Positions 1 to 64,000 of a stretch of DNA of 64,000 bases are shown here, in pieces. Made by a program: the position numbers and the translations under genes. The stretch lies in assembly GCF_000015205.1 (NCBI RefSeq), contig NC_008701.1, positions 809,436 to 873,435 of the forward strand. Direction: 5' to 3'. How positions within the stretch are numbered: position 1 is the first letter of the stretch; each line of letters opens with the position of its first letter. Source of the stretch: Pyrobaculum islandicum DSM 4184 (GTDB taxonomy: Archaea; Thermoproteota; Thermoprotei; Thermoproteales; Thermoproteaceae). The notes beneath the pieces were generated by a model. The model ran no database searches, was not told where the DNA came from, and saw only the letters and a list, made by a program, of their open reading frames with translations.

Positions 1-443
1 GGAACTAAAAACCCAGGGGAGGTGACCCTCCTCCCGGCTACAGCCACATGGCCATGCACTACTAGTTGTCTTGCGTGATAGATAGATTTCGCAAGCCCCT
101 TTCTATATACGATTGTTTGAAGTCTCCTCTCTAGTATTGCCCTTACGTCTAGTGAAAGTATTCTATCAAGTGGGACGTTGGGATCCTCTATAAAGCCCAT
201 TTTGTATAGTTTCTCCTTAAATGGCAATTCTAAAGGAGCTCTCTCTTCTGGCGTCATCGAAAGCAATGAACGCGCGCGTCTAACTATCCACTTGAGATGG
301 GCCCTGGCGAGCCAGAGCTCTTTCTTATTTCTCAAGCCGTATTCGCCCACAAGCTGTAGCTCTTCAAGCAACAATTGCTTATTCCAGATTTTCTTCGGTT
401 TGCCCTCTAGGTACTTCTTCTTAGGCTTTTTTAAACCGCCCAT
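1..443 (-). CDS. rps4: 30S ribosomal protein uS4 (S4), 3' end outside window
   Basis: Binds 16S rRNA and nucleates the small-subunit body. The visible 147 residues start [18 protein letters not shown], as in archaeal/eukaryotic S9/S4 proteins. The last part shows the S4 RNA-binding fold ([20 protein letters not shown], then [11 protein letters not shown]). The C-terminus runs off the left edge. It lies 33 bases downstream of uS13 on the same strand, which is the usual archaeal S13-S4-S11-RpoD order. A TATA-like AT-rich stretch overlapping the end of uS13 could give it its own transcript. Identity is secure from motif and context. Confidence 0.95.
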
Positions 444-464
444 ACCGTCGCTTTATATATACCG

Positions 465-476
465 CTTTTTAAATTT
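465..476 (-). promoter_or_regulatory. TATA box for rps4
   Basis: On the minus strand the stretch reads aaatttaaaaag, centred about 27 bases before the uS4 ATG, the distance expected for a leaderless archaeal transcript. It overlaps the stop codon of uS13, so uS4 may have both read-through and its own transcription. Confidence 0.45.
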
Positions 477-938
477 TTACTTACCGCCGGCTGCCGCCTT
501 CTTTTTAGTGACGCCAGCCACAGGGCCGAGTCTACCCGTAGTCACAGTCCTCTGGCCTCTGACTTTAAGACCTAGCGAGTGTCTTACGCCTTTCCAACTC
601 TTTAACTTCTTCATAAGATCTACATCTCTTTTAGCCGCTAGTACTAACTCTGCGCCAATCAAGTGTAAGTCTTTACCTGTCTCTGGATCTTTCCTTCTGT
701 TTAAAAACCAAGCGGGGGCCAGCTCGTGTAGATTTCTAACAGCCCAGTCAAGTTTATTTATCTGCTCCTCGCTTAAAGCGCCTAATATGGCGTGTGGATC
801 TATGCCAAGTTTTCTACAAATGGCGTAAGCCGTGGCGATGCCTATGCCTCTTATCTTAGTCAATGAATAAGCTACTTGTTTATTACCATCTAAATCCGTA
901 TCCCCTATACGTACTATAGCGCGTATCTCTTGAGACAC
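477..938 (-). CDS. rps13: 30S ribosomal protein uS13 (S13)
   Basis: Small-subunit head protein that contacts the P-site tRNA and the central protuberance. The 153-residue protein begins (GTG start) MSQEIRAIVRIGDTDLDGN and has the helix-two-turn-helix TKIRGIGIATAYAICRKLGI. It ends in the Lys/Ala-rich tail VTKKKAAAGGK. Length fits archaeal S13. A TATA box sits about 24 bases upstream of the GTG, inside the last codons of the upstream permease gene, so transcription is probably independent of the transport operon. uS4 follows directly. Confidence 0.96.
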   Translation of the reverse strand: MSQEIRAIVRIGDTDLDGNKQVAYSLTKIRGIGIATAYAICRKLGIDPHAILGALSEEQINKLDWAVRNLHELAPAWFLNRRKDPETGKDLHLIGAELVLAAKRDVDLMKKLKSWKGVRHSLGLKVRGQRTVTTGRLGPVAGVTKKKAAAGGK

Positions 939-955
939 GAATGCTTAAAAGAGAC

Positions 956-968
956 GCTTTTTAAATTT
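956..968 (-). promoter_or_regulatory. TATA box for rps13
   Basis: Minus-strand sequence aaatttaaaaagcg lies about 24 bases before the GTG start of uS13 and overlaps the stop of the ABC permease gene. The spacing fits a leaderless message. Confidence 0.5.
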
Positions 969-2385
969 ACTGTCTCTTAAGCCTCGGGTTTACAAGCGGC
1001 TCAAGAGCAAAAAACACAAGAACAAAGCCCACCGCTGTTAAAACAATAAGAAAGCCCGGCGGAAGAATCCACCACCAGGCGAAGTTTTGTAAAGCGCCGT
1101 TATCAAACGCCTGTTGTAATATCTGACCCCACGTGGGGATCGAGGGGTCTCCTAACCCAAGAAAACTTAGGCCAGCTTCAGACAAAATGGCGCCTGGAAT
1201 GTTAAATATTATTAAAGCAAATGAATAGGGAAGTACTGGTGGCAGTATATGTTTTCTCATTATCCATAGTCTCCCTGCGCCAGCTAATTTAGCGGCTTCA
1301 ACAAATTGACTACTCTTTATACTTAAGACCATAGATCTTACTATTATAGTAACACCCGCCCAACCAAATAAGACAAGCACAAAAATTATATTAAAGAGAC
1401 TCCTCCCCAACACAAAGACAAACAGTATCAAGAGGGGGAGTGTCGGCAAATTATTCATAACATCTGCAAATCTTTGAACAGCTTCATCTACTCTACCACC
1501 TATATACCCACTTACTATCCCAAGAGTTACGCCTATTAAAGTAGCCAACATAGCTACGACACCTCCTATAAAAAGCGCGACTGGAAAGCCAAAAAGTAAA
1601 CCTTGGGCCAAATCGCGGCCTAGGTAATCTGTGCCCATTGCGCCATATACAGCACCTTGTATAACAAGTCTAACGAGCCCTATGTTGTCTCTCTTATCAC
1701 CGACCAACTCGACCTCGAAGACGTATATGCCCCTAAGCGGCTTAAAAGACTCAGCGACGCATTTATTAGACACAGCTCTCCCAAATATTATATATGGGAG
1801 TAGGCCGGCATCTCTTACATCTGAAGTTGTACAATTAACACCTAGGGTATTGGCAAACGCTGTGACTTTTCTAATGACTTGTGGCTCGGCTCCTAACACT
1901 ATAGTTCTCGGGCTTTCTACAAATCTAACATAAGGCGGTTGTTCGCCGGAGCGAGGAGGCGGTATCCCGCCGTCGTAATCCATTAACACAATCTCTACGC
2001 CATCTGGCCTCTTTACTTTTAAAGAGATAATTGGAATATCTCTATAGAAGGTCAAGTTTACATATTTAAGGATTATTCCAGTTGGGAACTTATCTGCATC
2101 AAAATTGTATATAAAGACCCATTTCTTTATATTCTCTACTTCTTCACTAGGTTTATCTAAGTCATTTACATAATGCCGCGGTAATTTATAAGGCACAAAA
2201 TAGTTGAACCACTCCGGCGGCACCAACTTTGGGTAATCCTCCCAATATTTAGGATTGGACCAATATCTAGTTCCATAATCAAGTGGGAAACTAATTATTA
2301 CATAAACTGAGACTAGAGAGAATACCAAAAGGATTAGAGTCCCGGCAAGGCCTGCGGGGCTTCTTATAAATTCTTTAAACATCAT
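967..2385 (-). CDS. ABC transporter permease, DppC/OppC type, with large outer insertion
   Basis: Membrane subunit of an oligopeptide/sugar (family 5) ABC importer. At 472 residues it is much longer than the usual 290-330. After a first membrane helix (about residues 13-33) there is a polar segment of roughly 200 residues (about 35-245) predicted outside the membrane. The conserved permease core follows from about 253 (GTDYLGRDLAQGLLFG). The ATPase-docking EAA loop is clear at 363-382 (EAAKLAGAGRLWIMRKHILP), and SEAGLSFLGLGDP is typical of DppC. It overlaps the upstream DppB-type gene by 4 bases. No ATPase gene is adjacent. Substrate cannot be told from sequence. Confidence 0.9.
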   Translation of the reverse strand: MMFKEFIRSPAGLAGTLILLVFSLVSVYVIISFPLDYGTRYWSNPKYWEDYPKLVPPEWFNYFVPYKLPRHYVNDLDKPSEEVENIKKWVFIYNFDADKFPTGIILKYVNLTFYRDIPIISLKVKRPDGVEIVLMDYDGGIPPPRSGEQPPYVRFVESPRTIVLGAEPQVIRKVTAFANTLGVNCTTSDVRDAGLLPYIIFGRAVSNKCVAESFKPLRGIYVFEVELVGDKRDNIGLVRLVIQGAVYGAMGTDYLGRDLAQGLLFGFPVALFIGGVVAMLATLIGVTLGIVSGYIGGRVDEAVQRFADVMNNLPTLPLLILFVFVLGRSLFNIIFVLVLFGWAGVTIIVRSMVLSIKSSQFVEAAKLAGAGRLWIMRKHILPPVLPYSFALIIFNIPGAILSEAGLSFLGLGDPSIPTWGQILQQAFDNGALQNFAWWWILPPGFLIVLTAVGFVLVFFALEPLVNPRLKRQ

Positions 2386-3452
2386 GTCAACCTAATTCTT
2401 GGATCTACAATCACGTACAGAATCTCTAGTATAAATCTAGCAATGATATAAACCAGTGTAAATATATAGGTCAAGGCAAAAATAACTGGCTCGTCTAACG
2501 CAGTAATTGCAGAATAATAAAGCGAACCCATGCCGGGCCAGTTAAAAACTCTCTCAGTTATGATATAGCCAGAGATAGAAAAAGCCAAGCTAAGAATTAA
2601 ATTTGTCAAAATAGGCGGCAACGAGGGGCGGAGGATATAGCGTCTCCTCACCAAACCCTCAGGCAAGCCCTTAGCTCTTGCAAAAGCGACAAAGTCCTCT
2701 TGTGAAACACTGAGCACAATATTTCTAGTGCCATATGCCCAACTCCCAAAAAACACGATGAAAGATGCCAACAGAGGCAATGAAAGATGCCATAATACGT
2801 CTAATACATAAGCCAGGGGGTCTGAGGGGGGCGGCGTGGAGACCATACCCCCTGGCGGAAATATTTGGATACCCCAGAGGATCTTTGGCGCGTATGCCAA
2901 AACGAGGATTAATACTAGGCTCACAAACCAAAGAGGTAAGGCGTATGAGGCAGCTGAGAGTATTGAGATTATTCTATCTGCCCTACTGCCCACATTAGAT
3001 CCTATATAAAGCCCTAGCCATATCCCCACGAGAGCTGTAAGAGAGATCCCTGTCGTCGTTAGAATTATCGTATTAGGCAGACGGTCTAGAATGAGGTCTG
3101 AGATTCTGTTTGACCCCCAAGAAGATTGTAGAGTTCTCGACGTACCGAGATCTAGAAGTAACAAACGCTGTATTAACTGAGGTAGTCTAACAAACCAAGG
3201 TTTGTCAAGCCCAAGCGCCTCCGCCCTTGTTTTGTTATACTCTGCAACAGCCTTCTCTATGTACGCAGGGTCGAAGCCTTGTCTAATAAGCTGTTGCTTA
3301 TACTCCTGTACCTCGGCGACGAGTATAGACTTTAATAATTTATCCGAGAGGCCAGTCGCTCCGAGAATCACTGCCAGTAGCACCAATACCCCAATTAGGA
3401 CTATTACAAGAGTTATAGCTTTGACAATAAGCGTTTTTACAAGAGAGGCCAT
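2382..3452 (-). CDS. ABC transporter permease, DppB/OppB type
   Basis: Partner membrane subunit of the DppC-like protein. The 356 residues include an N-terminal membrane helix and a soluble stretch rich in charged residues (about 40-110). The core is typical of DppB: RLPNTIILTTTGISLTALVG, the docking loop FARAKGLPEGLVRRRYILRP, and a C-terminal ITERVFNWPGMGSLYYSAI. It follows the binding-protein gene after about 49 bases and overlaps the DppC-type gene by 4 bases, so the three are surely co-transcribed. Confidence 0.9.
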   Translation of the reverse strand: MASLVKTLIVKAITLVIVLIGVLVLLAVILGATGLSDKLLKSILVAEVQEYKQQLIRQGFDPAYIEKAVAEYNKTRAEALGLDKPWFVRLPQLIQRLLLLDLGTSRTLQSSWGSNRISDLILDRLPNTIILTTTGISLTALVGIWLGLYIGSNVGSRADRIISILSAASYALPLWFVSLVLILVLAYAPKILWGIQIFPPGGMVSTPPPSDPLAYVLDVLWHLSLPLLASFIVFFGSWAYGTRNIVLSVSQEDFVAFARAKGLPEGLVRRRYILRPSLPPILTNLILSLAFSISGYIITERVFNWPGMGSLYYSAITALDEPVIFALTYIFTLVYIIARFILEILYVIVDPRIRLT

Positions 3453-3501
3453 AGAAAGATAAAAAACAGTATTTAAAAAGACTTTTGACGTCTTTATATA
3501 G

Positions 3502-6108
3502 CTATCTATAGACTTTAGTCTCTTGCTTAGTCTCGCCGCTCTTCTTCCTCAAGGCGAAGGCCAACGCAACGAGTACAGCCAATATGCCTACAATAGCCGC
3601 CGCCAAAGCCTCGGTGGTGCCTGTGGCTGGCGCAGTTGTAGTCACTACAGTGGGTTGGGGCGGTGTTGGCGTAGTTGCTGGAGGTGGCGTAGTTGGAGTT
3701 GGCGTTGGAGTCGTAGCTGGGGCGGCGGCCTTCGGTATGAATACTTGCGTAGCCTCTGATACTATGGGCACATTCTCAGCATATGTGAGAACCCAGAACT
3801 TATACGCCCTATTTGCAGTTAGTTTTGAAGACACATCAGCTGGTACATTTATGTTAATTGGCGCGGCGGCTGTCGTACCTTCCTCAGACATATAGAGAAA
3901 TCTGCCAGTGGTGGGATCTACGATACCCCACTTATAGTATATTCTGCCAGCGCCGCTGGGCACCTCTAGAGAGACTGAAATCGTGGCCGGCTGGCCCACG
4001 ACAACGGTAGGCACGTTTATTGCTTTCACAGACACTGGCGTAGCTACACCAAAGTAGAATGCGCCTGGCTTATATGGATAGCTCGGATCTCTGTAGGCGC
4101 GTAGCTCTATATACTGTTTAGCCGTATCTATCGCATATAGGTAGAACGGTCCTTGCGATATTATCATATGGCTGTACTTATTAAACCAATCGACGGCCGC
4201 TCTATATCTTGCCAAAGCCTCGTCCTTTGTCAATAACGTTTTATCCCCTATCTTAAACCAACTCTCTGGGTATATGCCTTTGTTTAAAGCGTCTTGGAGC
4301 ACGTCAGCGGCTGCTTTGGCGTGATCCTTCAGTATTAGTGACAGCCAGGGCACGTTATATTTCGTTGCAGATGCTCTAGAAGCGGCATATGTCTGTTTTA
4401 CATAGACAAGTTGATCCACTGCGTAATAGACCTCCCATGGCATGTCTGGTGTTGTCACAGCCATAGCCGCAATGTAGTTAGGGTCGAAATGCCAGTAGTC
4501 TATGTACACCTCTATGGATGTGTCATTTATAATACGTATACCCTTGATTAAGTTCATGGTAGAGTTGACATACGACGCAACACCAGACTCGCGGGCAACC
4601 TTCTGCGGATCATTTGCAATGTCCCATAGGAATGCGTAAATGAACAACACGTCAGCTAGCTTGATAGGCTGGCCGTGGTGCCACTTGGCGCCTATATACT
4701 TGGCGTAGTTAAACACTACTTTTGACTTCGCCTTGGCTCCCCCGGCGCTCACCCAAGCCTTCTGTTTGGCGTCCCACCTATATGCGTCTGCAGGAACATC
4801 GAAGTAGCCAGCTGGGCCTTTGGTTTCTACGACATATGTCGCTCTAAATGGCATGGGCTCGCCGGTGAATGGGTGATTCCACACGGCGGGGTCGTACATC
4901 ATTCTGAACCAGTCAACAGAGTAGACATCTGTAAAACCGCCTTGTGGCACGGGGTTCCATGCGCTGGAGGCTGTCCAGACCCATAGGTGTCCTACGTTTA
5001 CCACGTCTTTACCTGGGACATACCAATTGCGCGCGTTATAGACAGAAGCTCTCAAGCCAGCGCCTAAGTCGACAGTGACTCCCTTAAGCTGTGGAGATGC
5101 CACAAACGCGTTGAGGTTTGTATTAACAAAGACTCTCACAGACTCCTGTATACACATCAAGGTGGCCTTTCTATATAGCTCTATATATTCCTGGAACGAG
5201 GCATATTTGCCTTTGTATAATTTATCTGTTATCTCGTCAATTGTCGCATTTGCAAAATTATACCAGCCCGTAGTGCCCCAGCCCGGCATATAGCCGAACC
5301 AAGAGGCACAGTACTGCGCTATGGAGCTTGTATCCCATCTGTCGATACCGCTCTTGCCCCAGCCCTCTGTGTAGAAGTGCCACTGGAACTGGGCTGGGTC
5401 TGTGCCGTAGACCGTCTGGATAGCTACGTCGAATGTTACATATTTCCTGTCTACAGTAAAGCCCAGTTGCTCAAGCGCAGAGGCGAAGGCGTCGCCGATG
5501 TCCTTACGCTCGTCTTCTACACGGATTAGGCCTATTACTGTAACAAGTTTGCCCTTACAGTACCATTTGCCATCTGGACCCTTAGTGGCGCCGAGCTTAG
5601 GCATCTCGCTCTCCACTATTGTCTTTGCGTAGTCTAGGTCGTATCTAATGCCGAGTTGCGAAATAATGTCCGCAACTATCGAGTAGGTAGGGTCATACTG
5701 GGAGAGCCATATGTACATAGGGACGGCAAAGCCTTTGAAAATCTCATTTGCGACGTAGTCTCTGTCTATTACGAACTGCATCGCGTATCTAATCGCCCGG
5801 CTTGAGAACGGATTAGCACAAGGCGGATTTGAAGGCGCTGGGTTTAGGATTATGTCGTTAAAACCAGCCGCAGCCGTGTAGAGAACTACCGAGGGGTCTC
5901 CCTTGAGGGGGGCCGCTTGAGCTGCTCTCATACCGAATATATAGACGTCTATATCGCCTGCCTTAGCTGCCGCTCCCGCTTGTGCTATGGGGACTGACTT
6001 GCCAACTATTCTATCAGTTGCAGGACCTGGGTTTGTATGAGGCGGGGTATATTGGGCAAATAGGACTATCCCCAATAGCATTGCTAATAGAACTGTTCTG
6101 AGTCTCAT
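3502..6108 (-). CDS. ABC transporter substrate-binding protein, family 5, membrane-anchored
   Basis: Extracellular binding protein of the same importer. The 868 residues begin with a signal sequence (MRLRTVLLAMLLGIVLFAQ). A long family-5 body follows (for example SRAIRYAMQFVIDRDYVANE, the helix region of SBP_bac_5 proteins). A Thr/Pro-rich linker and one C-terminal membrane helix ending in a basic tail complete it. This build, a binding domain on a stalk with a C-terminal anchor, is common in crenarchaeal sugar and peptide receptors. It is longer than bacterial DppA/OppA (about 530). In thermophilic archaea such proteins often bind oligosaccharides rather than peptides; the ligand is unknown. 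Confidence 0.88.
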   Translation of the reverse strand: MRLRTVLLAMLLGIVLFAQYTPPHTNPGPATDRIVGKSVPIAQAGAAAKAGDIDVYIFGMRAAQAAPLKGDPSVVLYTAAAGFNDIILNPAPSNPPCANPFSSRAIRYAMQFVIDRDYVANEIFKGFAVPMYIWLSQYDPTYSIVADIISQLGIRYDLDYAKTIVESEMPKLGATKGPDGKWYCKGKLVTVIGLIRVEDERKDIGDAFASALEQLGFTVDRKYVTFDVAIQTVYGTDPAQFQWHFYTEGWGKSGIDRWDTSSIAQYCASWFGYMPGWGTTGWYNFANATIDEITDKLYKGKYASFQEYIELYRKATLMCIQESVRVFVNTNLNAFVASPQLKGVTVDLGAGLRASVYNARNWYVPGKDVVNVGHLWVWTASSAWNPVPQGGFTDVYSVDWFRMMYDPAVWNHPFTGEPMPFRATYVVETKGPAGYFDVPADAYRWDAKQKAWVSAGGAKAKSKVVFNYAKYIGAKWHHGQPIKLADVLFIYAFLWDIANDPQKVARESGVASYVNSTMNLIKGIRIINDTSIEVYIDYWHFDPNYIAAMAVTTPDMPWEVYYAVDQLVYVKQTYAASRASATKYNVPWLSLILKDHAKAAADVLQDALNKGIYPESWFKIGDKTLLTKDEALARYRAAVDWFNKYSHMIISQGPFYLYAIDTAKQYIELRAYRDPSYPYKPGAFYFGVATPVSVKAINVPTVVVGQPATISVSLEVPSGAGRIYYKWGIVDPTTGRFLYMSEEGTTAAAPININVPADVSSKLTANRAYKFWVLTYAENVPIVSEATQVFIPKAAAPATTPTPTPTTPPPATTPTPPQPTVVTTTAPATGTTEALAAAIVGILAVLVALAFALRKKSGETKQETKVYR

Positions 6109-6111
6109 ACG

Positions 6112-6360
6112 TTAAATATTCTGCCTCCTTTTTAAATTTTCCTCTATTTTTACATTTATAAAGAGCGTGACCGAGTAGAATAAGACTGTAGCACCTGCTA
6201 TTAATAGTAGAAGTGCCACTAGAACTAACAAAGGATCTAGACACCTGCCCTCAATACAATGGGCTTGTACATAAGATTGTTGCAAAGCTATAGAAAAAGA
6301 GAGAGCCAGTAAGAAAAAGCCTAGGGCGATTAATTTTTTACTTACGTCTAGCGGCTGCAA
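6112..6360 (-). CDS. Small two-helix membrane protein in ABC operon
   Basis: Not recognised. The 82 residues contain two strongly hydrophobic segments (about 10-30 and 42-68) separated by a short loop with two Cys (HCIEGRCLDP), followed by a charged tail NVKIEENLKRRQN. The start overlaps the end of the upstream surface-protein gene by 23 bases, and its stop is 4 bases before the binding-protein gene. It is therefore translated within the operon and may assist the transporter. No family assigned. Confidence 0.7.
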   Translation of the reverse strand: MQPLDVSKKLIALGFFLLALSFSIALQQSYVQAHCIEGRCLDPLLVLVALLLLIAGATVLFYSVTLFINVKIEENLKRRQNI

Positions 6361-7498
6361 GAGCTCCCACTATCCCCGCGAGCACTCCTATCCCAAGGAC
6401 GACATAGCTCATGGGATCAACATACGGCACATAAATTTGTTGTGTTTGTGTAACATAAGAAGTCGCCGTTGTTGTCACGTATTTTGTCGCAGTTACTGTC
6501 TCTGTTACAGTTAGGGTGTCTGTTTTTGTGACTGTCACTGGGATCATTCTATTGACTGTCGATGTAGTGTAGGCTAGCGGGAAGTTGCCCCAGCTTAATG
6601 CCTGCGGTTCTAAAGTTGTCGGCGAGTCTTTTGAAAACGCCCTTAACTGGGCGTTAGAACCTAAGACGTCGAGAACTCTAGGCAATGTGCCAGCTAGAAT
6701 AGCCGAGGCGTTGGCAGCGCCGACGCCAACAGTCCACTCTTGCGCCAACGGCCCAAATGGCCTTATTCTACCTGGCCCAAAGCCGTCGTAAGACGTGACT
6801 AACACGTAATATCTCCACGTAGGTTGTGGAAAGTCACTCATAAGTCTCGTAGTTGGCGGTATTAGCTTTCTGGGTACCACGGCTATGATAGAGTTGCCTT
6901 GGGCATATACACGTGGCAGTGGAGATACGCTTATCGTGCCGCCTGTGACGTCGGCCACGGCGACAAAATTGACAGTTTCGTTACCCCACTTTGGCCCTAT
7001 GAAGATTGCTACATCCCAGGGAGCAGAGCTTGAGAATTTAACCCCCGGCGTGTATTTAAACTGAGTTAGATTTGCCGGATCTGGGCAGAAGAAGCGCGTA
7101 GCCGTATCAAAAAAGGCGTTGCCCACTGCGGGGTTGCCGTCGTCTGGCCTTAGTATACTACAAGATACTGTGCCCCAGGGATTGCCGGGGAACCCTCTGC
7201 TGATGTATATCTGCACATACTGGAGCGAAAAGCCTGTCTCAGAATTCCAGGGATTTCCCCCTAGATCTGCAAAAGTCACTCTAAATATAAGGGCGTCTGC
7301 CGTAGCGTTATAAAGAACTTCAAACTTTGTGAGATCAAACACGGTGCCGTTTTTAAACACTGGGTTTTGTGGCAGGACGTACCAACCAGGGCCTTTGAAA
7401 TCTCCTGCAAGGTCTGTAGCTGTTTGGACAGTAAATATCCCTTGTGCATATATTAATACAGCCAATATAACTGTCAGAACTACGTGTTTGGAATTCAT
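6338..7498 (-). CDS. Secreted DOMON-like (glucodextranase C-terminal type) surface protein
   Basis: Probably an extracellular carbohydrate-binding protein. The 386 residues begin with a signal peptide (MNSKHVVLTVILAVLIYAQG). A beta-rich domain follows that resembles the DOMON-like C-terminal module of glucodextranase and pullulanase (LGGNPWNSETGFSLQYVQIY, then DVAIFIGPKWGN). The end has a Thr/Val-rich stalk (about 320-355), a membrane helix and ARRK. It is the first gene of the ABC operon, so it may present sugar polymers or oligomers to the transporter. Family call is from motif memory; ligand is inferred. Confidence 0.75.
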   Translation of the reverse strand: MNSKHVVLTVILAVLIYAQGIFTVQTATDLAGDFKGPGWYVLPQNPVFKNGTVFDLTKFEVLYNATADALIFRVTFADLGGNPWNSETGFSLQYVQIYISRGFPGNPWGTVSCSILRPDDGNPAVGNAFFDTATRFFCPDPANLTQFKYTPGVKFSSSAPWDVAIFIGPKWGNETVNFVAVADVTGGTISVSPLPRVYAQGNSIIAVVPRKLIPPTTRLMSDFPQPTWRYYVLVTSYDGFGPGRIRPFGPLAQEWTVGVGAANASAILAGTLPRVLDVLGSNAQLRAFSKDSPTTLEPQALSWGNFPLAYTTSTVNRMIPVTVTKTDTLTVTETVTATKYVTTTATSYVTQTQQIYVPYVDPMSYVVLGIGVLAGIVGALAAARRK

Positions 7499-7555
7499 AA
7501 ATAAATAGAAAATAGTTCTATTTATAGATTACTCTTCGCCTTAGTTAATGCACAG

Positions 7556-7810
7556 ATGTTGAGAATGGTTACGGAAGAGAAAGAATCTAAACCCACGGCA
7601 GAGGAGATAGACGCCTACCGACTGGAGATTGGAGAGAGTCTGCTGTTATTAGAGAGGCGTTTCCTAAGTGTGGTTTGGCGGTTTATGTATGTCAAGTGCC
7701 TCTCTGATGATAAGAAAACTGACGTGGCTGTAAAATTATTTGAGTATAGTTGTGTATTTTCTCATATGTCTGTATTACTCAAGTTTTGGAAGTACGCCTT
7801 TAGCAAATAG
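7556..7810 (+). CDS. Hypothetical small protein
   Basis: Unrecognised 84-residue ORF. The first half is charged and helical (EEKESKPTAEEIDAYRLEIG); the second half is hydrophobic with scattered aromatic residues. In favour: an AT-rich TATA-like stretch (atttatagatt) ends about 24 bases before the ATG. Against: the last 36 bases overlap the 3' end of the opposite-strand gene, and no family is apparent. Treated as possible only. Confidence 0.35.
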   Translation: MLRMVTEEKESKPTAEEIDAYRLEIGESLLLLERRFLSVVWRFMYVKCLSDDKKTDVAVKLFEYSCVFSHMSVLLKFWKYAFSK

Positions 7811-8515
7811 TCTAACAAGTGTTGTTTTGTTTACTTTATACACCGCAGTGGCCACTTCGGCTATTAATTTGTCAGATGGTTTACACTTTTGAAAGCCGAG
7901 TTTTAGGCAATATGCATATTTCTGTATTTTTAGGTCTTCAGGGCTTCTTATTTTGCCAAGAGCTATATCTTCGGCTATTTTATACGCGCTGTAAAATGCT
8001 GCATAGTTGATAAGACGTTCGGAGAGCTCTGGATATGCTATTTCATATGTCTTTATAGCTTTTACAAGCAACATCTCTGGGTAATACCCAAGAATCGTTC
8101 CCGTAAATACCAGCCGTAAAACTCTAAATACTTTATCTTCCCACGACTTGCCCTTTATGTCTTCTGTCTTTTTCCTAAGCAACTCTTTCAACTCTGGAGA
8201 CAGAATCTCTGTGACAGACTTTACTATCTCTAATGCTTCCATAGATCTGTTCTCGATGTAGAATATATTATCGAAATCCCCTGGCGAGAGAACTCCCACG
8301 CCGTGGACTCCTACTAGATATACAGTAGCTATCTCTTTGTCATAAATCCCTTCTCTGGAGAGACCGCGGAATGGTTCAATACCTCTTTCTCTATATAGTG
8401 TCTGTAGCTCGGCTACTAGGTCAGAGCGGGAGGTTATAACGCCTGTGAGAACCCGCTCAAGTAGGACTAGGGCTGTCTCAATTCTACTTTTGTGTAAATG
8501 TTTTACCACCTCCAT
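7775..8515 (-). CDS. DUF2192-like crenarchaeal protein
   Basis: A 246-residue, mostly helical soluble protein of unknown function. It seems to match the DUF2192 family of Thermoproteota (landmarks LLERVLTGVITSRSDLVAEL, EIATVYLVGVHGVGVLSPGD). No catalytic signature is visible. Its start lies 32 bases inside the end of the L10e gene, on the same strand. It thus forms the tail of an AlaRS-NAC-L10e-DUF2192 series and is likely linked to translation or ribosome biogenesis by context only. Confidence 0.75.
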   Translation of the reverse strand: MEVVKHLHKSRIETALVLLERVLTGVITSRSDLVAELQTLYRERGIEPFRGLSREGIYDKEIATVYLVGVHGVGVLSPGDFDNIFYIENRSMEALEIVKSVTEILSPELKELLRKKTEDIKGKSWEDKVFRVLRLVFTGTILGYYPEMLLVKAIKTYEIAYPELSERLINYAAFYSAYKIAEDIALGKIRSPEDLKIQKYAYCLKLGFQKCKPSDKLIAEVATAVYKVNKTTLVRLFAKGVLPKLE

Positions 8516-9032
8516 CGTCCTTAGTCTCTATAACTATGCGTGTTGGCAACGGTAATTTAGAAGCGGCGCGTCTCAAAGCCTCTTTTATATGGGCTATATG
8601 CTCCGGCCTAAATTCTGCATAAAATATCACCTGCCCTGGCTCTACTCTTGCGGCCCTCCCTGCGGGAGAGCCAAAGGCTAGTCTCATCCCCTCCTGTAGA
8701 CGGTCGGCGCCGGCCATGGCCAACATTCTGTTTTCTCTTAGCACATGGTGTGGAACTACATTGAGCCTGAGGTAGTAATTGGCGTCTCCAACATACTTAG
8801 AGAGGTATTTATATGCCATCTGTCTAGCAGCCTCTAATGCCTGCATTCTGATCTGCCCCCTCTCCTCTACTACCAGTTTTGCAACCATTGAAAACGCCGC
8901 CCTGGCGGCCGCGCTTGTGACACCCATATCGAACTTAGGTATCTGGATCATTGGGGCACCATGTATATACTCCTCCCTCGTATAGGGGGGTCCCTTTATC
9001 CGCCTATAACAACGTGCAGGTCTAACTGGCAT
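8484..9032 (-). CDS. rpl10e: 50S ribosomal protein uL16 (archaeal L10e)
   Basis: Large-subunit protein near the peptidyl-transferase and tRNA-binding region. The 182 residues start MPVRPARCYRRIKGPPYTRE, the invariant L10e N-terminus, and include NYYLRLNVVPHHVLRENRML and the conserved AFGSPAGRAARVEPGQ. Length is normal for archaea. It follows the NAC gene by about 45 bases. Confidence 0.97.
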   Translation of the reverse strand: MPVRPARCYRRIKGPPYTREEYIHGAPMIQIPKFDMGVTSAAARAAFSMVAKLVVEERGQIRMQALEAARQMAYKYLSKYVGDANYYLRLNVVPHHVLRENRMLAMAGADRLQEGMRLAFGSPAGRAARVEPGQVIFYAEFRPEHIAHIKEALRRAASKLPLPTRIVIETKDDGGGKTFTQK

Positions 9033-9076
9033 GCCGTAAAAATAGAGGTGTATTATAAATTTAGCCCTTGTTCTAT

Positions 9077-9466
9077 CTAGATTTTATTAACCTCCCGTTT
9101 TTTAGAGAGGAGTTTCATCGTTGCTTGTACTAAATCGCCTTTTGTCTCAATTAGCGCCTTTATCACTTCTTCACGGGATGCGCCAGTCTGTTCCATAACT
9201 AGTGAGATATCCTCTTCGTTTGGTTGATATCCGGCTGGCTGTTGTTGAGACGTGGGTTGTATTCTCTCCACAGCACCCTCAGAAGCTTGTATCTGATACA
9301 ACAGGATCTTATTAGGCATTTTCATAAGGGCCACGGTTGGGCTGTTTATCCTAATCACATCGCCGTTTTTCAACCTCAATTCTACATATGCCACATCTAT
9401 CTCTTCAACTTTTATGCCCATCCTCTTCAAGATTTTCTCTAGCTCTCTGATATTTGTAGGAATCAT
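9077..9466 (-). CDS. nac: Nascent polypeptide-associated complex protein (NAC alpha)
   Basis: Ribosome-bound chaperone for emerging chains; in archaea a homodimer. The 129 residues have a NAC beta-barrel ([19 protein letters not shown]) and a C-terminal UBA domain ([20 protein letters not shown]). The middle has a Gln/Pro-rich linker. The ATG overlaps the AlaRS stop by 4 bases, so the two are translationally coupled. Confidence 0.95.
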
Positions 9467-12141
9467 GACAACGCCTTCTTTAAAGCCTCTTTTAAAGTCT
9501 GTATATCGCCCTTGTAAAGACCTTGAGCAAAAGTCTTAGAGCCGCCGCCTCTAAACCCCGCCTCTCTTAGCGTTTTAACTACCGGCGTAACGTCCACGCC
9601 TCCTGTATATATAGTCACGCGGTCGCCGCCGACAAAAACTAGCACGAGGTCTTTGTCGCGACGTGTAGCCGCTAGGGCTATATGTTTAGCCAACTCGTCA
9701 TCGTTAAGCTCCACAACGGCCACTCTGTATTTCCCTATTTGCTCTGCCCTTAGATTTTCGGCTACTACCGCAGCGTAAAGCTCTGCATAGTGTTTAGCCC
9801 TTCTCTCTGCCTCTTCGGCTCTCTGAAGAAGTTTTTTCACAGATTCCACGAACTCCTCCCGGCTACCGCCTATTATATGGGCGGCTTCGGCTAGTTTGCG
9901 CTCTAGTTCTTGTATATAGGCAAGGGCGTGCATCCCTGTTGTAAACACAAACCGTACTACGCCGTCTGCAATACGCTCGACCTTTTGGATTTTTATAAGG
10001 CCTATTTCCCCCGTAGATCTCAAATGTGTCCCTCCGCACGCCTGTATGTCGAAGGGTTCTTCGTCAGGTCCGATCTGCAATACTCTAATTTCTCTTGTTG
10101 GCACAACGCCTCCCTGGTATAGTATAAAGCCGTATTTAGCCTCAGCCTCATTCCTAGGCATAATTTTGACATAAACCGGCAGATTTTCCTGAACTACTTT
10201 ATTGGCTAACTCTTCAATCTTGGCAATTTCCTCAGCTGTCGGCAATTTGTAATGCGTTACATCTAGCCTGCTGGAGGGTATATCCTTTTGAGCACCTGCT
10301 TGCCATATGTGAGGGCCGAGCACCCTCCTTATGCTCTGTATCAAGACGTGAGTTCCCGTGTGCATCTTCATCAAGCTGTATCTCCTCTCCCAGTCTATTT
10401 CTCCGACGACCTCAGCCCCCTCGGGAGGCAACTGCCCCTCCACCACGTGTACAACGACGTGGCCGACCCTCTGCACGTCGACTACCTTGGCCTCGCCGCC
10501 TTGGAACTTCAAGACGCCTCTGTCCGCCGGTTGGCCGCCGCCCTCTGGATAAAACGCCGTCTGGTCCAGAACCACATATCTCCCGTCTATGACCCGGAGC
10601 ACCCTGGCCTTGAAGCTCCTCATGTAGGAGTCCTCGTAGAAGAGCTCCCGCGTCCTGGGGAGGTCAGCCACCTTGCTCATCTCCACCAAGGGGGACTCCG
10701 GCTTCTTCTCCCTCTTGGCGTGTCTCGCCGCGAGCTTGGTGTAGAAGTCGTCGGGCACCTTCACCTCTGCCCCCAGCGACTTGGCCACCTCGGCCACGAT
10801 CTCAGGCGGTATGCCTTGGCTGTCGTAAAGCGCCACGAGGTCATCTGTGTCTAACCCAGCGCGGCCGCGGCGTCTGGCCTCCTCCAGGGCCTTCTTCACC
10901 GCCGCGGGGGCGGACTTGAGGACCTCTCTGTACTTCTTCTCCTCTAGGTCTACAAGCTCTAGAATTAGGTCTCTGGCAGCCCAGATCTCGGGATATTCCC
11001 TCTTGAGCTCGGCTAGGTGCATGTCGAAGAGCTCCACAAGGGGGGCGTCTATCCCGACCACTCTGAGGTTTTTGAGTATCCTCCGTATCAACAGCCTCGC
11101 CAGGTAGCCGGCGCCTGTGTTAGAGGGGATCACCCCATCTGCGATCATCCAGGAGACCGTCCTGCTGTGGTCCGCCAGAACATAGAGCGCTTCTTGGGGT
11201 CTCACCACCTCTCTCAACCATTTGGGGTCTACGCCTATTTTCTCTGCAATAATGTCATAGGCCTTATCTAAGCCTATAACCTCGGGATCCATCTGACCAA
11301 AATATATAGAGGCTCTACCCATTATGTCCGCCGGCGGCTCTGGAATACCTACTTTTTGTCTTACTTTGGCAAGGTAGTGGCTAAAGACTGCATCGTATAT
11401 AGTTGGCGTTCCTTTTAAAAGCCAGTATATTCTCTCAAGTCCATATCCCGTATCTACGATCTTTAGCGGTAACTCGACGTATTTTCCGTCTTTTACCTCG
11501 TAGTGCATAAAGACTAACGTAGCCACTTCTAGACCTCTTACCAATACTTCAAAACACTCTCCAGCATTGCCGCCGCCTTCCCACATAGACTCCTTAAAAG
11601 TTATCTCGTCTTGGGGGATCCCCAACTCCTTTGTGAAAAACTCGTAGGCATATTGAGTGGTCTCGTCTATCCAATACACATATTTGTCTGGGTAGTTGAA
11701 TGCATGGTGGGCCATCATTTCAAAACCGGTTAAATGGCGTCCACTACGGCCAACTTTATCAACGTCTGTTAACCTAATGGAGGGTTGAGAAATGACAAGA
11801 GGATTGGCAGGCGGAGGTACTGCGCCACTGGTAACCCACGGTTGGAAGTCGTATATTGAGGCGCCGACGAGATATACGTCATCACGCCATCTCGCCACTA
11901 CGGGATACCGCTTTATTCTAACATGGCCGTTTCTCTCAAAAAATCTTAGGAATCTCTCCCGTAGCTCCGCCGGCGATTCTATCGACGTCTTAGTCGGCGG
12001 ATTACCTATGAAGCCGTAAGGAACACAAGGTTGATCTCCGCAATATATTTGGTCTGCCCGGCGAGTCCAGAAATAGGATTTGCAGAGGGGGCATTGCTTC
12101 CTTAGGAAGTTCGAATTGAGTAGAACTTTGGCAGACAGCAT
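9463..12141 (-). CDS. alaS: Alanyl-tRNA synthetase
   Basis: Charges tRNA-Ala. The 892 residues are full length for the archaeal form. An N-terminal Cys cluster (C17, C20, C34, C39), special to archaeal AlaRS, precedes the class II catalytic core ([31 protein letters not shown]). The editing domain has zinc-binding HTGTH at 594-598 and CGGTH at 702-706. The C-Ala/DHHA1 end has the glycine-rich [12 protein letters not shown]. It heads the series AlaRS-NAC-L10e. A TATA box lies about 23 bases upstream of the ATG, shared with the divergent gene. Confidence 0.98.
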
Positions 12142-12159
12142 CTCCTAGCGTTGTTGTTT

Positions 12160-12168
12160 TATTTATAA
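12160..12168. promoter_or_regulatory. Shared bidirectional TATA box (alaS and divergent ORF)
   Basis: The 44-base space between the two start codons holds one clear TATA-like stretch, atttataag on the plus strand and cttataaat on the minus strand. Its centre is about 21 bases before the plus-strand ATG and 23 bases before the AlaRS ATG. The two transcripts would therefore compete for, or share, one TBP site. Confidence 0.5.
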
Positions 12169-12184
12169 GTTTGTTCATCACCGT

Positions 12185-12574
12185 ATGGAATTAGAAGATG
12201 CCATATTCTTGCTTAATGAAAAACTTAGAAGCAAGTCATTCCGCAAAGCCGTAGGCATTAGAGTTGTTGAAGCAATAGAGACGTTAGTAAAGGCGTTCCA
12301 ATGTGGCTCTTGTATCTCAGAACGAGAGGCTAAAGAGATGTTAAATAATTACTATATCTTTGAGTCCAGACTTAGACGTCTTATCGAACTCTATGATAAA
12401 ATCAGTAGAGGGTCTCTGAGGGCTGTGATTAGAGAAGTTCTGGGAGAAGATCTTCCAGCAGAGCCGTTGGAATACGACTTATTAATGAGAGAGCTAGAGC
12501 TCTATAGGAAATACGTTTTTTCTATTGCTGAGCGTGTTTTACGGTGTCACTCTTCGACGAGTTCTAAGGCGTAG
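12185..12574 (+). CDS. Hypothetical helical protein
   Basis: Not recognised. 129 residues, predicted all-helical, with a CGSC pair near residue 40 and many charged residues. It has a good TATA box 21 bases upstream and divergent placement from AlaRS. The last 28 bases overlap the end of the Spt4 gene on the other strand. Probably a real gene with no assignable role. Confidence 0.7.
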   Translation: MELEDAIFLLNEKLRSKSFRKAVGIRVVEAIETLVKAFQCGSCISEREAKEMLNNYYIFESRLRRLIELYDKISRGSLRAVIREVLGEDLPAEPLEYDLLMRELELYRKYVFSIAERVLRCHSSTSSKA

Positions 12575-12768
12575 ATCCCTGGCTTGTCAATGCCTAGTCT
12601 CTTCGCTATGCAAGACTTTGCCGGGTCTATGACTGCTATCATACCTCGCCATTTGTATACAAACTCTTCCGAGCCGCAGTTGGGACATTGTTTTGCATCT
12701 TCTGGCACTACAAACTTACACTGTTTACAGGCCTTGTACCCCGCAAGCGTTCTCTTTCTCGTACTCAT
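12547..12768 (-). CDS. spt4: Transcription elongation factor Spt4 (RNA polymerase subunit E'')
   Basis: Partner of Spt5/NusG in keeping RNA polymerase clamped during elongation. The 73-residue protein carries a four-cysteine zinc ribbon (C14, C17, C28, C31; ACKQCKF and QCPNCGSEEF) and the core GMIAVIDPAKSCIAKRLGID. It overlaps the Rpo7 gene by 4 bases, the conserved archaeal arrangement. Confidence 0.95.
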   Translation of the reverse strand: MSTRKRTLAGYKACKQCKFVVPEDAKQCPNCGSEEFVYKWRGMIAVIDPAKSCIAKRLGIDKPGIYALELVEE

Positions 12769-13352
12769 GTCTTTTTGACAGCCGGTTTTTTCTCCTTAAT
12801 CCATTCCATCTTGCCAAGCCCCGGCATGCGCATTGTTAATGTAACACGGAGAAGTAGGTCTGTCCCCTCTCTAGGCGTTGTAAAGCTAACACCAGTGATA
12901 CGCGCCCTTACTATGTCGCCAACACTTATCTTTCTTTTACTCCTCTCTCCGATGTAGCTCTTTGTACTTGCGTCAAAGAAAATGTTAGGTTCGTCCATGA
13001 CATGTATTTTGTTTATAAAACCAAGAATAGGCCCTATCCTCACTAACATCCCCATCTCTCTGACGTTTTCTACGACACCCTCTATAATTTCGCCATCTAG
13101 GGGCATATATGCAAGCATTGTAAAAACGGCCCTATGGTAGGTTCCCCCATCGCCAAATACTATCCTTCCCTCGCGGCCTACTTTTGCCGTGAGAACCGCT
13201 ACGACATAACCCACCTCTCTTAATACCCTCCCCTCGTACTTACTCCTTAGCTGTTGTAATGCAATATCTTCCAGAGGTTTGCCAAATTCTGTCGGCGGAA
13301 TTCTAACATAGTCCTCAGCCTCAACTAATCTAAATGGCACGATGTTTGGCAT
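12765..13352 (-). CDS. rpo7: RNA polymerase subunit Rpo7 (RpoE')
   Basis: Forms the stalk of archaeal RNA polymerase with Rpo4 and binds nascent RNA. The 195 residues show the N-terminal tip domain (LVEAEDYVRIPPTEFGKPLE) and an S1/OB domain (EIIEGVVENVREMGMLVRIG, then GFINKIHVMDEP). It lies between the PIN-domain gene (21-base gap) and Spt4 (4-base overlap). Confidence 0.96.
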   Translation of the reverse strand: MPNIVPFRLVEAEDYVRIPPTEFGKPLEDIALQQLRSKYEGRVLREVGYVVAVLTAKVGREGRIVFGDGGTYHRAVFTMLAYMPLDGEIIEGVVENVREMGMLVRIGPILGFINKIHVMDEPNIFFDASTKSYIGERSKRKISVGDIVRARITGVSFTTPREGTDLLLRVTLTMRMPGLGKMEWIKEKKPAVKKT

Positions 13353-13373
13353 ATTGCAGTTTATATACTTTAC

Positions 13374-13715
13374 CTAATAGACGACTAGCTGACCTTTGTG
13401 AAATTTTGCCACAGGAATACCAAGAGCTCTCGCCTTTTTTACAAGTGCAGAATCTCCCGTCACTAAAACTGCCCCAAGCTCTTGGGCTGTTTCTAACACA
13501 GCTCTGTCGGCAGGTCTCTCTTTGTTATATCGCTTTGGCCTAAGAAGCTGTAGAAGTTCTAAGGCGACACGCGCTTTTCTATTTCTAGTTGCTAAAAGCC
13601 TTAGCTCCTCTTCAACAGCTGTCGGTATATAGACTTCGTGTTCTAGTAGCTGTTCTACATCAATTCTTTGTTCTATTATGTATATTAGGGCGGAGGTATC
13701 AAGTACAAGTTTCAC
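13374..13715 (-). CDS. PIN-domain nuclease, FCF1/UTP24-like
   Basis: Predicted metal-dependent RNase. 113 residues with the PIN acidic residues in LDTSALIYIIE (D6) and the later VLVTGDSALVKKARALGIP. A COG1412-type PIN gene commonly stands before rpo7 in archaea, and relatives (Fcf1/Utp24) cut pre-rRNA, so a rRNA-processing role is inferred rather than a toxin role. There is no antitoxin beside it. Overlaps the upstream ATPase gene by 4 bases. Confidence 0.8.
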   Translation of the reverse strand: MKLVLDTSALIYIIEQRIDVEQLLEHEVYIPTAVEEELRLLATRNRKARVALELLQLLRPKRYNKERPADRAVLETAQELGAVLVTGDSALVKKARALGIPVAKFHKGQLVVY

Positions 13716-14755
13716 AGAGCTGTCGTTTGAACGCCAAGCTTATGCGCAATTTTTGCAAAGGCTGGATCTCTGGCTGCCATAACTAACTGGAGTTTTCGTT
13801 TCTTAGCTATCTCTAGCACTGTAGATACTAAAGGCTCGGCTTTATCACTGGGAACTGCCAAATCTATATCGTCGATAAACACAACGGAGCCTTCGTTTGC
13901 TAAAATTAACTGGAGGAGAATTGGAAACACTGCCTTGGTATAATTTCCAGCGTTGTAGACATTTGTCCAAAGACCGCCCTTTTTTACATACATAGCTATT
14001 CTCCCGCTTTTTACAAGCCCAACTCGTACATCTTCTACATCTGCAATATGTAGATAAGTATAAAGCTCTTCTCTAGTTCTCTCATAGGACGATTGCGTCA
14101 AAATACGAGATATATGGTGTGGAGTAAACTGACCCTCCGGACCAACGCTTGTAGCCGGCATCAAGTCTACATGTGTTTCATATGTATACTTCCACGCCGC
14201 CAGTCTCCTCCCACTGATAAAGTAGAACTTGTCTTTTACCCCTATCCGGAGACTTAAGAGCGCTCTTTCAGCCGCACGGACGCGCTCGTCCTCCACGGCG
14301 CCACATGTGATTAATACGTCTTCGTTCATAACGGCATATGGCGCTGTACAAAGATCTATCTCTACAGGATATAAGAGAGCGCCTCTTTCACCTTTTTTTG
14401 CCATCTTAGCCAAAAGTTTATTGTCTCTGCCAACCCACTGTTCTACATAATTTGTTGCCGTGGCGTATTTATAACCGTAAATTATATCGCCTTCTTCTAA
14501 TCCGACAGTAATCTCTATAACAAAGGGAATCCTTAAATCGCCGCCGTGGTGTATATCCTCGGGCTCATGGATAATTAAGAGGGGGCCCTCTAACGCTAGC
14601 CACTGTTCTCCACGGCTTTGTAGTAAAAGCGCTACGGCTTCCATAAATGTAGTCTTGCCAGAGTTGGGAGGGCCAAAGAGTAAAGTGTATTGCCCCAATT
14701 CGATGCATTTGTTGACTACGGCGCGGAATTTTTCTAAACATATACGCTTAATCAT
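13712..14755 (-). CDS. AAA-type ATPase (RecF/SMC-like P-loop)
   Basis: 347 residues with Walker A GPPNSGKTTFME at about 28-39 and a Walker B-like GSVVFIDDIDLAVP near 300, followed by a conserved block around KLQLVMAARDPAF. The layout resembles AAA_15/AAA_21 ATPases (SMC-like head without a long coiled coil). It overlaps both neighbours by 4 bases (HIT gene upstream, PIN gene downstream). Coupling to PIN-Rpo7-Spt4 suggests RNA or DNA metabolism, but the actual function is unknown. Confidence 0.78.
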   Translation of the reverse strand: MIKRICLEKFRAVVNKCIELGQYTLLFGPPNSGKTTFMEAVALLLQSRGEQWLALEGPLLIIHEPEDIHHGGDLRIPFVIEITVGLEEGDIIYGYKYATATNYVEQWVGRDNKLLAKMAKKGERGALLYPVEIDLCTAPYAVMNEDVLITCGAVEDERVRAAERALLSLRIGVKDKFYFISGRRLAAWKYTYETHVDLMPATSVGPEGQFTPHHISRILTQSSYERTREELYTYLHIADVEDVRVGLVKSGRIAMYVKKGGLWTNVYNAGNYTKAVFPILLQLILANEGSVVFIDDIDLAVPSDKAEPLVSTVLEIAKKRKLQLVMAARDPAFAKIAHKLGVQTTAL

Positions 14756-15225
14756 AACGTCTCTCTCAACTCTCTAGTAAGTTTAACAAGAGCCTGAGAT
14801 AGCTCCTCAACCTCCACCATCTTATCTCGGGGGATTATGTGGAGGTGTAGATGGCCCTCTAACCCAGCGCCTGCTGCTCTGCCGATGTTTAGCCCAATTA
14901 TAAAGTCTCTAGCCCCTACGACTTTTCTCAGGGCGTGCACCAATTTCTTCGCCATCTGAATCATCTCAACCCACTCGTTGTAGTCCAGTTCTTCAAATTG
15001 TGAAATATGTCTATACGGCGCCACCATCACATGGCCCCAAGTGTAGGGGTATTTATTGAGTATAGCAAAGACGTGTCTCCCTCTCGCTGGTACTAAATTT
15101 TCGTCGTCTCTTTCGATTTCTTTAGCCGCTTTACATAGGAAACATTCGTCCCTTCCTAAATTCTGTATGTACCTATAGCGCCAGGGAGCGTATATCACCT
15201 GGAAATCCACACAGTAAAGCTCCAA
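14752..15225 (-). CDS. HIT-family nucleotide hydrolase/transferase
   Basis: 157 residues with the histidine triad at H125, H127 and H129 (GHLHLHIIPRDK). A CFLC pair (C28, C31) may bind zinc together with a later His. The family cleaves nucleoside-phosphate bonds, for example Ap4A or AMP-lysine adducts. The first gene of the HIT-ATPase-PIN-Rpo7-Spt4 series. Substrate unknown. Confidence 0.88.
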   Translation of the reverse strand: MELYCVDFQVIYAPWRYRYIQNLGRDECFLCKAAKEIERDDENLVPARGRHVFAILNKYPYTWGHVMVAPYRHISQFEELDYNEWVEMIQMAKKLVHALRKVVGARDFIIGLNIGRAAGAGLEGHLHLHIIPRDKMVEVEELSQALVKLTRELRETL

Positions 15226-15233
15226 AGGTTATT

Positions 15234-15437
15234 TTAATGATTTATCCTACGTATCAGAATTTTTCCTGACACCGCATGGTATACCGCCTCTATATCTTCC
15301 ATGTTTTGTACGAGCGTTATCTTATCTATCCAAGACATTTCAACGCCAATAGATTCTAATATTTTATCCAAGTCCACTGGCTCTTCTCCCACTTTAGAGG
15401 CTACTAGTTTAGCCAGCACACGGATATCCACAGACAT
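15234..15437 (-). CDS. Small conserved-type hypothetical protein
   Basis: Unrecognised. I choose the internal ATG (protein MSVDIRVLAKLVASKVGEEP, about 67 residues) because the longer reading frame back to 15470 would place the upstream AT-rich promoter-like stretch inside the gene. Predicted mixed helix/strand, charged, soluble. It ends 8 bases before the HIT gene start, so it probably leads that operon. Confidence 0.6.
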   Translation of the reverse strand: MSVDIRVLAKLVASKVGEEPVDLDKILESIGVEMSWIDKITLVQNMEDIEAVYHAVSGKILIRRINH

Positions 15438-15524
15438 ATAAGCAGTTACATATATCAAACCAACGTGCAAAATCCCCGCCGCGAGATACGAGATATGTTA
15501 AAATTTTAGTCGTGATATGGGGCC

Positions 15525-16217
15525 GTGGCCACATTTAATACGCCTTGTGTAGTGGCTCTAGGAATATCTTCAGGAAAGGCAATTTACCTAGAGGTAGAAA
15601 GTGGAAAGAGAGTAGAGGAGTATGTAGGCGTTTCCATAGATTCTGTTGAGCCAGGAGTACATGGCGAATTCCTAAGCGGCCACATGGCATTTGCCTCTTT
15701 TTCTACAACTATCGTTAAAGCCGTAGCCATAGGCAAACCTGCCTATGTGCTTGACTTAAGCGGATTTAAGCCTCTTCCACAAAAAGTTGTTACACTTAAC
15801 AGCATTAAGTCTAGAGAGTTCGGAAAGTGGGAGTCCGTATGGAATAAACCGATATACCTCTCCACCTCTGGGCTAACTGTAGCAATTGGCGCGTCAAGAG
15901 CCGGATCGCTACTCCATATAAATGCGGTTCCTTCAGACGTAGAGCTAGCTAAGAAGGTGTTGGCAACTGCCGGCGTTCTCCAAAGAGCTGGAGAGTTAAG
16001 TATGAGCTGTACTTGTAGATTGGGGCTTATGCCATATGAAATTTTTGTGACAAAAGGAAATAGGTATATTGTGGCAAAGTTTTACCTAAACGCTACATCT
16101 GACCGTAGTAAGAAGGTTTTCTTCATAGCTGGCGAAGGGGGGAATGTCATACGCCGTAGAGAGGCCGAAGTAGCTGAGGCGGAAATCGTGGCCTATGAAT
16201 TTATAAGATCGTTGTAA
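15525..16217 (+). CDS. Hypothetical protein upstream of sugar nucleotidyltransferase
   Basis: Not recognised. 230 residues from a GTG start. Predicted alpha/beta, no membrane helix, with a CTC motif (SMSCTCRLGLMPYEIF) in the second half. A TATA-like stretch (tgttaaaatttt) precedes it. The stop is 7 bases before the pyrophosphorylase gene, so the two are probably co-transcribed. Function not inferable. Confidence 0.75.
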   Translation: MATFNTPCVVALGISSGKAIYLEVESGKRVEEYVGVSIDSVEPGVHGEFLSGHMAFASFSTTIVKAVAIGKPAYVLDLSGFKPLPQKVVTLNSIKSREFGKWESVWNKPIYLSTSGLTVAIGASRAGSLLHINAVPSDVELAKKVLATAGVLQRAGELSMSCTCRLGLMPYEIFVTKGNRYIVAKFYLNATSDRSKKVFFIAGEGGNVIRRREAEVAEAEIVAYEFIRSL

Positions 16218-16224
16218 TTTCTAC

Positions 16225-17304
16225 GTGGCTGAGAGTGGCATTATTTTAGCCGGTGGTTTTGCCACTAGATTGAGACCGCTCAGTTATACAAAGCCTAAAC
16301 CGCTTTTCCCCGTCCTGGGGAGGCCCGTGCTTGACTGGGTAATTGAGAAAGTTGCCGAAGTTACAGAGCCTGTGATATCTGCAAGATATCTGTCTAACAT
16401 AATCAAAAACTACGTGGCCGCCAGATGGGGAGATAGAGTGAGAGTTATAGAGGAGGATAAGCCGTTGGGCGATGGCGGTGCTGTTATAAATGTAGTTAAA
16501 AGTCTCGGCTTAAGAGGCCCTATTATTGTGGCTAATGGCGATGTTTTTACAGACCTCTCTGTAAAAAGCCTATGGGAATATCATAAGAGGTCTGGCGCCG
16601 CGGTGACTATAGCACTAATTGAGGTACCTCCCGATGAAATAAGCAGATTTGGCATAGCGGTATTAGATGAGAGAGGCCACATCAAGAGATTTGTAGAGAA
16701 GCCCAGAGAGCCTATTGGAAGCAACTTAGCTAATGCCGGCTTTTACATCTTCGAGCCCGAGGCAGTGAAAGAATTTCCCGAGTCAAACTCCGGAGAGGTG
16801 AAAATAGCCAAACACATAATTCCACGCCTCATGGAAAAATTCGACATATATGGTTATATACACCGGGGGTTGTGGTTTGACATTGGAACTTACAACGACT
16901 ATCTAAAGGCTAATTTCGCAGCGCTTGACAATTGTAAATTCTGTAGTCCAGAGGTGCCCGGTGTGAAAATTATACCGCCTGTCTATATGGGAGAAGGCGT
17001 TGTAATAGGGCCTGGAAGCGTGATAGGGCCTTACGCAGTTATTGGAGCCAGGAGTAAGTTAGGGCCCTATGTCCGTGTTAAGGAAAGTGTTCTAATGGAG
17101 GGGGTTGTGGCCGAAGCGGGGGCGTATATCTACCGCTCTATTGTAGGTGAAGGCGTTGTTTTAGGCAAGTGGGTGCGCTTAATAGAGGCTGTAGTAGCGG
17201 ACGGCGTTTATGTCAAAGACGAAGTATATGTAGGCCGGGGCGCTGCGGTGGGGCCGAATAGAGAGGTAGAACAGGATGTAAAAGATGGAGAGATTTTACC
17301 CTAG
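16225..17304 (+). CDS. Sugar-1-phosphate nucleotidyltransferase with left-handed beta-helix
   Basis: Makes NDP-sugars from NTP and sugar-1-phosphate. 359 residues (GTG start): N-terminal Rossmann-like domain with the signature GGFATRLRP (10-18) and PKP (24-26), and a likely metal Asp in NGDVFTDL (D106). The C-terminus has hexapeptide repeats (IGPGSVIGPYAVIG-like, about 250-350). The class includes mannose-1-phosphate guanylyltransferase and glucose-1-phosphate thymidylyltransferase; the sugar and base cannot be decided here. Convergent with the BtpA-like gene, overlapping by 9 bases. A second, diverged paralogue lies at 52-53 kb. Confidence 0.88.
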   Translation: MAESGIILAGGFATRLRPLSYTKPKPLFPVLGRPVLDWVIEKVAEVTEPVISARYLSNIIKNYVAARWGDRVRVIEEDKPLGDGGAVINVVKSLGLRGPIIVANGDVFTDLSVKSLWEYHKRSGAAVTIALIEVPPDEISRFGIAVLDERGHIKRFVEKPREPIGSNLANAGFYIFEPEAVKEFPESNSGEVKIAKHIIPRLMEKFDIYGYIHRGLWFDIGTYNDYLKANFAALDNCKFCSPEVPGVKIIPPVYMGEGVVIGPGSVIGPYAVIGARSKLGPYVRVKESVLMEGVVAEAGAYIYRSIVGEGVVLGKWVRLIEAVVADGVYVKDEVYVGRGAAVGPNREVEQDVKDGEILP

Positions 17305-18021
17305 CAATAGCGGTCTCTTAGGTTTTAGTACCGCCCTGGCGTTCTGAACAAACTTTTTGGCCTTCTCTAGATCCACCTCCTTCCCCTCTTTTAGACAAGT
17401 CCCCACTATTGCTCCATCTACAATTTTCAATAGGGCTAATGTATTAAAACAGATGCCGCTACCAGCTAACACTGGAAGGTCGGTGTAAGCTCTTGCAGTC
17501 GCAAGCTCCACAGGGTCTGGCGGTTCGCCTGTTTTTCTGCCAGTTATTACAATAGCGTCAGGCTTCGCTCTTGTCGACGCTACTTCTACGGCTTCTGCTA
17601 GTGTCGGAGGATACAGCGACACGCCGTGTTTTACGTGTACATCAGCCAGCGTTTTTACTCCTTTAACATAAGGGGCCTCTGGGAGTAATATGCCAGATTC
17701 GGAGAGAACTATGTCTGTATAGGCGTTGCAACGTATAAAGCGGGCACCTGTGTATCTAGCTATAACCGCTGCCTTGCGACAAGCGTTTCTCAGAAGATTC
17801 ACCCCGACGGGGACTGATACCGTATGTATCACATCTCTTATAGCTACTGTCACAGCAATAGCGGTTTTGAAGTCTGCCTTGGGTTTAAATGGGGCGTCAT
17901 AGAAATTTTCAACTAATATGGCGTCTACCCCAGCCTCCTCTAACCTCCTGGCGTTTCTAACTGCGTGATCTAAATAATTGGGGTCGTCTACTGGAAGTAG
18001 GTGTAAGACTCCTATTAGCAT
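17296..18021 (-). CDS. BtpA/SgcQ family protein
   Basis: 241 residues with a TIM-barrel layout and family landmarks GVLHLLPVDDPNY, RRLEEAGVDAILVENFYDAP, and TGRKTGEPPDP followed by VLAGSGICFNT. Cyanobacterial BtpA affects photosystem I assembly, which cannot apply here. SgcQ-type relatives look like sugar-metabolism or nucleosidase enzymes. Function in archaea unknown. Single gene between convergent and divergent neighbours. Confidence 0.85.
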   Translation of the reverse strand: MLIGVLHLLPVDDPNYLDHAVRNARRLEEAGVDAILVENFYDAPFKPKADFKTAIAVTVAIRDVIHTVSVPVGVNLLRNACRKAAVIARYTGARFIRCNAYTDIVLSESGILLPEAPYVKGVKTLADVHVKHGVSLYPPTLAEAVEVASTRAKPDAIVITGRKTGEPPDPVELATARAYTDLPVLAGSGICFNTLALLKIVDGAIVGTCLKEGKEVDLEKAKKFVQNARAVLKPKRPLLLG

Positions 18022-18058
18022 ATTAATCTTTTTAAACCAAGTTTAATTTTCCTCGCCT

Positions 18059-18235
18059 ATGGTATATCCGCCAAAGACTTTAATGATAGGTAGGTGTTCT
18101 AGATGCGGAAAAAGACTTTATCTATTTGAGGATAGGTACATCTGTAGAAGAGGCAATTATGTATTTTGTGAAGTTTGTGCAAGAAAACTCCAGTATAAAT
18201 GTCCCGACGGCGTGACTCCCCTTGAACGCGTCTAA
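18059..18235 (+). CDS. 58-residue six-cysteine zinc-finger-like protein
   Basis: Short ORF beginning MVYPPKTLMIGRCSRCGKRL. Six cysteines at 13, 16, 29, 37, 40 and 48, including CSRC and CEVC pairs, fit one or two zinc sites of ribbon or LIM-like type. TATA-like DNA (gtttaattttcc) lies upstream. Its end overlaps the start of the next gene by 14 bases if that gene begins at the TTG, suggesting coupling. No family assigned. Confidence 0.65.
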   Translation: MVYPPKTLMIGRCSRCGKRLYLFEDRYICRRGNYVFCEVCARKLQYKCPDGVTPLERV

Positions 18236-18653
18236 ACTTCTGCTCTCTATCACAGCAAGTCCGGGGGTAAAAGCTCTTACAATTACTGCAGGAGATAAAG
18301 CCCTCGCAGTACATATGTATGCAAAGTCTTCTTACGTCGCCGTGGTGACGCGTAATACCGAATGTAAGATTGATGATGAGACATTGAGAAAAGTCGCATG
18401 GCTACTTGTCAAGCTTATGGATAGAGTTGGTAAAGCTGTGAAATCTAGGTATTATACATACACAGGGCCTCTTGAGATAAAGGGCGACGTAATTAAGTAC
18501 ACACCCTATATCTCTCCCACCTCTACTGCAGAGATTGTAATGAGTGGAGGTAGGGCAATTGTGATAGTCGGCGAGTTTAGAAAAAAGTATAGAACGGGGG
18601 TGGAGGTGGCTGAGATATTAAAAAAATATATAGAATATCTTGAAATGTGCTAG
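18222..18653 (+). CDS. Hypothetical protein
   Basis: Not recognised. About 143 residues if it starts at the TTG that overlaps the small cysteine protein gene. Predicted alpha/beta with beta-rich middle (YYTYTGPLEIKGDVIKYTPY) and a helical C-terminus. The stop codon abuts the predicted C/D-box sRNA. Likely co-transcribed with the six-cysteine protein. Confidence 0.65.
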   Translation: MNASKLLLSITASPGVKALTITAGDKALAVHMYAKSSYVAVVTRNTECKIDDETLRKVAWLLVKLMDRVGKAVKSRYYTYTGPLEIKGDVIKYTPYISPTSTAEIVMSGGRAIVIVGEFRKKYRTGVEVAEILKKYIEYLEMC

Positions 18654-18703
18654 ATGACGAGACCAGGCTGGGTGAGCAGTGAGCGAGGTTAATAGCGCTG
18701 AAA
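18652..18703 (+). ncRNA. Candidate C/D-box sRNA
   Basis: Directly after a stop codon the sequence shows a near-consensus C box (ATGACGA), an 11-base guide, a D'-like GTGA, a 3-base spacer, a weak C' (GTGAGCG), a 12-base guide, and a perfect D box (CTGA). The 11/3/12 spacing is what archaeal methylation-guide RNAs show, and in Pyrobaculum these often abut gene ends. C', D' and one C position deviate from consensus; guide targets were not identified. Confidence 0.45.
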
Positions 18704-18768
18704 ACAAGCGTAGTCTAGAATCTTCGCAATGTACTTTATCAGCGTTCTGAAGGATTTTAATCGCCAAC

Positions 18769-19134
18769 CTATACTTTTGGCTTGATGTATATTTCGCCAT
18801 TTCTAAGCTCTATCTGTGCCACATCTGTTCCTAATAAATAAGATATGACTTTATTTGGGTCGTACCCTTCTTTTTTAAGTCTCTCTAGGTATTCTGATAG
18901 TTTCTCCGGCTGTTGCGGCGCCTCTATGTAAAGACCCGGCTCTAGTCTCAGATCTGTCTTAATCAATAAGTCCAGCTCTGAATATACACTGTATATTTTC
19001 TCCAGTATATTAACCACAACTGTCAACTGTCTATAGAGGTCGGCTACTAGAGATCTAAGATCTTCATCTCCACATTTCTGAGAAACTCTTTCCAACTGCT
19101 CTATTGTCCTAACGAGTCTAGTTAGGAAGCGCAT
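18769..19134 (-). CDS. Hypothetical coiled-coil protein
   Basis: Not recognised. 121 residues: a helical N-terminal two-thirds with heptad-like spacing (LVRTIEQLERVSQKCGDEDL) and a small C-terminal region (GYDPNKVISYLLGTDVAQIE) ending in a beta strand. Its start overlaps the end of the M48 protease gene by 17 bases, making it the last gene of the series that begins near 22.27 kb. Confidence 0.65.
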   Translation of the reverse strand: MRFLTRLVRTIEQLERVSQKCGDEDLRSLVADLYRQLTVVVNILEKIYSVYSELDLLIKTDLRLEPGLYIEAPQQPEKLSEYLERLKKEGYDPNKVISYLLGTDVAQIELRNGEIYIKPKV

Positions 19135-20029
19135 TTAACTTCCTAATTCTATCTATCGTAAGAGGGTGTGTCCTAGCTAGAAGTGTCAATCGAGCCGCAA
19201 GTGGGTTAATTACAGATTCAACAATTCCATTCCAGTCTAGTTTTACCAACGCGGCAATTAGGCGGTTCCTATCTTTCATGGCTGCATGTCTATCTGCTTC
19301 AAATTCAAAAGCTTGTAATAATGCGGTAAATAAAAATGTTGCGCCTATCATATGGACAGCTAATAAAAGAATTGAGTATTTAGCATATACTAAATGTACC
19401 AAGGGGAGTCTTAGAGTGTACTCAGCTGCTAAAAAAGCCAGTAACTTATATGTATGTTTATACTTTATATGTCCCATTTCATGTTCCAGCACCGCTTGAA
19501 GCTCCTCTGGCTCGAGTCTTGCAAAAAGGCCAGTGGTAAAATACATAATCGGCCCTCCTGGGCCATCTAAAGTGAAGGCGTTTGCCTTTTTATCACGTGT
19601 TACACATACATTTGGCCGCACGTAGTATATCTCATAATCGTCTGACAACAGAGAGGGGTTTTCTAATATCTCTAGCTTATTTCTCCGAAGATACTCTACA
19701 TCTCCATGGTTAGTCTTCAAAACTCTAACTTCATCAGGTACAAAACAGCCTCTCCTTAGGTATATATATAGAGCTAAATACGTCAGGATTATGATAGTAA
19801 TGCCTGCGATCCACTGCGATATTATCTCTTTTGTTAGGAAAATTGGAAATATTGACAATGCCAACGGGACAAACAACAAGTATGCATCTGTTCTCAACAA
19901 GGGAGGGTCAACATATCTACCCTCTTTATAAGTGCCTACCAGTGCTGTCTTAAAGCTACTGCTTTTATACTTGTTACGCAGGAAGTACAGTATTTCAACC
20001 GCATCCACTTTGAAAAGTCTTTGAGACAA
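19118..20029 (-). CDS. M48-family membrane metalloprotease (HtpX-like)
   Basis: Predicted zinc endopeptidase of membrane proteins. 303 residues: two N-terminal membrane helices (about 48-68 and 72-92), the zinc motif HEMGH at 183-187 (AVLEHEMGHIKYKH), two further hydrophobic stretches, and a third-ligand region FEFEADRHA near 241-249. HtpX homologues degrade misfolded membrane proteins. It sits 14 bases downstream of a winged-helix gene on the same strand. Confidence 0.88.
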   Translation of the reverse strand: MSQRLFKVDAVEILYFLRNKYKSSSFKTALVGTYKEGRYVDPPLLRTDAYLLFVPLALSIFPIFLTKEIISQWIAGITIIILTYLALYIYLRRGCFVPDEVRVLKTNHGDVEYLRRNKLEILENPSLLSDDYEIYYVRPNVCVTRDKKANAFTLDGPGGPIMYFTTGLFARLEPEELQAVLEHEMGHIKYKHTYKLLAFLAAEYTLRLPLVHLVYAKYSILLLAVHMIGATFLFTALLQAFEFEADRHAAMKDRNRLIAALVKLDWNGIVESVINPLAARLTLLARTHPLTIDRIRKLNALPN

Positions 20030-20043
20030 TATAAAGGTAGTAA

Positions 20044-20415
20044 TTATGCTATATCTAACTTTTCCGATTCGATAAGTTCTAGAATTTTCTCGGGCTCATA
20101 AACCATTAACACATCCCAGAACTTGTTATTTTTATAAAGGCCGTATACTTTTCCTCTGGCACTCCGTTTTATTATTGTAATGTAACCTCTCTGAACTAAG
20201 TCGTCAAGAAAAGCTCTGATTAGGACAGTTTTTGCACGGAGGTCTTGTCTATCATATATGTGAAGGTCTTGTGCAACTTTGGAAGGTCTAAATGTGATTA
20301 GGTTTCCTCTTGCATTTTGTACCTGTTCTCTAAGGAATTTTATTGTTATTAACTTGATACGGACAGAATCGATTTTATCGCTATAAGTACGTGAGAGAGT
20401 TCGGATATCAGCCAT
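20044..20415 (-). CDS. Winged-helix DNA-binding-type protein
   Basis: 123 residues with a predicted winged helix in the middle (FRPSKVAQDLHIYDRQDLRA, then FLDDLVQRGYITIIKRSARG) and an acidic helical tail. It may regulate the surrounding cluster. It lies 14-15 bases from each neighbour on the same strand. No specific family recognised. Confidence 0.6.
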   Translation of the reverse strand: MADIRTLSRTYSDKIDSVRIKLITIKFLREQVQNARGNLITFRPSKVAQDLHIYDRQDLRAKTVLIRAFLDDLVQRGYITIIKRSARGKVYGLYKNNKFWDVLMVYEPEKILELIESEKLDIA

Positions 20416-20430
20416 ACATTTACAGAAAGA

Positions 20431-20664
20431 CTAGCTATTTATTCGTTTCTTTGATGTTTGAGAACATCTCTCTTCTAGGTATTCCAATTTATTTTTTATA
20501 TCAAAAATTTCTCTTTCAATATTTGCAATATATTGCATAAAGTAGTTTATGTAAATATCGCAATTAGTTATCTCATCTATTTTTAAACCTAAAATCTTTA
20601 GTATCTTTTCTATGCTATTCCGTTTATCCATATCCGACCCCTGTTGTATAAGTATCTGTAGCAT
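20431..20664 (-). CDS. Small coiled-coil hypothetical protein
   Basis: 77-residue ORF with a Cys-containing first half (ITNCDIYINYFMQYIANIER) and a predicted coiled coil at the C-terminus ending RINS. No family seen. Placement between the helicase and the winged-helix gene in one tight series supports it as real; A/T-rich composition and short length keep confidence moderate. Confidence 0.55.
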   Translation of the reverse strand: MLQILIQQGSDMDKRNSIEKILKILGLKIDEITNCDIYINYFMQYIANIEREIFDIKNKLEYLEERCSQTSKKRINS

Positions 20665-20704
20665 ACAGAAGCAATCACATTTACAACTACTAAATATAAC
20701 CGCC

Positions 20705-21913
20705 TTAAGGCCGAAGAGTTTGCGAAAGATACCGAGGAAGTAGATGTTTGTATTTAATATATCTATCGTCTATAAAGAGAATGTATTTTCTCTCTCTGTT
20801 TAAATCTCTTAATACCCTCCCAACTGCTTGTACTATGTGGTTTACCGCAGTGAATAATATGCCATATTTATACCCATTAAAACCAAGTCGGTATAGTATT
20901 TTTATCTTTAACCACAATTCTCTAGACTTAATATTAGGTATTGGGAAACCAACAAAAACACCAGCCTTGACATTTAGATTTATACCTTCTGAAATTGGGC
21001 TACCGTAATATGTTACTATGACGTGGTTTATATCGCCAAGAGGTTGGTCAGACACTGGCAAGTCGCTCATTTTTGAAAGATAATACATGGCGAGTTCTTT
21101 ATTAGGGAAAAATACGATAACTTGACCATATTCCTGATATACACGTTTCACCTCTCTTGTCACTAATTCTACGTATCTGCTCTTTGTTCTTGTGTTATAA
21201 CGTATTTTAGCTGGTATAAGGTCTATCTCTAAGTTTTCAATACCTGGAATTTTTTCTATTTCAACAAAGCGTGCATTGAGAAAATATGTAAAAATTTGAG
21301 AAAAGTGCCGTAGAACTGAAGCACTGGCAGCTAATAGACTTTTAGTCTTTTTTACAAGTTCGCCTATTAAAGGCAAGACAAGACATATTGGTGTCTCGTC
21401 AGCTACACAATACTGCTTTGAATACAGTTCGTCGTCTTGTACAGACACTGTTGTAAGTAAATTATGCACTTCATCGAGAGCTACGAAGTCTACCTCTTCG
21501 AATAAATCGCTTATAGCTACAATATTAGAGATCTTCGAAATATAGGCAATGGGAAGGATAATTACGTTATTGTGTCTACCTGAGACATGTAAAACCTCAT
21601 AGGGACATGCCCCCTGTTTATAAATTTCGTCTATGTCAAAAGCTGGTTTTTCAAGTCTCCGCGACTTAGCCCTACATACGCCCACCTCTCTTAGTTTTAA
21701 ACATTGCAGTAGGTTCTCAGCCCCAAATGGACAAAGAGTCTTTCTGCCAAATAGTAGCCCAGCACTACCGCCGTATTCTTCGACATATCTAGCCATCTGG
21801 AGCCCTTCTAGATGGCTTCTAACAAATATCAAGGCCCGCCGTTTCTGCGCTGCAATTTTCGCTATAGCTCTAGATTTGCCGTAGCCAGGCGGCGCATTGA
21901 GAAGTATCCTCAC
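20705..21913 (-). CDS. Short XPD/Rad3-like Fe-S helicase
   Basis: Predicted superfamily 2, 5'-3' DNA helicase. 402 residues, shorter than archaeal XPD (about 550). Walker A is APPGYGKS (7-14). Four cysteines at 61, 71, 80 and 103, between motifs I and II, match the layout of the XPD 4Fe-4S domain. Motif II is DEVH (147-150). Motif VI reads QAVGRVLRD near the C-terminus. The shortness suggests a reduced arch region. It lies in a colinear cluster with two small proteins, a winged-helix protein and an M48 protease. Could be a repair helicase paralogue or part of an uncharacterised system. Confidence 0.82.
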   Translation of the reverse strand: MRILLNAPPGYGKSRAIAKIAAQKRRALIFVRSHLEGLQMARYVEEYGGSAGLLFGRKTLCPFGAENLLQCLKLREVGVCRAKSRRLEKPAFDIDEIYKQGACPYEVLHVSGRHNNVIILPIAYISKISNIVAISDLFEEVDFVALDEVHNLLTTVSVQDDELYSKQYCVADETPICLVLPLIGELVKKTKSLLAASASVLRHFSQIFTYFLNARFVEIEKIPGIENLEIDLIPAKIRYNTRTKSRYVELVTREVKRVYQEYGQVIVFFPNKELAMYYLSKMSDLPVSDQPLGDINHVIVTYYGSPISEGINLNVKAGVFVGFPIPNIKSRELWLKIKILYRLGFNGYKYGILFTAVNHIVQAVGRVLRDLNRERKYILFIDDRYIKYKHLLPRYLSQTLRP

Positions 21914-21927
21914 TTATGAAAAAGTAG

Positions 21928-22266
21928 TTATAAGCTCCTTAACAACTCCTCTAAGTACTCTTTAATCTTTGAATTTGTTATCTCATCAAGTTCTAGACAA
22001 TTCTCTACTATTTTCTTTACAAAAGATTTTAATAATGCAGGATCGCGGTCTTTTAAAATCTTTAGTTTCTCTGGGAGATCTACTCTTAGCACCTTTATAA
22101 TAGATTCCAAAGATGTGAAATACTTCTCTAAGTCTCTTATCTGATTTACAACATCGTCAAAAACGTTTAGCACCTCTGCCGGAATCCCCTGTAGATCCAT
22201 TGTAGCGTATGCTCTATTAACGCAGTATCTGGTAAATTTGTACCTCATTACTTTTACTACATCCAC
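21928..22266 (-). CDS. Helical hypothetical protein upstream of XPD-like helicase
   Basis: 112 residues, all-helical, with two cysteines and many charged residues (for example KIVENCLELDEITNSKIKEY). Ends 14 bases before the helicase start, so translation is probably coupled and it could be a partner protein. No family recognised. Confidence 0.65.
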   Translation of the reverse strand: MDVVKVMRYKFTRYCVNRAYATMDLQGIPAEVLNVFDDVVNQIRDLEKYFTSLESIIKVLRVDLPEKLKILKDRDPALLKSFVKKIVENCLELDEITNSKIKEYLEELLRSL

Positions 22267-22278
22267 ACGGCACTATAG

Positions 22279-23040
22279 CTAGCAGTATATTTGTTTTGCT
22301 CCTATCTTAGTTCCAAGTTCTCTCCCAAAGTTTCCCACATCCGCAACACCTGATTCCGAAATCCCCAGTACTGTCACTCCTCTTTCAACATAGAAGTAGT
22401 ATGCGTCTGTATCTGGCTCAAAACTCTCAGAACGCGGACCCCAACGCCAATAGAACCTCTCCCCCCTGGGATCTATTCCTTCGTAAAGCTTTTCTTTATA
22501 GACTGTCCTTGCTATTTTTCTAACGCAGTATAGCCCGCCTCTCCACTTGCTAGGTATGTTTATACTTATTGCCAGCACATCTCTTGGTATTAAAGCCGAT
22601 GTCTCTACCATTTCTACAGCAACTTTTGTGGCAAATTTAACATCGCCACCCAATTCCATTGAAATAGCTAGTGAGCGTACGCCGAGCACACCCCCTTGTA
22701 TAGCCGCCCCCACTGTGCCACTGCCATATGTTGCCTCTATTCCTATATTTTCACCAGTATTTATACCGGAGAGTATTAGATCTGCGTCAGGAGTTATAAG
22801 TTTAAGTGCGAGAAATACGGCGTCTGCAGGAAAGCCATTGACTACATAGTAGTTGCCAAATTTTCTAACCCTAAGAGGCTTGTGGTATGTCCTGGCTAAA
22901 CCGGCAGCAGACCTAGGCCGCTCTGGCACTACTACAACAACAGAATGTCCAGCTGATTTTAATGCCTCTACTAACAACTCTAGGAGAGAGGTATTAGGTC
23001 CGTCGTCATTTGTAACCACGATTTTCACAGAAAGAGACAC
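22279..23040 (-). CDS. surE: 5'/3'-nucleotidase SurE
   Basis: Dephosphorylates nucleoside monophosphates and possibly polyphosphate. 253 residues with the metal-binding DD motif in VTNDDGPNTSLLELLVEAL, family blocks VVVPERPRSAAGLARTY and SGINTGENIGIEATYGSGTV. Normal length for SurE. It starts at the edge of the GC-rich island, and its stop is 12 bases before the small helical gene of the helicase series. Confidence 0.94.
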   Translation of the reverse strand: MSLSVKIVVTNDDGPNTSLLELLVEALKSAGHSVVVVVPERPRSAAGLARTYHKPLRVRKFGNYYVVNGFPADAVFLALKLITPDADLILSGINTGENIGIEATYGSGTVGAAIQGGVLGVRSLAISMELGGDVKFATKVAVEMVETSALIPRDVLAISINIPSKWRGGLYCVRKIARTVYKEKLYEGIDPRGERFYWRWGPRSESFEPDTDAYYFYVERGVTVLGISESGVADVGNFGRELGTKIGAKQIYC

Positions 23041-23115
23041 AGCTGATTATTTAACTTATTGGCCGCCTTGAATCTCACTACAGCAGGGCTATGCACAGCG
23101 TTCTTGCCGTCTAGC

Positions 23116-23932
23116 CTAGTGAGGTACACGTAGTACCCTCTGTCTCAAGTCGGCCGCCGCGTTGAGCGACATCATTCCTATGATTGAGGTGTCCAGTTGG
23201 TACTTTGCTATTTCCTCTACCGGCGTTTGCTTCTGTCCGGTACCACCACCTCTGTCCCCGGCAAGATGGAGACGATTAACTCTGCGGTTTGTTTGTGGTT
23301 TGTGTATATTATTACTTTTGGAGTTTGGCTCATGAGTTAGTGTCAATGTTGGGAAGAAGAGCGTGTTGGTTCCGAGGTGGCGCCCGTCGCATTTTCTAAC
23401 AGTGACATCGTTGGCGTTGTCAACAATCGCCATAGAGATATCTAGTGAAACTTCGCTTCCACTTGCCGCTCCAGTATTTGAATCCAAGCGTCGCGAGTTG
23501 TCTACTAAGCGACAGGAACTCCTCTCTGCTGAGTCACCTCGCCGGCTTGACTACGACAGTGTAGTAGAGCAACGCCGGCGCGAAGCCCCTCGCGCCTCTC
23601 TTCACAGAGACACTCACGCCGTCTAGCATCTTTACGGCGAATAACGTTTTCAGCGTACTGTCTCATGACTTCGCGCTCTCCCCGCCGCCTCTCTACACCG
23701 TTGAATCTTGTTCTCTAGAACGGCTTCTGCCACGGGCGCCAACTCAACTACGTCGCGGACGTAGCGCATGAGACGGCGGAAAGACGCAAGCAGAAGACGC
23801 CCCGCCGCGCCTCTTCAACTCTCTGATTCGCCTCTTCAATTCCTTCTTGCCTAAAGACAGAAGTTCAACGACGGCTTCGCCCATGGAGGAGGGTGCAGAC
23901 GGGGAGAAATACGTGGAAAAGGTTATTTCCAT
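23116..23932 (-). pseudogene. Decayed gene of a Pyrobaculum-type hypothetical family
   Basis: Minus-strand reading frames join into one protein only if several frameshifts are allowed. The start is MEITFSTYFSPSAPSSMGEA. After a shift come FRRLMRYVRDVVELAPVAEA and later VKMLDGVSVSVKRGARGFAP with LLYYTVVVKPA. The end is the long frame finishing in DLRQRVLRVPH. The opposite strand has only noise ORFs. From memory this resembles an intact hypothetical family in other Pyrobaculum genomes; that is not proven. GC-rich unlike its flanks. Confidence 0.6.
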
Positions 23933-24096
23933 ATCGCATCAACGGTAATGGCGACTAATGGGATCGCGAATAGAAACGCGGCGTGTGACGTCAACAGCGG
24001 TGTGTCTACGGCGCCGAGGAGGTGGAGCACGTTGTTGACGGCGGCGAGAGCGCGCGCCGAAGCGGCGATCAGCAGAGTTGCGGCGAGGTGGCGCAC
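23923..24096 (-). CDS. Small hydrophobic protein (57 residues)
   Basis: A GTG-started minus-strand ORF, MRHLAATLLIAASARALAAV followed by a second hydrophobic stretch (FLFAIPLVAITVDAIW). Its stop overlaps the start of the decayed gene, and its start is 13 bases after the neighbouring small membrane gene. It may be a functional membrane protein or a leftover of the same decayed operon. Confidence 0.4.
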   Translation of the reverse strand: MRHLAATLLIAASARALAAVNNVLHLLGAVDTPLLTSHAAFLFAIPLVAITVDAIWK

Positions 24097-24108
24097 AACA
24101 GCGTGTAA

Positions 24109-24339
24109 TTAGTGTATGTATCTCTCCGCTATGTGGACCAGGGCGACGACCAACACAACGTTAAACGCTATGCCGAGCCACGGCGCGCCGGCAAAGAGCG
24201 GGTTCAACTCGACAAAGCCCATGGTTAGTCCAACCGCCGTTGTCAAAACGTCGAGAGCGGCCGACGCGGCGAAGACATATGCCATCGTCTTAATCCGCCA
24301 CACGCCCCATGGGTTCAGAGCACGAAAAGCGAGAAACAC
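24109..24339 (-). CDS. Small membrane protein (DUF5658-like)
   Basis: 76 residues with two or three membrane helices; core blocks ALDVLTTAVGLTMGFVELNP and GIAFNVVLVVALVHIAERY. The pattern LDxxTTxxGLxxGxxExNP is like the DUF5658 group of small archaeal membrane proteins. Starts three bases from a long palindrome. High GC. Intact reading frame, but in a decaying neighbourhood, so function is uncertain. Confidence 0.5.
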   Translation of the reverse strand: MFLAFRALNPWGVWRIKTMAYVFAASAALDVLTTAVGLTMGFVELNPLFAGAPWLGIAFNVVLVVALVHIAERYIH

Positions 24340-24341
24340 AT

Positions 24342-24378
24342 CACACTTGCCTTACGGCGCCGCCGTAAGGCAGGTGTG
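24342..24378. repeat. Long near-perfect palindrome in GC-rich island
   Basis: 18-base arms around one central base (position 24360). The inner 12 base pairs are perfect (TGCCTTACGGCG / CGCCGTAAGGCA) and the outer 6 contain one T-G pair. It lies about 70 bases upstream of the TnpB-like fragment and right at the start codon of the opposite small membrane gene. Such hairpins mark the ends of IS200/IS605 elements; an operator or hairpin terminator is the alternative. Confidence 0.75.
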
Positions 24379-24448
24379 TCGAGGGAGTAGAAAGAAAGTC
24401 GAGATATGTCTTCTCAGCTAGTTTTTCTCCCCCACGCCATATGCGCCC

Positions 24449-24795
24449 ATGAGCCAAACGTGCAGGACGTTGAAGATCACGATCCCATGGCGTCTTGTGG
24501 AGAAGCGTCCAGACGTCCTCGACCTCGTCACGAGGATGCACTCGGCGGTGGAGGAGTACGTCAAAAGGCTGTTGAAAGAATTGACAGGAAAGGAGGAGTC
24601 CAAGCTGACTGCGGAGGAGCTAGACGCTCTGTTGATGCCAGACAAGCGCGAATTGGCGCATCGGATTATTGATGAGACGTTTCCAAAGTGCGGGTTGGGG
24701 AAGTACTTCATAAAGCAAGGAAAGATGTTCTGGCGCGACATGGCGTTCTTTAGAGCAGCCTCCTTGACGTCCAGTTGAGAGTGGGTGCCGTTGAT
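24449..24795 (+). pseudogene. N-terminal fragment of a TnpB-like transposon protein
   Basis: An open frame of 109 codons (MSQTCRTLKITIPWRLVEKR, then LTGKEESKLTAEELDALL and FPKCGLGKYFIKQGKMFWRD) looks like the N-terminal part of a crenarchaeal IS200/605-type TnpB. It is cut short: a frame change near 24765 would continue as DVQLRV, after which the sequence is unrelated. No catalytic DDE or zinc finger remains. Likely a dead remnant; the palindrome upstream could be its left end. Confidence 0.5.
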
Positions 24796-24831
24796 ATGGG
24801 CCAAAAAGCGCTATTGGGAGCTACTCCAGAA

Positions 24832-25060
24832 GACAAAACAACCCACTTTCTCCCTCTCGGTGGCCATCTTACTTTTAATCTCGTAAAAACTCTCTCTCAT
24901 GAGCCACATCCCCGGCCTTGGGTCTCGGCGACTGGGGGCACAGCCAGCCCCCAACGACCCGAGCCCCCTCGCCCGCGGCCGCCGAAAGGCGTATCTGCGA
25001 GCGGGCCCCGAGCCCCCCGGGGAGGGCCGGGCGCCACAAAGGGGGCTAGTTCAGACAATT
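24832..25060 (-). mobile_element. 3'-end remnant of a TnpB-type IS, GC-rich
   Basis: Two blocks here (24963-24998 and 24832-24870, read on the minus strand) match two blocks at 60971-61005 and 61076-61114 on the plus strand, in the same order and with similar spacing. The first block encodes ADTPFGGRGRGG in the frame corresponding to ADTPFGNRRRGG in the other copy. The second is AT-richer and could be the element end. The open minus-strand frame across the first block has no intact product. TnpB identity is an inference. Confidence 0.5.
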
Positions 25061-25065
25061 TTGAC

Positions 25066-25075
25066 ATTTTAAAAT
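25066..25075 (+). promoter_or_regulatory. TATA box of the lipid reductase-HerA-NurA operon
   Basis: attttaaaat centred about 25 bases before the ATG of the geranylgeranyl reductase gene; this is also where the GC-rich island gives way to normal AT-richer sequence. Confidence 0.55.
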
Positions 25076-25094
25076 CACATATTTTCAAAACCTC

Positions 25095-26456
25095 ATGGTT
25101 GAGAAATTTGACATTGTAATTGCCGGCGCCGGCACTGCGGGAGCTTACGCATCTTACCTTCTTGCAAAAAGCGGATTTAGAGTGGCCTTGTTAGAATCTA
25201 AAAGTGGCAATGAGATAGGAGTTAAGACTTGCGGCGATGGGCTAGGTCTTCACCATGTGGAAAGGATGTCAAGATACCTTACTCCGAACTCCAAGGTTTT
25301 TCAGAACAAAATAGAGGGCGTGGAGCTTATAAGCCCTGATGAAAAGACTAAACTGATAATTAAAGGAGAAGGCTACGTCTTAGATAGATTTGCCTGGGGT
25401 AGGTGGCTTGTGGAAGAGGCTATTAGAGCTGGTGCAACACTTTATGAGGGGCACACGGCAACATCTCCCATAGTTGAAAACGGCTCTGTAGTTGGAGTAA
25501 AGGCGGTAGAGAGGAAAAGCGGCATTGTTAAAGAATTTAGAGCTAAGGTTACTATAGACGCCACAGGAGCTGCCGCCGTTTTAAGAACTAAACTTTCAGG
25601 TTGGGCAGTCTCAGAGCCGTTGCACCCAGAGGATGTCTCACACGCATATAGAGAGATTGTGTATGTAGAAGAGCCTTTGGAAAATCCACAGTATATAAAG
25701 ATATACCTAGATATGGCAGTAGCTCCAGGCGGTTATTGGTGGATCTTCCCCCGTAACGCTACAATGTTGAACATCGGGCTGGGGATCTGGGGGGTTTTGA
25801 GACGAAACCCTAGAGTTAACTATGAACAATACATATTGCCGCGGTTTAAAATTAGAGGCAAATACCACATAGGCGGCGGCTTTATCCCAACTAGGAGACC
25901 ATTAAAGACTTTAGTTGGCAATGGAATTGTAGTACTAGGCGACGCCGCTGCCGCAGTTAATCCAATACATGGTGGCGGAATAGGGCAAGCTTTGCTCACT
26001 GCTGAGTTGGCCTCAAAAGCGATAACAAAGGCTTTTGAAACCGGCGATTTTTCTGAAGAAACGCTGTGGGAGTACAACTTGCTCTACATGAAGGAGTGGG
26101 GCTTTAGACAGGCACAACTTGACGTGCTACGGCTTATGCTTCAGACATTAGACAACGACGACCTTAACTTCGGACTTTCACGTAAAATATTAAACGAAGA
26201 CGAAATTTACCACCTAGCCGCCAGGGGTACCGATCTGTCACTGATTGACAAATTTAAAGTGTTGATGCAATTTGTCGGCAGACCTGCACTATTGAGAAAA
26301 CTTACTCTATCTATTCAATATGCTAAGGAGATCGGAGATTTATACCTAGCATATCCAAGAGAGAAAGCAGAATTAGATAGATGGTATACACAAGTAGTTA
26401 ATAAATACAACGAATACCGTAAAAAGATAGGGCTTGGGCCCTTGCCGACGGCGTAA
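25095..26456 (+). CDS. Geranylgeranyl reductase-type FAD flavoprotein
   Basis: Saturates the isoprenoid chains of archaeal ether lipids (digeranylgeranylglycerophospholipid reductase) or of other geranylgeranyl groups. 453 residues, FAD GxGxxG at 11-16 (VIAGAGTAGAYASYLL), a YxWxFP-like substrate motif (APGGYWWIFPRN), and the second FAD motif VVLGDAAAAVNPIHGGGIGQ. First gene of a five-gene operon: its TAA is directly followed by the next ATG. Exact substrate uncertain because paralogues exist. Confidence 0.9.
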   Translation: MVEKFDIVIAGAGTAGAYASYLLAKSGFRVALLESKSGNEIGVKTCGDGLGLHHVERMSRYLTPNSKVFQNKIEGVELISPDEKTKLIIKGEGYVLDRFAWGRWLVEEAIRAGATLYEGHTATSPIVENGSVVGVKAVERKSGIVKEFRAKVTIDATGAAAVLRTKLSGWAVSEPLHPEDVSHAYREIVYVEEPLENPQYIKIYLDMAVAPGGYWWIFPRNATMLNIGLGIWGVLRRNPRVNYEQYILPRFKIRGKYHIGGGFIPTRRPLKTLVGNGIVVLGDAAAAVNPIHGGGIGQALLTAELASKAITKAFETGDFSEETLWEYNLLYMKEWGFRQAQLDVLRLMLQTLDNDDLNFGLSRKILNEDEIYHLAARGTDLSLIDKFKVLMQFVGRPALLRKLTLSIQYAKEIGDLYLAYPREKAELDRWYTQVVNKYNEYRKKIGLGPLPTA

Positions 26457-27014
26457 ATGGAGATAGAGGAGGAGTTTCTAAGGTACGTACGCCTACTTTA
26501 CGAAAGAGGTCACTTAACTCTCTTGTCAGGCAATGTCTCGGTTCGTGCGGGAAATAGAGTATTAGTGACGCCTACGTCACGTCCAAAGCCGTTTCTCACA
26601 GTCGACGACTTAGTCTGGATAGACTTAGAGGGCAGAGTTATTAAAGGTCGTCTAATGCCGACAAGCGAGTGGCGAATGCATGTGGCAGTATATAAGAGAC
26701 GGGGCGATGTAAACGCCGTAGTGCATACACACGACGTCTTACCTATAATTCTCGCCGATAAGTTAGACAGTTCGCTTCTTTCAGAAGCTGAGATATATCT
26801 CGGCTCAGAAATAGCTATAGTGGAGTATTTCCAACCTGGCACCGTAGAGTTGGCAGAAAGTGTTGCAAAAGCACTAGAAAGAAATAATGTAGCTATTTTA
26901 AAACGCCACGGAGTAGTAGCTGTAGGTAGAGACTTAGCTGAGGCAGTAAATAGAGTAGAGACCCTAGTAGACTTAGCCAAGGCTGTGTTTTACAAACAAC
27001 TTTTGGAGTTATGA
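26457..27014 (+). CDS. Class II aldolase/adducin family protein (FucA-like)
   Basis: Zinc-dependent aldolase-type enzyme, like fuculose-1-phosphate aldolase. 185 residues: LTLLSGNVSVRAGNRVLVTP, zinc ligands in VVHTHDVLPI and in ILKRHGVVAVG, catalytic Glu region in TSEWRMHVAVYKR. Substrate unknown; similar archaeal enzymes act on dihydroxyacetone phosphate adducts in sugar or cofactor routes. It abuts the reductase and overlaps RibK by 4 bases. Confidence 0.88.
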   Translation: MEIEEEFLRYVRLLYERGHLTLLSGNVSVRAGNRVLVTPTSRPKPFLTVDDLVWIDLEGRVIKGRLMPTSEWRMHVAVYKRRGDVNAVVHTHDVLPIILADKLDSSLLSEAEIYLGSEIAIVEYFQPGTVELAESVAKALERNNVAILKRHGVVAVGRDLAEAVNRVETLVDLAKAVFYKQLLEL

Positions 27015-27646
27015 AGTGTATAGATCGTAGACTTATCGGCGATTTAATAGCTCTCTCAACTGTAGAGGGGCTCTCTGTGACAGACGCCGCAGAAAAACTT
27101 TGTCTCACTAGACAGGGACTATACAAACTACTCCGCCACCTCAAAAAAGAGGGTTATGTAGCGGAGGGACCCGCCATTAGGCTCACCCAGAAGGGCAAAG
27201 ACACATTGGGCATTGTACTTAAGGATTTACTGCGTTACTTTAACATACTCTCTATAAGACTCTCTGGGCGTGTAGTTAGCGGACTTGGCGAAGGCGCGTT
27301 TTACATGTCGCTAGAGGGCTATAGACGAGCTATAGAACAAAAACTTGGGTTTACGCCATATCCAGGTACGCTAAATATAAAATTAGACCCCCCCTCGGTA
27401 GTATACAAGAGATATCTAGATAGTCTCCCTGGCATACTTATACCAGGTTTTTCGAACGGGTTGAGGACTTACGGCGCTGTAAAGGCCTTTAGAGCAAAAC
27501 TAAGAGATATAGAGGGCGCTATTGTAATGCCAGAGAGAACACATCACCCCACCGACGTAATTGAGGTAATAGCTCCTTTTAAACTCCGCGAAATACTTGG
27601 CCTTAGAGACGGCGATAGAGTAGAGATAGAAATTTATCTCGAATGA
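27011..27646 (+). CDS. ribK: CTP-dependent riboflavin kinase with N-terminal helix-turn-helix
   Basis: Makes FMN from riboflavin, using CTP in archaea. 211 residues: N-terminal winged helix-turn-helix (VTDAAEKLCLTRQGLYKLLR) and C-terminal kinase domain with GRVVSGLGEGAFYMSLEGY and GFTPYPGTLNIKL, which are the family signatures. The HTH may let it regulate flavin genes. 4-base overlaps with both neighbours. Confidence 0.92.
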   Translation: MKCIDRRLIGDLIALSTVEGLSVTDAAEKLCLTRQGLYKLLRHLKKEGYVAEGPAIRLTQKGKDTLGIVLKDLLRYFNILSIRLSGRVVSGLGEGAFYMSLEGYRRAIEQKLGFTPYPGTLNIKLDPPSVVYKRYLDSLPGILIPGFSNGLRTYGAVKAFRAKLRDIEGAIVMPERTHHPTDVIEVIAPFKLREILGLRDGDRVEIEIYLE

Positions 27647-29013
27647 AAGTAGGAGATGTGAAAGAGCTTGGAATTGTCGTCAGTGGAGCTACTATTGGAG
27701 CCATCCCGGTGCAAATATACCGTTCTGCCGAGCGTTATGCAGTAGAAGAGCAATTGGTTGGCGTTGTCGATAGAGAAAACCCAGGAGAGATGGTAATTGG
27801 CTTCCTACGGAGGGTGACAAAACTTGAACCTGTCATAAAAGATAGAGTTAGAACGCCATACGTGGACAGGCCAGACATGGTAGATCATGGCATTTTATTG
27901 CCATACACATCTGCTATCGTGAAACCGTATGTGGCTGTTAGAGATGGAAAAATTAGCGAAGTAACTAATATCGTAACCCCGGGCTCTAAGGTCTATCTAA
28001 TTGACGCTTCTATTCTCGAGGGGCTTTTCAAAGGCGAGTACATCTACATCGGGACACATAAGTACTCAGGGTGGGCGTTACCCCTAGATGTTAGATATAT
28101 AACTCACCACGTTGGTGTCTTCGGCGCCACTGGTATGGGTAAATCACGACTTGTGAGAGCGCTTATAAATGAGCTAGCAACGAGAGGGTACAAGGTCGTG
28201 GTATTTGACCACACGGGAGTTGATTACGCCCCCTATTATCAAACAGTTATAAAATCTACAGAAGTGAAAATACCACCAAATATACTGGCCTCGGTTATAG
28301 CAAGAGTTGCACAACTGCAATGGCAGACACATGGAGAGTATCTAGAGATTGCGACTATGACTTACGAGGGGAAGTGGTCAAAAGAGACTTTTATAGCCCA
28401 TGTAAAGAGAGTAATGAAAAGGTTAAACGCCAGAGACTCAACCATTGAGAAAGTCGAACTTTACATCAAACAGCTTGTAGATAATACATTTTTTGAAGAG
28501 TTAAACGCCAGAGTGAAATTGCCTGGAGATATACTCTCTATCGACGTCTCGCCTATAGTAGTTGATCTAAGCTATGACACCGATCTCTCAGTTAAACAAG
28601 CAATTGTGGCGTCTGTAATTGAGGCAGCATGGAACAAGGTTAAGAGAGAGAAGACTTCCACAAATGTGGTGTTTGTAGTAGATGAAGCTCAAAACTACGC
28701 CCCTCAGACATGGACAATATCTAAGGACGCCATAGAGACGACTGTCAGAGAGGGGAGGAAATGGGGACTCTCTATCGTGCTTGCAAGCCAGCGAATTGTC
28801 GGAGATATAGACCCCTCTATTAGGGCTAACTTGGGAACCATATTTTTCTCTAGACTTACAGCGCCTACAGACATAAGAGAGATCTCCATGTATCTAGATC
28901 TAGCAGATGTAAACGAAAGCATCTTAGCGCAGTTACAGCCCAGGGAGTTTTTCGTCGCGGGACTTATGAACCCCTTACGTAAACCCGTTTTAATAAAGAC
29001 ACGCGAAGTTTAG
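27643..29013 (+). CDS. herA: HerA hexameric DNA translocase/helicase
   Basis: FtsK/HerA ATPase that works with NurA in resecting DNA ends for recombination. 456 residues: N-terminal HAS-barrel, Walker A GATGMGKS at 161-168, Walker B VVFVVDEAQNYAP near 345, and the sensor region LASQRIVGDIDPSIRANLG. Somewhat shorter than Sulfolobus HerA (about 500). NurA follows 2 bases later, confirming identity. Confidence 0.92.
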   Translation: MKVGDVKELGIVVSGATIGAIPVQIYRSAERYAVEEQLVGVVDRENPGEMVIGFLRRVTKLEPVIKDRVRTPYVDRPDMVDHGILLPYTSAIVKPYVAVRDGKISEVTNIVTPGSKVYLIDASILEGLFKGEYIYIGTHKYSGWALPLDVRYITHHVGVFGATGMGKSRLVRALINELATRGYKVVVFDHTGVDYAPYYQTVIKSTEVKIPPNILASVIARVAQLQWQTHGEYLEIATMTYEGKWSKETFIAHVKRVMKRLNARDSTIEKVELYIKQLVDNTFFEELNARVKLPGDILSIDVSPIVVDLSYDTDLSVKQAIVASVIEAAWNKVKREKTSTNVVFVVDEAQNYAPQTWTISKDAIETTVREGRKWGLSIVLASQRIVGDIDPSIRANLGTIFFSRLTAPTDIREISMYLDLADVNESILAQLQPREFFVAGLMNPLRKPVLIKTREV

Positions 29014-29015
29014 TA

Positions 29016-30179
29016 ATGGAAACGCTAGACTATTGGATTGAGCCTGATTTAATAATCGCGCTTAGACATGACATTGAAAAATATTCAGAAAAAATTATGC
29101 AACTCCACAAGATAATAGATGAACTCGTCTCACTTAGGGAAAAAGTCGTAGTAAAAGAAATCGTATCCCCTCGTAATTTTAATGTCTACGCAGTGGATTC
29201 GTCATATGGCACTCCACCATTGGAGTTAGTCGGCGGCGTATTTACAGTCATTGCATATGGGTATGTTGGAGTTTCCTATGGCATACAAGACAGGTATGTA
29301 TCTGGTGCTATATACTTCAGTGACAGCAGAGAAGCCGATCTTTCAAGATTCTCCGCCATCTTAGAGAAACGTCTGGCGGCGAGACTCCTTGAGACTAAGC
29401 TCGAAGGTAGAAAAAACATAGACTTATTGGTGCTTGACGGCGAAATCGCAATACATCCGCTCCCATATAATCTTGCTGTGAAAGGCGGGAAATATGAGGA
29501 GATAAACCGTGTGGTAAATAGGATGTTAAAAGCGGCGGCACAAAGTAGAACAACTATAGTGGGAGTAGCCAAAAGAGTTAGATCAAAATATCTGTCTGTG
29601 CTAGCTAACAAGTGTCTTCCTGTTAATGACAAAATAACTGCATCTACAATGATAAAACCTGGCGAATATTTCAGTCTCGGCAAACTACGAGATATTTTAC
29701 CCAAATGGGTGTTGATACATTACGCCGATTGTGAGGGTAACAGAGAGAGGGATTCTATCCTCATGTGTTACAGTGGTAAGTCTACAAAGTTGTCTGAGAA
29801 AGGCGAAAGACTTTGCCGTAGGCTCAAGGAATTTGATAAAAATTTTAAAAGTGTATTAGAAACACATGAATATCCATACCTCCGCCATCTCGGAGATATA
29901 GAAGTCGTGTACTACATGCCTCCTGGCCATAGGACGGCTGTCCGCGTTGAGGTCTTAGACTTTGGAAACTTAGGCGTGGAAAACATTGTATCTTATCTAG
30001 CAGCGACAACTTCTACAGTGACAGGATATCCGCAGATTTTAGATGCTGTAGATCAATACGTCAGAGTCAGCCCAGATCTTGTAGAAGCTGTATTAACTTC
30101 ACTATTAACAAAAACTCCAGAATCTCTCGCATATATTATGTGGCCTACTAATATGCAGAAAAGACTTAGCCGCTTTTAA
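29016..30179 (+). CDS. nurA: NurA 5'-3' nuclease
   Basis: Nuclease partner of HerA. 387 residues with the metal-binding Asp in VYAVDSSYGTPPLELVGG (D61) and DLLVLDGEIAIHP (D141, E143). The C-terminus has the conserved YPQILDAVDQYVRVSPDL. Slightly longer than most NurA (330-350). Its 3' end overlaps the ASCH gene by 14 bases, tail to tail. Confidence 0.9.
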   Translation: METLDYWIEPDLIIALRHDIEKYSEKIMQLHKIIDELVSLREKVVVKEIVSPRNFNVYAVDSSYGTPPLELVGGVFTVIAYGYVGVSYGIQDRYVSGAIYFSDSREADLSRFSAILEKRLAARLLETKLEGRKNIDLLVLDGEIAIHPLPYNLAVKGGKYEEINRVVNRMLKAAAQSRTTIVGVAKRVRSKYLSVLANKCLPVNDKITASTMIKPGEYFSLGKLRDILPKWVLIHYADCEGNRERDSILMCYSGKSTKLSEKGERLCRRLKEFDKNFKSVLETHEYPYLRHLGDIEVVYYMPPGHRTAVRVEVLDFGNLGVENIVSYLAATTSTVTGYPQILDAVDQYVRVSPDLVEAVLTSLLTKTPESLAYIMWPTNMQKRLSRF

Positions 30180-30717
30180 CGTCCTCTTTAAATAACGCTA
30201 TAGCTGCTCTCCTTAAAACTCGCCTAATGACCCCCCTCTTTTCAACAGTTCCAAAAAGCTTGAGAGCCGCCTTACGTATACTCCCTGTTTCAACAACTGC
30301 CTTTAGTATCTGTTGCTCGCGGTTACTGAGCTTGAGCTTGTTTAATGCCAAAGTTGCGATTTCTACAGGTGTCAATCCCCCATATTGTAAATCCTCTGGC
30401 ATATCTGTTCTCTCAATGTTTTTAAAACGTATGATAGTCACTATAGCGCTGTCTTTAATACCTGGATATCTCCTCCTTAGATACTCTATCAACTCTTCTC
30501 TTGACTTGAAACCGTCGAGTATTGCGTCTTCGTCTGTCAATTCAGAGAGACGTTTATACGATACTTGTTCAACTTCGGCAATAGCAACGATTTTACCTCT
30601 GCTGTGGATGTATACTCTGTCTGCAACTCGTAGTAAACCAGGTCTGACAGTACTCTTTTTCTCTCCCCTGAATAAGAGCCTTACGTATTTAGGGGAAAGC
30701 ATTATATGACGTATCAC
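30166..30717 (-). CDS. ASCH-domain protein with C-terminal helical region
   Basis: 183 residues. The N-terminal about 85 residues match the ASCH fold (MLSPKYVRLLFRGEKKSTVR, then GKIVAIAEVEQVSYKRLSEL), a predicted RNA-binding or nucleoside-processing module. The rest is helical and basic, with a helix-turn-helix-like LKLSNREQQILKAVVETGSI. Function unknown; RNA-related by family. Confidence 0.8.
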   Translation of the reverse strand: MIRHIMLSPKYVRLLFRGEKKSTVRPGLLRVADRVYIHSRGKIVAIAEVEQVSYKRLSELTDEDAILDGFKSREELIEYLRRRYPGIKDSAIVTIIRFKNIERTDMPEDLQYGGLTPVEIATLALNKLKLSNREQQILKAVVETGSIRKAALKLFGTVEKRGVIRRVLRRAAIALFKEDVKSG

Positions 30718-30746
30718 GTTTTGTAAAACACACTGCCTAATTTAAT

Positions 30747-31712
30747 TTATCCAAGGACTAGCGCTGGAGTGTTTCCGAAGCCTTCTATGTAATACTCGTC
30801 TGTATCTACAGGGAAAATCCTCACGCCAATTGGCCGTTTCTTTACCTCGGCTATTGCCAGTAAGTCGTATAACAGTCGTCTCAACCTATCCCACTGGCTT
30901 ATCTTTATCGGCGCCATATCAAGACCAGGCACACACACCGAGATATAGCTAATAAGCTTGGAAAGATCAAGAACACCCTCTCTTATAAGTCGCTTAAGCT
31001 CCTCGTCCTCGGCAAGAGGGAGCATGACTTCATTAAAGCCGACCTTTTTAACCTCCGCTTCTTTAATCGCCTTGTTTAGTCTGTAGATTGCATAATGTGA
31101 ACCCACATTGCCAAGCCTCATACCAAAAATCCTCTCTACGGCTTTTGCCACACTCTCCTCTCCCCAAGGCGATAGTGAGCCGTCTAACCCTAGGAACTTG
31201 ACGCCAATTAGTTCGGCGATGTATCTACCCACCTCCTCTCCTTTTTTTAAAATAAAGCTAATATCATCTACGTTCTCTATATCGTTTGGATATAAAAGAG
31301 ATACCGAAAGTCCGCGCTCGGTTGATAAAGATGCTGGAAAATACGGCGAATTATAAACATGTCCCCCTATTATGAGAGAGATGTAGCGAGAGAGATGTAT
31401 CTCCCCTTTAGAATATATGTTCTTTAAAAATTTCACATATTCTAATACATCGTTTAGAGTGCCAAAGACTTCGTACTGAGAAACAAGCCTATAGATATCC
31501 TCCGCATTGTAATACAAATGTAGAGCCGAAATATACTTTACGCCGCGGTCTCTAAGAGTTTTTATAACTTTTTCAACTTGTCCAGGAGGCGGCGGTGATA
31601 CAGATATACGGATAGTTAAAGCGTTAATGTCTTTTGTAACTTGGAGAAACTTATCTACAATAGAGAAGTCGTCATCCCACCTTACATGAAGAGTGACCGC
31701 CCTAATTCTCAT
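30747..31712 (-). CDS. DUF711 (UPF0210) family protein
   Basis: About 322 residues starting MRIRAVTLHVRWDDDFSIVD. I reject the longer frame to 31841 because it would run over 125 bases into the neighbouring gene. Signatures KFLGLDGSLSPWGEESVAKA and ISVCVPGLDMAPI match DUF711. The family resembles pyruvate formate-lyase folds but lacks an assigned reaction. One base separates it from the upstream gene, so co-transcription is likely. Confidence 0.82.
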   Translation of the reverse strand: MRIRAVTLHVRWDDDFSIVDKFLQVTKDINALTIRISVSPPPPGQVEKVIKTLRDRGVKYISALHLYYNAEDIYRLVSQYEVFGTLNDVLEYVKFLKNIYSKGEIHLSRYISLIIGGHVYNSPYFPASLSTERGLSVSLLYPNDIENVDDISFILKKGEEVGRYIAELIGVKFLGLDGSLSPWGEESVAKAVERIFGMRLGNVGSHYAIYRLNKAIKEAEVKKVGFNEVMLPLAEDEELKRLIREGVLDLSKLISYISVCVPGLDMAPIKISQWDRLRRLLYDLLAIAEVKKRPIGVRIFPVDTDEYYIEGFGNTPALVLG

Positions 31713-31713
31713 A

Positions 31714-32616
31714 CTAGTAATACCACGTGATTGTATGTAAATGTTCTGGCGGAAATCTCGACAGAGAATAAGCTTTACAAACCTCCTTAAGTGGACAAAT
31801 ATCGCATTTAGGAGATTCACGAATACAAATCTTTCTGCCAAAGGACCATAGGTAGTCGTCTAGGGCGAATGGGTGTATGTCTGCAAATTTTGCAACTATT
31901 CTCCATGCCGTTTTGACAGCCTCCCTAAGTCTAATGTCTTCCTCCCGCGTTACCTCAACGCCACTTTCTAAAAAATCGTAGTTGATATCAACTATGCCTA
32001 ATCTATAGGCCACTCTGGAGAGGTGGTTATCAACTGGAACATCTGCTTCGTTTAAATCTCTGAAATCGGCTAACCTTCTCCCATCTAGAAACTTGGCAAG
32101 TAACATAACCTTCTTCCCTACCGGATCCTCATATGCTCGGAGGTCTTTTAGCGACTTTTGAAGATCTGAAATTCTCTCTCTTGAGACTAGTTTTTCAAAA
32201 CCGCCACGTAACATAGCTTTACGTCCCACATCTCTAAGTAGTAACACTCTAGTGTGGAAGTCCCACACCCTTTTCCCCCCAAGCGAAAGGAGAAGCTCTG
32301 CCTCAGACGGTGTAAGTCTGGCGAGTTTTTCAGCTTTGAAAAAACCCTTGTCGTAGGCTATTCTCCCAAGTCTATAAAGCGCGTCTGCTCCGTGGAAGAA
32401 TTCCCCCTCTATCTCCCCTTCAAATGGCTCCCAGAGACTAGTTCTATGGTCTATGGCGACCATAGATACAAAGTATGCCAATTGACTCTCCAAGGGATCG
32501 TCGGGCGGAGGATAGAGGCGTTGGTCTAGATATTGTTCACGTTTTATCTCTAGTCTTCTTATTACACTAGCGACAGCCTCGGCTCTATCTACATCTATAA
32601 CTTCCACATTTGGCAA
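31714..32616 (-). CDS. HhH DNA-glycosylase-like protein with endonuclease III-type Fe-S cluster
   Basis: 300 residues. The C-terminal cluster C-x6-C-x2-C-x5-C (CIRESPKCDICPLKEVC) is exactly the endonuclease III/MutY spacing. A helix-hairpin-helix region with an Asp that could be catalytic (VPVDNHLSRVAYRLGI) lies before it. The N-terminal 150 residues are unlike typical Nth, and no clear catalytic Lys is evident, so it is a divergent family, perhaps DNA repair. It differs, as far as I recall, from the Pa-AGOG glycosylase of Pyrobaculum. Confidence 0.78.
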   Translation of the reverse strand: MPNVEVIDVDRAEAVASVIRRLEIKREQYLDQRLYPPPDDPLESQLAYFVSMVAIDHRTSLWEPFEGEIEGEFFHGADALYRLGRIAYDKGFFKAEKLARLTPSEAELLLSLGGKRVWDFHTRVLLLRDVGRKAMLRGGFEKLVSRERISDLQKSLKDLRAYEDPVGKKVMLLAKFLDGRRLADFRDLNEADVPVDNHLSRVAYRLGIVDINYDFLESGVEVTREEDIRLREAVKTAWRIVAKFADIHPFALDDYLWSFGRKICIRESPKCDICPLKEVCKAYSLSRFPPEHLHTITWYY

Positions 32617-32653
32617 AATATGAAGGTTAAAAAGCGTATAGCGTGTTGTAGAT

Positions 32654-33034
32654 ATGCGTACATGTGTTGAACTTAGGGGTAGTATATCGGTCGCACATAA
32701 TCCCTCTTTTTCTCCAAAGTGGGCACGGATTCATGGCCACGACTACGTAATCACCGTAGGTATATGTAGAGACGGATACACAGATGTTGTAGTCGATGCA
32801 GCAGAAGTTAGCGAAAAATTTAGGAAAGTCTTGACATCTATGGACGGGAGGTATTTGGCATCGCCATTTGAAAAACTGCCGCCCGATATAAAAGATGTAT
32901 ATATAGTGCCGTGTAGCCTATCTGGCGTCAGTGGCGAGTGTTTAGCAAGACATATAGCAGAACTTATGAGGGCTTCTTGGGTCAGGATATGTGAAAGTGG
33001 GTTTGGATCTCCCTGTTTTTACTACGAGAGTTAA
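32654..33034 (+). CDS. 6-pyruvoyl-tetrahydropterin synthase/QueD-like protein
   Basis: 126 residues of the T-fold family. Zinc ligands H15 (SVAHNPSF), H27 and H29 (IHGHDYVITV) are present. The catalytic Cys normally four residues before HGH is replaced (KWAR-IHGHDY), so the reaction may differ from QueD (7-deazaguanine, archaeosine pathway). Divergent from the Fe-S glycosylase gene; 28 bases before the MoaD-like gene. Confidence 0.82.
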   Translation: MRTCVELRGSISVAHNPSFSPKWARIHGHDYVITVGICRDGYTDVVVDAAEVSEKFRKVLTSMDGRYLASPFEKLPPDIKDVYIVPCSLSGVSGECLARHIAELMRASWVRICESGFGSPCFYYES

Positions 33035-33062
33035 AGAAAAATAGTGAGTTGGAGTATATTAT

Positions 33063-33344
33063 GTGAAGATCAGAGTTAAGTTTTTGGCGTCTCTATACGA
33101 GTTAACAGGAGTTTTAAAAACGGAACTCGACGTCCCCGACGGAATTTCAATAAAGGAACTCATAAGTCTCTTGAGTATGCGCTATCGAAATCTAGAGACA
33201 GAGATTTTAGACGAAACTGGTAATTTAAAACCTATGTATAACATCTTAGTCAACGGAAGAGCTATAGAGTGGCTTAATGGTCTAGCTACAAAATTAAAAG
33301 ATGGCGACGAAGTGGTTTTTATACCGCCGGCAGCTGGAGGTTAG
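33063..33344 (+). CDS. MoaD/ThiS-type ubiquitin-like sulfur carrier
   Basis: 93-residue beta-grasp protein (GTG start) beginning MKIRVKFLASLYELTGV and ending FIPPAAGG, the GG tail needed for activation by an E1-like enzyme. It may supply sulfur for molybdopterin/tungstopterin (fitting the AOR here), or for tRNA thiolation, or act as a SAMP modifier. The end overlaps the opposite-strand gene by 26 bases. Confidence 0.9.
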   Translation: MKIRVKFLASLYELTGVLKTELDVPDGISIKELISLLSMRYRNLETEILDETGNLKPMYNILVNGRAIEWLNGLATKLKDGDEVVFIPPAAGG

Positions 33345-33759
33345 CGCAGGGATCCCACATTGTGAATTTGCCACATCCATAACTTGCCACAGCACTGCAG
33401 AGGACTACTACATGATCTTTTATCCCAAACTCCCCTCGGTATATACACTCTATTACTCTTGACGCATCTCCCAAAGCGTAACAAGGCGCAACTTTACAAT
33501 TAACGACATTGCCCCATTTCTCAAGTTTTTTCTCGCCTGGCTTACCAAATATCTCAACAGCCCTCTGAGCGTCATTTACGAGATTTATAGAAAACGCTTT
33601 TTTCTGTCTTATAAGTGCCAGAGTCTTTCGGTCTTTATAAAACGGCAGTGCGATAAGCGTGGTCTCTCCAGGTATTACGAGGGGCCATCCGACTACCGCA
33701 CCGTGATTCTCCACTACTATTATTAGAATTGGAGTTGGAAGCGGCGCTTTCTCGCACAT
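33319..33759 (-). CDS. Flavin-reductase-like split-barrel protein
   Basis: 146 residues that look like an FMN-binding split barrel (VVGWPLVIPGETTLIALPFY, then LIRQKKAFSINLVND and CKVAPCYALGDASRVIECIY). Six cysteines, unusual for the family, including a C-terminal YGCGKFTMWDPC. No partner oxygenase nearby. Family call is moderate; could be a DUF447-type protein. Confidence 0.6.
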   Translation of the reverse strand: MCEKAPLPTPILIIVVENHGAVVGWPLVIPGETTLIALPFYKDRKTLALIRQKKAFSINLVNDAQRAVEIFGKPGEKKLEKWGNVVNCKVAPCYALGDASRVIECIYRGEFGIKDHVVVLCSAVASYGCGKFTMWDPCANLQLPAV

Positions 33760-33790
33760 ACATTTTTAAGATTGACTTAGAGTAAAAAAT

Positions 33791-33943
33791 GTGGAATACG
33801 AAAAGTCTGTAGTTACCACGGTGATTTTGCCAAAACACTTAGTGAGGAAGATAGATCGGCTAGTTACAAGAGGCTATTTCAGAAGCCGGGGGGATGTGAT
33901 AAAATATGCTATAGAAAACTTGCTTAAAAAATATGCCGTCTAG
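33791..33943 (+). CDS. Ribbon-helix-helix (CopG-like) DNA-binding protein
   Basis: 50 residues from a GTG start: a beta-strand (KSVVTTVILPKHLVRKIDRL) then two helices (SRGDVIKYAIENLLKKY), the classic RHH layout. Such proteins are autoregulators or antitoxins; no toxin gene stands beside it. Its TAG and the fumarase TAG overlap in one CTAG. Confidence 0.75.
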   Translation: MEYEKSVVTTVILPKHLVRKIDRLVTRGYFRSRGDVIKYAIENLLKKYAV

Positions 33944-34806
33944 ATAAACTCATACCTCCCGTCTGAATATACTCTGGCACCTGCTCTACGGGTTGCCCAA
34001 CAGGAGAATACTATTCCAATAGAGAAGGTGGCAGGATGTCGATAGACGTATTCTATGTGTACATCAAGGGCTGTAACTCTGCCGCCAACTCCGTGAACTC
34101 CCATGCCGAGTTTATTTATAGCCTTTAACAACTCCTCTTCCATTTTGGCTATCTCTGGCTCTGGGTGTCTAGATCCCACAGGCCTGAGTGTTGCAGCTTT
34201 CTTAGCTAGTTTTGCTGCTATATCTACCGAGGGGCCTATACCTATGCCGACAATTACAGGGGGGCAAGGCATGGGGCCTGCGTCAATTACAGCCTCTAAC
34301 ACTAGGCGGGGTAGCTCTTTCATCGCAATGCCGGGCGGCAGCGTAAAGGCTTTACTTGGTAATTCAGTGCCTCCTCCCTTTGGCACATAGTAGAACTCTA
34401 GGTAGTCGCCGTCGAAAAGCTCTACCTCAAACCAGGGGGCGCCTACTCCAGTATTGTCGCCTGGGTTCTTCTCTGTAAACGGGTGGACAGTGTTTGGCCT
34501 TAGCGGTAGTTCTTTTGTAACTTCACGTACAGCTTGTGTTAATATATCATATATCTTGCTTCTCAGCGGAAATCGATCGCCAAGTTTGATGAAAAAGTTG
34601 GGAAATCCTGTGTCTTGACACACCGCCGCCTTCTCTGTTGTTGAAAGTTCTATGTTTTTTAATATAGCGCCTAATTGGACCTTAGCAGCTTCATTTTCTT
34701 CGGTTTCTTGTGCTTTTTTCAATGCCGAAGTAACGTCAAGAGCAGGTCCTATGCTTGCGCGTACAATGACTTCTTTAGCAACTTTAAGGACGGTTTGGTC
34801 AAGCAT
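33940..34806 (-). CDS. fumA: Class I fumarate hydratase, alpha (N-terminal) subunit
   Basis: Fe-S enzyme interconverting fumarate and malate. 288 residues with cysteines expected to bind the 4Fe-4S cluster (AAVCQDTGFPNFFIKLGD; GPMPCPPVIVGIGIG; FSCWATRRAG). In archaea and some bacteria the enzyme is split in two genes, and the beta subunit is encoded divergently just upstream. TCA cycle, oxidative or reductive. Confidence 0.95.
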   Translation of the reverse strand: MLDQTVLKVAKEVIVRASIGPALDVTSALKKAQETEENEAAKVQLGAILKNIELSTTEKAAVCQDTGFPNFFIKLGDRFPLRSKIYDILTQAVREVTKELPLRPNTVHPFTEKNPGDNTGVGAPWFEVELFDGDYLEFYYVPKGGGTELPSKAFTLPPGIAMKELPRLVLEAVIDAGPMPCPPVIVGIGIGPSVDIAAKLAKKAATLRPVGSRHPEPEIAKMEEELLKAINKLGMGVHGVGGRVTALDVHIEYVYRHPATFSIGIVFSCWATRRAGARVYSDGRYEFI

Positions 34807-34884
34807 ACAACCTTCTTTGTTGTGTTAAAAATCTGTTTCTCGTACCGATGTCTAAGGCCTTTGCATATTAGGTCGTATAACATG

Positions 34885-34894
34885 TTTAAAAATA
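34885..34894 (+). promoter_or_regulatory. TATA box of fumarase beta gene
   Basis: tttaaaaata centred about 24 bases before the ATG at 34912. It decides the start: ATGs at 34882 and 34900 would lie before or within the promoter. Confidence 0.5.
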
Positions 34895-34911
34895 AGCTTA
34901 TGGAGTTAAAC

Positions 34912-35517
34912 ATGCCGACGTATTACCTTAAGACGCCGCTTTCTACAGAAGATATTGCAAAGCTACGCATAGGCGATACAGTATATATAAGCGGCGTAAT
35001 TGTCAGTGCTAGAGATTCAGCTCATAAGAGAATGCTAGAATATGTAGAACGCGGGGAAAAGTTGCCAGTGGACTTAAAAGGCGGCGTCATCTACCACGCA
35101 GGGCCTGTCGCTAAAAAAACCGATAGAGGTTGGGAAATTATTAGCATGGGTCCAACAACGTCGGCTAGAATGGAGACTTTTGAAGCTGATGTTATTGAGA
35201 AACTTGGCGTAAAGTTAGTTGTTGGCAAAGGCGGCATGGGAAAGAGGACCGCAGAGGCTATGAAAAAACACGTAGCAGCATACGCAATTTTTACAGGCGG
35301 CGCTGGAGTTCTCGCAGCAAAGGCTATAAAGAGGGTGATCGACGTCTATTGGCTAGACTTGGGGATTGCAGAGGCTATGTGGGTTCTCGAAGTCGAGAAT
35401 TTTGGGCCGTTGACCATAATGATAGATCCAACAGGCAGGAATTACTACGATGAGCAAAGAGAGGAGGCGAGGAGGAGAGTACCAGAGATTCTAAAGTTGA
35501 TGGAGTGGCCTTATTAA
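34912..35517 (+). CDS. fumB: Class I fumarate hydratase, beta (C-terminal) subunit
   Basis: About 201 residues beginning MPTYYLKTPLSTEDIAKLRI. Family blocks GVIYHAGPVAKK, GPTTSARMETFEADVIEKLG and GKGGMGKRTAEAMKKH are the substrate-binding half of class I fumarase. Start chosen from the TATA box spacing. Divergent from the alpha subunit across about 105 bases, so the two halves are transcribed from one intergenic space. Confidence 0.94.
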   Translation: MPTYYLKTPLSTEDIAKLRIGDTVYISGVIVSARDSAHKRMLEYVERGEKLPVDLKGGVIYHAGPVAKKTDRGWEIISMGPTTSARMETFEADVIEKLGVKLVVGKGGMGKRTAEAMKKHVAAYAIFTGGAGVLAAKAIKRVIDVYWLDLGIAEAMWVLEVENFGPLTIMIDPTGRNYYDEQREEARRRVPEILKLMEWPY

Positions 35518-35545
35518 TTTTTTAATCTGCATAGGCCTGTCTTTT

Positions 35546-38296
35546 GTGGTTTTTCATCTACTTCACCCCAAGTTACAAAAGGCGATAAAAGAATTGGGAT
35601 ATCTAACGCCTACGCCTATACAAACAGAAGGCATCCCCAGAATACTTTCTGGTTCTCATGTCCTCCTAATCGCTCCCACAGGTTTCGGCAAAACAGAGGC
35701 GGCTCTCTTCCCCATAATTTCAAAAATGATAGAAACAAGCAACGTTAGTGGTATTAGATGTATTTACATTACACCATTGAGGTCTTTAAATCGTGACCTA
35801 CTGCGACGGCTTTACGCGTTGGCGGATGCCGTTGGTCTCTCCATAGCCATAAGACATGGCGATACAACACAGAAAGAAAGAAAGGCCATTGCCGTACGAC
35901 CTCCCGACATCCTTATCACAACTCCGGAATCTCTACAAATATTACTATTGCATCGTAAACTTAGAGAGCATTTAAGAAATGTACGTTTTGTAATTGTCGA
36001 CGAAATTCACGAACTTATCAATAGTAAGAGAGGTGTGCAACTAGCTATTGGACTAGAACGCTTGGTCGAACTTGCAGGGGAGTTCCAGAGAGTGGGGCTT
36101 TCTGCAACAGTAGGAGCCCCCCAGCTTGTGGCCGATTTTCTTGGTGGCGTTGGTAGAAAAGTAGAAATAGTCGATGTGTCGGGAGAGAAGAGACTTGAGA
36201 TCGATACAGTACTCCCAATGCCGTCAGAGGAGGATCATATAGACGCTGAGAAATTTGACGTAACGCCAGAGACTTTAGCTAGAATTAGAAAAATCGCTGA
36301 ATACCTAAGGTCTTCAAAAGGCGCCGTGTTAATCTTTACAAATACTAGAGACGGCGCAGAGTTTCTCGCGTCAAAACTAAGGAGTATTTTAGGCGATAGC
36401 GTAGAAGTACATCATTCGTCTCTCTCTAGAGAGCATAGAATTTCTGTTGAAGAACGTCTTAAAAAAGGTAGGTTAAAAGCTGTCGTAGCCACTTCAAGTC
36501 TAGAGCTTGGGATAGATGTAGGACACATCGATCTGGTTATACAATATGGTTCGCCAAGACAAGTTTCGAAACTAGTCCAGAGAGTTGGCAGAAGCGGACA
36601 CGGACTAGACAAAATCTCCCGCGGCATAATTGTGGCGTCTGATTTTGAAGACTTGTTAGAGGCCGAAGTAATTGTAGAAAGAGCGTTAAAAGGTAGACTT
36701 GAGGAAGAGGTAGAATACCACGAAAATGCGCTTGATATATTACTTCACCAAATAGTTGGAATCGCTCTGGAGGCTAAAGTTGATGGTAAAGAGATAAACC
36801 TAGACTACATACTTAAGGTAGTAAGAAGAGCACATCCTTATAGAAACTTGACCGAAGAGGACATACGGCTTGTGCTAGATTTTGCAGAGCGACACAAACT
36901 CTTAAGGGGTTTAAAGCCGAGGAGACATAGTATACGATATTATTTTGAGAACGTATCTACAATACCTGATGAGAAGAGTTATAAAGCTCTTGATGAAACC
37001 ACTGGGAGGATAGTTGGCGAGTTAGACAGCGAGTTTGTCTACTCAATAGAGCCGGGTACAAAGATTGTACTTTCTGGCAGAGTCTGGGTTTTTTCCAGAA
37101 AGGAAAATGACGCTGTGTACTTATACCCCGATTTCGATGTCAAAGGTGCTTTGCCTGCGTGGCTAGGCGAACAGATACCCGTCCCATATGAGGTAGCTCA
37201 AGAGGTCTGTATAAGGCGAGCCGAGGTTTTGCAAAAGGCGTTGGCGGGGGAAAACGAGCTGGGGTTGGATTTAGAGGGTTTAGAGGCCGAGCTTGTGCCA
37301 ACCCCTGAAAGGTTGCATATACATGTATTGGGTAATAAGTATGCAGTAATACACAGTTGTTTAGGAACCAAGGGCAATGAGGCATTGGGTCTCTATCTTT
37401 CTCACGCACTTTCTGGATATGTAGGGCCTGTTGGTTATAGATCAGATGCGTATAGAGTTCTCCTCATTTTTAGAGATTACGTTCCTATAAACGCAATAGA
37501 AGAAGTCTTTAGAAAGCCTCAGGAGTTTGTATACAGGACTTTACGAAACGCTATAAAAAATTCTAAAATATTTAGATATAGATTTTTGCAAGTAGCTAGG
37601 AGAGTTGGAATTGTGTCAAAAGATGCACAAGAAATCCCTACGAAACTAATCGAGATCTACCTAGATGATTTGCCAGGGCTTGAAACTCTAAATGAGATGT
37701 TTGTAGAAAGAGTAGATGTTAAAGCAATGATATCTTTAATTGAGAAATTATCCAATGGACGCATCCCTATTGTAGTTAGGAAGTTGCAGAGACCTACGTT
37801 GTTAGAAAAGCCCATATTAGAAGAGGCGTTACGTCTAGATTTCTCATTTAGAGGACTTTCTAGGGAGTCTCTTGCCGATATTGTTAGGAGGCGTATTTTG
37901 AATAAATACGTCACTTTATTATGCCTTAACTGTGGTTGGACACTTATGACAAGAGCAGCCGCGCTTCCAGACGATATCCACTGCCAAAAGTGTGGCGTTA
38001 GAGCATTAGCTGTAATAAAAGGAGTCGATCTAGAGAAGGCAAGAAATATACTGAATAAGTTTAGGCTTAAGCAGAGACTAAGTGTAGACGAGAGGAAGAT
38101 CTTGGAAAATCTACAACAGAGTGCGGCTATAGTGCTTGAACATGGAAAAGTTGGCGTTATTATACAACTTGCTCATGGAATAGGGCCAAAAACTGCTATA
38201 AAGGTGTTAAACAAGGTTTTTGAAGGCGAAGACCTCTGGCTCGCCATATTAGATGCAGAGAGGCAGTATGCGACAACTAAAGCATTTTGGGATTAG
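35546..38296 (+). CDS. lhr: Lhr-type DEAD/DEAH-box helicase
   Basis: Large helicase-related SF2 ATP-dependent DNA/RNA helicase involved in repair or RNA processing. 916 residues (GTG start, TATA about 26 bases upstream). Motifs: Q-motif-like LTPTPIQTEGIP, I APTGFGKTE, II DEIH (IVDEIHEL), III SAT, VI QRVGRSGHG. A winged-helix/Lhr-core region follows. The C-terminus adds a zinc ribbon (CLNCGWT and CQKCG, about 792-825) and a further helical part that recalls aLhr2-type proteins. Confidence 0.9.
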   Translation: MVFHLLHPKLQKAIKELGYLTPTPIQTEGIPRILSGSHVLLIAPTGFGKTEAALFPIISKMIETSNVSGIRCIYITPLRSLNRDLLRRLYALADAVGLSIAIRHGDTTQKERKAIAVRPPDILITTPESLQILLLHRKLREHLRNVRFVIVDEIHELINSKRGVQLAIGLERLVELAGEFQRVGLSATVGAPQLVADFLGGVGRKVEIVDVSGEKRLEIDTVLPMPSEEDHIDAEKFDVTPETLARIRKIAEYLRSSKGAVLIFTNTRDGAEFLASKLRSILGDSVEVHHSSLSREHRISVEERLKKGRLKAVVATSSLELGIDVGHIDLVIQYGSPRQVSKLVQRVGRSGHGLDKISRGIIVASDFEDLLEAEVIVERALKGRLEEEVEYHENALDILLHQIVGIALEAKVDGKEINLDYILKVVRRAHPYRNLTEEDIRLVLDFAERHKLLRGLKPRRHSIRYYFENVSTIPDEKSYKALDETTGRIVGELDSEFVYSIEPGTKIVLSGRVWVFSRKENDAVYLYPDFDVKGALPAWLGEQIPVPYEVAQEVCIRRAEVLQKALAGENELGLDLEGLEAELVPTPERLHIHVLGNKYAVIHSCLGTKGNEALGLYLSHALSGYVGPVGYRSDAYRVLLIFRDYVPINAIEEVFRKPQEFVYRTLRNAIKNSKIFRYRFLQVARRVGIVSKDAQEIPTKLIEIYLDDLPGLETLNEMFVERVDVKAMISLIEKLSNGRIPIVVRKLQRPTLLEKPILEEALRLDFSFRGLSRESLADIVRRRILNKYVTLLCLNCGWTLMTRAAALPDDIHCQKCGVRALAVIKGVDLEKARNILNKFRLKQRLSVDERKILENLQQSAAIVLEHGKVGVIIQLAHGIGPKTAIKVLNKVFEGEDLWLAILDAERQYATTKAFWD

Positions 38297-38297
38297 C

Positions 38298-38729
38298 TTA
38301 TTCGATACCCTTCGACTTTAGAAATTCTTCAAAAAGTCTCTTGACGCGTTCGGCAACCGGCCCTACACCTTCAACACCAATTTCACTAACACGAACTTTG
38401 TCGCCTATGATGACGGTGTTTGTCTCTTCAAGATATTTCACCATCCCTGGAAATATTTTTTCTGCTTGTTTTGCAAACTCCCGTAAGTCAATTCTCTTTT
38501 CTATGCTGTCTATATGGACAATATATCTATACATAATGAATACTCTTGTATACCTCTCCCCAGTCTTACTAATAGCATTTGCAAGGACTATATTAAGCTG
38601 GTTATCTACTGCATGTAGTATGCCTTTATATACCTCCCCGTTAGAAAGGACAACTTGTACCTCTCTACCTATGACGTTATTGAGCTCAGCTACAAACCTC
38701 TTGCTAGCTTCTGCTAAAGTTGTTGCCAT
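38298..38729 (-). CDS. smap3: Sm-like archaeal protein SmAP3
   Basis: 143 residues: N-terminal Sm fold (VIGREVQVVLSNGEVYKGIL, then AVDNQLNIVLANAI and the Sm2-like YRYIVHIDSI) plus a C-terminal extension of about 60 residues. This longer form matches SmAP3, described structurally from P. aerophilum. Binds oligo-U-type RNA or forms large rings. Downstream of rpo8 by about 30 bases on the same strand. Converges with the Lhr gene with only one base between. Confidence 0.93.
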   Translation of the reverse strand: MATTLAEASKRFVAELNNVIGREVQVVLSNGEVYKGILHAVDNQLNIVLANAISKTGERYTRVFIMYRYIVHIDSIEKRIDLREFAKQAEKIFPGMVKYLEETNTVIIGDKVRVSEIGVEGVGPVAERVKRLFEEFLKSKGIE

Positions 38730-38759
38730 ATTGAGGAGGCGTTGAACGGGCTTAAAAAT

Positions 38760-39074
38760 TTATATGATGCCAATGTAAACTTTCTCACCAACTTTTAGCG
38801 GAAGTTCTTTCATAATATCTAGTTGCAGACCACCGATAGATATCCGCGTTATATTATTCCCCACGTAATATACTATGCCCCATGCATATACCTTGTACTT
38901 ATGTAATTCTTTATCCTTTTCTTGCTGTAATACTAATTTTACATTTTCACCTTTAGATAACTTTATGCCAAGTATGTTAAGTGGTAGCTCTATAGTTATA
39001 TCTACGTCGCCCTTCAGTTTTATAGTGTTTGGAAAGTCATTTGATATTTCTTCAACCTTTAGCAAAAATTCCAT
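38760..39074 (-). CDS. rpo8: RNA polymerase subunit Rpo8 (RpoG)
   Basis: 104 residues. The C-terminal block YKVYAWGIVYYVGNNITRIS, then GGLQLDIM, mirrors the Rpb8 signature (VMYGKVYRI...VSYGGLLMRL), and the end VGEKVYIGII fits the Rpb8 final strand. The N-terminal half is a beta-rich OB-like fold. Rpo8 is found in Crenarchaeota and Korarchaeota but not in most euryarchaea. TATA-like DNA lies upstream (minus strand ttttatactatat). Call made from motif match only. Confidence 0.82.
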   Translation of the reverse strand: MEFLLKVEEISNDFPNTIKLKGDVDITIELPLNILGIKLSKGENVKLVLQQEKDKELHKYKVYAWGIVYYVGNNITRISIGGLQLDIMKELPLKVGEKVYIGII

Positions 39075-39169
39075 AGCGCCACTTTTGTATATAGTATAAA
39101 AACGTTTATAGGCGGTGTTATGAAACTTTTAGTTAACTCTCTCTCAATAGAAATAGATATAACTACATA

Positions 39170-39180
39170 TTTTAAAATAT
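39170..39180 (+). promoter_or_regulatory. TATA box of TFB-like/secretion ATPase operon
   Basis: attttaaaata centred about 24 bases before the ATG; flanking 80 bases are AT-rich. Confidence 0.5.
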
Positions 39181-39198
39181 TGAAATGTCCATGGACAC

Positions 39199-39666
39199 AT
39201 GATTTGTCCATATTGTAGATCTGACAAAATTATATTAAAAGACGGCGAATACATCTGTACAGAATGCGGAACAGTACTTGGTTTTGAAGTAGTCGCGCCC
39301 GTATCAAAGCAGAATATGTCAGTTATAAGAAGACGTACTATATTTCTAAGTCTTGAAAAAGAAAACAAAAAAACTATCAATATGAAATATAGCGATATAG
39401 TAAAATTTTATATTAATAAAATTTCTACAGAACTAGCTATAGAAAATATTAGAGAGGTAGCATGGGATCTATTTCAAAAGCTAGATAAAAGGGTCTATCA
39501 GGGCAAAAACCCTAGGGTGATAGCCGCCTCGGTTGTCTACCTAGCCGCAGAGGCTATGGGGGTTCAGATATACAAACAGACTATTGCAAAGATAGTAAAT
39601 ATAAGTAAATTTACTATTAGAGATACAGTTTCGAAATTAAGGAGACATGTTTCTACTACTCACTAA
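39199..39666 (+). CDS. Miniature TFIIB-like protein (zinc ribbon plus one cyclin fold)
   Basis: 155 residues, about half of a normal TFB. Zinc ribbon with C3, C6, C20, C23 (MICPYCRSDKIILKDGEY, then CTECGTVLGF). A short linker lacks an evident B-reader, and a single cyclin-like repeat follows (NPRVIAASVVYLAAEAMGVQ, ISKFTIRDTVSKLRRHV). Full TFB has two cyclin repeats. The stop overlaps the ATPase gene by 20 bases, so it is the first gene of this operon and may regulate it. AT-rich unlike neighbours. Confidence 0.85.
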   Translation: MICPYCRSDKIILKDGEYICTECGTVLGFEVVAPVSKQNMSVIRRRTIFLSLEKENKKTINMKYSDIVKFYINKISTELAIENIREVAWDLFQKLDKRVYQGKNPRVIAASVVYLAAEAMGVQIYKQTIAKIVNISKFTIRDTVSKLRRHVSTTH

Positions 39667-40675
39667 GATCCTAGAGTGTATAGCATGTAAATACTCTTGT
39701 CAAGAGAAGGGACTTTGTAGTTTTAATAAACATGAACTTTATTCAGTCATAGAACTGGCATCAAGAATCTTTTCAAGAGACATAGATGCTACTTTAGATC
39801 TCAGATATAAATTATTTGAGAAAATAGACAGAAAAATTGCCATAAGAGCCACGCTGGCCACTATTGGATTGTTAAAGATCGCCGAATTTGTAGAAAGCAA
39901 CGACGTAGAAGATATCCTTGTAATTCCCGGGCGTCCTATATACATAACAAAGCATGCTGAAAAACTTAGAACTTCTAAAATTGCTGATATTACACTAGTA
40001 AAGAATATGTTAAAACTGGCACATATGAAGGGGATAGAACTAACTACGGCAAACCCATCGATTAGATATGGCGTGAGATTTGGCCCAATTAGAATGAGAA
40101 TTTCGCTAGATCTGCCCCCAGTGGTTCCAAATCCACAAGCCTATCTTAGGATACATAAGTCTAAAATCACTATAGATAAACTATTAGATTCTAGGTTTAT
40201 AACTATTGAACAATTACGTGAAATTTATAGATTGATAAAAGAGGGGAAACATATTGTAATCACAGGGCCGCCCGGCTCTGGAAAAACAACATTTCTTGTG
40301 GCGTTAGATGATTTAATACCACCAAACCTACAGCGAGTCTACATAGACGAGGCTGATGAATTTGATGAAGATCCAAAAAAGAACCAAATAAAGATAAGAA
40401 ATGTAGACAAGATAAAAGAAGTATATGCATCACTAAATAGAAATATAGATGTCATATTTATCGGAGAGTTACAATATGAGAATCATTTTCACGCATTTAA
40501 AACTGCAACAGAGATAGGTATACAGACTTTAGCAACTATGCATTCTACATCTGTAAATGATGCAATAGAGAGACTAGAGAAATATGTTAAATTGAAAAAT
40601 ATTGCCATAATACAGCTTGCCAAACAACCTAAGGAGGCAGTCAAGAGAAAAGTCGTAGAAGTATATGTTAAATGA
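39647..40675 (+). CDS. VirB11/GspE-type secretion ATPase with N-terminal Cys cluster
   Basis: Drives assembly of type IV-like filaments or secretion machines. 342 residues: Walker A GPPGSGKTT at 207-215, Asp box YIDEADEF, Walker B-like VIFIGELQYENH and His box LATMHSTS (H299). The Walker B/Glu region is divergent from the usual DxIxVGExR. Unusual N-terminus with C11, C14, C18 and C24 (CIACKYSCQEKGLC), suggesting a metal or Fe-S site. Overlaps both operon neighbours. Confidence 0.87.
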   Translation: MFLLLTKILECIACKYSCQEKGLCSFNKHELYSVIELASRIFSRDIDATLDLRYKLFEKIDRKIAIRATLATIGLLKIAEFVESNDVEDILVIPGRPIYITKHAEKLRTSKIADITLVKNMLKLAHMKGIELTTANPSIRYGVRFGPIRMRISLDLPPVVPNPQAYLRIHKSKITIDKLLDSRFITIEQLREIYRLIKEGKHIVITGPPGSGKTTFLVALDDLIPPNLQRVYIDEADEFDEDPKKNQIKIRNVDKIKEVYASLNRNIDVIFIGELQYENHFHAFKTATEIGIQTLATMHSTSVNDAIERLEKYVKLKNIAIIQLAKQPKEAVKRKVVEVYVK

Positions 40676-41210
40676 GTATATAGCCTATAAGATCCAAGAG
40701 ATTCAGGAGAAAACGTATGTAAAAACTGTACTGATTTTATCATCTATGTCTACTATTAGTGTCATAACTAGTGGAATAGCCTTAGTAACAAACCCGTTGC
40801 TAAAATACTTAGCTATAGTAACTCTAACAATCGGCATAGCTATGTCATATATAACACTAAGACAAGGCGAAAACAAAATTAGGAAAGTTCTCATAAATTT
40901 TACAAGAGAGCCGTTAGTTCAGAGATATTTTGCAGTGCTTAAAGATCTGTATAGCCCGAGAAACTACTTTGACAAGCTGATTTCAGAGCCTCTTATTGAC
41001 GATATCGTAGTAAGAGCTGAAAGAAAAAACATAGAGGCATCAACGCCGCTTTTTAGAGCAAAATATAGAGCTTTAAAAAACAGAGCAAGGATTGTAATTT
41101 TTGCAACATCTTTTGCAGTTACAGTACCACATATAATGGTGACAAAAGACTTTATCTTTGGAATTATTATACTTATAGTTTTACTACTAGGAAAAAATAA
41201 GTTAAGTTAA
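40665..41210 (+). CDS. Membrane protein (possible half-length TadC-like platform)
   Basis: 181 residues. A paired hydrophobic region near residues 20-65, a charged central part (about 70-145), and one or two helices at the C-terminus (VIFATSFAVTVPHIMV, FIFGIIILIVLLLG). Overlaps the ATPase gene by 11 bases. The position and the helix-soluble-helix layout recall platform proteins of archaeal type IV filament systems, but at about 60% of the usual length; no sequence motif proves it. Confidence 0.72.
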   Translation: MLNEYIAYKIQEIQEKTYVKTVLILSSMSTISVITSGIALVTNPLLKYLAIVTLTIGIAMSYITLRQGENKIRKVLINFTREPLVQRYFAVLKDLYSPRNYFDKLISEPLIDDIVVRAERKNIEASTPLFRAKYRALKNRARIVIFATSFAVTVPHIMVTKDFIFGIIILIVLLLGKNKLS

Positions 41211-41214
41211 TGAC

Positions 41215-41360
41215 CCGCTAACGGCGGAGCCCGCAGTGTGGAGGCCTTGGACGTTATCCCTCGCAAAGGTTAATAGGTTGGCCGACATGGGGTGGTTCAC
41301 CTCGTTCCACAGCTTAGCGGCGGCGTATGCAAGACAGTGTAGCTTCCACTTTTAGACCTT
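41215..41360 (-). pseudogene. Fragment of a TnpB-like transposon protein
   Basis: On the minus strand the region 41289-41351 reads KWKLHCLAYAAAKLWNEVNH, a pattern like TnpB N-terminal parts (AYAAAKLWNEVN). An in-frame stop sits just before the first Lys, and the frame runs on into non-TnpB residues. No start codon or intact frame. Located directly after the AT-rich filament operon. Confidence 0.5.
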
Positions 41361-41653
41361 AGTGGGAGAAGGCGGATAGTCCGCACGGGGGCATCTTGAT
41401 AGGGCTGGATCTCCGCCAGAGTCATCTGAGCACCGTCTAGCGGATGCTACATACTGCATATAAACTGAGAAATAAACCTCAATGTACAATAACAAAGACT
41501 GTCAAAATATGTGAAAAATATGATAAAACTTGGTATATATATATGACAGACGTGACAGTTGTAAGTTATGCGTCCCCCACAGCGATTATACTAAAATTGC
41601 AAAAATATTACTCTAAATAGTTTATCTATACTAGGGGAAAAACTTGAAAAAAT
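41361..41653. other. Gene-poor stretch with small hairpin
   Basis: About 290 bases before the thermosome stop codon. I see a short hairpin GCGGA/TCCGC (41372-41384), then AT-rich DNA with a TATA-like run (ggtatatatatatgac near 41530) that is not followed by a credible gene. No gene found. Confidence 0.5.
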
Positions 41654-43318
41654 TTAGTCAAATTCCTTCTTTTCTTCCTTCTTCTCTTCCTCTCCCTTCT
41701 TCTCCTCTTTCTCCTTCTCTAATTTAGATGCCGCGATTATCTCGTCTATTCTCAAAATCATAGACGCGGCTTCAACAGCTACTTTAAGCGCGTTAAGCTT
41801 TACAGTCAACGGCTCAATTAAGCCGAGAGCCATCATGTCTACAACCTTGCCTTGATATACGTCAAGGCCGTATCTCCAACCGTCTGGCTGCTCGTGTTTG
41901 TGCGTCAACTCAGTCAGTATGTCTATGGGGTCTAGCCCGGCGTTTTCGGCGAGAGCCTTAGGTATGGCTTCAAGAGCTCTTGCAAACGCCTCTACAGCAT
42001 ATTGTTCTCTTCCGCCCACTTTTGTTGCAAAGGCTCTAACAGCTTTCGCAGCCTCTATCTCAGCCGCACCGCCCGCAGGAAGTATATAGGGCTCCTCAAC
42101 TACATCGGCAACAACAGATAGAGCATCGTCAAGATTACGCTCGGCTTCGTCGACAAGTCTCTCAAAGCCTCCACGTACTAGAATCGAGACTGCTCTTGGG
42201 TTTTTACATTGTTCTACAAACACCATCTTCTCGTCGCCTACACGTCTCTCCTCAACAAGTCCCGCAAAGCCGAGGTCGGCTTCTGTTAAGTCTTCAATAT
42301 TTGTCACTAGTCTCCCGCCTGTAGCTCTCACTAATTTTTCTATGTCACTACGTTTTACTCTCCTCACGGCTAATATGCCAGCTTTAGCTAAGTAGTACTG
42401 AGCAATGTCGTCAATGCCCTTTGTAGTGAATAACGCAGTTACGCCAAGCGATTTAAGCTTGTCGACATAGCCCTTGAGGATTTTCTCTTCCTCTTCTAAA
42501 AACGCTCTCATCTGTTGTGGATCGCTAATTCTAATTTCAGCATCGATTTCCGGCTTCTCTACCTCCAATGGCGCATCAAGTAACGCTATTTTGGCATTTA
42601 TAACACGCTTAGGCATTGCTGCGTGAACGACTTCTTTATCAACTATTACACCATAAACAAGTTGTGTATCTAGGAGAGATGCGCCATGCTTCTTAACTAT
42701 CTGGATGTTGTCAAGATCGACGTAGTATTTCCCATTTCTCTCCTCTGCCACTTGTAACACCGCTTTTACAGCTAAGTCAGCGAAATACTCCTTTACAGTT
42801 TCAGAAATCTTCCCACCCATTGATGTCATAGCTATTTTTTTCAGCGTATCTACATCTGTCCTACTTACAGGAACGGCAACTTTACGTAGATGCTCTGTGG
42901 CCACATCTAGCGCCTTCTTAAAACCGCTTACTATTACAGTTGGATGGATGTTTTTCTCAAGTAGTTTCTCGGCTTCCTCAAGTAAAGCGCCGGCTAGCAC
43001 AACCGCTGTAGTAGTACCGTCGCCAGCCTCCTCTTCCTGAGATTTAGAAATTTCTACTAGTAACTTAGCTATGGGGTGTTGAACATCCATTTCATCAAGA
43101 ATAGTGGCACCATCATTTGTTATTGTTATATCGCCGAGAGAGTCAATAAGCATTTTGTCCATGCCCTTTGGCCCTAGTGTCGTCCTCATAACTTCGGCTA
43201 TAGCTCTTGCAATCATTATATTTAGCCTAAGCGCCTCTTTGCCAAAAGCCCTCTGCGTACCTTCCTTTAATACAAGCACTGGCACTCCTCCTATTTGAGT
43301 CAATACAGCTTGACTCAT
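41654..43318 (-). CDS. Thermosome subunit (group II chaperonin)
   Basis: ATP-driven folding chamber of archaea. 554 residues with [23 protein letters not shown]-binding [20 protein letters not shown], and the C-terminal charged tail [17 protein letters not shown]. Normal length. TATA about 25 bases before the ATG. Whether alpha or beta cannot be told. Confidence 0.97.
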
Positions 43319-43336
43319 GGCTTGACAAAAATTGTG

Positions 43337-43350
43337 TCTATAAAAACTTT
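43337..43350 (-). promoter_or_regulatory. TATA/BRE of thermosome gene
   Basis: Minus-strand cgaaaagtttttatagac, with purine-rich BRE-like DNA before the TATA box, ends about 20 bases before the ATG. Chaperonin promoters are usually strong and heat-responsive, but no heat-shock element is visible. Confidence 0.5.
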
Positions 43351-43374
43351 TCGCAGAAAGATATTTCGTCGTTA

Positions 43375-44250
43375 CTATATCAAGTCTAGTGTCTGTGCCA
43401 AAGGTATAGCGCCGTCTTCAGCTACATATACAGTGTCCTCAAACTGTGCAACAAACCCCTTTGATCTCTCTATCAAAACCTCATACCCATGTAGAATACC
43501 ATTTCTGTACGCTGTCTCTATCTCTACATCTGATATCTGTGGAAACCAACGTGGAGAAAAGGGCAAGGGTCCCGCTTCTGCGCTTATTATATTTATTATA
43601 TATTGGTAAGTCTTATGTCGCATACGGGCTAGGCGATATATCGTTACTTCTCCTCTGTCAGCAACATATCCCTCCCCATTTGTGACAAAAGGCTCTATTG
43701 CATACACATCGCCAGGCGCAAAGGCTTGGGATGCAGATTTGTCTGAGTAATTTGGTACTACATATCCAGCGTGTAAAATATAACGCTCAATTTTGTGGCC
43801 AGTTAAGTTATATATGGGATTGAAGCCAAAGCTCTTGATAGTCTTTTCTATAGTTTCTCCTATCTGCCACGCTCTTACCCCAGGTTTTATAGCTCCTAGG
43901 GCAGATTCTAAAGCTTTTTTGGCAGCTTTCTCTAGGTTTGAAAAAATGGGGCTTAAAGCCACAGACACTGCGGCATCTACAATATAGCCGTCACGTTGTG
44001 CGCCTATGTCAATTTTGACAATACCTGTCTTTGGAAGCCTAAGAGTGTCGTTTCTTTTCGCCGTATAATGAGCCGCCACCTCATTTATACTTACATTAAC
44101 AGGAAATGCCGGTCTCATACCGTTAGCTCTTATAAAAGCCTCGACTTTTTCACAAATTTCTAGCACAGGTGTATCCGGCTGTGCTAGATCTAGCGCATAT
44201 TTAAGTGCTTTATACACTATGTCGCCTATTTGACGTAAAGTCTTTAGCAT
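43375..44250 (-). CDS. map: Methionine aminopeptidase, type II
   Basis: Removes the N-terminal Met from new proteins. 291 residues with metal ligands in VKIDIGAQRDGYIVDAAV, GHKIERYILHAG, AIEPFVTNGEG and AQFEDTVYV. The helical insertion typical of type II is present between the His and the final Glu. Single gene. Confidence 0.95.
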   Translation of the reverse strand: MLKTLRQIGDIVYKALKYALDLAQPDTPVLEICEKVEAFIRANGMRPAFPVNVSINEVAAHYTAKRNDTLRLPKTGIVKIDIGAQRDGYIVDAAVSVALSPIFSNLEKAAKKALESALGAIKPGVRAWQIGETIEKTIKSFGFNPIYNLTGHKIERYILHAGYVVPNYSDKSASQAFAPGDVYAIEPFVTNGEGYVADRGEVTIYRLARMRHKTYQYIINIISAEAGPLPFSPRWFPQISDVEIETAYRNGILHGYEVLIERSKGFVAQFEDTVYVAEDGAIPLAQTLDLI

Positions 44251-44292
44251 TGAAACATAGGGCTACGGAGTTTAAATACGTGAAGAAGAAAG

Positions 44293-44302
44293 AATTTATA
44301 AC
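44293..44302 (+). promoter_or_regulatory. TATA box of dnaG
   Basis: aatttataac preceded by purine-rich gaagaagaaag (BRE-like), centred about 26 bases before the ATG. Confidence 0.5.
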
Positions 44303-44323
44303 CTGAAGAAGAGAAAGACCCCT

Positions 44324-45541
44324 ATGGGAGCTTTAACCATTGTAGCCAAATACATGATAGTAGCACAGATAGAGGTAAACGGCAGTGTGGATAAATCCGA
44401 TATAATTGGCGCTTTATTTTCCCAAACAGAAGGGTTGTTAGGCAAAGATATGGATTTAAGAGAACTCCAAATGATGGGACGTATAGGTAGGATAGAAGTC
44501 GAAATATCTGAGAAAAATAGCAAGACAAAAGCCAGGATATACATACCGAGTAATTTAGATCGTTACGAAACTGCATTAGTTGCCGCGCTTATAGAGAGCG
44601 TAGAGAGAGTAGGGCCGTATCTTGCCAGCGTCAAAGTACTTGAGATAAAGGATCTCCGTGAAGAGAAAAGAAGGAAAATAATCGAAAGGGCTAAAGAACT
44701 TGTAAAATTAATAGAAGAAGAGATATTACCAGATACTAAAGAGATTATTGAGAGACTAAAGGAAGATGTGGCAAAGGCTGAGATAATTGAATATGGCCCA
44801 GAAAAACTCCCAGCGGGACCCGATGTAGATAAATCAGATTCTATAATAGTGGTGGAGGGCAGAGCCGACGTAGTTAACCTAGTAAAACATGGATATAGAA
44901 ATGTCATCGCAATAGAGGGTATAAGCAAGGGAGTTCCCCAAACTATAATAGACCTGAGTAAAAAGAAGTCTGTAACTGTGTTTATTGACGGCGATAAAGG
45001 CGGCGAGATAGTACTAAGAGAGTTAATAAAAGTCGCGCACATAGACTATATAGCCCGGGCGCCGCCAGGGAAAGAAGTAGAACAGTTGACAGCTAAGGAA
45101 ATAGCGAAAGCGCTTAGGAATAAAATAACGCTGGAAGAATGGCTTGCACAACAAAAAGCGGCTGGAGAGAAAACAGAGTCCCAAATGTCGCCTCAACAAC
45201 CTCAGCTTACGCAGACACAGCCAACGACTGCTGAGGTGCAAGCTCCCTTTGACCTATCCAAGAAGATAGAAGAGATGCTAGGTACTTTAGAAGCCGAGAT
45301 ATATGATGCAAATTGGACACTATTGAAGAGATTACCAGTTAGAGAGTTGCCCGATTTTCTCGCCAACTCAAATGATTCTATATACGCTGTGGTAATGGAT
45401 GGCATTGTCACACAAAGAATTGTGGACTTAGCCACGAAAAGGGGAGTCAAAGTCATTATAACTGCTAGAGTTGGCCCTCTTACAAAAGTGCCTGAAGATA
45501 TGAAGATAGTGACTTTTGATCAAATAACGCAGAAAACGTAG
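44324..45541 (+). CDS. dnaG: Archaeal DnaG-like primase/exosome subunit
   Basis: Toprim protein that associates with the archaeal exosome and can make primers. 405 residues, Toprim acidic residues in IIVVEGRADVVNLVKHG (E178) and VFIDGDKGG (D222, D224). A Gln/Pro/Thr-rich linker (about 285-305) separates the C-terminal domain. Convergent with polB, with 4 bases between stops. Confidence 0.93.
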   Translation: MGALTIVAKYMIVAQIEVNGSVDKSDIIGALFSQTEGLLGKDMDLRELQMMGRIGRIEVEISEKNSKTKARIYIPSNLDRYETALVAALIESVERVGPYLASVKVLEIKDLREEKRRKIIERAKELVKLIEEEILPDTKEIIERLKEDVAKAEIIEYGPEKLPAGPDVDKSDSIIVVEGRADVVNLVKHGYRNVIAIEGISKGVPQTIIDLSKKKSVTVFIDGDKGGEIVLRELIKVAHIDYIARAPPGKEVEQLTAKEIAKALRNKITLEEWLAQQKAAGEKTESQMSPQQPQLTQTQPTTAEVQAPFDLSKKIEEMLGTLEAEIYDANWTLLKRLPVRELPDFLANSNDSIYAVVMDGIVTQRIVDLATKRGVKVIITARVGPLTKVPEDMKIVTFDQITQKT

Positions 45542-45545
45542 TTTT

Positions 45546-47903
45546 CTAACTTAGAAAATCAAGAAGCGACCTTTCCATTCTCCCCGTTTTAAGATCCGAC
45601 TCTTTCACCCCTATAACCTCTGCTATTCTCAACGCCGCTGGTATTATCTGTCTCTCTATGTAGTAGTCGATATCTATCTTTTTTATATCGTCAAGGAGTA
45701 TATACGGCAACGCCCTCTCAGATACTTTTTCGCCTCCTTTAACTATGACATAGCCTATCGTAGTGCCTTTGCCCACTCGATAGCCGTGTCTCTTGAGAAT
45801 TTGCGCAGCGTGAACATGAGGCGGATACGCCTTATATTCGTCTAACTCTTTGTCTAGAGTTTTCCATATTATTAAATCATCAATGTTAAACTTGTAATTT
45901 TTCAGTCGTTCTATTATTTCTCTAATATATTTTATAACGCCATGTCTAGCTTCCACAATATCTCTTGACTTAAGTATAATCTCTATAACTCTTAGCTGAA
46001 CGTCTTTGGCAAGTTCACTCCAGTCTCCCCTCACGACCTCGAATCCCACAATATCTATACGCCCATCTCTCAATAAGCCAGCGTACCTCTTCTTAGCCTC
46101 CGTGAAAAGCACCTTGGCGTAATCCTTGTCCACCTTTATGTCTATGCCGTACTTCTCCTCCACGTACTTGATCAGTTTGTCCACGTCTCCATGTTTTTTG
46201 ACAAATAGGCTGTCTGTATCGCCATATACAACCACAATGCCCAACCTTCTAGCTTGTTCAATAACGTCTTTTAGAATCGCTCTGGCAAAAGCCGTCACAG
46301 ACTCGGCTACCTCCCGCTTATACCACCGGGCCCCCACCCAGCCCAAGTATCCATAAATGGCATTGGCCATAACCTTGAGGGCACGTTGTCTCTCGTCTAA
46401 GATCTTAAACTCTGGCGAATCTGGGGGGTATTTCTTCGCCTCCTCTCTTACCGCCTTTCTAAGCTCCACCAAGCTCTTCAACACCTGAGGGACGAAGCCT
46501 GGTGGGCTTCTCCTAAACCTATGCCCCACCTCGGGGGCCACGTTTACACCCTCGGGCGGATCCGGCTCGCCGGGCTCTAGGTACGTATCCGGCGATAGGT
46601 TGTACTTCATCATGATGTTAGGGTACATGGAAGAGAAGTCAAGTACAAGCACGTCTTCGTACATCCCGGGCTTTGGCTCAAGCACGATGGCCCCCTTATA
46701 TGGTTCGTACTCCCTCTCCTCTCTGTTCGGAGCTACCTCGCCCAGGCGGTACGCGTACCTAAGAAGCATCCACTCTACCCTGTTGCCCACGCTCGCCGCT
46801 GCCACCTGATCCAGCGGTAGCCCAGATACAGAAGACAGTTGTATTAAAAACGGTAGGAGCTTGTCGGCAAGTCCTAGAGTGGATCGTACGTCGTCTAGAA
46901 CATACCGCTTAAGTAGAGGTCTTTTATTGGGGTCTTTCCAGTATTCATAAATCTTGTGGCCTGGGATCAACACCCTCTCTTCTCTTTTCATTACACCAAA
47001 ATATTCAGCAACACGGTCAAGAGTCTTTAGCTTAATCTCCGGGAACTCTTCCACGATGTTATAGAGATCTACATTTGCTCTACCAACGATAGACCAGTGT
47101 CCATACACGCTCTGTTGAGGGGGATTGCTCAGTCTATCAACCTTGAGCGGCACGCCGACGGCTTTCGCACGCTCTACTAAATAAGGCCAATCAAAGCCGT
47201 TGGAATTATAGCCAACAATTACATCGGGGTCATAACTTCTGATAAAATCCACAAAAGCGCGCACAACCCCCCTATCGTCTTTCCCACTAGCTTCAAAAAC
47301 CTCCTCGTGCCCATCGTTTGTCTTTATGGCTAACATAACCACGGGATCTCTGATAGGATCGGGAGAGCCGCGCTCGTTATAAACCTCGATATCAAACGCC
47401 ATAACTTTCAATGAAGGGGGAAAGCCTTCGTCAATCCCGTACCACTGAGAGACAACGTATGTGGGAATCCCGCCAAGTCTACCCCCCTCTTCTACCTCTG
47501 CCACATTCCAACTACAGGGCACTACCCCCATGTCTATCATATATCGCATGTAAAAACGAATATCTGCTTCATAAACGCCAGAAACCCTTGGTATCGACAT
47601 TGCGGCTTCTCTAAGTTTCCTGACATCCTCAGGAATTTTAGCAATAACTTTCAAAAACTTCTTAGACCTTCCGAGGAACCTCCTTTCAACTATTTGTACA
47701 TCGTCTATTGGCGCAACTCGCGACAACGCAGTCTTTAGAGCAGCTGGTTCACAAACGGCACAATCGACGTAGAAATACGGCTTAAAAGATCTATCGATAA
47801 GTACAACACGCTCACCGCTGCTTAAAATACCGAAAATCCTAATCTCAGGAACACTACCAACTACGGCATATGTAATGTCGAGAGGCCAAACTTTTAGTTC
47901 CAC
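45546..47903 (-). CDS. polB: Family B DNA polymerase
   Basis: 785 residues (GTG start) with 3'-5' exonuclease motifs MAFDIEVYN (D171, E173), VGYNSNGFDWPY and YVLDDVRST. Polymerase motifs are DFSSMYPNIM (A), KVMANAIYGYLGW (B) and VYGDTDSLF (C). N-terminal uracil-sensing-type region is present. Sequence and length match my recollection of the Pyrobaculum enzyme. No inteins. A TATA box shared with the divergent tiny ORF lies about 20 bases upstream. Confidence 0.98.
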   Translation of the reverse strand: MELKVWPLDITYAVVGSVPEIRIFGILSSGERVVLIDRSFKPYFYVDCAVCEPAALKTALSRVAPIDDVQIVERRFLGRSKKFLKVIAKIPEDVRKLREAAMSIPRVSGVYEADIRFYMRYMIDMGVVPCSWNVAEVEEGGRLGGIPTYVVSQWYGIDEGFPPSLKVMAFDIEVYNERGSPDPIRDPVVMLAIKTNDGHEEVFEASGKDDRGVVRAFVDFIRSYDPDVIVGYNSNGFDWPYLVERAKAVGVPLKVDRLSNPPQQSVYGHWSIVGRANVDLYNIVEEFPEIKLKTLDRVAEYFGVMKREERVLIPGHKIYEYWKDPNKRPLLKRYVLDDVRSTLGLADKLLPFLIQLSSVSGLPLDQVAAASVGNRVEWMLLRYAYRLGEVAPNREEREYEPYKGAIVLEPKPGMYEDVLVLDFSSMYPNIMMKYNLSPDTYLEPGEPDPPEGVNVAPEVGHRFRRSPPGFVPQVLKSLVELRKAVREEAKKYPPDSPEFKILDERQRALKVMANAIYGYLGWVGARWYKREVAESVTAFARAILKDVIEQARRLGIVVVYGDTDSLFVKKHGDVDKLIKYVEEKYGIDIKVDKDYAKVLFTEAKKRYAGLLRDGRIDIVGFEVVRGDWSELAKDVQLRVIEIILKSRDIVEARHGVIKYIREIIERLKNYKFNIDDLIIWKTLDKELDEYKAYPPHVHAAQILKRHGYRVGKGTTIGYVIVKGGEKVSERALPYILLDDIKKIDIDYYIERQIIPAALRIAEVIGVKESDLKTGRMERSLLDFLS

Positions 47904-47918
47904 AATGCTTGAAACAAA

Positions 47919-47927
47919 TATAAAAAT
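47919..47927. promoter_or_regulatory. TATA element between polB and divergent tiny ORF
   Basis: atataaaaat on the plus strand, 22 bases before the ATG at 47945; read on the other strand it is about 20 bases before the polB GTG. Start codons are only 41 bases apart, so the two transcripts probably interfere. Confidence 0.45.
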
Positions 47928-47944
47928 AAATTGATTTACAGTAT

Positions 47945-48046
47945 ATGAACGCTGTGGCGGAATGCTTAAAACAATTACCTCGCAAACCGGGCACGGCGCA
48001 CAACTATGTAATCGAGTGGCTACTTAAAAAGCTAGAAGAGGTATGA
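47945..48046 (+). CDS. 33-residue mini-protein
   Basis: MNAVAECLKQLPRKPGTAHN then YVIEWLLKKLEEV. Predicted amphipathic helix at the end. Its TGA overlaps the ATG of the following membrane protein gene in the ATGA arrangement, and it has a promoter of its own. That coupling is the main reason to believe it is translated. No family. Confidence 0.5.
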   Translation: MNAVAECLKQLPRKPGTAHNYVIEWLLKKLEEV

Positions 48047-48393
48047 AACTATACCTCTCCTTAGCTGTATTAACGGCGATATATATTATCGCTCTTACCC
48101 TTGGCGTTACCACAGCTCCTTCATCTCTGTTATGGAACGGGGTAATAGGATTTATGCTATCTATTTCACTTGTACTCTCCGTAATACCTCTGATAGGCCT
48201 TCTGTTTTATGAAACAGCTTTGCAAATACTGACAAGCTCTCTAAACCCCCCTGTGGATATAAGCCTATTGACGTGGATTTTAAAAATAGCCTCATTTATA
48301 ATAAATATCTTATTTACCATCGCTTTGGTACTCTACGTCTTACAGAAAAAGAGGGCATACGCTAGAAGAGTTATCAAGACATTGTTGTTCTAA
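48043..48393 (+). CDS. Small integral membrane protein
   Basis: 116 residues with about three or four hydrophobic helices (LSLAVLTAIYIIALTLGV; WNGVIGFMLSISLVLSVIPL; LTWILKIASFIINILFTIAL) and a basic C-terminus KKRAYARRVIKTLLF. No known family. Translationally coupled to the mini-protein. Confidence 0.65.
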   Translation: MKLYLSLAVLTAIYIIALTLGVTTAPSSLLWNGVIGFMLSISLVLSVIPLIGLLFYETALQILTSSLNPPVDISLLTWILKIASFIINILFTIALVLYVLQKKRAYARRVIKTLLF

Positions 48394-48395
48394 GC

Positions 48396-48473
48396 CGTCT
48401 GTCCCTACGCCTAGGGACTTTCTCTAGCTCACGCCTTCGTTGGTAGTTGAGATGTTTCGGGTGTGGTCGTCGG
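48396..48473 (+). repeat. Degenerate repeat, copy 1 (with hairpin)
   Basis: Begins 3 bases after the stop of the membrane protein gene. Contains hairpin GTCCCTACGCCTAGGGAC (7-bp stem, 48401-48418). About 78 bases align with the reverse complement of 62728-62806 with scattered substitutions. Likely the end of a dead mobile element or a structured RNA. Confidence 0.6.
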
Positions 48474-48953
48474 ATATAGGACTACCCCTTCTCTATAGTG
48501 AATTTAAGCCGCGTGTCAAGCATAACGACAGCATGAGTCTGTGTGTATACACCTTTATCTTTCTCAATCTTCTGCCGAATATCTCGGCGACATCTCCTCT
48601 TCTATATCCCTTTAGAAAGTGTTAAAGAGTGGCTTAGGAGGTCTAGAGTTAAGACATGTGGCGTCTTAAGCGTGGAGTCACTGGACTATAACCGTTGGGA
48701 AATGCCTACATAATTACGCCGTCTATAACTCAACGCTTTCTTTACTAGCACATAATTTTTCAGGAAAACTCACCAATACAATGATTTTCTCTCATCGAAT
48801 TTCAAGAATTTACGTCAACCCTAGCGCGGATCTCAAAACATGCCATTTAGAAGTCTTCTTGAGAATATTTAGCGAAAAACTGAGAGATAGTTTGGGAATA
48901 ATAGAATAATATAACACCGGCGCATATGGCTGCGACAAAATAAAAAATGACGA
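48474..48953. other. Gene-poor stretch before tRNA
   Basis: About 480 bases with short, non-family ORFs only. The final part is AT-rich. No gene, repeat or RNA recognised beyond the preceding repeat and the following tRNA. Confidence 0.45.
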
Positions 48954-49062
48954 AGCCCCGGCCGGGATTCGAACCCGGGACCTCCCGCTGTCTCGCTGAC
49001 AGATACGAGGCATACGCGGGGCGTTACCCCAGGGCGCTCCGACCGGGCTGAGCTACCGGGGC
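48954..49062 (-). tRNA. tRNA-Thr (CGT) with two introns
   Basis: Read on the minus strand: acceptor GCCCCGG/CCGGGGC with U discriminator (usual for archaeal tRNA-Thr), D arm GCTC...GAGC, and T arm CCGGG-TTCGAAT-CCCGG. The anticodon arm is perfect only if two inserts are removed: about 20 bases at 49012-49031 (between positions 29 and 30) and about 14 bases at 48990-49003 (after position 37). Then the stem CCCGC/GCGGG and loop CTCGTAA form. Both inserts can form hairpins. The 3' CCA is not encoded. Exact splice points may shift by a base. Confidence 0.85.
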
Positions 49063-49125
49063 TTAAACTAAATATCCTCTATGTTAATAAAGTTTTAGCC
49101 ATTAATAGCGACTATTTGCAGAAAA

Positions 49126-49134
49126 GTTTTAAAA
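49126..49134 (+). promoter_or_regulatory. TATA box of rpl15-secY operon
   Basis: gttttaaaat preceded by gcagaaaa, centred about 26 bases before the L15 ATG. Confidence 0.5.
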
Positions 49135-49155
49135 TGCGTCAGAAGCAAGGGCTGT

Positions 49156-49626
49156 ATGGTTCGACGCTTTAAACCCGCTGTTAAATATAGACGCGGTAGC
49201 AGGACACACGGCTGGGGCAGAGTAGGCCAACATAGAAAAAGCGGGAGCTCTGGCGGTAAAGGCATGGTTGGCTTCCACAAACACAAGTGGTCTCTAGTTA
49301 TGAAATACGGCGAAAGTGGCACAGGATGGCCCTTCTACGGAAAACACGGCTTTAAACAACCACCCACTATCGCCATCGAGTGGAGGCCTATAAATGTTGG
49401 CAGTCTCTCCGACATAATCAAAGAGCTTAAAAAAGAGGGAAAAATCGCAGAGGAGGGGGGCAAATACGTCATTAGACTCTTGGAACTTGGGTACAACAAG
49501 CTCCTAGGCGGGGGCCATATAGATGTGCCAGTTATAGTTTATACTCCAGCCGCCAGTAGAACAGCAGTTGAAAAAATTGAAAAAGCTGGCGGAGAGGTGA
49601 GAATAATTCCACTCATACACAAATAA
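49156..49626 (+). CDS. rpl15: 50S ribosomal protein uL15 (L15/L27a type)
   Basis: 156 residues, N-terminus rich in Gly/Arg/Lys ([20 protein letters not shown], then [14 protein letters not shown]) as in eukaryotic L27a, and the C-terminal block [20 protein letters not shown]. SecY follows directly, the conserved arrangement. Confidence 0.96.
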
Positions 49627-51009
49627 ATGGATTTTCTAACATTTATACCAACGGTCTCAAGGCCGCCGGGTAGAGTACCTCTTTCTAGAAGACTTTTCTG
49701 GACTGCAGTAGTAGCCGCAGTATATATCCTAATGACGATCACGCCACTCTACGGAGTACAACATCAACCTCAGCAGGGAACTCAACAAGCACAACAACTA
49801 CTTTCCATAATATTCGGCACAGCATATGGCACGCTTGCCCACTTGGGCATAGGCCCTATAGTTATTGCAGGAATCTTACTGGAGGTATTTGCTTTCTCAG
49901 GCATATTAGGATTAGATTTAAACAAACGTGAAGACCGGCTTAAGTTTACGCTGTTATTAAAATGGACAGCCTTAGGCATAGCGGCAGTTGAGGCAGTGGC
50001 ATATGTACTAGGAGGACAATTCGGCCCAGTGTCGCCGCTAGTTGGAGCTTTTATCGTAATTCAGCTACTAATAGCGACAGTGATTATAATTCTCCTAGAT
50101 GACCTAATGTCTAAGGGCTGGGGTATCGGTAGCGCTATAAGTCTTATAATATTCTTAGGCGTTGCTCGCCAGATATTTCTCAGTTTGTTCTCTTGGGATG
50201 TCGTAGTAGATGTCAACGGCCAGGCGCATGTTGTAGGGCTAATACCAGCTCTCGGCGCCGCGTTTTATGATCTATTCGCTCACGGAAATGTAGCTCCGCT
50301 AATTAGTTTAATAAATAGGCCGGTAGTGCTACAGGGACAACAATCCGTCACCTATCTCCCAGATATCTTAGGACTACTCTCTACCGTCCTTCTGGGGTAT
50401 ATAATCTTATATCTTGAAATGATGAAGGTAAATATTCCAGTAACAGCTGGACAATATAGGGGGATAAAGTTTAGCATCCCACTTAGGTTCGTCTACGTCT
50501 CAGTTTTACCAATAATCTTTACAACGTATTCCCTCCTCTTGCTTGGCCAATTATTATTCCCCTTCAGCCAGTATAACCCCGCAATTTATTACATCGTACG
50601 AGTCATATTTCTGCCGCACCGAGATTTCTTTGACATGCCGTTGCTAATTATACACTACTTAATTTACGTAACGCTTGCTATAGCCTTTGCTTGGGTCTGG
50701 GTTCAGCTGGCTGGTCTCAGCGCAGAGGACCAGGCAAAACAGTTTACCCAGTCGCAATTGCATGTCCCTGGCTTTAGACAAAGTGAAAAAATACTGGCAA
50801 AAATCTTAGAGAGACCTATAAATGCGCTTACAATAATAAGCGGGTTTATTGCTGGATCTTTCGCCGCACTTGGCAACATCCTCGGCGTATGGGGTAGCGG
50901 GACCGGACTTATACTTCTCGTCGAAATCGCACTACAATACTATGCATTAGTTATGCGCGAACAGATCCTCGAGATGTATCCAGGTCTAAAGGAGGTATTA
51001 GGCAGATAA
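49627..51009 (+). CDS. secY: Preprotein translocase subunit SecY
   Basis: Protein-conducting channel in the membrane. 460 residues with ten hydrophobic helices, starting MDFLTFIPTVSRPPGRVPLS. Recognisable blocks are GILLEVFAFSGILGLDLNKR, LDDLMSKGWGIGSAISLIIF and the late cytoplasmic loop FSIPLRFVYVSVLPIIFTTY. Its ATG directly follows the L15 stop. Confidence 0.96.
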   Translation: MDFLTFIPTVSRPPGRVPLSRRLFWTAVVAAVYILMTITPLYGVQHQPQQGTQQAQQLLSIIFGTAYGTLAHLGIGPIVIAGILLEVFAFSGILGLDLNKREDRLKFTLLLKWTALGIAAVEAVAYVLGGQFGPVSPLVGAFIVIQLLIATVIIILLDDLMSKGWGIGSAISLIIFLGVARQIFLSLFSWDVVVDVNGQAHVVGLIPALGAAFYDLFAHGNVAPLISLINRPVVLQGQQSVTYLPDILGLLSTVLLGYIILYLEMMKVNIPVTAGQYRGIKFSIPLRFVYVSVLPIIFTTYSLLLLGQLLFPFSQYNPAIYYIVRVIFLPHRDFFDMPLLIIHYLIYVTLAIAFAWVWVQLAGLSAEDQAKQFTQSQLHVPGFRQSEKILAKILERPINALTIISGFIAGSFAALGNILGVWGSGTGLILLVEIALQYYALVMREQILEMYPGLKEVLGR

Positions 51010-51018
51010 TTTTTAAAA
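51010..51018 (+). promoter_or_regulatory. TATA box of the KE-rich mini-protein/SPOUT genes
   Basis: tttttaaaa directly after the SecY stop codon, about 25 bases before the ATG of the 46-residue ORF. Confidence 0.5.
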
Positions 51019-51038
51019 CTACAGATTATCGGAATGCT

Positions 51039-51179
51039 ATGGGAGGACGGCAAAGGACAACACTATTTATGACTAGTGAAGAAGAGGCAAAGAAGTTAGG
51101 CTTGGAAACAGGAGAGGAGGAAAAAGAAAAGAAGAAAAAAGAGGAGAAAAAAAGTTCTGAAAAACAGAAAAAGAAGTGA
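51039..51179 (+). CDS. 46-residue Lys/Glu-rich mini-protein
   Basis: MGGRQRTTLFMTSEEEAKKL followed by a tail of almost only Lys and Glu. It has its own TATA box and a GTGA overlap with the SPOUT methyltransferase gene, so it is probably translated. The N-terminus looks conserved in type (basic, RQRTT), while the tail could be a disordered nucleic-acid or ribosome-binding segment. No family named. Confidence 0.6.
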   Translation: MGGRQRTTLFMTSEEEAKKLGLETGEEEKEKKKKEEKKSSEKQKKK

Positions 51180-51967
51180 GTTTTTCAATAGCAGTACCCC
51201 ACGACTTTCTTTCAGAAGCCCCCGACGAGGCTAGCAAAGTGCGCAAACTAGGTTACTTAGCTAGAGCTGCGGCTATATTTAACGTTGAGACAATAATAAT
51301 ATATTACTACGGTAGTCCACTTAGGGAAGAGATCGATTTCGCCAAAACAATCCTAGAATATGTCGTAACACCACCATATCTTAGGAAGAGACTTTTTAAA
51401 CTAGATCAACGGCTTAAGTTGGCAGGACTTCTCCCCCCTTTGAAGATACCGAGCCATACCGTGTCTCTTGAGCCAAGAGTTGGCGAAATACGCGAAGGTG
51501 TGGTCGAGCGATGGGACGGTTACTTTTCGCTGGTGTATATAGGCGGTGGGAAGTATGCAAAAATTCCAAAGCCTTATCCGGTGGGCTCACGTCTCCTGGT
51601 AAAAATAGAGGCGCCAACGGAAAGACCTGATACCTATAGAGCCTCTGTGTATAGAGGCACCCCTCCTGCGTATTGGGGCTACAAAGTTGAGGTAAGGCCT
51701 TTACAGAGTTTAACCGAGGGATTTGATGCCATAATTTTGACAGGAAAGGAGGGGAGGTCTGTATGTGAAGCTAAGCCAAAGGTAGGGAAGAAGACGTTGG
51801 TTGTATTCGGAGGCCCGAGAAAGGGGGTTGATGAGATATACAAAGAAGCTGGCATTGAACCGCCTGGCGAGCTTATAAATTTCGTCCCACGTCAAGGCGT
51901 TGAAAGTATTAGAACAGAAGAGGCAGTTTTTATCGTCCTCTCAATTCTTAACTTGTCAAAGTGCTAA
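51176..51967 (+). CDS. SPOUT-superfamily RNA methyltransferase (COG2106 type)
   Basis: 263 residues from a GTG start. Landmarks are SIAVPHDFLSEAPDEASKVR, AAAIFNVETIIIYYYGSPLR, an OB-like insert, and the knotted cofactor region VFGGPRKGVDEIYKEAG with VPRQGVESIRTEEAVFIVLS. Homologues are putative rRNA (N3-uridine or similar) methyltransferases. Overlaps the mini-protein gene by 4 bases. Confidence 0.85.
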   Translation: MSFSIAVPHDFLSEAPDEASKVRKLGYLARAAAIFNVETIIIYYYGSPLREEIDFAKTILEYVVTPPYLRKRLFKLDQRLKLAGLLPPLKIPSHTVSLEPRVGEIREGVVERWDGYFSLVYIGGGKYAKIPKPYPVGSRLLVKIEAPTERPDTYRASVYRGTPPAYWGYKVEVRPLQSLTEGFDAIILTGKEGRSVCEAKPKVGKKTLVVFGGPRKGVDEIYKEAGIEPPGELINFVPRQGVESIRTEEAVFIVLSILNLSKC

Positions 51968-53187
51968 ATCAGCGAAAACCCCTCTAGCCTAACACCTCTT
52001 TCAATAGTTCTATGCGGCCACACCTTTACATTTTTTAAATAGGCGCCCTCCCCCACAGAAACGTTATCGGCAATTACCGAATCTTCTATCACTACACCAT
52101 CCCCTATATAGACATGTCTACCAATAATTGAGCGTCTTATTGAAACTCCACGGCCTACGTATGTACGATCCATTATTACAGACTCTTCAATAGAGCTTTT
52201 TTCTCCGATAATTACGTAGTTATCTATAACAGACTCCTTTAAATACGTCTCAGCGCCTATCTGTACGTGTCTTCCTATCAATAAGGGCCCCTCTGCTCTA
52301 ATTATATTACTTCTGATGTTATCACCGATTTTCTCCTTTAGAGCCTTTGATTGTAAACTTGATCCTTGTATATATACATGCGACACTACCTCCTCGGCTT
52401 CTAACTCGCTAGAGTTCAAATGTCTCAACAAGTATCGCACTGCTTTGAGATAACGCTCTGGAGTTCCTATGTCAAACCAATAGCCCTTGGTAACATAGCC
52501 ATATACAGGCAATCCGCTTTCAATACAAGTTGGTATAACGTCTTTTCCAAAATCCATTCTACCCTCTACGTAAAGTCTCTGTCCTACCTCCCCTCTGAAG
52601 AAGTTTCTAAAGTCTTCAGAAAGTATATAAAGTCCTGTATTTACTAAATTACTTGGAGCTTCCTCTCTCTTCTTTGGCTTCTCTACAAATTTTAATATGC
52701 GCATGTCCTCATCTACCGCAACGACGCCGAACTCTTCCAAGTTTTCTATCTCTTCCTTCAGCGCTATTGTTAAAAACGCCTTTTTAGACGCATGGAAGTT
52801 ATACATATTTTGTATATCTAGTCTAAAGATGTTGTCACCCTGTACTACAAGCACAGGCTCGTTAATATCGTAGTATTCTAGAGTCGTAAGAACCGCCTCC
52901 GCATTGCCTCTAGTCTCCACCCTAGGCATATATCTAATCCTTATTCCTTTACCATATCTTATATAAAACCACTCCCCCTCACGAAAGTAATCGTATATAT
53001 CGCGGTAGTTGTGATAACCCCGTACACCGAAGTAGAACTCTTCTACGCCTTGTTGCGCTAAGTGTAAAATTGAAAGCTCGATAAGCGGTCTGTTGAGAAA
53101 ACGCACCATAGCTTTTGATGTCTCCACAGTTAGAGGCTTGAGCCTAACGGCCTCGCCTCCTACTGGTATCACAGCGATTTTTACCAT
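51964..53187 (-). CDS. NDP-sugar pyrophosphorylase with beta-helix C-terminus
   Basis: 407 residues. Signature PVGGEAVRLKPLTVETSKAM (diverged from GGxGTRLxPLT), nucleotide site VVQGDNIFRLD, and a long C-terminal hexapeptide left-handed helix (IGRHVQIGAETYLKESVI onward). Likely makes ADP-, GDP- or UDP-sugars. Location next to glycogen synthase suggests a glucose-1-phosphate adenylyl/uridylyltransferase role in glycogen formation. Convergent with the SPOUT gene by 4 bases. Confidence 0.85.
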   Translation of the reverse strand: MVKIAVIPVGGEAVRLKPLTVETSKAMVRFLNRPLIELSILHLAQQGVEEFYFGVRGYHNYRDIYDYFREGEWFYIRYGKGIRIRYMPRVETRGNAEAVLTTLEYYDINEPVLVVQGDNIFRLDIQNMYNFHASKKAFLTIALKEEIENLEEFGVVAVDEDMRILKFVEKPKKREEAPSNLVNTGLYILSEDFRNFFRGEVGQRLYVEGRMDFGKDVIPTCIESGLPVYGYVTKGYWFDIGTPERYLKAVRYLLRHLNSSELEAEEVVSHVYIQGSSLQSKALKEKIGDNIRSNIIRAEGPLLIGRHVQIGAETYLKESVIDNYVIIGEKSSIEESVIMDRTYVGRGVSIRRSIIGRHVYIGDGVVIEDSVIADNVSVGEGAYLKNVKVWPHRTIERGVRLEGFSLI

Positions 53188-53231
53188 GTATTATTTTGCC
53201 CCTCCTTTTAAATTTTCTACAGAAAACCGCA

Positions 53232-54680
53232 CTAGCTAAGAGCTCTAAAAAATGCAAATTGTCTAGCCTTCTCGTAACATTGTTCCAACATCTCTACCGT
53301 ATGTTCAATTCTAAATTTCCTATTTACATAGTTCACTATGTAGTGCCGCGGCGGCGGTTTGTAACGACCGACGGCTATCGCTTCTATAGCTCTTCCCAAG
53401 TTTTCAACATCCTCTGGCTCAACTAAGAGACCCATTCCGTCTACAATTTCGGGTAGCCCGCCGGTTTTTGTCGCTATAACTGGCGTGCCAAGCGCCATAG
53501 CTTCTATTGCCGAAATACCGAAGGGCTCCCATCTAGATGGCATAATTAGTGCCTTTGCTACATAATGTAATGCTTTATAAAGTCTCGGCGGTATCTTTGC
53601 CACAGAAAGAGCCGCCCTTCCCCGTCTTTCCCAGACCAAACTTTTTATATATTCTTCATAATCCCGCTCTCCCGCTGGAAGACCTAGTATAAGTAGCCGG
53701 GCACTGGGGGCGTAATCTAGGGCTTTCAGAGCCAAGTCTATGCCCTTTTGATATGTTAGTCTCCCCACTGTGAGAAAGAGGGCGCCGGCTTTTTCCAGAC
53801 CGCCTATTACGCCCATACGTTCTACCTCCTCCACAAGACGCCATGTGTCCTCCTCAGAAATCCCCTCGACGTCTTTAAGAGACCAATCTGTGGCGTTATA
53901 TACAACACAAGTTTTTGGACGTAGCCACCCTCCATACTTACGTAGAAGCTCCTCTAAGTAGCCGTAGCTAACTGTAGACACTGCATCTGCTTCCACTACG
54001 CCAAATCTCTCGACGCTTCCCCACCCCTCGTCCCATACTGCGTTGTAATACTCCCAGCTGTGGCAACAAACTCTCCAAACTGGGTGTTGTCTATTGTACA
54101 GCCCGCTCCACTCAGCGTAGTGCCAGGGAAATCTATAATCCCAAGATAGGTGAATTGTGAAGAAAAGCGGCAACGCCAAGCCCCTTCTCTCCGCTAGGTC
54201 TTTTAGAGCTACTCCCGCCAATACTGTAGGCCAGTCGTTGATATGTATTAAGTCGGGTAATCCAAAGCGTTCTGCAAACGCCGTAACTGCCCTGGTTAAT
54301 AGAGATGCTTTCTCCTCTGTATATTCATAAACACCCCATTTGTCAAATATATGGCCTGTGGCATAGTCAAGGCCTTTAAACATCACTACTTTCACGCCTT
54401 CTATAAACGTCATCTCTGCGCCTAGGCAATAGGGGTATAGCTTACCGTCTAACCCTCTGCGCTCTCCACATGTTTTAAAGTCTAGAGGGTATAGTTCAAA
54501 ACCTCTCTTGGGATCTAAATGTCTGCCGTGGCTAGGCATTAGTACTGTTACGTCATAGCCTTTTCTCGCCAAACCAACAGCATACTGTCTAACAGCCTCT
54601 CCAAGACCCCCCACTTTTACCAATCCGCTAAACTCCATTGTCAGGATATAGACACGTTTTATCTGCTCTGGCGCGTACAT
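53232..54680 (-). CDS. glgA: Glycogen/starch synthase (GT5)
   Basis: Transfers glucose from NDP-glucose to growing alpha-glucan. About 482 residues from the internal ATG (MYAPEQIKRVYILTMEFSGL); the longer frame overlaps the GH57 gene and I reject it. N-terminal KVGGLGEAVRQYAVGLARKG (the KxGGL motif). C-terminal TVGRLTYQKGIDLALKAL, RWEPFGISAIEAMALGTPVI and TGGLPEIVDG. One base after the GH57 stop. Confidence 0.92.
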   Translation of the reverse strand: MYAPEQIKRVYILTMEFSGLVKVGGLGEAVRQYAVGLARKGYDVTVLMPSHGRHLDPKRGFELYPLDFKTCGERRGLDGKLYPYCLGAEMTFIEGVKVVMFKGLDYATGHIFDKWGVYEYTEEKASLLTRAVTAFAERFGLPDLIHINDWPTVLAGVALKDLAERRGLALPLFFTIHLSWDYRFPWHYAEWSGLYNRQHPVWRVCCHSWEYYNAVWDEGWGSVERFGVVEADAVSTVSYGYLEELLRKYGGWLRPKTCVVYNATDWSLKDVEGISEEDTWRLVEEVERMGVIGGLEKAGALFLTVGRLTYQKGIDLALKALDYAPSARLLILGLPAGERDYEEYIKSLVWERRGRAALSVAKIPPRLYKALHYVAKALIMPSRWEPFGISAIEAMALGTPVIATKTGGLPEIVDGMGLLVEPEDVENLGRAIEAIAVGRYKPPPRHYIVNYVNRKFRIEHTVEMLEQCYEKARQFAFFRALS

Positions 54681-54681
54681 A

Positions 54682-56055
54682 TCAGCTAAGTATCCTCCTA
54701 GCCTCGTCTGGCGTAAGAAGAAATATGTCGACAAGCCATTTCAATAAGTCTTCATAGTTACGTCTCTTGAAATTCGTATCTACAGACTTTAGCTCTTTCA
54801 ACGAGCATATCCTTACGCCTTGGCCATAGAAACATCTCTCATCGTTAAACACAAGTCTCTCTGCTGCTTCGACATTCCACCTCTCTCTTATTTCTATCAA
54901 AAGCGCAACTAGAGCAGCCATATAGACATCATGCGCCTTATATGCAGAGCCATATGGGCTGAAGTAAGAGTGTACCTCTCCTGCAGGCCCTGTCTTTGTG
55001 GCTTGGTAATAAAAGTGGTCGCTCGTAGAGAGCTCTCTCCAAAGCCTCAGCGTCTCACCACCGAGAGCCTTGGCGTATGGGTAAAGCCATGCAAGGAGGG
55101 CAAAGGCGTTGCGTTGAATTTCGTTGCCCAACCACGCAGATAGGTCTCTCTCGTCTGCCCAACTGATGGTGGCCCAAGGGGGCACGTCGTATACGTCGCG
55201 AGGCGGATGGCGAGACGCCGCCTCAGAAACTGTAGCGAACCTGAGCCGCGGTCTTTTCGCTATCTCTCTCGGGAGCCACCTGAGAAACTCGTAAATGCCT
55301 GACTCTGGCCAGTGGTGTTCTCCAAAGGTTTCGTAGTCGACGGCTATAAACACTACATCGCCTGGAGTGGCCTCTAGCCAAGTTGCGTATTTATCTGCTG
55401 TGAGTGGCCACTGGTCCCACCACCGTGCCCCAAATCTAAACCCTATGTCGTCGCTAAGTCTGTAATTACGAACTAGAACTCTTACGTCGCAACCCCATGC
55501 TTTATAGACGTAGTTGGGAGAGCGCCATCCCAAAACCCAGTCTACCCCCTCTGTAACCACAGTCTCAAAACCCATTGAGTATAGAAAGCACGCGATGTCG
55601 TTGTTATAAATAAACTCTGTATTTTCAGCAGCCCTCGGTCTTATGCCAACTAACTCCTCCACAGTTTTTGCCTGTAACTCTATCTGTTCTCTAAATTCTT
55701 CCCTATCTATAAACCATACAAGACTATGGTAATAAGTCTGTGCAATAAATTCAGCCGCCTCATGTGAGACAAGTTCGCGAAATAGCTCTAAAACATCTGG
55801 GGCGTGCCTCCGGAACTGTTCAAGGGCTAGGCCGCTTAAGCTGAAGGTTACTTTGAAACCCGGCGTTTCCAACGCCGCTTCATATATGATCTTGGTGGCC
55901 TTCCGGTAGACTCTCTCAACGACCCTCTTAAGAATTGACATATTTAGCTCATCATAGAAAATTTCTATATCGCTAGGCTTCCTCGGGTAAATTCGGTAGA
56001 TGTCTGGCCTTATACGGCGGGGCTGGTGAACTTCGAAAAAGAGCACCACATCCAT
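54682..56055 (-). CDS. Glycoside hydrolase family 57 protein (alpha-glucan acting)
   Basis: 457 residues with the GH57 first region VVLFFEVHQPRRIRP, QTYYHSLVWFID, a likely catalytic Glu near VVTEGVDWVLGW, and FIAVDYETFGEHHWPESGIY with the acid/base Asp. Known members are alpha-amylase, branching enzyme and 4-alpha-glucanotransferase. Paired with glycogen synthase, so a branching or debranching role is plausible. No signal peptide seen, so it is intracellular. Confidence 0.9.
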   Translation of the reverse strand: MDVVLFFEVHQPRRIRPDIYRIYPRKPSDIEIFYDELNMSILKRVVERVYRKATKIIYEAALETPGFKVTFSLSGLALEQFRRHAPDVLELFRELVSHEAAEFIAQTYYHSLVWFIDREEFREQIELQAKTVEELVGIRPRAAENTEFIYNNDIACFLYSMGFETVVTEGVDWVLGWRSPNYVYKAWGCDVRVLVRNYRLSDDIGFRFGARWWDQWPLTADKYATWLEATPGDVVFIAVDYETFGEHHWPESGIYEFLRWLPREIAKRPRLRFATVSEAASRHPPRDVYDVPPWATISWADERDLSAWLGNEIQRNAFALLAWLYPYAKALGGETLRLWRELSTSDHFYYQATKTGPAGEVHSYFSPYGSAYKAHDVYMAALVALLIEIRERWNVEAAERLVFNDERCFYGQGVRICSLKELKSVDTNFKRRNYEDLLKWLVDIFLLTPDEARRILS

Positions 56056-56139
56056 AGAATCATCAACGCATATCGCTAAATATTTAACAATGAAGTTCTT
56101 TAGGCAATGTAACAGGCAGATTTATGTAGAATGGCAATG

Positions 56140-56147
56140 TTTTTTAA
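56140..56147 (+). promoter_or_regulatory. TATA box of AOR gene
   Basis: gttttttaac centred about 24 bases before the ATG at 56168; fixes the start and excludes an upstream 26-codon extension of the same frame. Confidence 0.5.
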
Positions 56148-56167
56148 CTCTAGCCAAAGCCAACAAC

Positions 56168-57994
56168 ATGGCCGGATGGCAGGGAAGAGTCCTAAGAATT
56201 GATCTTACTAAAAAGAAAGTTGTTGTACAAGAGCTAGACGCCTCTGTTGCAAAGGCTTTCATAGGCGGGCGGGGTCTTGCAATAAAGTTACTATGGGACG
56301 AATTGCCTCCTGGCGTTGACCCGCTGTCACCATATAACAAATTAATATTTGCCGCAGGCCCCCTTGTCGGATTGCCAGGGCCTAACTTTGGGAAACTTGT
56401 CGTCGCCGCAAAAAGCCCTCTCACAGGGGGTTATGGCGACGGTAATATAGGCAGTTGGGCTGCTGTAAATTTGAGAAAAGCTGGATATGATGCATTGGTA
56501 ATAGAAGGCAGGGCAGAAAAGCCGTCCTATATATACATAGAGGGCGAAAAAGTAGAGATATTAGACGCTAGAGACTACTGGGGGCTTAACACTTGGTCTG
56601 TGGAAGACAAATTACAAAAGATACATGGGAAAGACGCCGCGGTGATTACAATCGGCCCTGCCGGAGAGAACTTAGTACGCTATGCCACTGTAATTTCACA
56701 CAAGGGGCGTTCAGGAGGTAGACCAGGCATAGGCGCCGTTATGGGGTCTAAGAGATTAAAGGCCGTGGTCATAAAGGGCAAGGGCGAAATACCTCTGGCA
56801 GATAAGGCATTGTATCAAAAGGCAGCCATTGAAGCAGTGAAAGAGGGTATGGCAAGCCCGAGCTACAGCTTTTGGATGAGACAGGGAACTACCTCAACTG
56901 TAGAGTGGGCACAAGAGGCGAGCGTCTTGCCCACATACAACTACTCCGAGGGGCAGTTTGATGAATTTTCTAAAATCGGCGGCAATATGGTGGAGAAGTT
57001 TGAGACAGATCTCAAGTCTTGTCCACTTTGTTTTATGGCATGCGGCCACTGGGTTCCTGCCGAATCTGGCACTGTAGAAGTAGATTATGAGAACTTAGCT
57101 ATGTTAGGCTCTAACATAGGCATTGGCGACCTGTATAAAGTTGGTGAACTTAACAGAATTGCAGATACTATGGGCATAGATACTATTTCTCTTGGAAATG
57201 TCTTGGGTTATGTCATGGAGGCTTCTGAGAAAGGCTATGGTGACAAACTTGGTTTTATAATCGAATGGGGCGATTACGAGGTTGCAAAGCAGCTAACATA
57301 TGATATAGCGTATAGGAGAGGATTTGGCGATTTATTAGCAGAGGGCGTAAAGAAAATCGCTGAGAGGATAGGCGGCGAGGAATTCGCCATGCACGTCAAG
57401 GGACTTGAGGTCTCCGCGTACGACTGCCACGCTGCGCCTGCAATGGCATTATCATATGCCACATCACCCATAGGGGCTCATCATAAAGACGCTTGGGTAA
57501 TAGCTTGGGAGGTTAAGACAGATAGATTTGGCTACACCAGAGAGAAGGCGGCAAAAGTTATAGAACTACAGCGGATAAGAGGAGGGTGGTTTGAGACTTT
57601 TGTCGGATGTCGACTACCTTGGGTAGAAGTTGGGCTCTCCCTAGATTGGTATCCCAAACTTTTTAAAGCTGCGACAGGCATAGACGCAACACCGGAGTAT
57701 TTCAACAAGGTGGGAGATAGAATTTATACGCTTATCCGGGCGTTTTGGATAAGAGAATACGGGTGGTGGAGCAGAGAGCTAGATATGCCGCCAGTTAAGT
57801 GGTTTAAACAACCGCTTAATAAAGGTCCTCTGAAAGGTTCACGCCTAGATTACGAGGGGTATAATAAGCTTCTAGACTATTACTATGAGATACGCGGATG
57901 GGATAAACGCGGCGTGCCTACAAAAGAGACTTTGACGAGTTTGGGTCTAGAATATGTAATACCGCAGCTTGAAAGAGTAATAGATCTTCAATAG
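56168..57994 (+). CDS. aor: Aldehyde ferredoxin oxidoreductase (tungsten/molybdenum)
   Basis: Oxidises aldehydes with ferredoxin. 608 residues from MAGWQGRVLRIDLTKKKVVV. The 4Fe-4S cysteines are in SCPLCFMACGHW (CxxCxxxC) with a later Cys in FVGCRLPW. The pterin-binding N-domain has GFPGP-like VGLPGPNFGKLVVAAKSPLT and GDGNIGSWAAVNLRKAGYDA. Substrate (acetaldehyde, formaldehyde, glyceraldehyde-3-phosphate) cannot be read from sequence. Needs W/Mo-pterin, linking it to the MoaD-like gene. Confidence 0.93.
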   Translation: MAGWQGRVLRIDLTKKKVVVQELDASVAKAFIGGRGLAIKLLWDELPPGVDPLSPYNKLIFAAGPLVGLPGPNFGKLVVAAKSPLTGGYGDGNIGSWAAVNLRKAGYDALVIEGRAEKPSYIYIEGEKVEILDARDYWGLNTWSVEDKLQKIHGKDAAVITIGPAGENLVRYATVISHKGRSGGRPGIGAVMGSKRLKAVVIKGKGEIPLADKALYQKAAIEAVKEGMASPSYSFWMRQGTTSTVEWAQEASVLPTYNYSEGQFDEFSKIGGNMVEKFETDLKSCPLCFMACGHWVPAESGTVEVDYENLAMLGSNIGIGDLYKVGELNRIADTMGIDTISLGNVLGYVMEASEKGYGDKLGFIIEWGDYEVAKQLTYDIAYRRGFGDLLAEGVKKIAERIGGEEFAMHVKGLEVSAYDCHAAPAMALSYATSPIGAHHKDAWVIAWEVKTDRFGYTREKAAKVIELQRIRGGWFETFVGCRLPWVEVGLSLDWYPKLFKAATGIDATPEYFNKVGDRIYTLIRAFWIREYGWWSRELDMPPVKWFKQPLNKGPLKGSRLDYEGYNKLLDYYYEIRGWDKRGVPTKETLTSLGLEYVIPQLERVIDLQ

Positions 57995-58020
57995 TTTTAA
58001 AGGGGGGTTTCCCCAGCAAT

Positions 58021-59475
58021 GTGATTATTTCAATTACGCCAGAGCTTGGAATAGAGGTTGTAAAAAATTTCGCGGGAGGACTCGGCGTCTTAGAGGGCGA
58101 CAAATTCTATGCAGCTGCAAGGCTCGGGGTGCCATATACAGTCATTACACTTTACTACCTAGAGGGATATGTGAAATATAGAGAGGAAAACGGAGAGTTA
58201 ATCCCAACTGCCGAAGGTAATACATTGGATAAACTGTCATTTTTAGACAACTCTGAAGTAGAGATTAGAGGAGACAAAGTTGTAGTCAGTTACTATACAT
58301 ATCGGCTAAACAGTGCAACAGCGGTATTTATAAAAGTTGAAAAGCCTGACTGGGCTGTTAAAGCAACTAGGAGACTATATTATGAAGATACGGAAGCTGA
58401 GCGTTTTTATAAGTACGTTATTTTGGCTAAAGCCGCAGTTGATTATATAGAGCGCTTCGTGGGGTGGGACAACGTCAAATATCTAGACTTGCAGGAGGCA
58501 TACACAGTATTTACCCTACTCTACAAGAGACATCCAAAGGCCAGGCTTATAATTCATACACCAGCCCCCTGGGGCCACCCGACGTTTAACAAGAGGTTTT
58601 TCCAAGAGGAATTTGGATATGATATGGCTATGAATCCTGTCGTTTTAACAGAGGTAGGACTTGCGATGGTTTCAGAGGGCATCGTTGTGTCAAAAAAGAT
58701 GAAGAAAGTGACGTGTAACACATTTCCCCACCATTGTCATAAAATCAAGCCGGTTACAAACGCCATCGAAATTACGAGGTGGGAACACCCCAGTATTACA
58801 AATGTAGATAGCCCCGAGCAATTAAGAAAGGCTAGAGAGGTTGTAAAAAGAGAGGCGCTGAAAGCTTTGGGAATAAATGTACATGACAAAGTAGTAATTT
58901 CGTGGGCTAGACGTATTACACATTATAAAAGGCCACATTTCGTGCTTCAGCTTATAGAAGACATAAATAAAGATGTCGTATTTATACTAGGGGGTCGCGC
59001 ACATCCCAATGACAAATATGGCGTTGAAATGATGAACCAGTTTAAAAAAGCCGCAGAAAACATGGACAACGTATACTACTTCCCAGACCTAGACATCGAC
59101 ACTGCCAAAAAGATAATATGGGCCTCAGACATATGGCTATTTACGCCATTTAGCGGCTGGGAGGCGTCAGGCACCTCCTTTATGAAGGCCGGCGTAAATG
59201 GAGTGCCGTCTGTAGCGTCTCGCGATGGCGCAGTTATAGAAGTTATAAGAGATGGATACAACGGGTGGCTCTTTGGCGAAGATAGAGATAGACTGTTGCC
59301 GCTAGACAGCCCAGATATAGACCGGGGAGAGTACCACGAGTTTAGAAAAAAGGTAGAAGAGGTGTTAAATGTCTACAACAGTGGGAAGTATTGGGAAGTT
59401 GCATACAACACATACGCAACGTTTAGACAGTATTTCTCTATGGACCGTCTTTTTAAAGAATACAGCTACATATAG
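58021..59475 (+). CDS. glgP: Short alpha-glucan phosphorylase (GT35)
   Basis: Releases glucose-1-phosphate from glycogen. 484 residues (GTG start) against about 800 in bacteria; short archaeal forms are known. The pyridoxal-phosphate region reads GWEASGTSFMKAGVNGVPSV, then SRDGAVIEVI, the GT35 signature. Middle blocks include ARRITHYKRPHFVLQLIEDI and GGRAHPNDKYGVEMMNQF. Faces away from the glycogen-synthesis genes. Confidence 0.88.
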   Translation: MIISITPELGIEVVKNFAGGLGVLEGDKFYAAARLGVPYTVITLYYLEGYVKYREENGELIPTAEGNTLDKLSFLDNSEVEIRGDKVVVSYYTYRLNSATAVFIKVEKPDWAVKATRRLYYEDTEAERFYKYVILAKAAVDYIERFVGWDNVKYLDLQEAYTVFTLLYKRHPKARLIIHTPAPWGHPTFNKRFFQEEFGYDMAMNPVVLTEVGLAMVSEGIVVSKKMKKVTCNTFPHHCHKIKPVTNAIEITRWEHPSITNVDSPEQLRKAREVVKREALKALGINVHDKVVISWARRITHYKRPHFVLQLIEDINKDVVFILGGRAHPNDKYGVEMMNQFKKAAENMDNVYYFPDLDIDTAKKIIWASDIWLFTPFSGWEASGTSFMKAGVNGVPSVASRDGAVIEVIRDGYNGWLFGEDRDRLLPLDSPDIDRGEYHEFRKKVEEVLNVYNSGKYWEVAYNTYATFRQYFSMDRLFKEYSYI

Positions 59476-59502
59476 CTTTTATCCTATACAACAAAGTCTA
59501 CT

Positions 59503-60921
59503 GTGGAACGTGTCTTAATAGTGAGGGTAGGCGAGCTAACCATCAAGAGAGGCAAGACACGTGTAGAAATGGAAAGACTTTTGCTAAGAGCCGCCAAAGA
59601 GGCGGCAACAGAATGCGGCAACGTTAGATTTGTCAGAGAACCCGGGAGGATATATGCACTCGGCGATATCGACTGTTTAAGAAATAAGCTCTCGAGAGTA
59701 TTTGGCGTAAAGTCTGTAAGTCCGGCGTATGTAATTATTTTCGAAAAGATAGAGGATATTGTAGATGCAGCGTTAAAACTCTGGGGTAGCGCGGTGGCGG
59801 GGAGAAAGTTCGCCGTGAGAGTGCATAGAGTTGGTGAGCATAGCTTTACGTCTAGAGATATAGCTATTGCAGTAGGCGCCGTGTTAACAAAAGCAGGAGG
59901 CAAAGTGGATTTGGAAAATCCAGAAGTTGAGCTTTTTATAGAAGTGCGTAATAACCGCGCGTTTCTATACACAGAAGTTATAGAAGGGCCTGGCGGCCTT
60001 CCCATAGGCTCAGAGGGAAAGGTCTTGGCGTTGGTATCAGGCGGAATAGACTCGCCTGTCGCCGCGTGGATGATGATGAGGAGGGGGGCTCATGTCGATG
60101 TCTTTTACTGTAACCTAGGCGGTACATTTGTCGCCAGGCTTGTCGTAGAAGTTATAAAGAGACTTCTCTCTTGGTCCTACGGCTATAACGCCCGCGTAGT
60201 TATTACAGACTGTGCACCTATAGGCCGCACGATACGTAGAAATGTTAAAGAAGAGCTGTGGAATATCGCTTTTAAGCGCGCGTTATATCTCACAGCCCGC
60301 AAAGTGGCAGACATAGTTAGGGCAACTGCACTAGTGACGGGCGAATCGTTAGGGCAAGTATCGTCGCAAACTTTACAAGCCCTAGCTGCGGTTGAGAGAG
60401 GGCTAGATATTCCAGTTATGAGACCCCTAGTAGGGATGGATAAAGATGAAATTATACAACTGGCCAGGAAGATAGGCACATACGAGCTGTCTATAAAGAT
60501 ACCGGAGTATTGTGCCATATTTAGCAAGAGACCTAAGAAGTGGGCCACTAGAGAGGAGATAGAGGAGATAGACTTAGCGATATACGACGCAGTAATAGAG
60601 GTTGTGAAAAATATAAAAATTGTCAAGAAACGAGAGCTAGATAGCTATATAGCGTCTCTATCCCCCCCGCAAGACATAGAGATAGAAAGCTTGCCTCCAG
60701 ACGCCGTTTTGATAGACTTACGAGACCAAAAGTCTTTTCAAAAATGGCATCTCCCAGGAGCTTTAAGAGCCGACCCAGACGACGTACTAACATTAGTAGA
60801 TAGACTGGGGCACGATAAAACCTACGTCTTTTACTGCTACAGCGGAGGTCTTAGCCTAGACGTCGCCGAGAGTCTCCGCAAATTTGGAGTAAAGGCGTAT
60901 TCGCTTAAACTACGTAAATAG
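59503..60921 (+). CDS. thiI: tRNA 4-thiouridine synthetase ThiI with C-terminal rhodanese domain
   Basis: Thiolates tRNA U8 (and helps thiamin synthesis in some species). 472 residues (GTG start): ferredoxin-like and THUMP domain, PP-loop SGGIDS at 179-184, and a rhodanese-like end with the reactive Cys in VFYCYSGGLS (about 449). Archaeal genomes often have ThiI lacking the rhodanese end; here it is fused. Confidence 0.93.
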   Translation: MERVLIVRVGELTIKRGKTRVEMERLLLRAAKEAATECGNVRFVREPGRIYALGDIDCLRNKLSRVFGVKSVSPAYVIIFEKIEDIVDAALKLWGSAVAGRKFAVRVHRVGEHSFTSRDIAIAVGAVLTKAGGKVDLENPEVELFIEVRNNRAFLYTEVIEGPGGLPIGSEGKVLALVSGGIDSPVAAWMMMRRGAHVDVFYCNLGGTFVARLVVEVIKRLLSWSYGYNARVVITDCAPIGRTIRRNVKEELWNIAFKRALYLTARKVADIVRATALVTGESLGQVSSQTLQALAAVERGLDIPVMRPLVGMDKDEIIQLARKIGTYELSIKIPEYCAIFSKRPKKWATREEIEEIDLAIYDAVIEVVKNIKIVKKRELDSYIASLSPPQDIEIESLPPDAVLIDLRDQKSFQKWHLPGALRADPDDVLTLVDRLGHDKTYVFYCYSGGLSLDVAESLRKFGVKAYSLKLRK

Positions 60922-60944
60922 ACTATTGAAATCCCCTATATGGT

Positions 60945-61114
60945 GTCTGGTTTTCCCAGATAGCCAGCCCGCGGATACGCCTTTTGGCAACCGCAGACGA
61001 GGCGGTTGAATCATTGGAGCCCGGCAACGACCCTCTGCAGTGCGCCAGACCTCAGAGTCGGAGAAGTCGTTCATAAAGATGGTTGATAATGAGAGTGAAA
61101 GTTGTTGTTTAGTC
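60945..61114 (+). mobile_element. 3'-end remnant of a TnpB-type IS
   Basis: Two blocks, 60971-61005 and 61076-61114, align with the minus strand of 24963-24998 and 24832-24870. The first encodes ADTPFGNRRRGG and then a stop. A later piece reads FIKMVDNESES only after a frame change. No catalytic part remains. Read as the tail of a dead TnpB-type element next to the ThiI gene. Confidence 0.45.
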
Positions 61115-61471
61115 TTTTCCGTCCCCGATATAGCCCTCTTGCCTATATGTGTAGCACATTGTTGCGACCGTCGTTAGATTATGAACAGAGTAGAGCATCC
61201 TCCTGTTTCTCTCTTGGTGTTGTAAGTTCATCACATCATTGAACCATCACCGTCACACCGTCCAAACATAATGATCCTTTCCCCAGCTCTCTAGACAGTC
61301 GGTCTCCGATCGCGACGAGACAAATCATTTTTACCATTCATCGCAGAGATACGACTTATCGCAAGTCTGATTTTTCAGACTGTGGCGTACCTCGTCACAC
61401 AGTCGGCAAAGGGACACGACATCACATATCGCATATAATTGACGTATATAAGTTCTCATAATTTATGCAAT
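61115..61471. other. Gene-poor stretch with hairpins
   Basis: Unassigned DNA between the IS remnant and the MBL-fold gene. It has a perfect hairpin AGTCTGA-TTTT-TCAGACT at 61364-61381 and a weaker GTTCA...TGAAC at about 61226-61244. The end carries the next gene's TATA box. No gene seen. Confidence 0.5.
61444..61452 (+). promoter_or_regulatory. TATA box deciding the start of the MBL-fold gene
   Basis: gtatataag centred about 24 bases before the GTG at 61472. An upstream TTG at 61439 would lie before the promoter and is rejected. Confidence 0.55.
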
Positions 61472-62416
61472 GTGAATATTTACTACGACAGCGGTATATA
61501 TGTTGAAGGCCGTAAAACTAGGTTTGTTGTAGATCCAACAGGGCCGATAAAGAGAGATGTAGATTTTGTATTAGTTACACATGGTCATAGCGACCATATA
61601 TCTCGTTATGTCTTAAGACAGTTGGTAGTCGCAACTCAAGAAACTTTCGTTGCCATGTATATCCGTTTGGGCAGTCTACCTACAAGGCGTATAACTGTCG
61701 CACCAGGCAAATTCTTAGAGTTAGACGGTGTACATATAGCAGTGTTAGAGGCAGGACATATATTGGGCAGTGTTATGTATCTTGTAGAGATAGACGATTT
61801 ACAAGTGCTTTTTACAGGCGATTTCAATACCACAGGCACAATTTTAACAGATGCAGCTGAGCCCGTGGATAAGCCAGATATACTCGTCATGGACGCCACA
61901 TATGGAGACCCAGCCTATATATTTCCAAATAGAGCCGAGGTATACAATGAGTTACTAGATGTAGTTGAGAGATATACTACTAGCGGCAAAGTGGCTATAG
62001 TCGCATATCCGTTAGGCAAAGCACAGGAAGTCGCAAAGTTATTTGGAACCAGAGCTGGAGCACACATCACGGTGGCAAGATATAATAGAGCCTTAGGTAT
62101 TCCAACTGGCATGGAAAAAAATGTGGTAATAGTACCAAGCCTAAGGTCTGCGCCAACTGGGTATTTCAAGGTAGAGGTTAGTGGTTGGTATGCAGAAGAA
62201 ACTACAAAGAGAGAAGCAGCTAAAAGGGGAGTATATGGAATCCCTTTAAGCGACCATAGCGATTTTCCCAGCCTAGTGGAATTTGTAACAGAGACGTCTC
62301 CTAAATTAATATATACCGTTTATGGCTTCACGGAGAGATTTGCAAAACATCTTAGAAGACTTGGTTATAGGGCGTATACAATACCTGGCATTATGGGACT
62401 TGCGAAATTTTTCTAA
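61472..62416 (+). CDS. Metallo-beta-lactamase fold hydrolase (beta-CASP/exonuclease-like)
   Basis: About 314 residues from a GTG. Zinc motif HGHSDH at 37-42, further ligands in AGHILGSVMYLVEI and FTGDFNTTG, and the late GIPLSDHSDFPSL. The pattern is that of archaeal mRNA 3'-end processing or exonuclease relatives, without the KH domains of CPSF-like proteins. Probably a nuclease; substrate unknown. Confidence 0.85.
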   Translation: MNIYYDSGIYVEGRKTRFVVDPTGPIKRDVDFVLVTHGHSDHISRYVLRQLVVATQETFVAMYIRLGSLPTRRITVAPGKFLELDGVHIAVLEAGHILGSVMYLVEIDDLQVLFTGDFNTTGTILTDAAEPVDKPDILVMDATYGDPAYIFPNRAEVYNELLDVVERYTTSGKVAIVAYPLGKAQEVAKLFGTRAGAHITVARYNRALGIPTGMEKNVVIVPSLRSAPTGYFKVEVSGWYAEETTKREAAKRGVYGIPLSDHSDFPSLVEFVTETSPKLIYTVYGFTERFAKHLRRLGYRAYTIPGIMGLAKFF

Positions 62417-62727
62417 TGTAACTATCTAAAACAGTCAAAATAACTGCAATAGAGGAGGTTCGTCACTAGGGAGGTGGAGAGCCTTGGCACCGCCGCCCGA
62501 CGTGTAGAAACGGGGGTGTAGAATCGCGGTCAGAAATCTGACCAGGAGGTCAAAGGACATGACGTAGACGATCCGGAGCTTAGAGATAGAATATACCGAG
62601 CCGGTTTTAGGAACGTGCTTAGGGAGATCGTACAAAAGGCGAGGGAGGGGATGCCGGTGGTGGGGTGGACTCAGGGGAACCTCCTCTCTCTGCCCGCGGT
62701 GCGGGAGGCTTGTGAGGAGTAATGTCC
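62417..62727. other. Degenerate GC-rich stretch
   Basis: Contains only broken frames. One plus-strand piece reads ELRDRIYRAGFRNVLREIVQ, then KAREGMPVVG, which looks like a decayed, charged-helix protein, perhaps a mobile-element relic. No start codon in frame and several stops. A longer minus-strand frame crossing this zone into the BMP gene is a shadow. Confidence 0.35.
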
Positions 62728-62806
62728 CCGGCGCCCACGCCCGAGACATCTCAAATGTCGATGAGAGAGTAGGCGAGAAGAAAGTCCCTAGGCGTAGAGA
62801 CAGACG
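62728..62806 (-). repeat. Degenerate repeat, copy 2 (with hairpin)
   Basis: Reverse complement of about 79 bases matching 48396-48473. On this strand the hairpin reads GTCTCTACGCCTAGGGAC; the single change relative to copy 1 turns a C-G pair into U-G, so the RNA stem would persist. Confidence 0.6.
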
Positions 62807-62934
62807 ATAACAGATATAATCTTCTGTTTCAGCAACTTCGTGATGAGAATCATGCCCAAAGGCAAAATGCCTGATCCTGGGGTAGCTGATCTTTAATAGT
62901 TTACTTAATAAAGCTAAGAGACGCCGATAGGAAA

Positions 62935-62946
62935 GCTTATATATGG
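62935..62946 (+). promoter_or_regulatory. TATA box of BMP-family binding protein gene
   Basis: gcttatatatgg preceded by gatagga (BRE-like), centred 24 bases before the ATG. Confidence 0.6.
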
Positions 62947-62963
62947 AATTAACTTTATGACTC

Positions 62964-64000
62964 ATGGCTACCAATAGAAGAGATTGGTTAAAAATTGTGG
63001 CTTCTTTCGTGGTAGGCGCCGTCTTAGGCTCCGGAGGCACATATTTGGCGCTACAAAGTATTAAGTCTACAGTTGAAAGAAGTACCGCCAGTGCTACTAC
63101 AACCAACGTTAGGGAAGCTGCACGTACGACAACAGGACTTCCCAAGATGAAGATACACTTTATATACGTAGGACCCATCGGCGATTACGGCTGGACTTAT
63201 GCACATGAAATGGGCAGGAGGTATCTCGAGAAGAAGCTGTGTCCAAATCCAAACAAATTATGTATCGTAGAAACAGCGTATACCGAGAACGTCCCTGAAG
63301 ACCAAGCATATGTCTATATAAAGAGAGCTGTCTCTGACGGCGCCCATATGGTATTTACCACCTCTTACGGTTTTATGGATGCCACAAAAAAGGCGGCAAG
63401 AGAATATCCAGATCGCTTCTTTGCCCATTGTTCTGGCTTCTTCAAAGACCAAGACGAGTGGGCTGCTCTCCCTAACTTTGCCGAATATTTCATAGACCTC
63501 TACGAGGCTTACTACTTAAACGGGATTGTTGCAGGGAAGATGACAAAGACAAATAAATTGGGTTACGTTGCCGCGTTTTTAATTCCAGAGGTAATACGTC
63601 ACATGAACGCCTTTTTAATAGGCGCTAGAGAGGTGAATCCAAAAGTGACCATGGACGTTATACAACTTGGTTCGTGGTATAATCCCCAGGGCGCGAAAAA
63701 AGCCGCAATAACGTTAGTCGAGTCTAACGGCGCAGATGTCTTAGCATTTACGGAAGATTCGCCCACTGTATTACAAACAGCTGAGGACTATCAAAAACAG
63801 GGGAGGACTGTGTGGTCTTTTTCACACTACAGCGATATGTCACAATATGGGCCAAAGGCCCATTTGACAGGCCAAATCGTAAACTGGGGACCTCTATATG
63901 TAGAGATGGCTATAAGAGCGTATCTCGCATGGGTCTCAGGCGAGATGTCTATATGGTCAGAGTGGCCGCCTGAGAGACCACGGGACTACTGGTGGAGTAT
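62964..64000 (+). CDS. BMP-family ABC transporter substrate-binding protein, 3' end outside window
   Basis: Extracellular receptor of a nucleoside/purine-type ABC importer. The visible 345 residues start MATNRRDWLKIVASFVVGAV, a signal/anchor (RRDW is Tat-like), then a Ser/Thr-rich linker. The BMP domain has IHFIYVGPIGDYGWTYAHEM, DGAHMVFTTSYGFMDATKKA and KTNKLGYVAAFLIPEVIRHM. It runs off the right edge. Transporter subunits are expected just outside. Confidence 0.9.
   Translation, partial: MATNRRDWLKIVASFVVGAVLGSGGTYLALQSIKSTVERSTASATTTNVREAARTTTGLPKMKIHFIYVGPIGDYGWTYAHEMGRRYLEKKLCPNPNKLCIVETAYTENVPEDQAYVYIKRAVSDGAHMVFTTSYGFMDATKKAAREYPDRFFAHCSGFFKDQDEWAALPNFAEYFIDLYEAYYLNGIVAGKMTKTNKLGYVAAFLIPEVIRHMNAFLIGAREVNPKVTMDVIQLGSWYNPQGAKKAAITLVESNGADVLAFTEDSPTVLQTAEDYQKQGRTVWSFSHYSDMSQYGPKAHLTGQIVNWGPLYVEMAIRAYLAWVSGEMSIWSEWPPERPRDYWWS

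Follow-up and report, generated by a model that had tools for sequence, protein, structure and literature searches.

A TFB-headed secretion ATPase operon of Pyrobaculum islandicum as a probable reduced descendant of an ancient archaeal locus with a possible link to DNA exchange

The three overlapping genes for a miniature TFB, a secretion ATPase and a small membrane protein in Pyrobaculum islandicum DSM 4184, contained in the 64,000-nucleotide stretch of DNA analyzed here (the window), are best explained overall as a reduced module of motor and activator, belonging to a DNA-exchange pilus that descends from an ancient archaeal locus, a reading to which we assign a probability of about 0.5. The evolutionary part, that the trio is a reduced, vertically inherited Thermoproteaceae version of such a locus, is very likely on comparative sequence evidence, and the ancestral order would have been Rpb8, B-reader-less TFB, type IV pilus (T4P)/Tad-type ATPase, one or more TadC-like platform proteins, pilin-like protein, CedD-type HerA and thermosome. 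The functional part, a role of the trio itself in DNA exchange, is plausible at slightly less than even odds.

All three genes lie on the plus strand: the mini-TFB gene at 39199–39666 (155 aa; Pfam and profile matches), the ATPase gene, of the VirB11/GspE/CpaF type, at 39647–40675 (342 aa; Pfam, alignment and tree), and the membrane protein gene at 40665–41210 (181 aa; hydropathy and AF2 model). The open reading frame coordinates agree with the overlaps of 20 and 11 bases reported in the first-pass annotation, and the arrangement is beyond chance, since those Thermoproteaceae that have retained the genes show the same reading frames, gene order and overlaps. The operon occupies a slot marked by three minus-strand neighbors recognized by synteny, namely, the divergent rpoG, encoding RpoG/Rpb8 (38760–39074; Pfam RNA_pol_RpbG, 5.4e-4, below the curated cutoff), the outer marker encoding an LSm protein (38298–38729; Pfam Lsm_C, 1.8e-24) and, on the right-hand side, the gene of a thermosome subunit with 80 to 96% identity among Thermoproteales (41654–43318). 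As noticed earlier, the trio is AT-rich, with 30 to 36% GC versus 41 to 50% in most of the flanks; rpoG beside it has 33% GC as well in P. islandicum, and the trio has 43 to 53% GC in other Pyrobaculum species. A GC-rich stretch (41211–41653) separates the operon from the thermosome gene, and a 71%-identical partial copy of it is found at 1488697–1488839 of the same genome (one contig of 1,826,402 bp), so that it is perhaps a mobile-element remnant. An RNA gene within 41211–41470 was considered and rejected, as this part has no Rfam match and folds no better than shuffled sequences.

Upstream of the TFB gene, on the plus strand, the intergenic alignment contains a conserved element, AACTCTCTC..ATATAA (39135–39162), recognizable in 10 Pyrobaculum genomes, which could be an autoregulation site. 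It is followed by a TATA-like sequence, TTTTAAAA (39170–39177), located 22 to 29 nt 5' of the TFB ATG and aligned with an AT-rich block in relatives, the position of which would be compatible with a leaderless operon promoter. The exact spaced pattern occurs at the trio locus in 5 of the 6 genomes searched, with a few scattered matches elsewhere; for none of the latter was conservation between species demonstrated, and a wider regulon based on this motif was not adopted.

The first gene carries a TFIIB zinc ribbon (Pfam Zn_Ribbon_TF, 1.5e-7) and one TFIIB repeat (Pfam TFIIB, 1.7e-8), in line with the first-pass annotation. Using separate profiles of the zinc ribbon, B-reader, repeat 1 and repeat 2 built from 20 canonical TFBs, we found that the retained cyclin repeat is repeat 2 (25.3 bits versus 12.6 for repeat 1) and that, of the B-reader/B-linker and two cyclin repeats that characterize canonical TFBs, the B-reader and repeat 1 are absent. 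Repeat 2 was likewise the best-scoring repeat, and the B-reader missing, in all Pyrobaculum and Thermoproteus homologues tested. The resulting architecture, an N-terminal C4 zinc ribbon, repeat 2 and a recognition-helix-like C terminus, is consistent with the AF2 model (pLDDT, 79), for which Foldseek returned TFIIB/TFB, and with the profile match to Pyrococcus woesei TFB in the PDB (9e-13). Elsewhere in the same genome, two 57-aa open frames (G000:C1:125622 and 1724219) match the TFB zinc ribbon only (1.3e-12 and 1.0e-9) and are possible stand-alone zinc-ribbon proteins, and an orphan 169-aa protein (L255:1617-2126; G000, about 87.1 to 87.6 kb) gives a weak TFIIB-repeat match (1.5e-4).

The second protein belongs to the T2SSE family (Pfam, 1.5e-13), with profile matches to archaeal GspE (2oap), FlaI and CpaF. 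At 342 aa it is shortened at both termini relative to the 500 to 700 aa of its relatives, at the end of a series of decreasing length (711, 585, 520 and 343 aa). The extra four-Cys N terminus and the diverged Walker B motif described previously were both right, the arginine that follows the GE-hydrophobic motif being replaced by glutamine; the catalytic glutamate is nevertheless kept, and Walker A (GPPGSGKT), E238, E274 (in the GE of Walker B), H299, R309 and R334 are conserved across 12 homologues. The CX2CX3CX5C N terminus is present in all seven Pyrobaculum ATPases examined, the N-terminal part of the Vulcanisaeta ATPases has three or four Cys, and each of five Thermoproteus ATPases (L040-L044/L031-L038 comparison) is devoid of any Cys; a metal or cluster bound by this N terminus, if any, would thus have been lost in Thermoproteus. 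The third gene does encode a short membrane protein with four predicted transmembrane (TM) helices, arranged by hydropathy in a TadC-like topology (two TM helices, cytosolic helices, two TM helices; AF2 pLDDT, 76.8). Searches for a Pfam family and for a PDB fold gave no significant match, and a relationship to the TadC-like proteins encoded in the full loci described below, which also received no hhalign profile support, was not retained.

The first-pass annotation considered an operon of this kind, headed by a TFB-like gene, to be undescribed, and in this respect it has to be corrected, as the sections of Makarova, Koonin and Albers (2016; PMC4858521) that deal with T4P subclade 4D contain exactly such an operon. 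In those sections, 4D comprises the ATPase arCOG05558, the membrane protein arCOG05557/13890 and a one-cyclin TFIIB, arCOG05559, adjoins RPB8, is without pilins and has a function given as unknown and possibly transcription-related; a further TFIIB homologue, arCOG01981, is said there to occur in many T4P loci, and T4P motors are argued to use shared pilins in trans (PMC4858521). The trio shares with 4D the genera, an ATPase shortened by loss of the C-terminal domain and bearing a Cys N terminus, a membrane partner (four TM helices here, four to five there), the one-cyclin TFIIB, the adjacent RPB8 and the lack of pilins, and from genus, gene order and domain content we infer that it is the arCOG05558/05557/05559 operon. 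Our results differ from that account in three respects: (i) the TFIIB, called Pyrobaculum-Thermoproteus specific there, is here traced to a clade of two-repeat, B-reader-less TFBs; (ii) the same TFB-ATPase linkage is also found in Vulcanisaeta, other Thermoprotei, Thaumarchaeota and Asgard archaea, and the TFB leads back to a locus that includes a CedD-type HerA; and (iii) the Cys cluster occurs in Pyrobaculum, in part in Vulcanisaeta and in none of the five Thermoproteus sequences. What is new relative to those sections is the ancient TFB clade, the distinct ATPase clade, the strict linkage, part of which may already be visible in the 2016 locus tables, the full loci with HerA and the position of the best Sulfolobus match of this HerA, beside TFB3 and the thermosome.

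The order LSm, Rpb8, TFB, ATPase, membrane protein and thermosome is common to Pyrobaculum, Thermoproteus and the Vulcanisaeta group, the last of which has a TFB of about 275 aa with two repeats, an ATPase of about 520 aa and a membrane protein of about 255 aa. The slot with Rpb8, LSm and thermosome is also found in other Thermoprotei and in Nezhaarchaeota, and in Asgard archaea with Rpb8 only. The whole module is absent, as a clean loss, from one Pyrobaculum metagenome-assembled genome (MAG) and from the Thermoproteales genera g4 and g7, and in a sister genus (G011) the slot holds only a 226-aa TFB. A relative of this solo-TFB genus has two slot-type TFBs, in frames of 227 and 196 aa (G013:C24 and C30), possibly through duplication. 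In the draft Vulcanisaeta genomes L182, L184 and L185, the ATPase and TFB frames are split, apparently through sequencing errors, because the thermosome frame is split too.

Fuller versions of the locus were found in two other Thermoprotei lineages, in which the slot begins with a TFB of 305 to 326 aa, four short membrane or secreted-type genes on the opposite strand and two coiled-coil proteins, continues with a 681- to 688-aa ATPase, two TadC-like proteins and a pilin-like protein of 80 to 90 aa with one hydrophobic helix, and ends with a HerA-family ATPase, followed by a kinase and the thermosome. When named genomes were scanned with the ATPase alignment and the neighbors annotated by profiles, the TFB-ATPase pair, usually with a small pilin-like gene and HerA, was found in Thermoprotei MAGs, Nezhaarchaeota, Bathyarchaeota, Thaumarchaeota/Nitrososphaeria, Thorarchaeota, Lokiarchaeota and Odinarchaeota; these wider loci carry TadC-like proteins, a small pilin-like protein and/or HerA, and Rpb8 precedes the locus in many Asgard genomes. 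Where the sequence available 5' of the slot ATPase extended for at least 4.5 kb, a TFB was present in 60 of 60 loci, HerA in 41 of 60 and Rpb8 in 33 of 60, counts that include related, nonindependent loci, some of which served to build the profiles. As controls, 18 other secretion ATPases were examined, most of them from genomes that also supplied slot loci and one being the Sulfolobus ATPase at the ups position; none has a TFB within about 8 kb.

The slot TFBs and the slot ATPases each group together in trees that contain several long branches. Of the 58 TFBs analyzed, the 22 canonical and paralogous ones fall on the other side of a split (support, 100/100) from the 36 that occupy the slot, with the mini-TFB of the window inside the Thermoproteales part of the slot clade, and the B-reader is found in 0 of 68 slot TFBs versus 20 of 20 canonical TFBs. 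The 36 slot ATPases likewise cluster (96/92), and UpsE and all other pilus motors sampled fall outside this cluster; both trees follow organism lineages. The Ups motor UpsE/UpsF of Sulfolobales resembles the slot system in pairing a T4P ATPase with a TadC protein and in having a TFB paralogue, TFB3, as regulator in trans, but the ATPase encoded at the ups position (G363, about 99.6 kb) belongs to a different ATPase clade and has no TFB nearby.

The same slot can be followed into Sulfolobaceae. In Saccharolobus solfataricus, where TFB3 was located by the published tfb3 primer, the order is LSm, Rpb8, psmB, hisS, a small gene, TFB3, thermosome and HerA, and the thermosome adjoins TFB3 in 16 of 18 Sulfolobaceae loci examined, the flanks being short enough that the two misses do not prove absence. 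The best match of the full-locus HerA alignment in S. solfataricus is the thermosome-adjacent HerA (1.7e-73; next match, 2.7e-24), and the equivalent gene ranks first as well in a second Sulfolobaceae genome and in one genome that has the order Rpb8, HerA, thermosome. By gene order, and not by the SiRe_1715 sequence, we identify this HerA as SSO0283/Saci_0667, equivalent to SiRe_1715, that is, CedD. SSO0283/Saci_0667 is listed as UV induced, about 5-fold in S. solfataricus (PMC2246294), hisS corresponds to SiRe_1719 (PMC10470591), and SiRe_1715 was named CedD and reported to be essential for DNA import in Saccharolobus (mLife 2025; PMC11868833), in a paper whose text contains neither "synteny" nor "thermosome". 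CedD is thus like the full-locus HerA in being its best Sulfolobaceae match in the same slot, but differs in being missing from the Thermoproteales searched (Pyrobaculum, Thermoproteus and the Vulcanisaeta group), where no match was better than 6e-25 and no CedD-type HerA lies in or near the locus, Pyrobaculum itself having no CedD ortholog. In family f13 (L074, L075 and L078), a protein of ~115 to 130 aa followed by a HerA of ~310 to 355 aa lies between Rpb8 and thermosome, a pair that may be CedD split into its N-terminal domain and ATPase.

TFB3 itself activates ups and ced (PMC6934391, PMC10470591 and PMC9905601) and helps TFB1 (PMC7289017). Sulfolobus TFB3 (Sso0280/Saci_0665) is, like the mini-TFB, a short TFB with a zinc ribbon and no B-reader, placed between the Rpb8 side of the slot and the thermosome, the CedD-type HerA lying on the far side of the latter; it differs in that it is reported to be without the BRE-reading helix-turn-helix, whereas the mini-TFB retains repeat 2. 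The Thermoproteus tenax TFB3, like that of Sulfolobus, is without a cyclin fold according to the genome paper (PMC3189178). We did not accept TFB3 as an ortholog of the slot TFBs proven by sequence, since the best tree groups it with canonical TFBs and the mini-TFB cannot be aligned to its C-terminal part; a union of slot TFBs and TFB3 was not rejected (AU P value, 0.39). TFB3 may either descend from the slot TFB or be a canonical paralogue that moved into its place. An ATPase-like gene 3' of a TFB3-like gene in another family proved to be a weak match on inspection and was set aside.

What the comparison shows is that the TFB and the ATPase each belong to a clade of their own and are strictly linked, that the slot is shared and that the locus shrank stepwise and was lost differentially. 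The evolutionary part of our reading is very likely, and the trio is, as judged from gene order and trees, vertically inherited and not horizontally acquired. The simplest history would be one ancestral block with differential loss, in which Sulfolobaceae have a TFB, namely, TFB3, in the slot and kept CedD, f13 kept CedD only, Thermoproteaceae kept TFB, ATPase and membrane protein, and some lineages kept nothing. More tentatively, a single locus predating the split of Asgard and TACK archaea may have encoded a DNA-import pilus and, beside Rpb8, its own B-reader-less TFB, with CedD, TFB3 and the Pyrobaculum trio as surviving pieces and the Asgard and Thaumarchaeota loci as fuller versions. These comparisons hint at joint inheritance of a dedicated transcription factor and a machine for DNA exchange, from Asgard archaea to hyperthermophiles.

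As to mechanism, the ancestral locus would have built a DNA-import pilus and made its own initiation factor as an on-switch. The Pyrobaculum ATPase and membrane protein would then be a minimal motor and platform, with filament subunits or DNA-transfer parts supplied from elsewhere, e.g., by the Ted system. The zinc ribbon of the mini-TFB would dock on RNA polymerase and its repeat 2 would read DNA upstream of the TATA box; since the B-reader and the TBP-clamping repeat 1 are absent, the protein should not replace TFB1 or initiate alone and, by analogy with what is reported for TFB3, would therefore most likely be a helper of TFB1 that stimulates its own operon and genes for DNA exchange, in much the way TFB3 activates ups and ced in Sulfolobus. 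The filament or DNA-transfer system proposed from the initial look at the sequence thus survives in part: a TFB does head an ATPase/membrane protein operon, and relatives with a CedD-type HerA make a link to DNA transfer plausible (PMC11868833), but the operon contains no pilin-like gene. No class III-signal pilin was found in it, and a simple scan of the window's reading frames yielded just two weak candidates, of which the membrane protein is one. Counting against a DNA-exchange role are also the lack of HerA in the Pyrobaculum locus and of a CedD ortholog in the genome, the lack of detectable homology between the Pyrobaculum membrane protein and the TadC-like proteins of full loci, and the probable identity of one module-less Thermoproteales genus with Caldivirga, for which Ted is reported (PMC9905601).

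Two alternatives, both of which we regard as unlikely, deserve consideration. In one, the ATPase and membrane protein assemble nothing and form a membrane-anchored switch controlling the mini-TFB, a kind of transcription-linked signaling that would suit the pilin-less locus, the miniaturized ATPase and platform and the transcription-related pathway suggested in the 4D sections of Makarova et al. (PMC4858521), and in which the Cys cluster invariant in Pyrobaculum could sense redox or metal. That cluster, however, is lost in Thermoproteus, the motor residues of the ATPase are conserved, and full outgroup loci pair the ATPase with TadC-like and pilin-like genes and often HerA, so that the ancestral role was probably assembly. 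In the other, the trio is the motor of an ordinary adhesion or other T4P whose pilins are encoded elsewhere, the TFB being merely a regulator and DNA transfer uninvolved. Membership in the T4P ATPase family and the sharing of pilins in trans between motors, argued in those sections (PMC4858521), would fit such a pilus; the separate clade of slot ATPases, distinct from the sampled pilus motors including UpsE, and the CedD-type HerA DNA pump of full loci count against it.

That the trio is a decaying relic with little function left, as the progressive ATPase shrinkage and the clean losses could suggest, is very unlikely: the Pyrobaculum genomes in which it is retained have intact frames, overlaps and promoter element are conserved, and the dN/dS values of 0.16, 0.09 and 0.17 (TFB, ATPase and membrane protein) in the closest pair indicate purifying selection. 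Horizontal acquisition of the cassette, raised as a possibility in the first-pass annotation and favored by AT richness relative to the flanks, is scarcely credible, given a slot and a gene order that are preserved in three genera and in more distant relatives, TFB and ATPase trees that track organism lineages and an AT bias that extends to rpoG and is not found in sister species.

To conclude, if the trio is such a reduced module of a DNA-exchange pilus, a pilus-like system that was left with "function unknown" in 2016 would gain a testable function. This reading would also suggest why a TFB paralogue controls the DNA-exchange genes of Sulfolobus, in that regulator, motor and DNA pump would formerly have been neighbors, and it predicts that Thaumarchaeota and Asgard archaea, in which gene exchange is little known, may possess machinery for DNA import with a transcription factor of its own.
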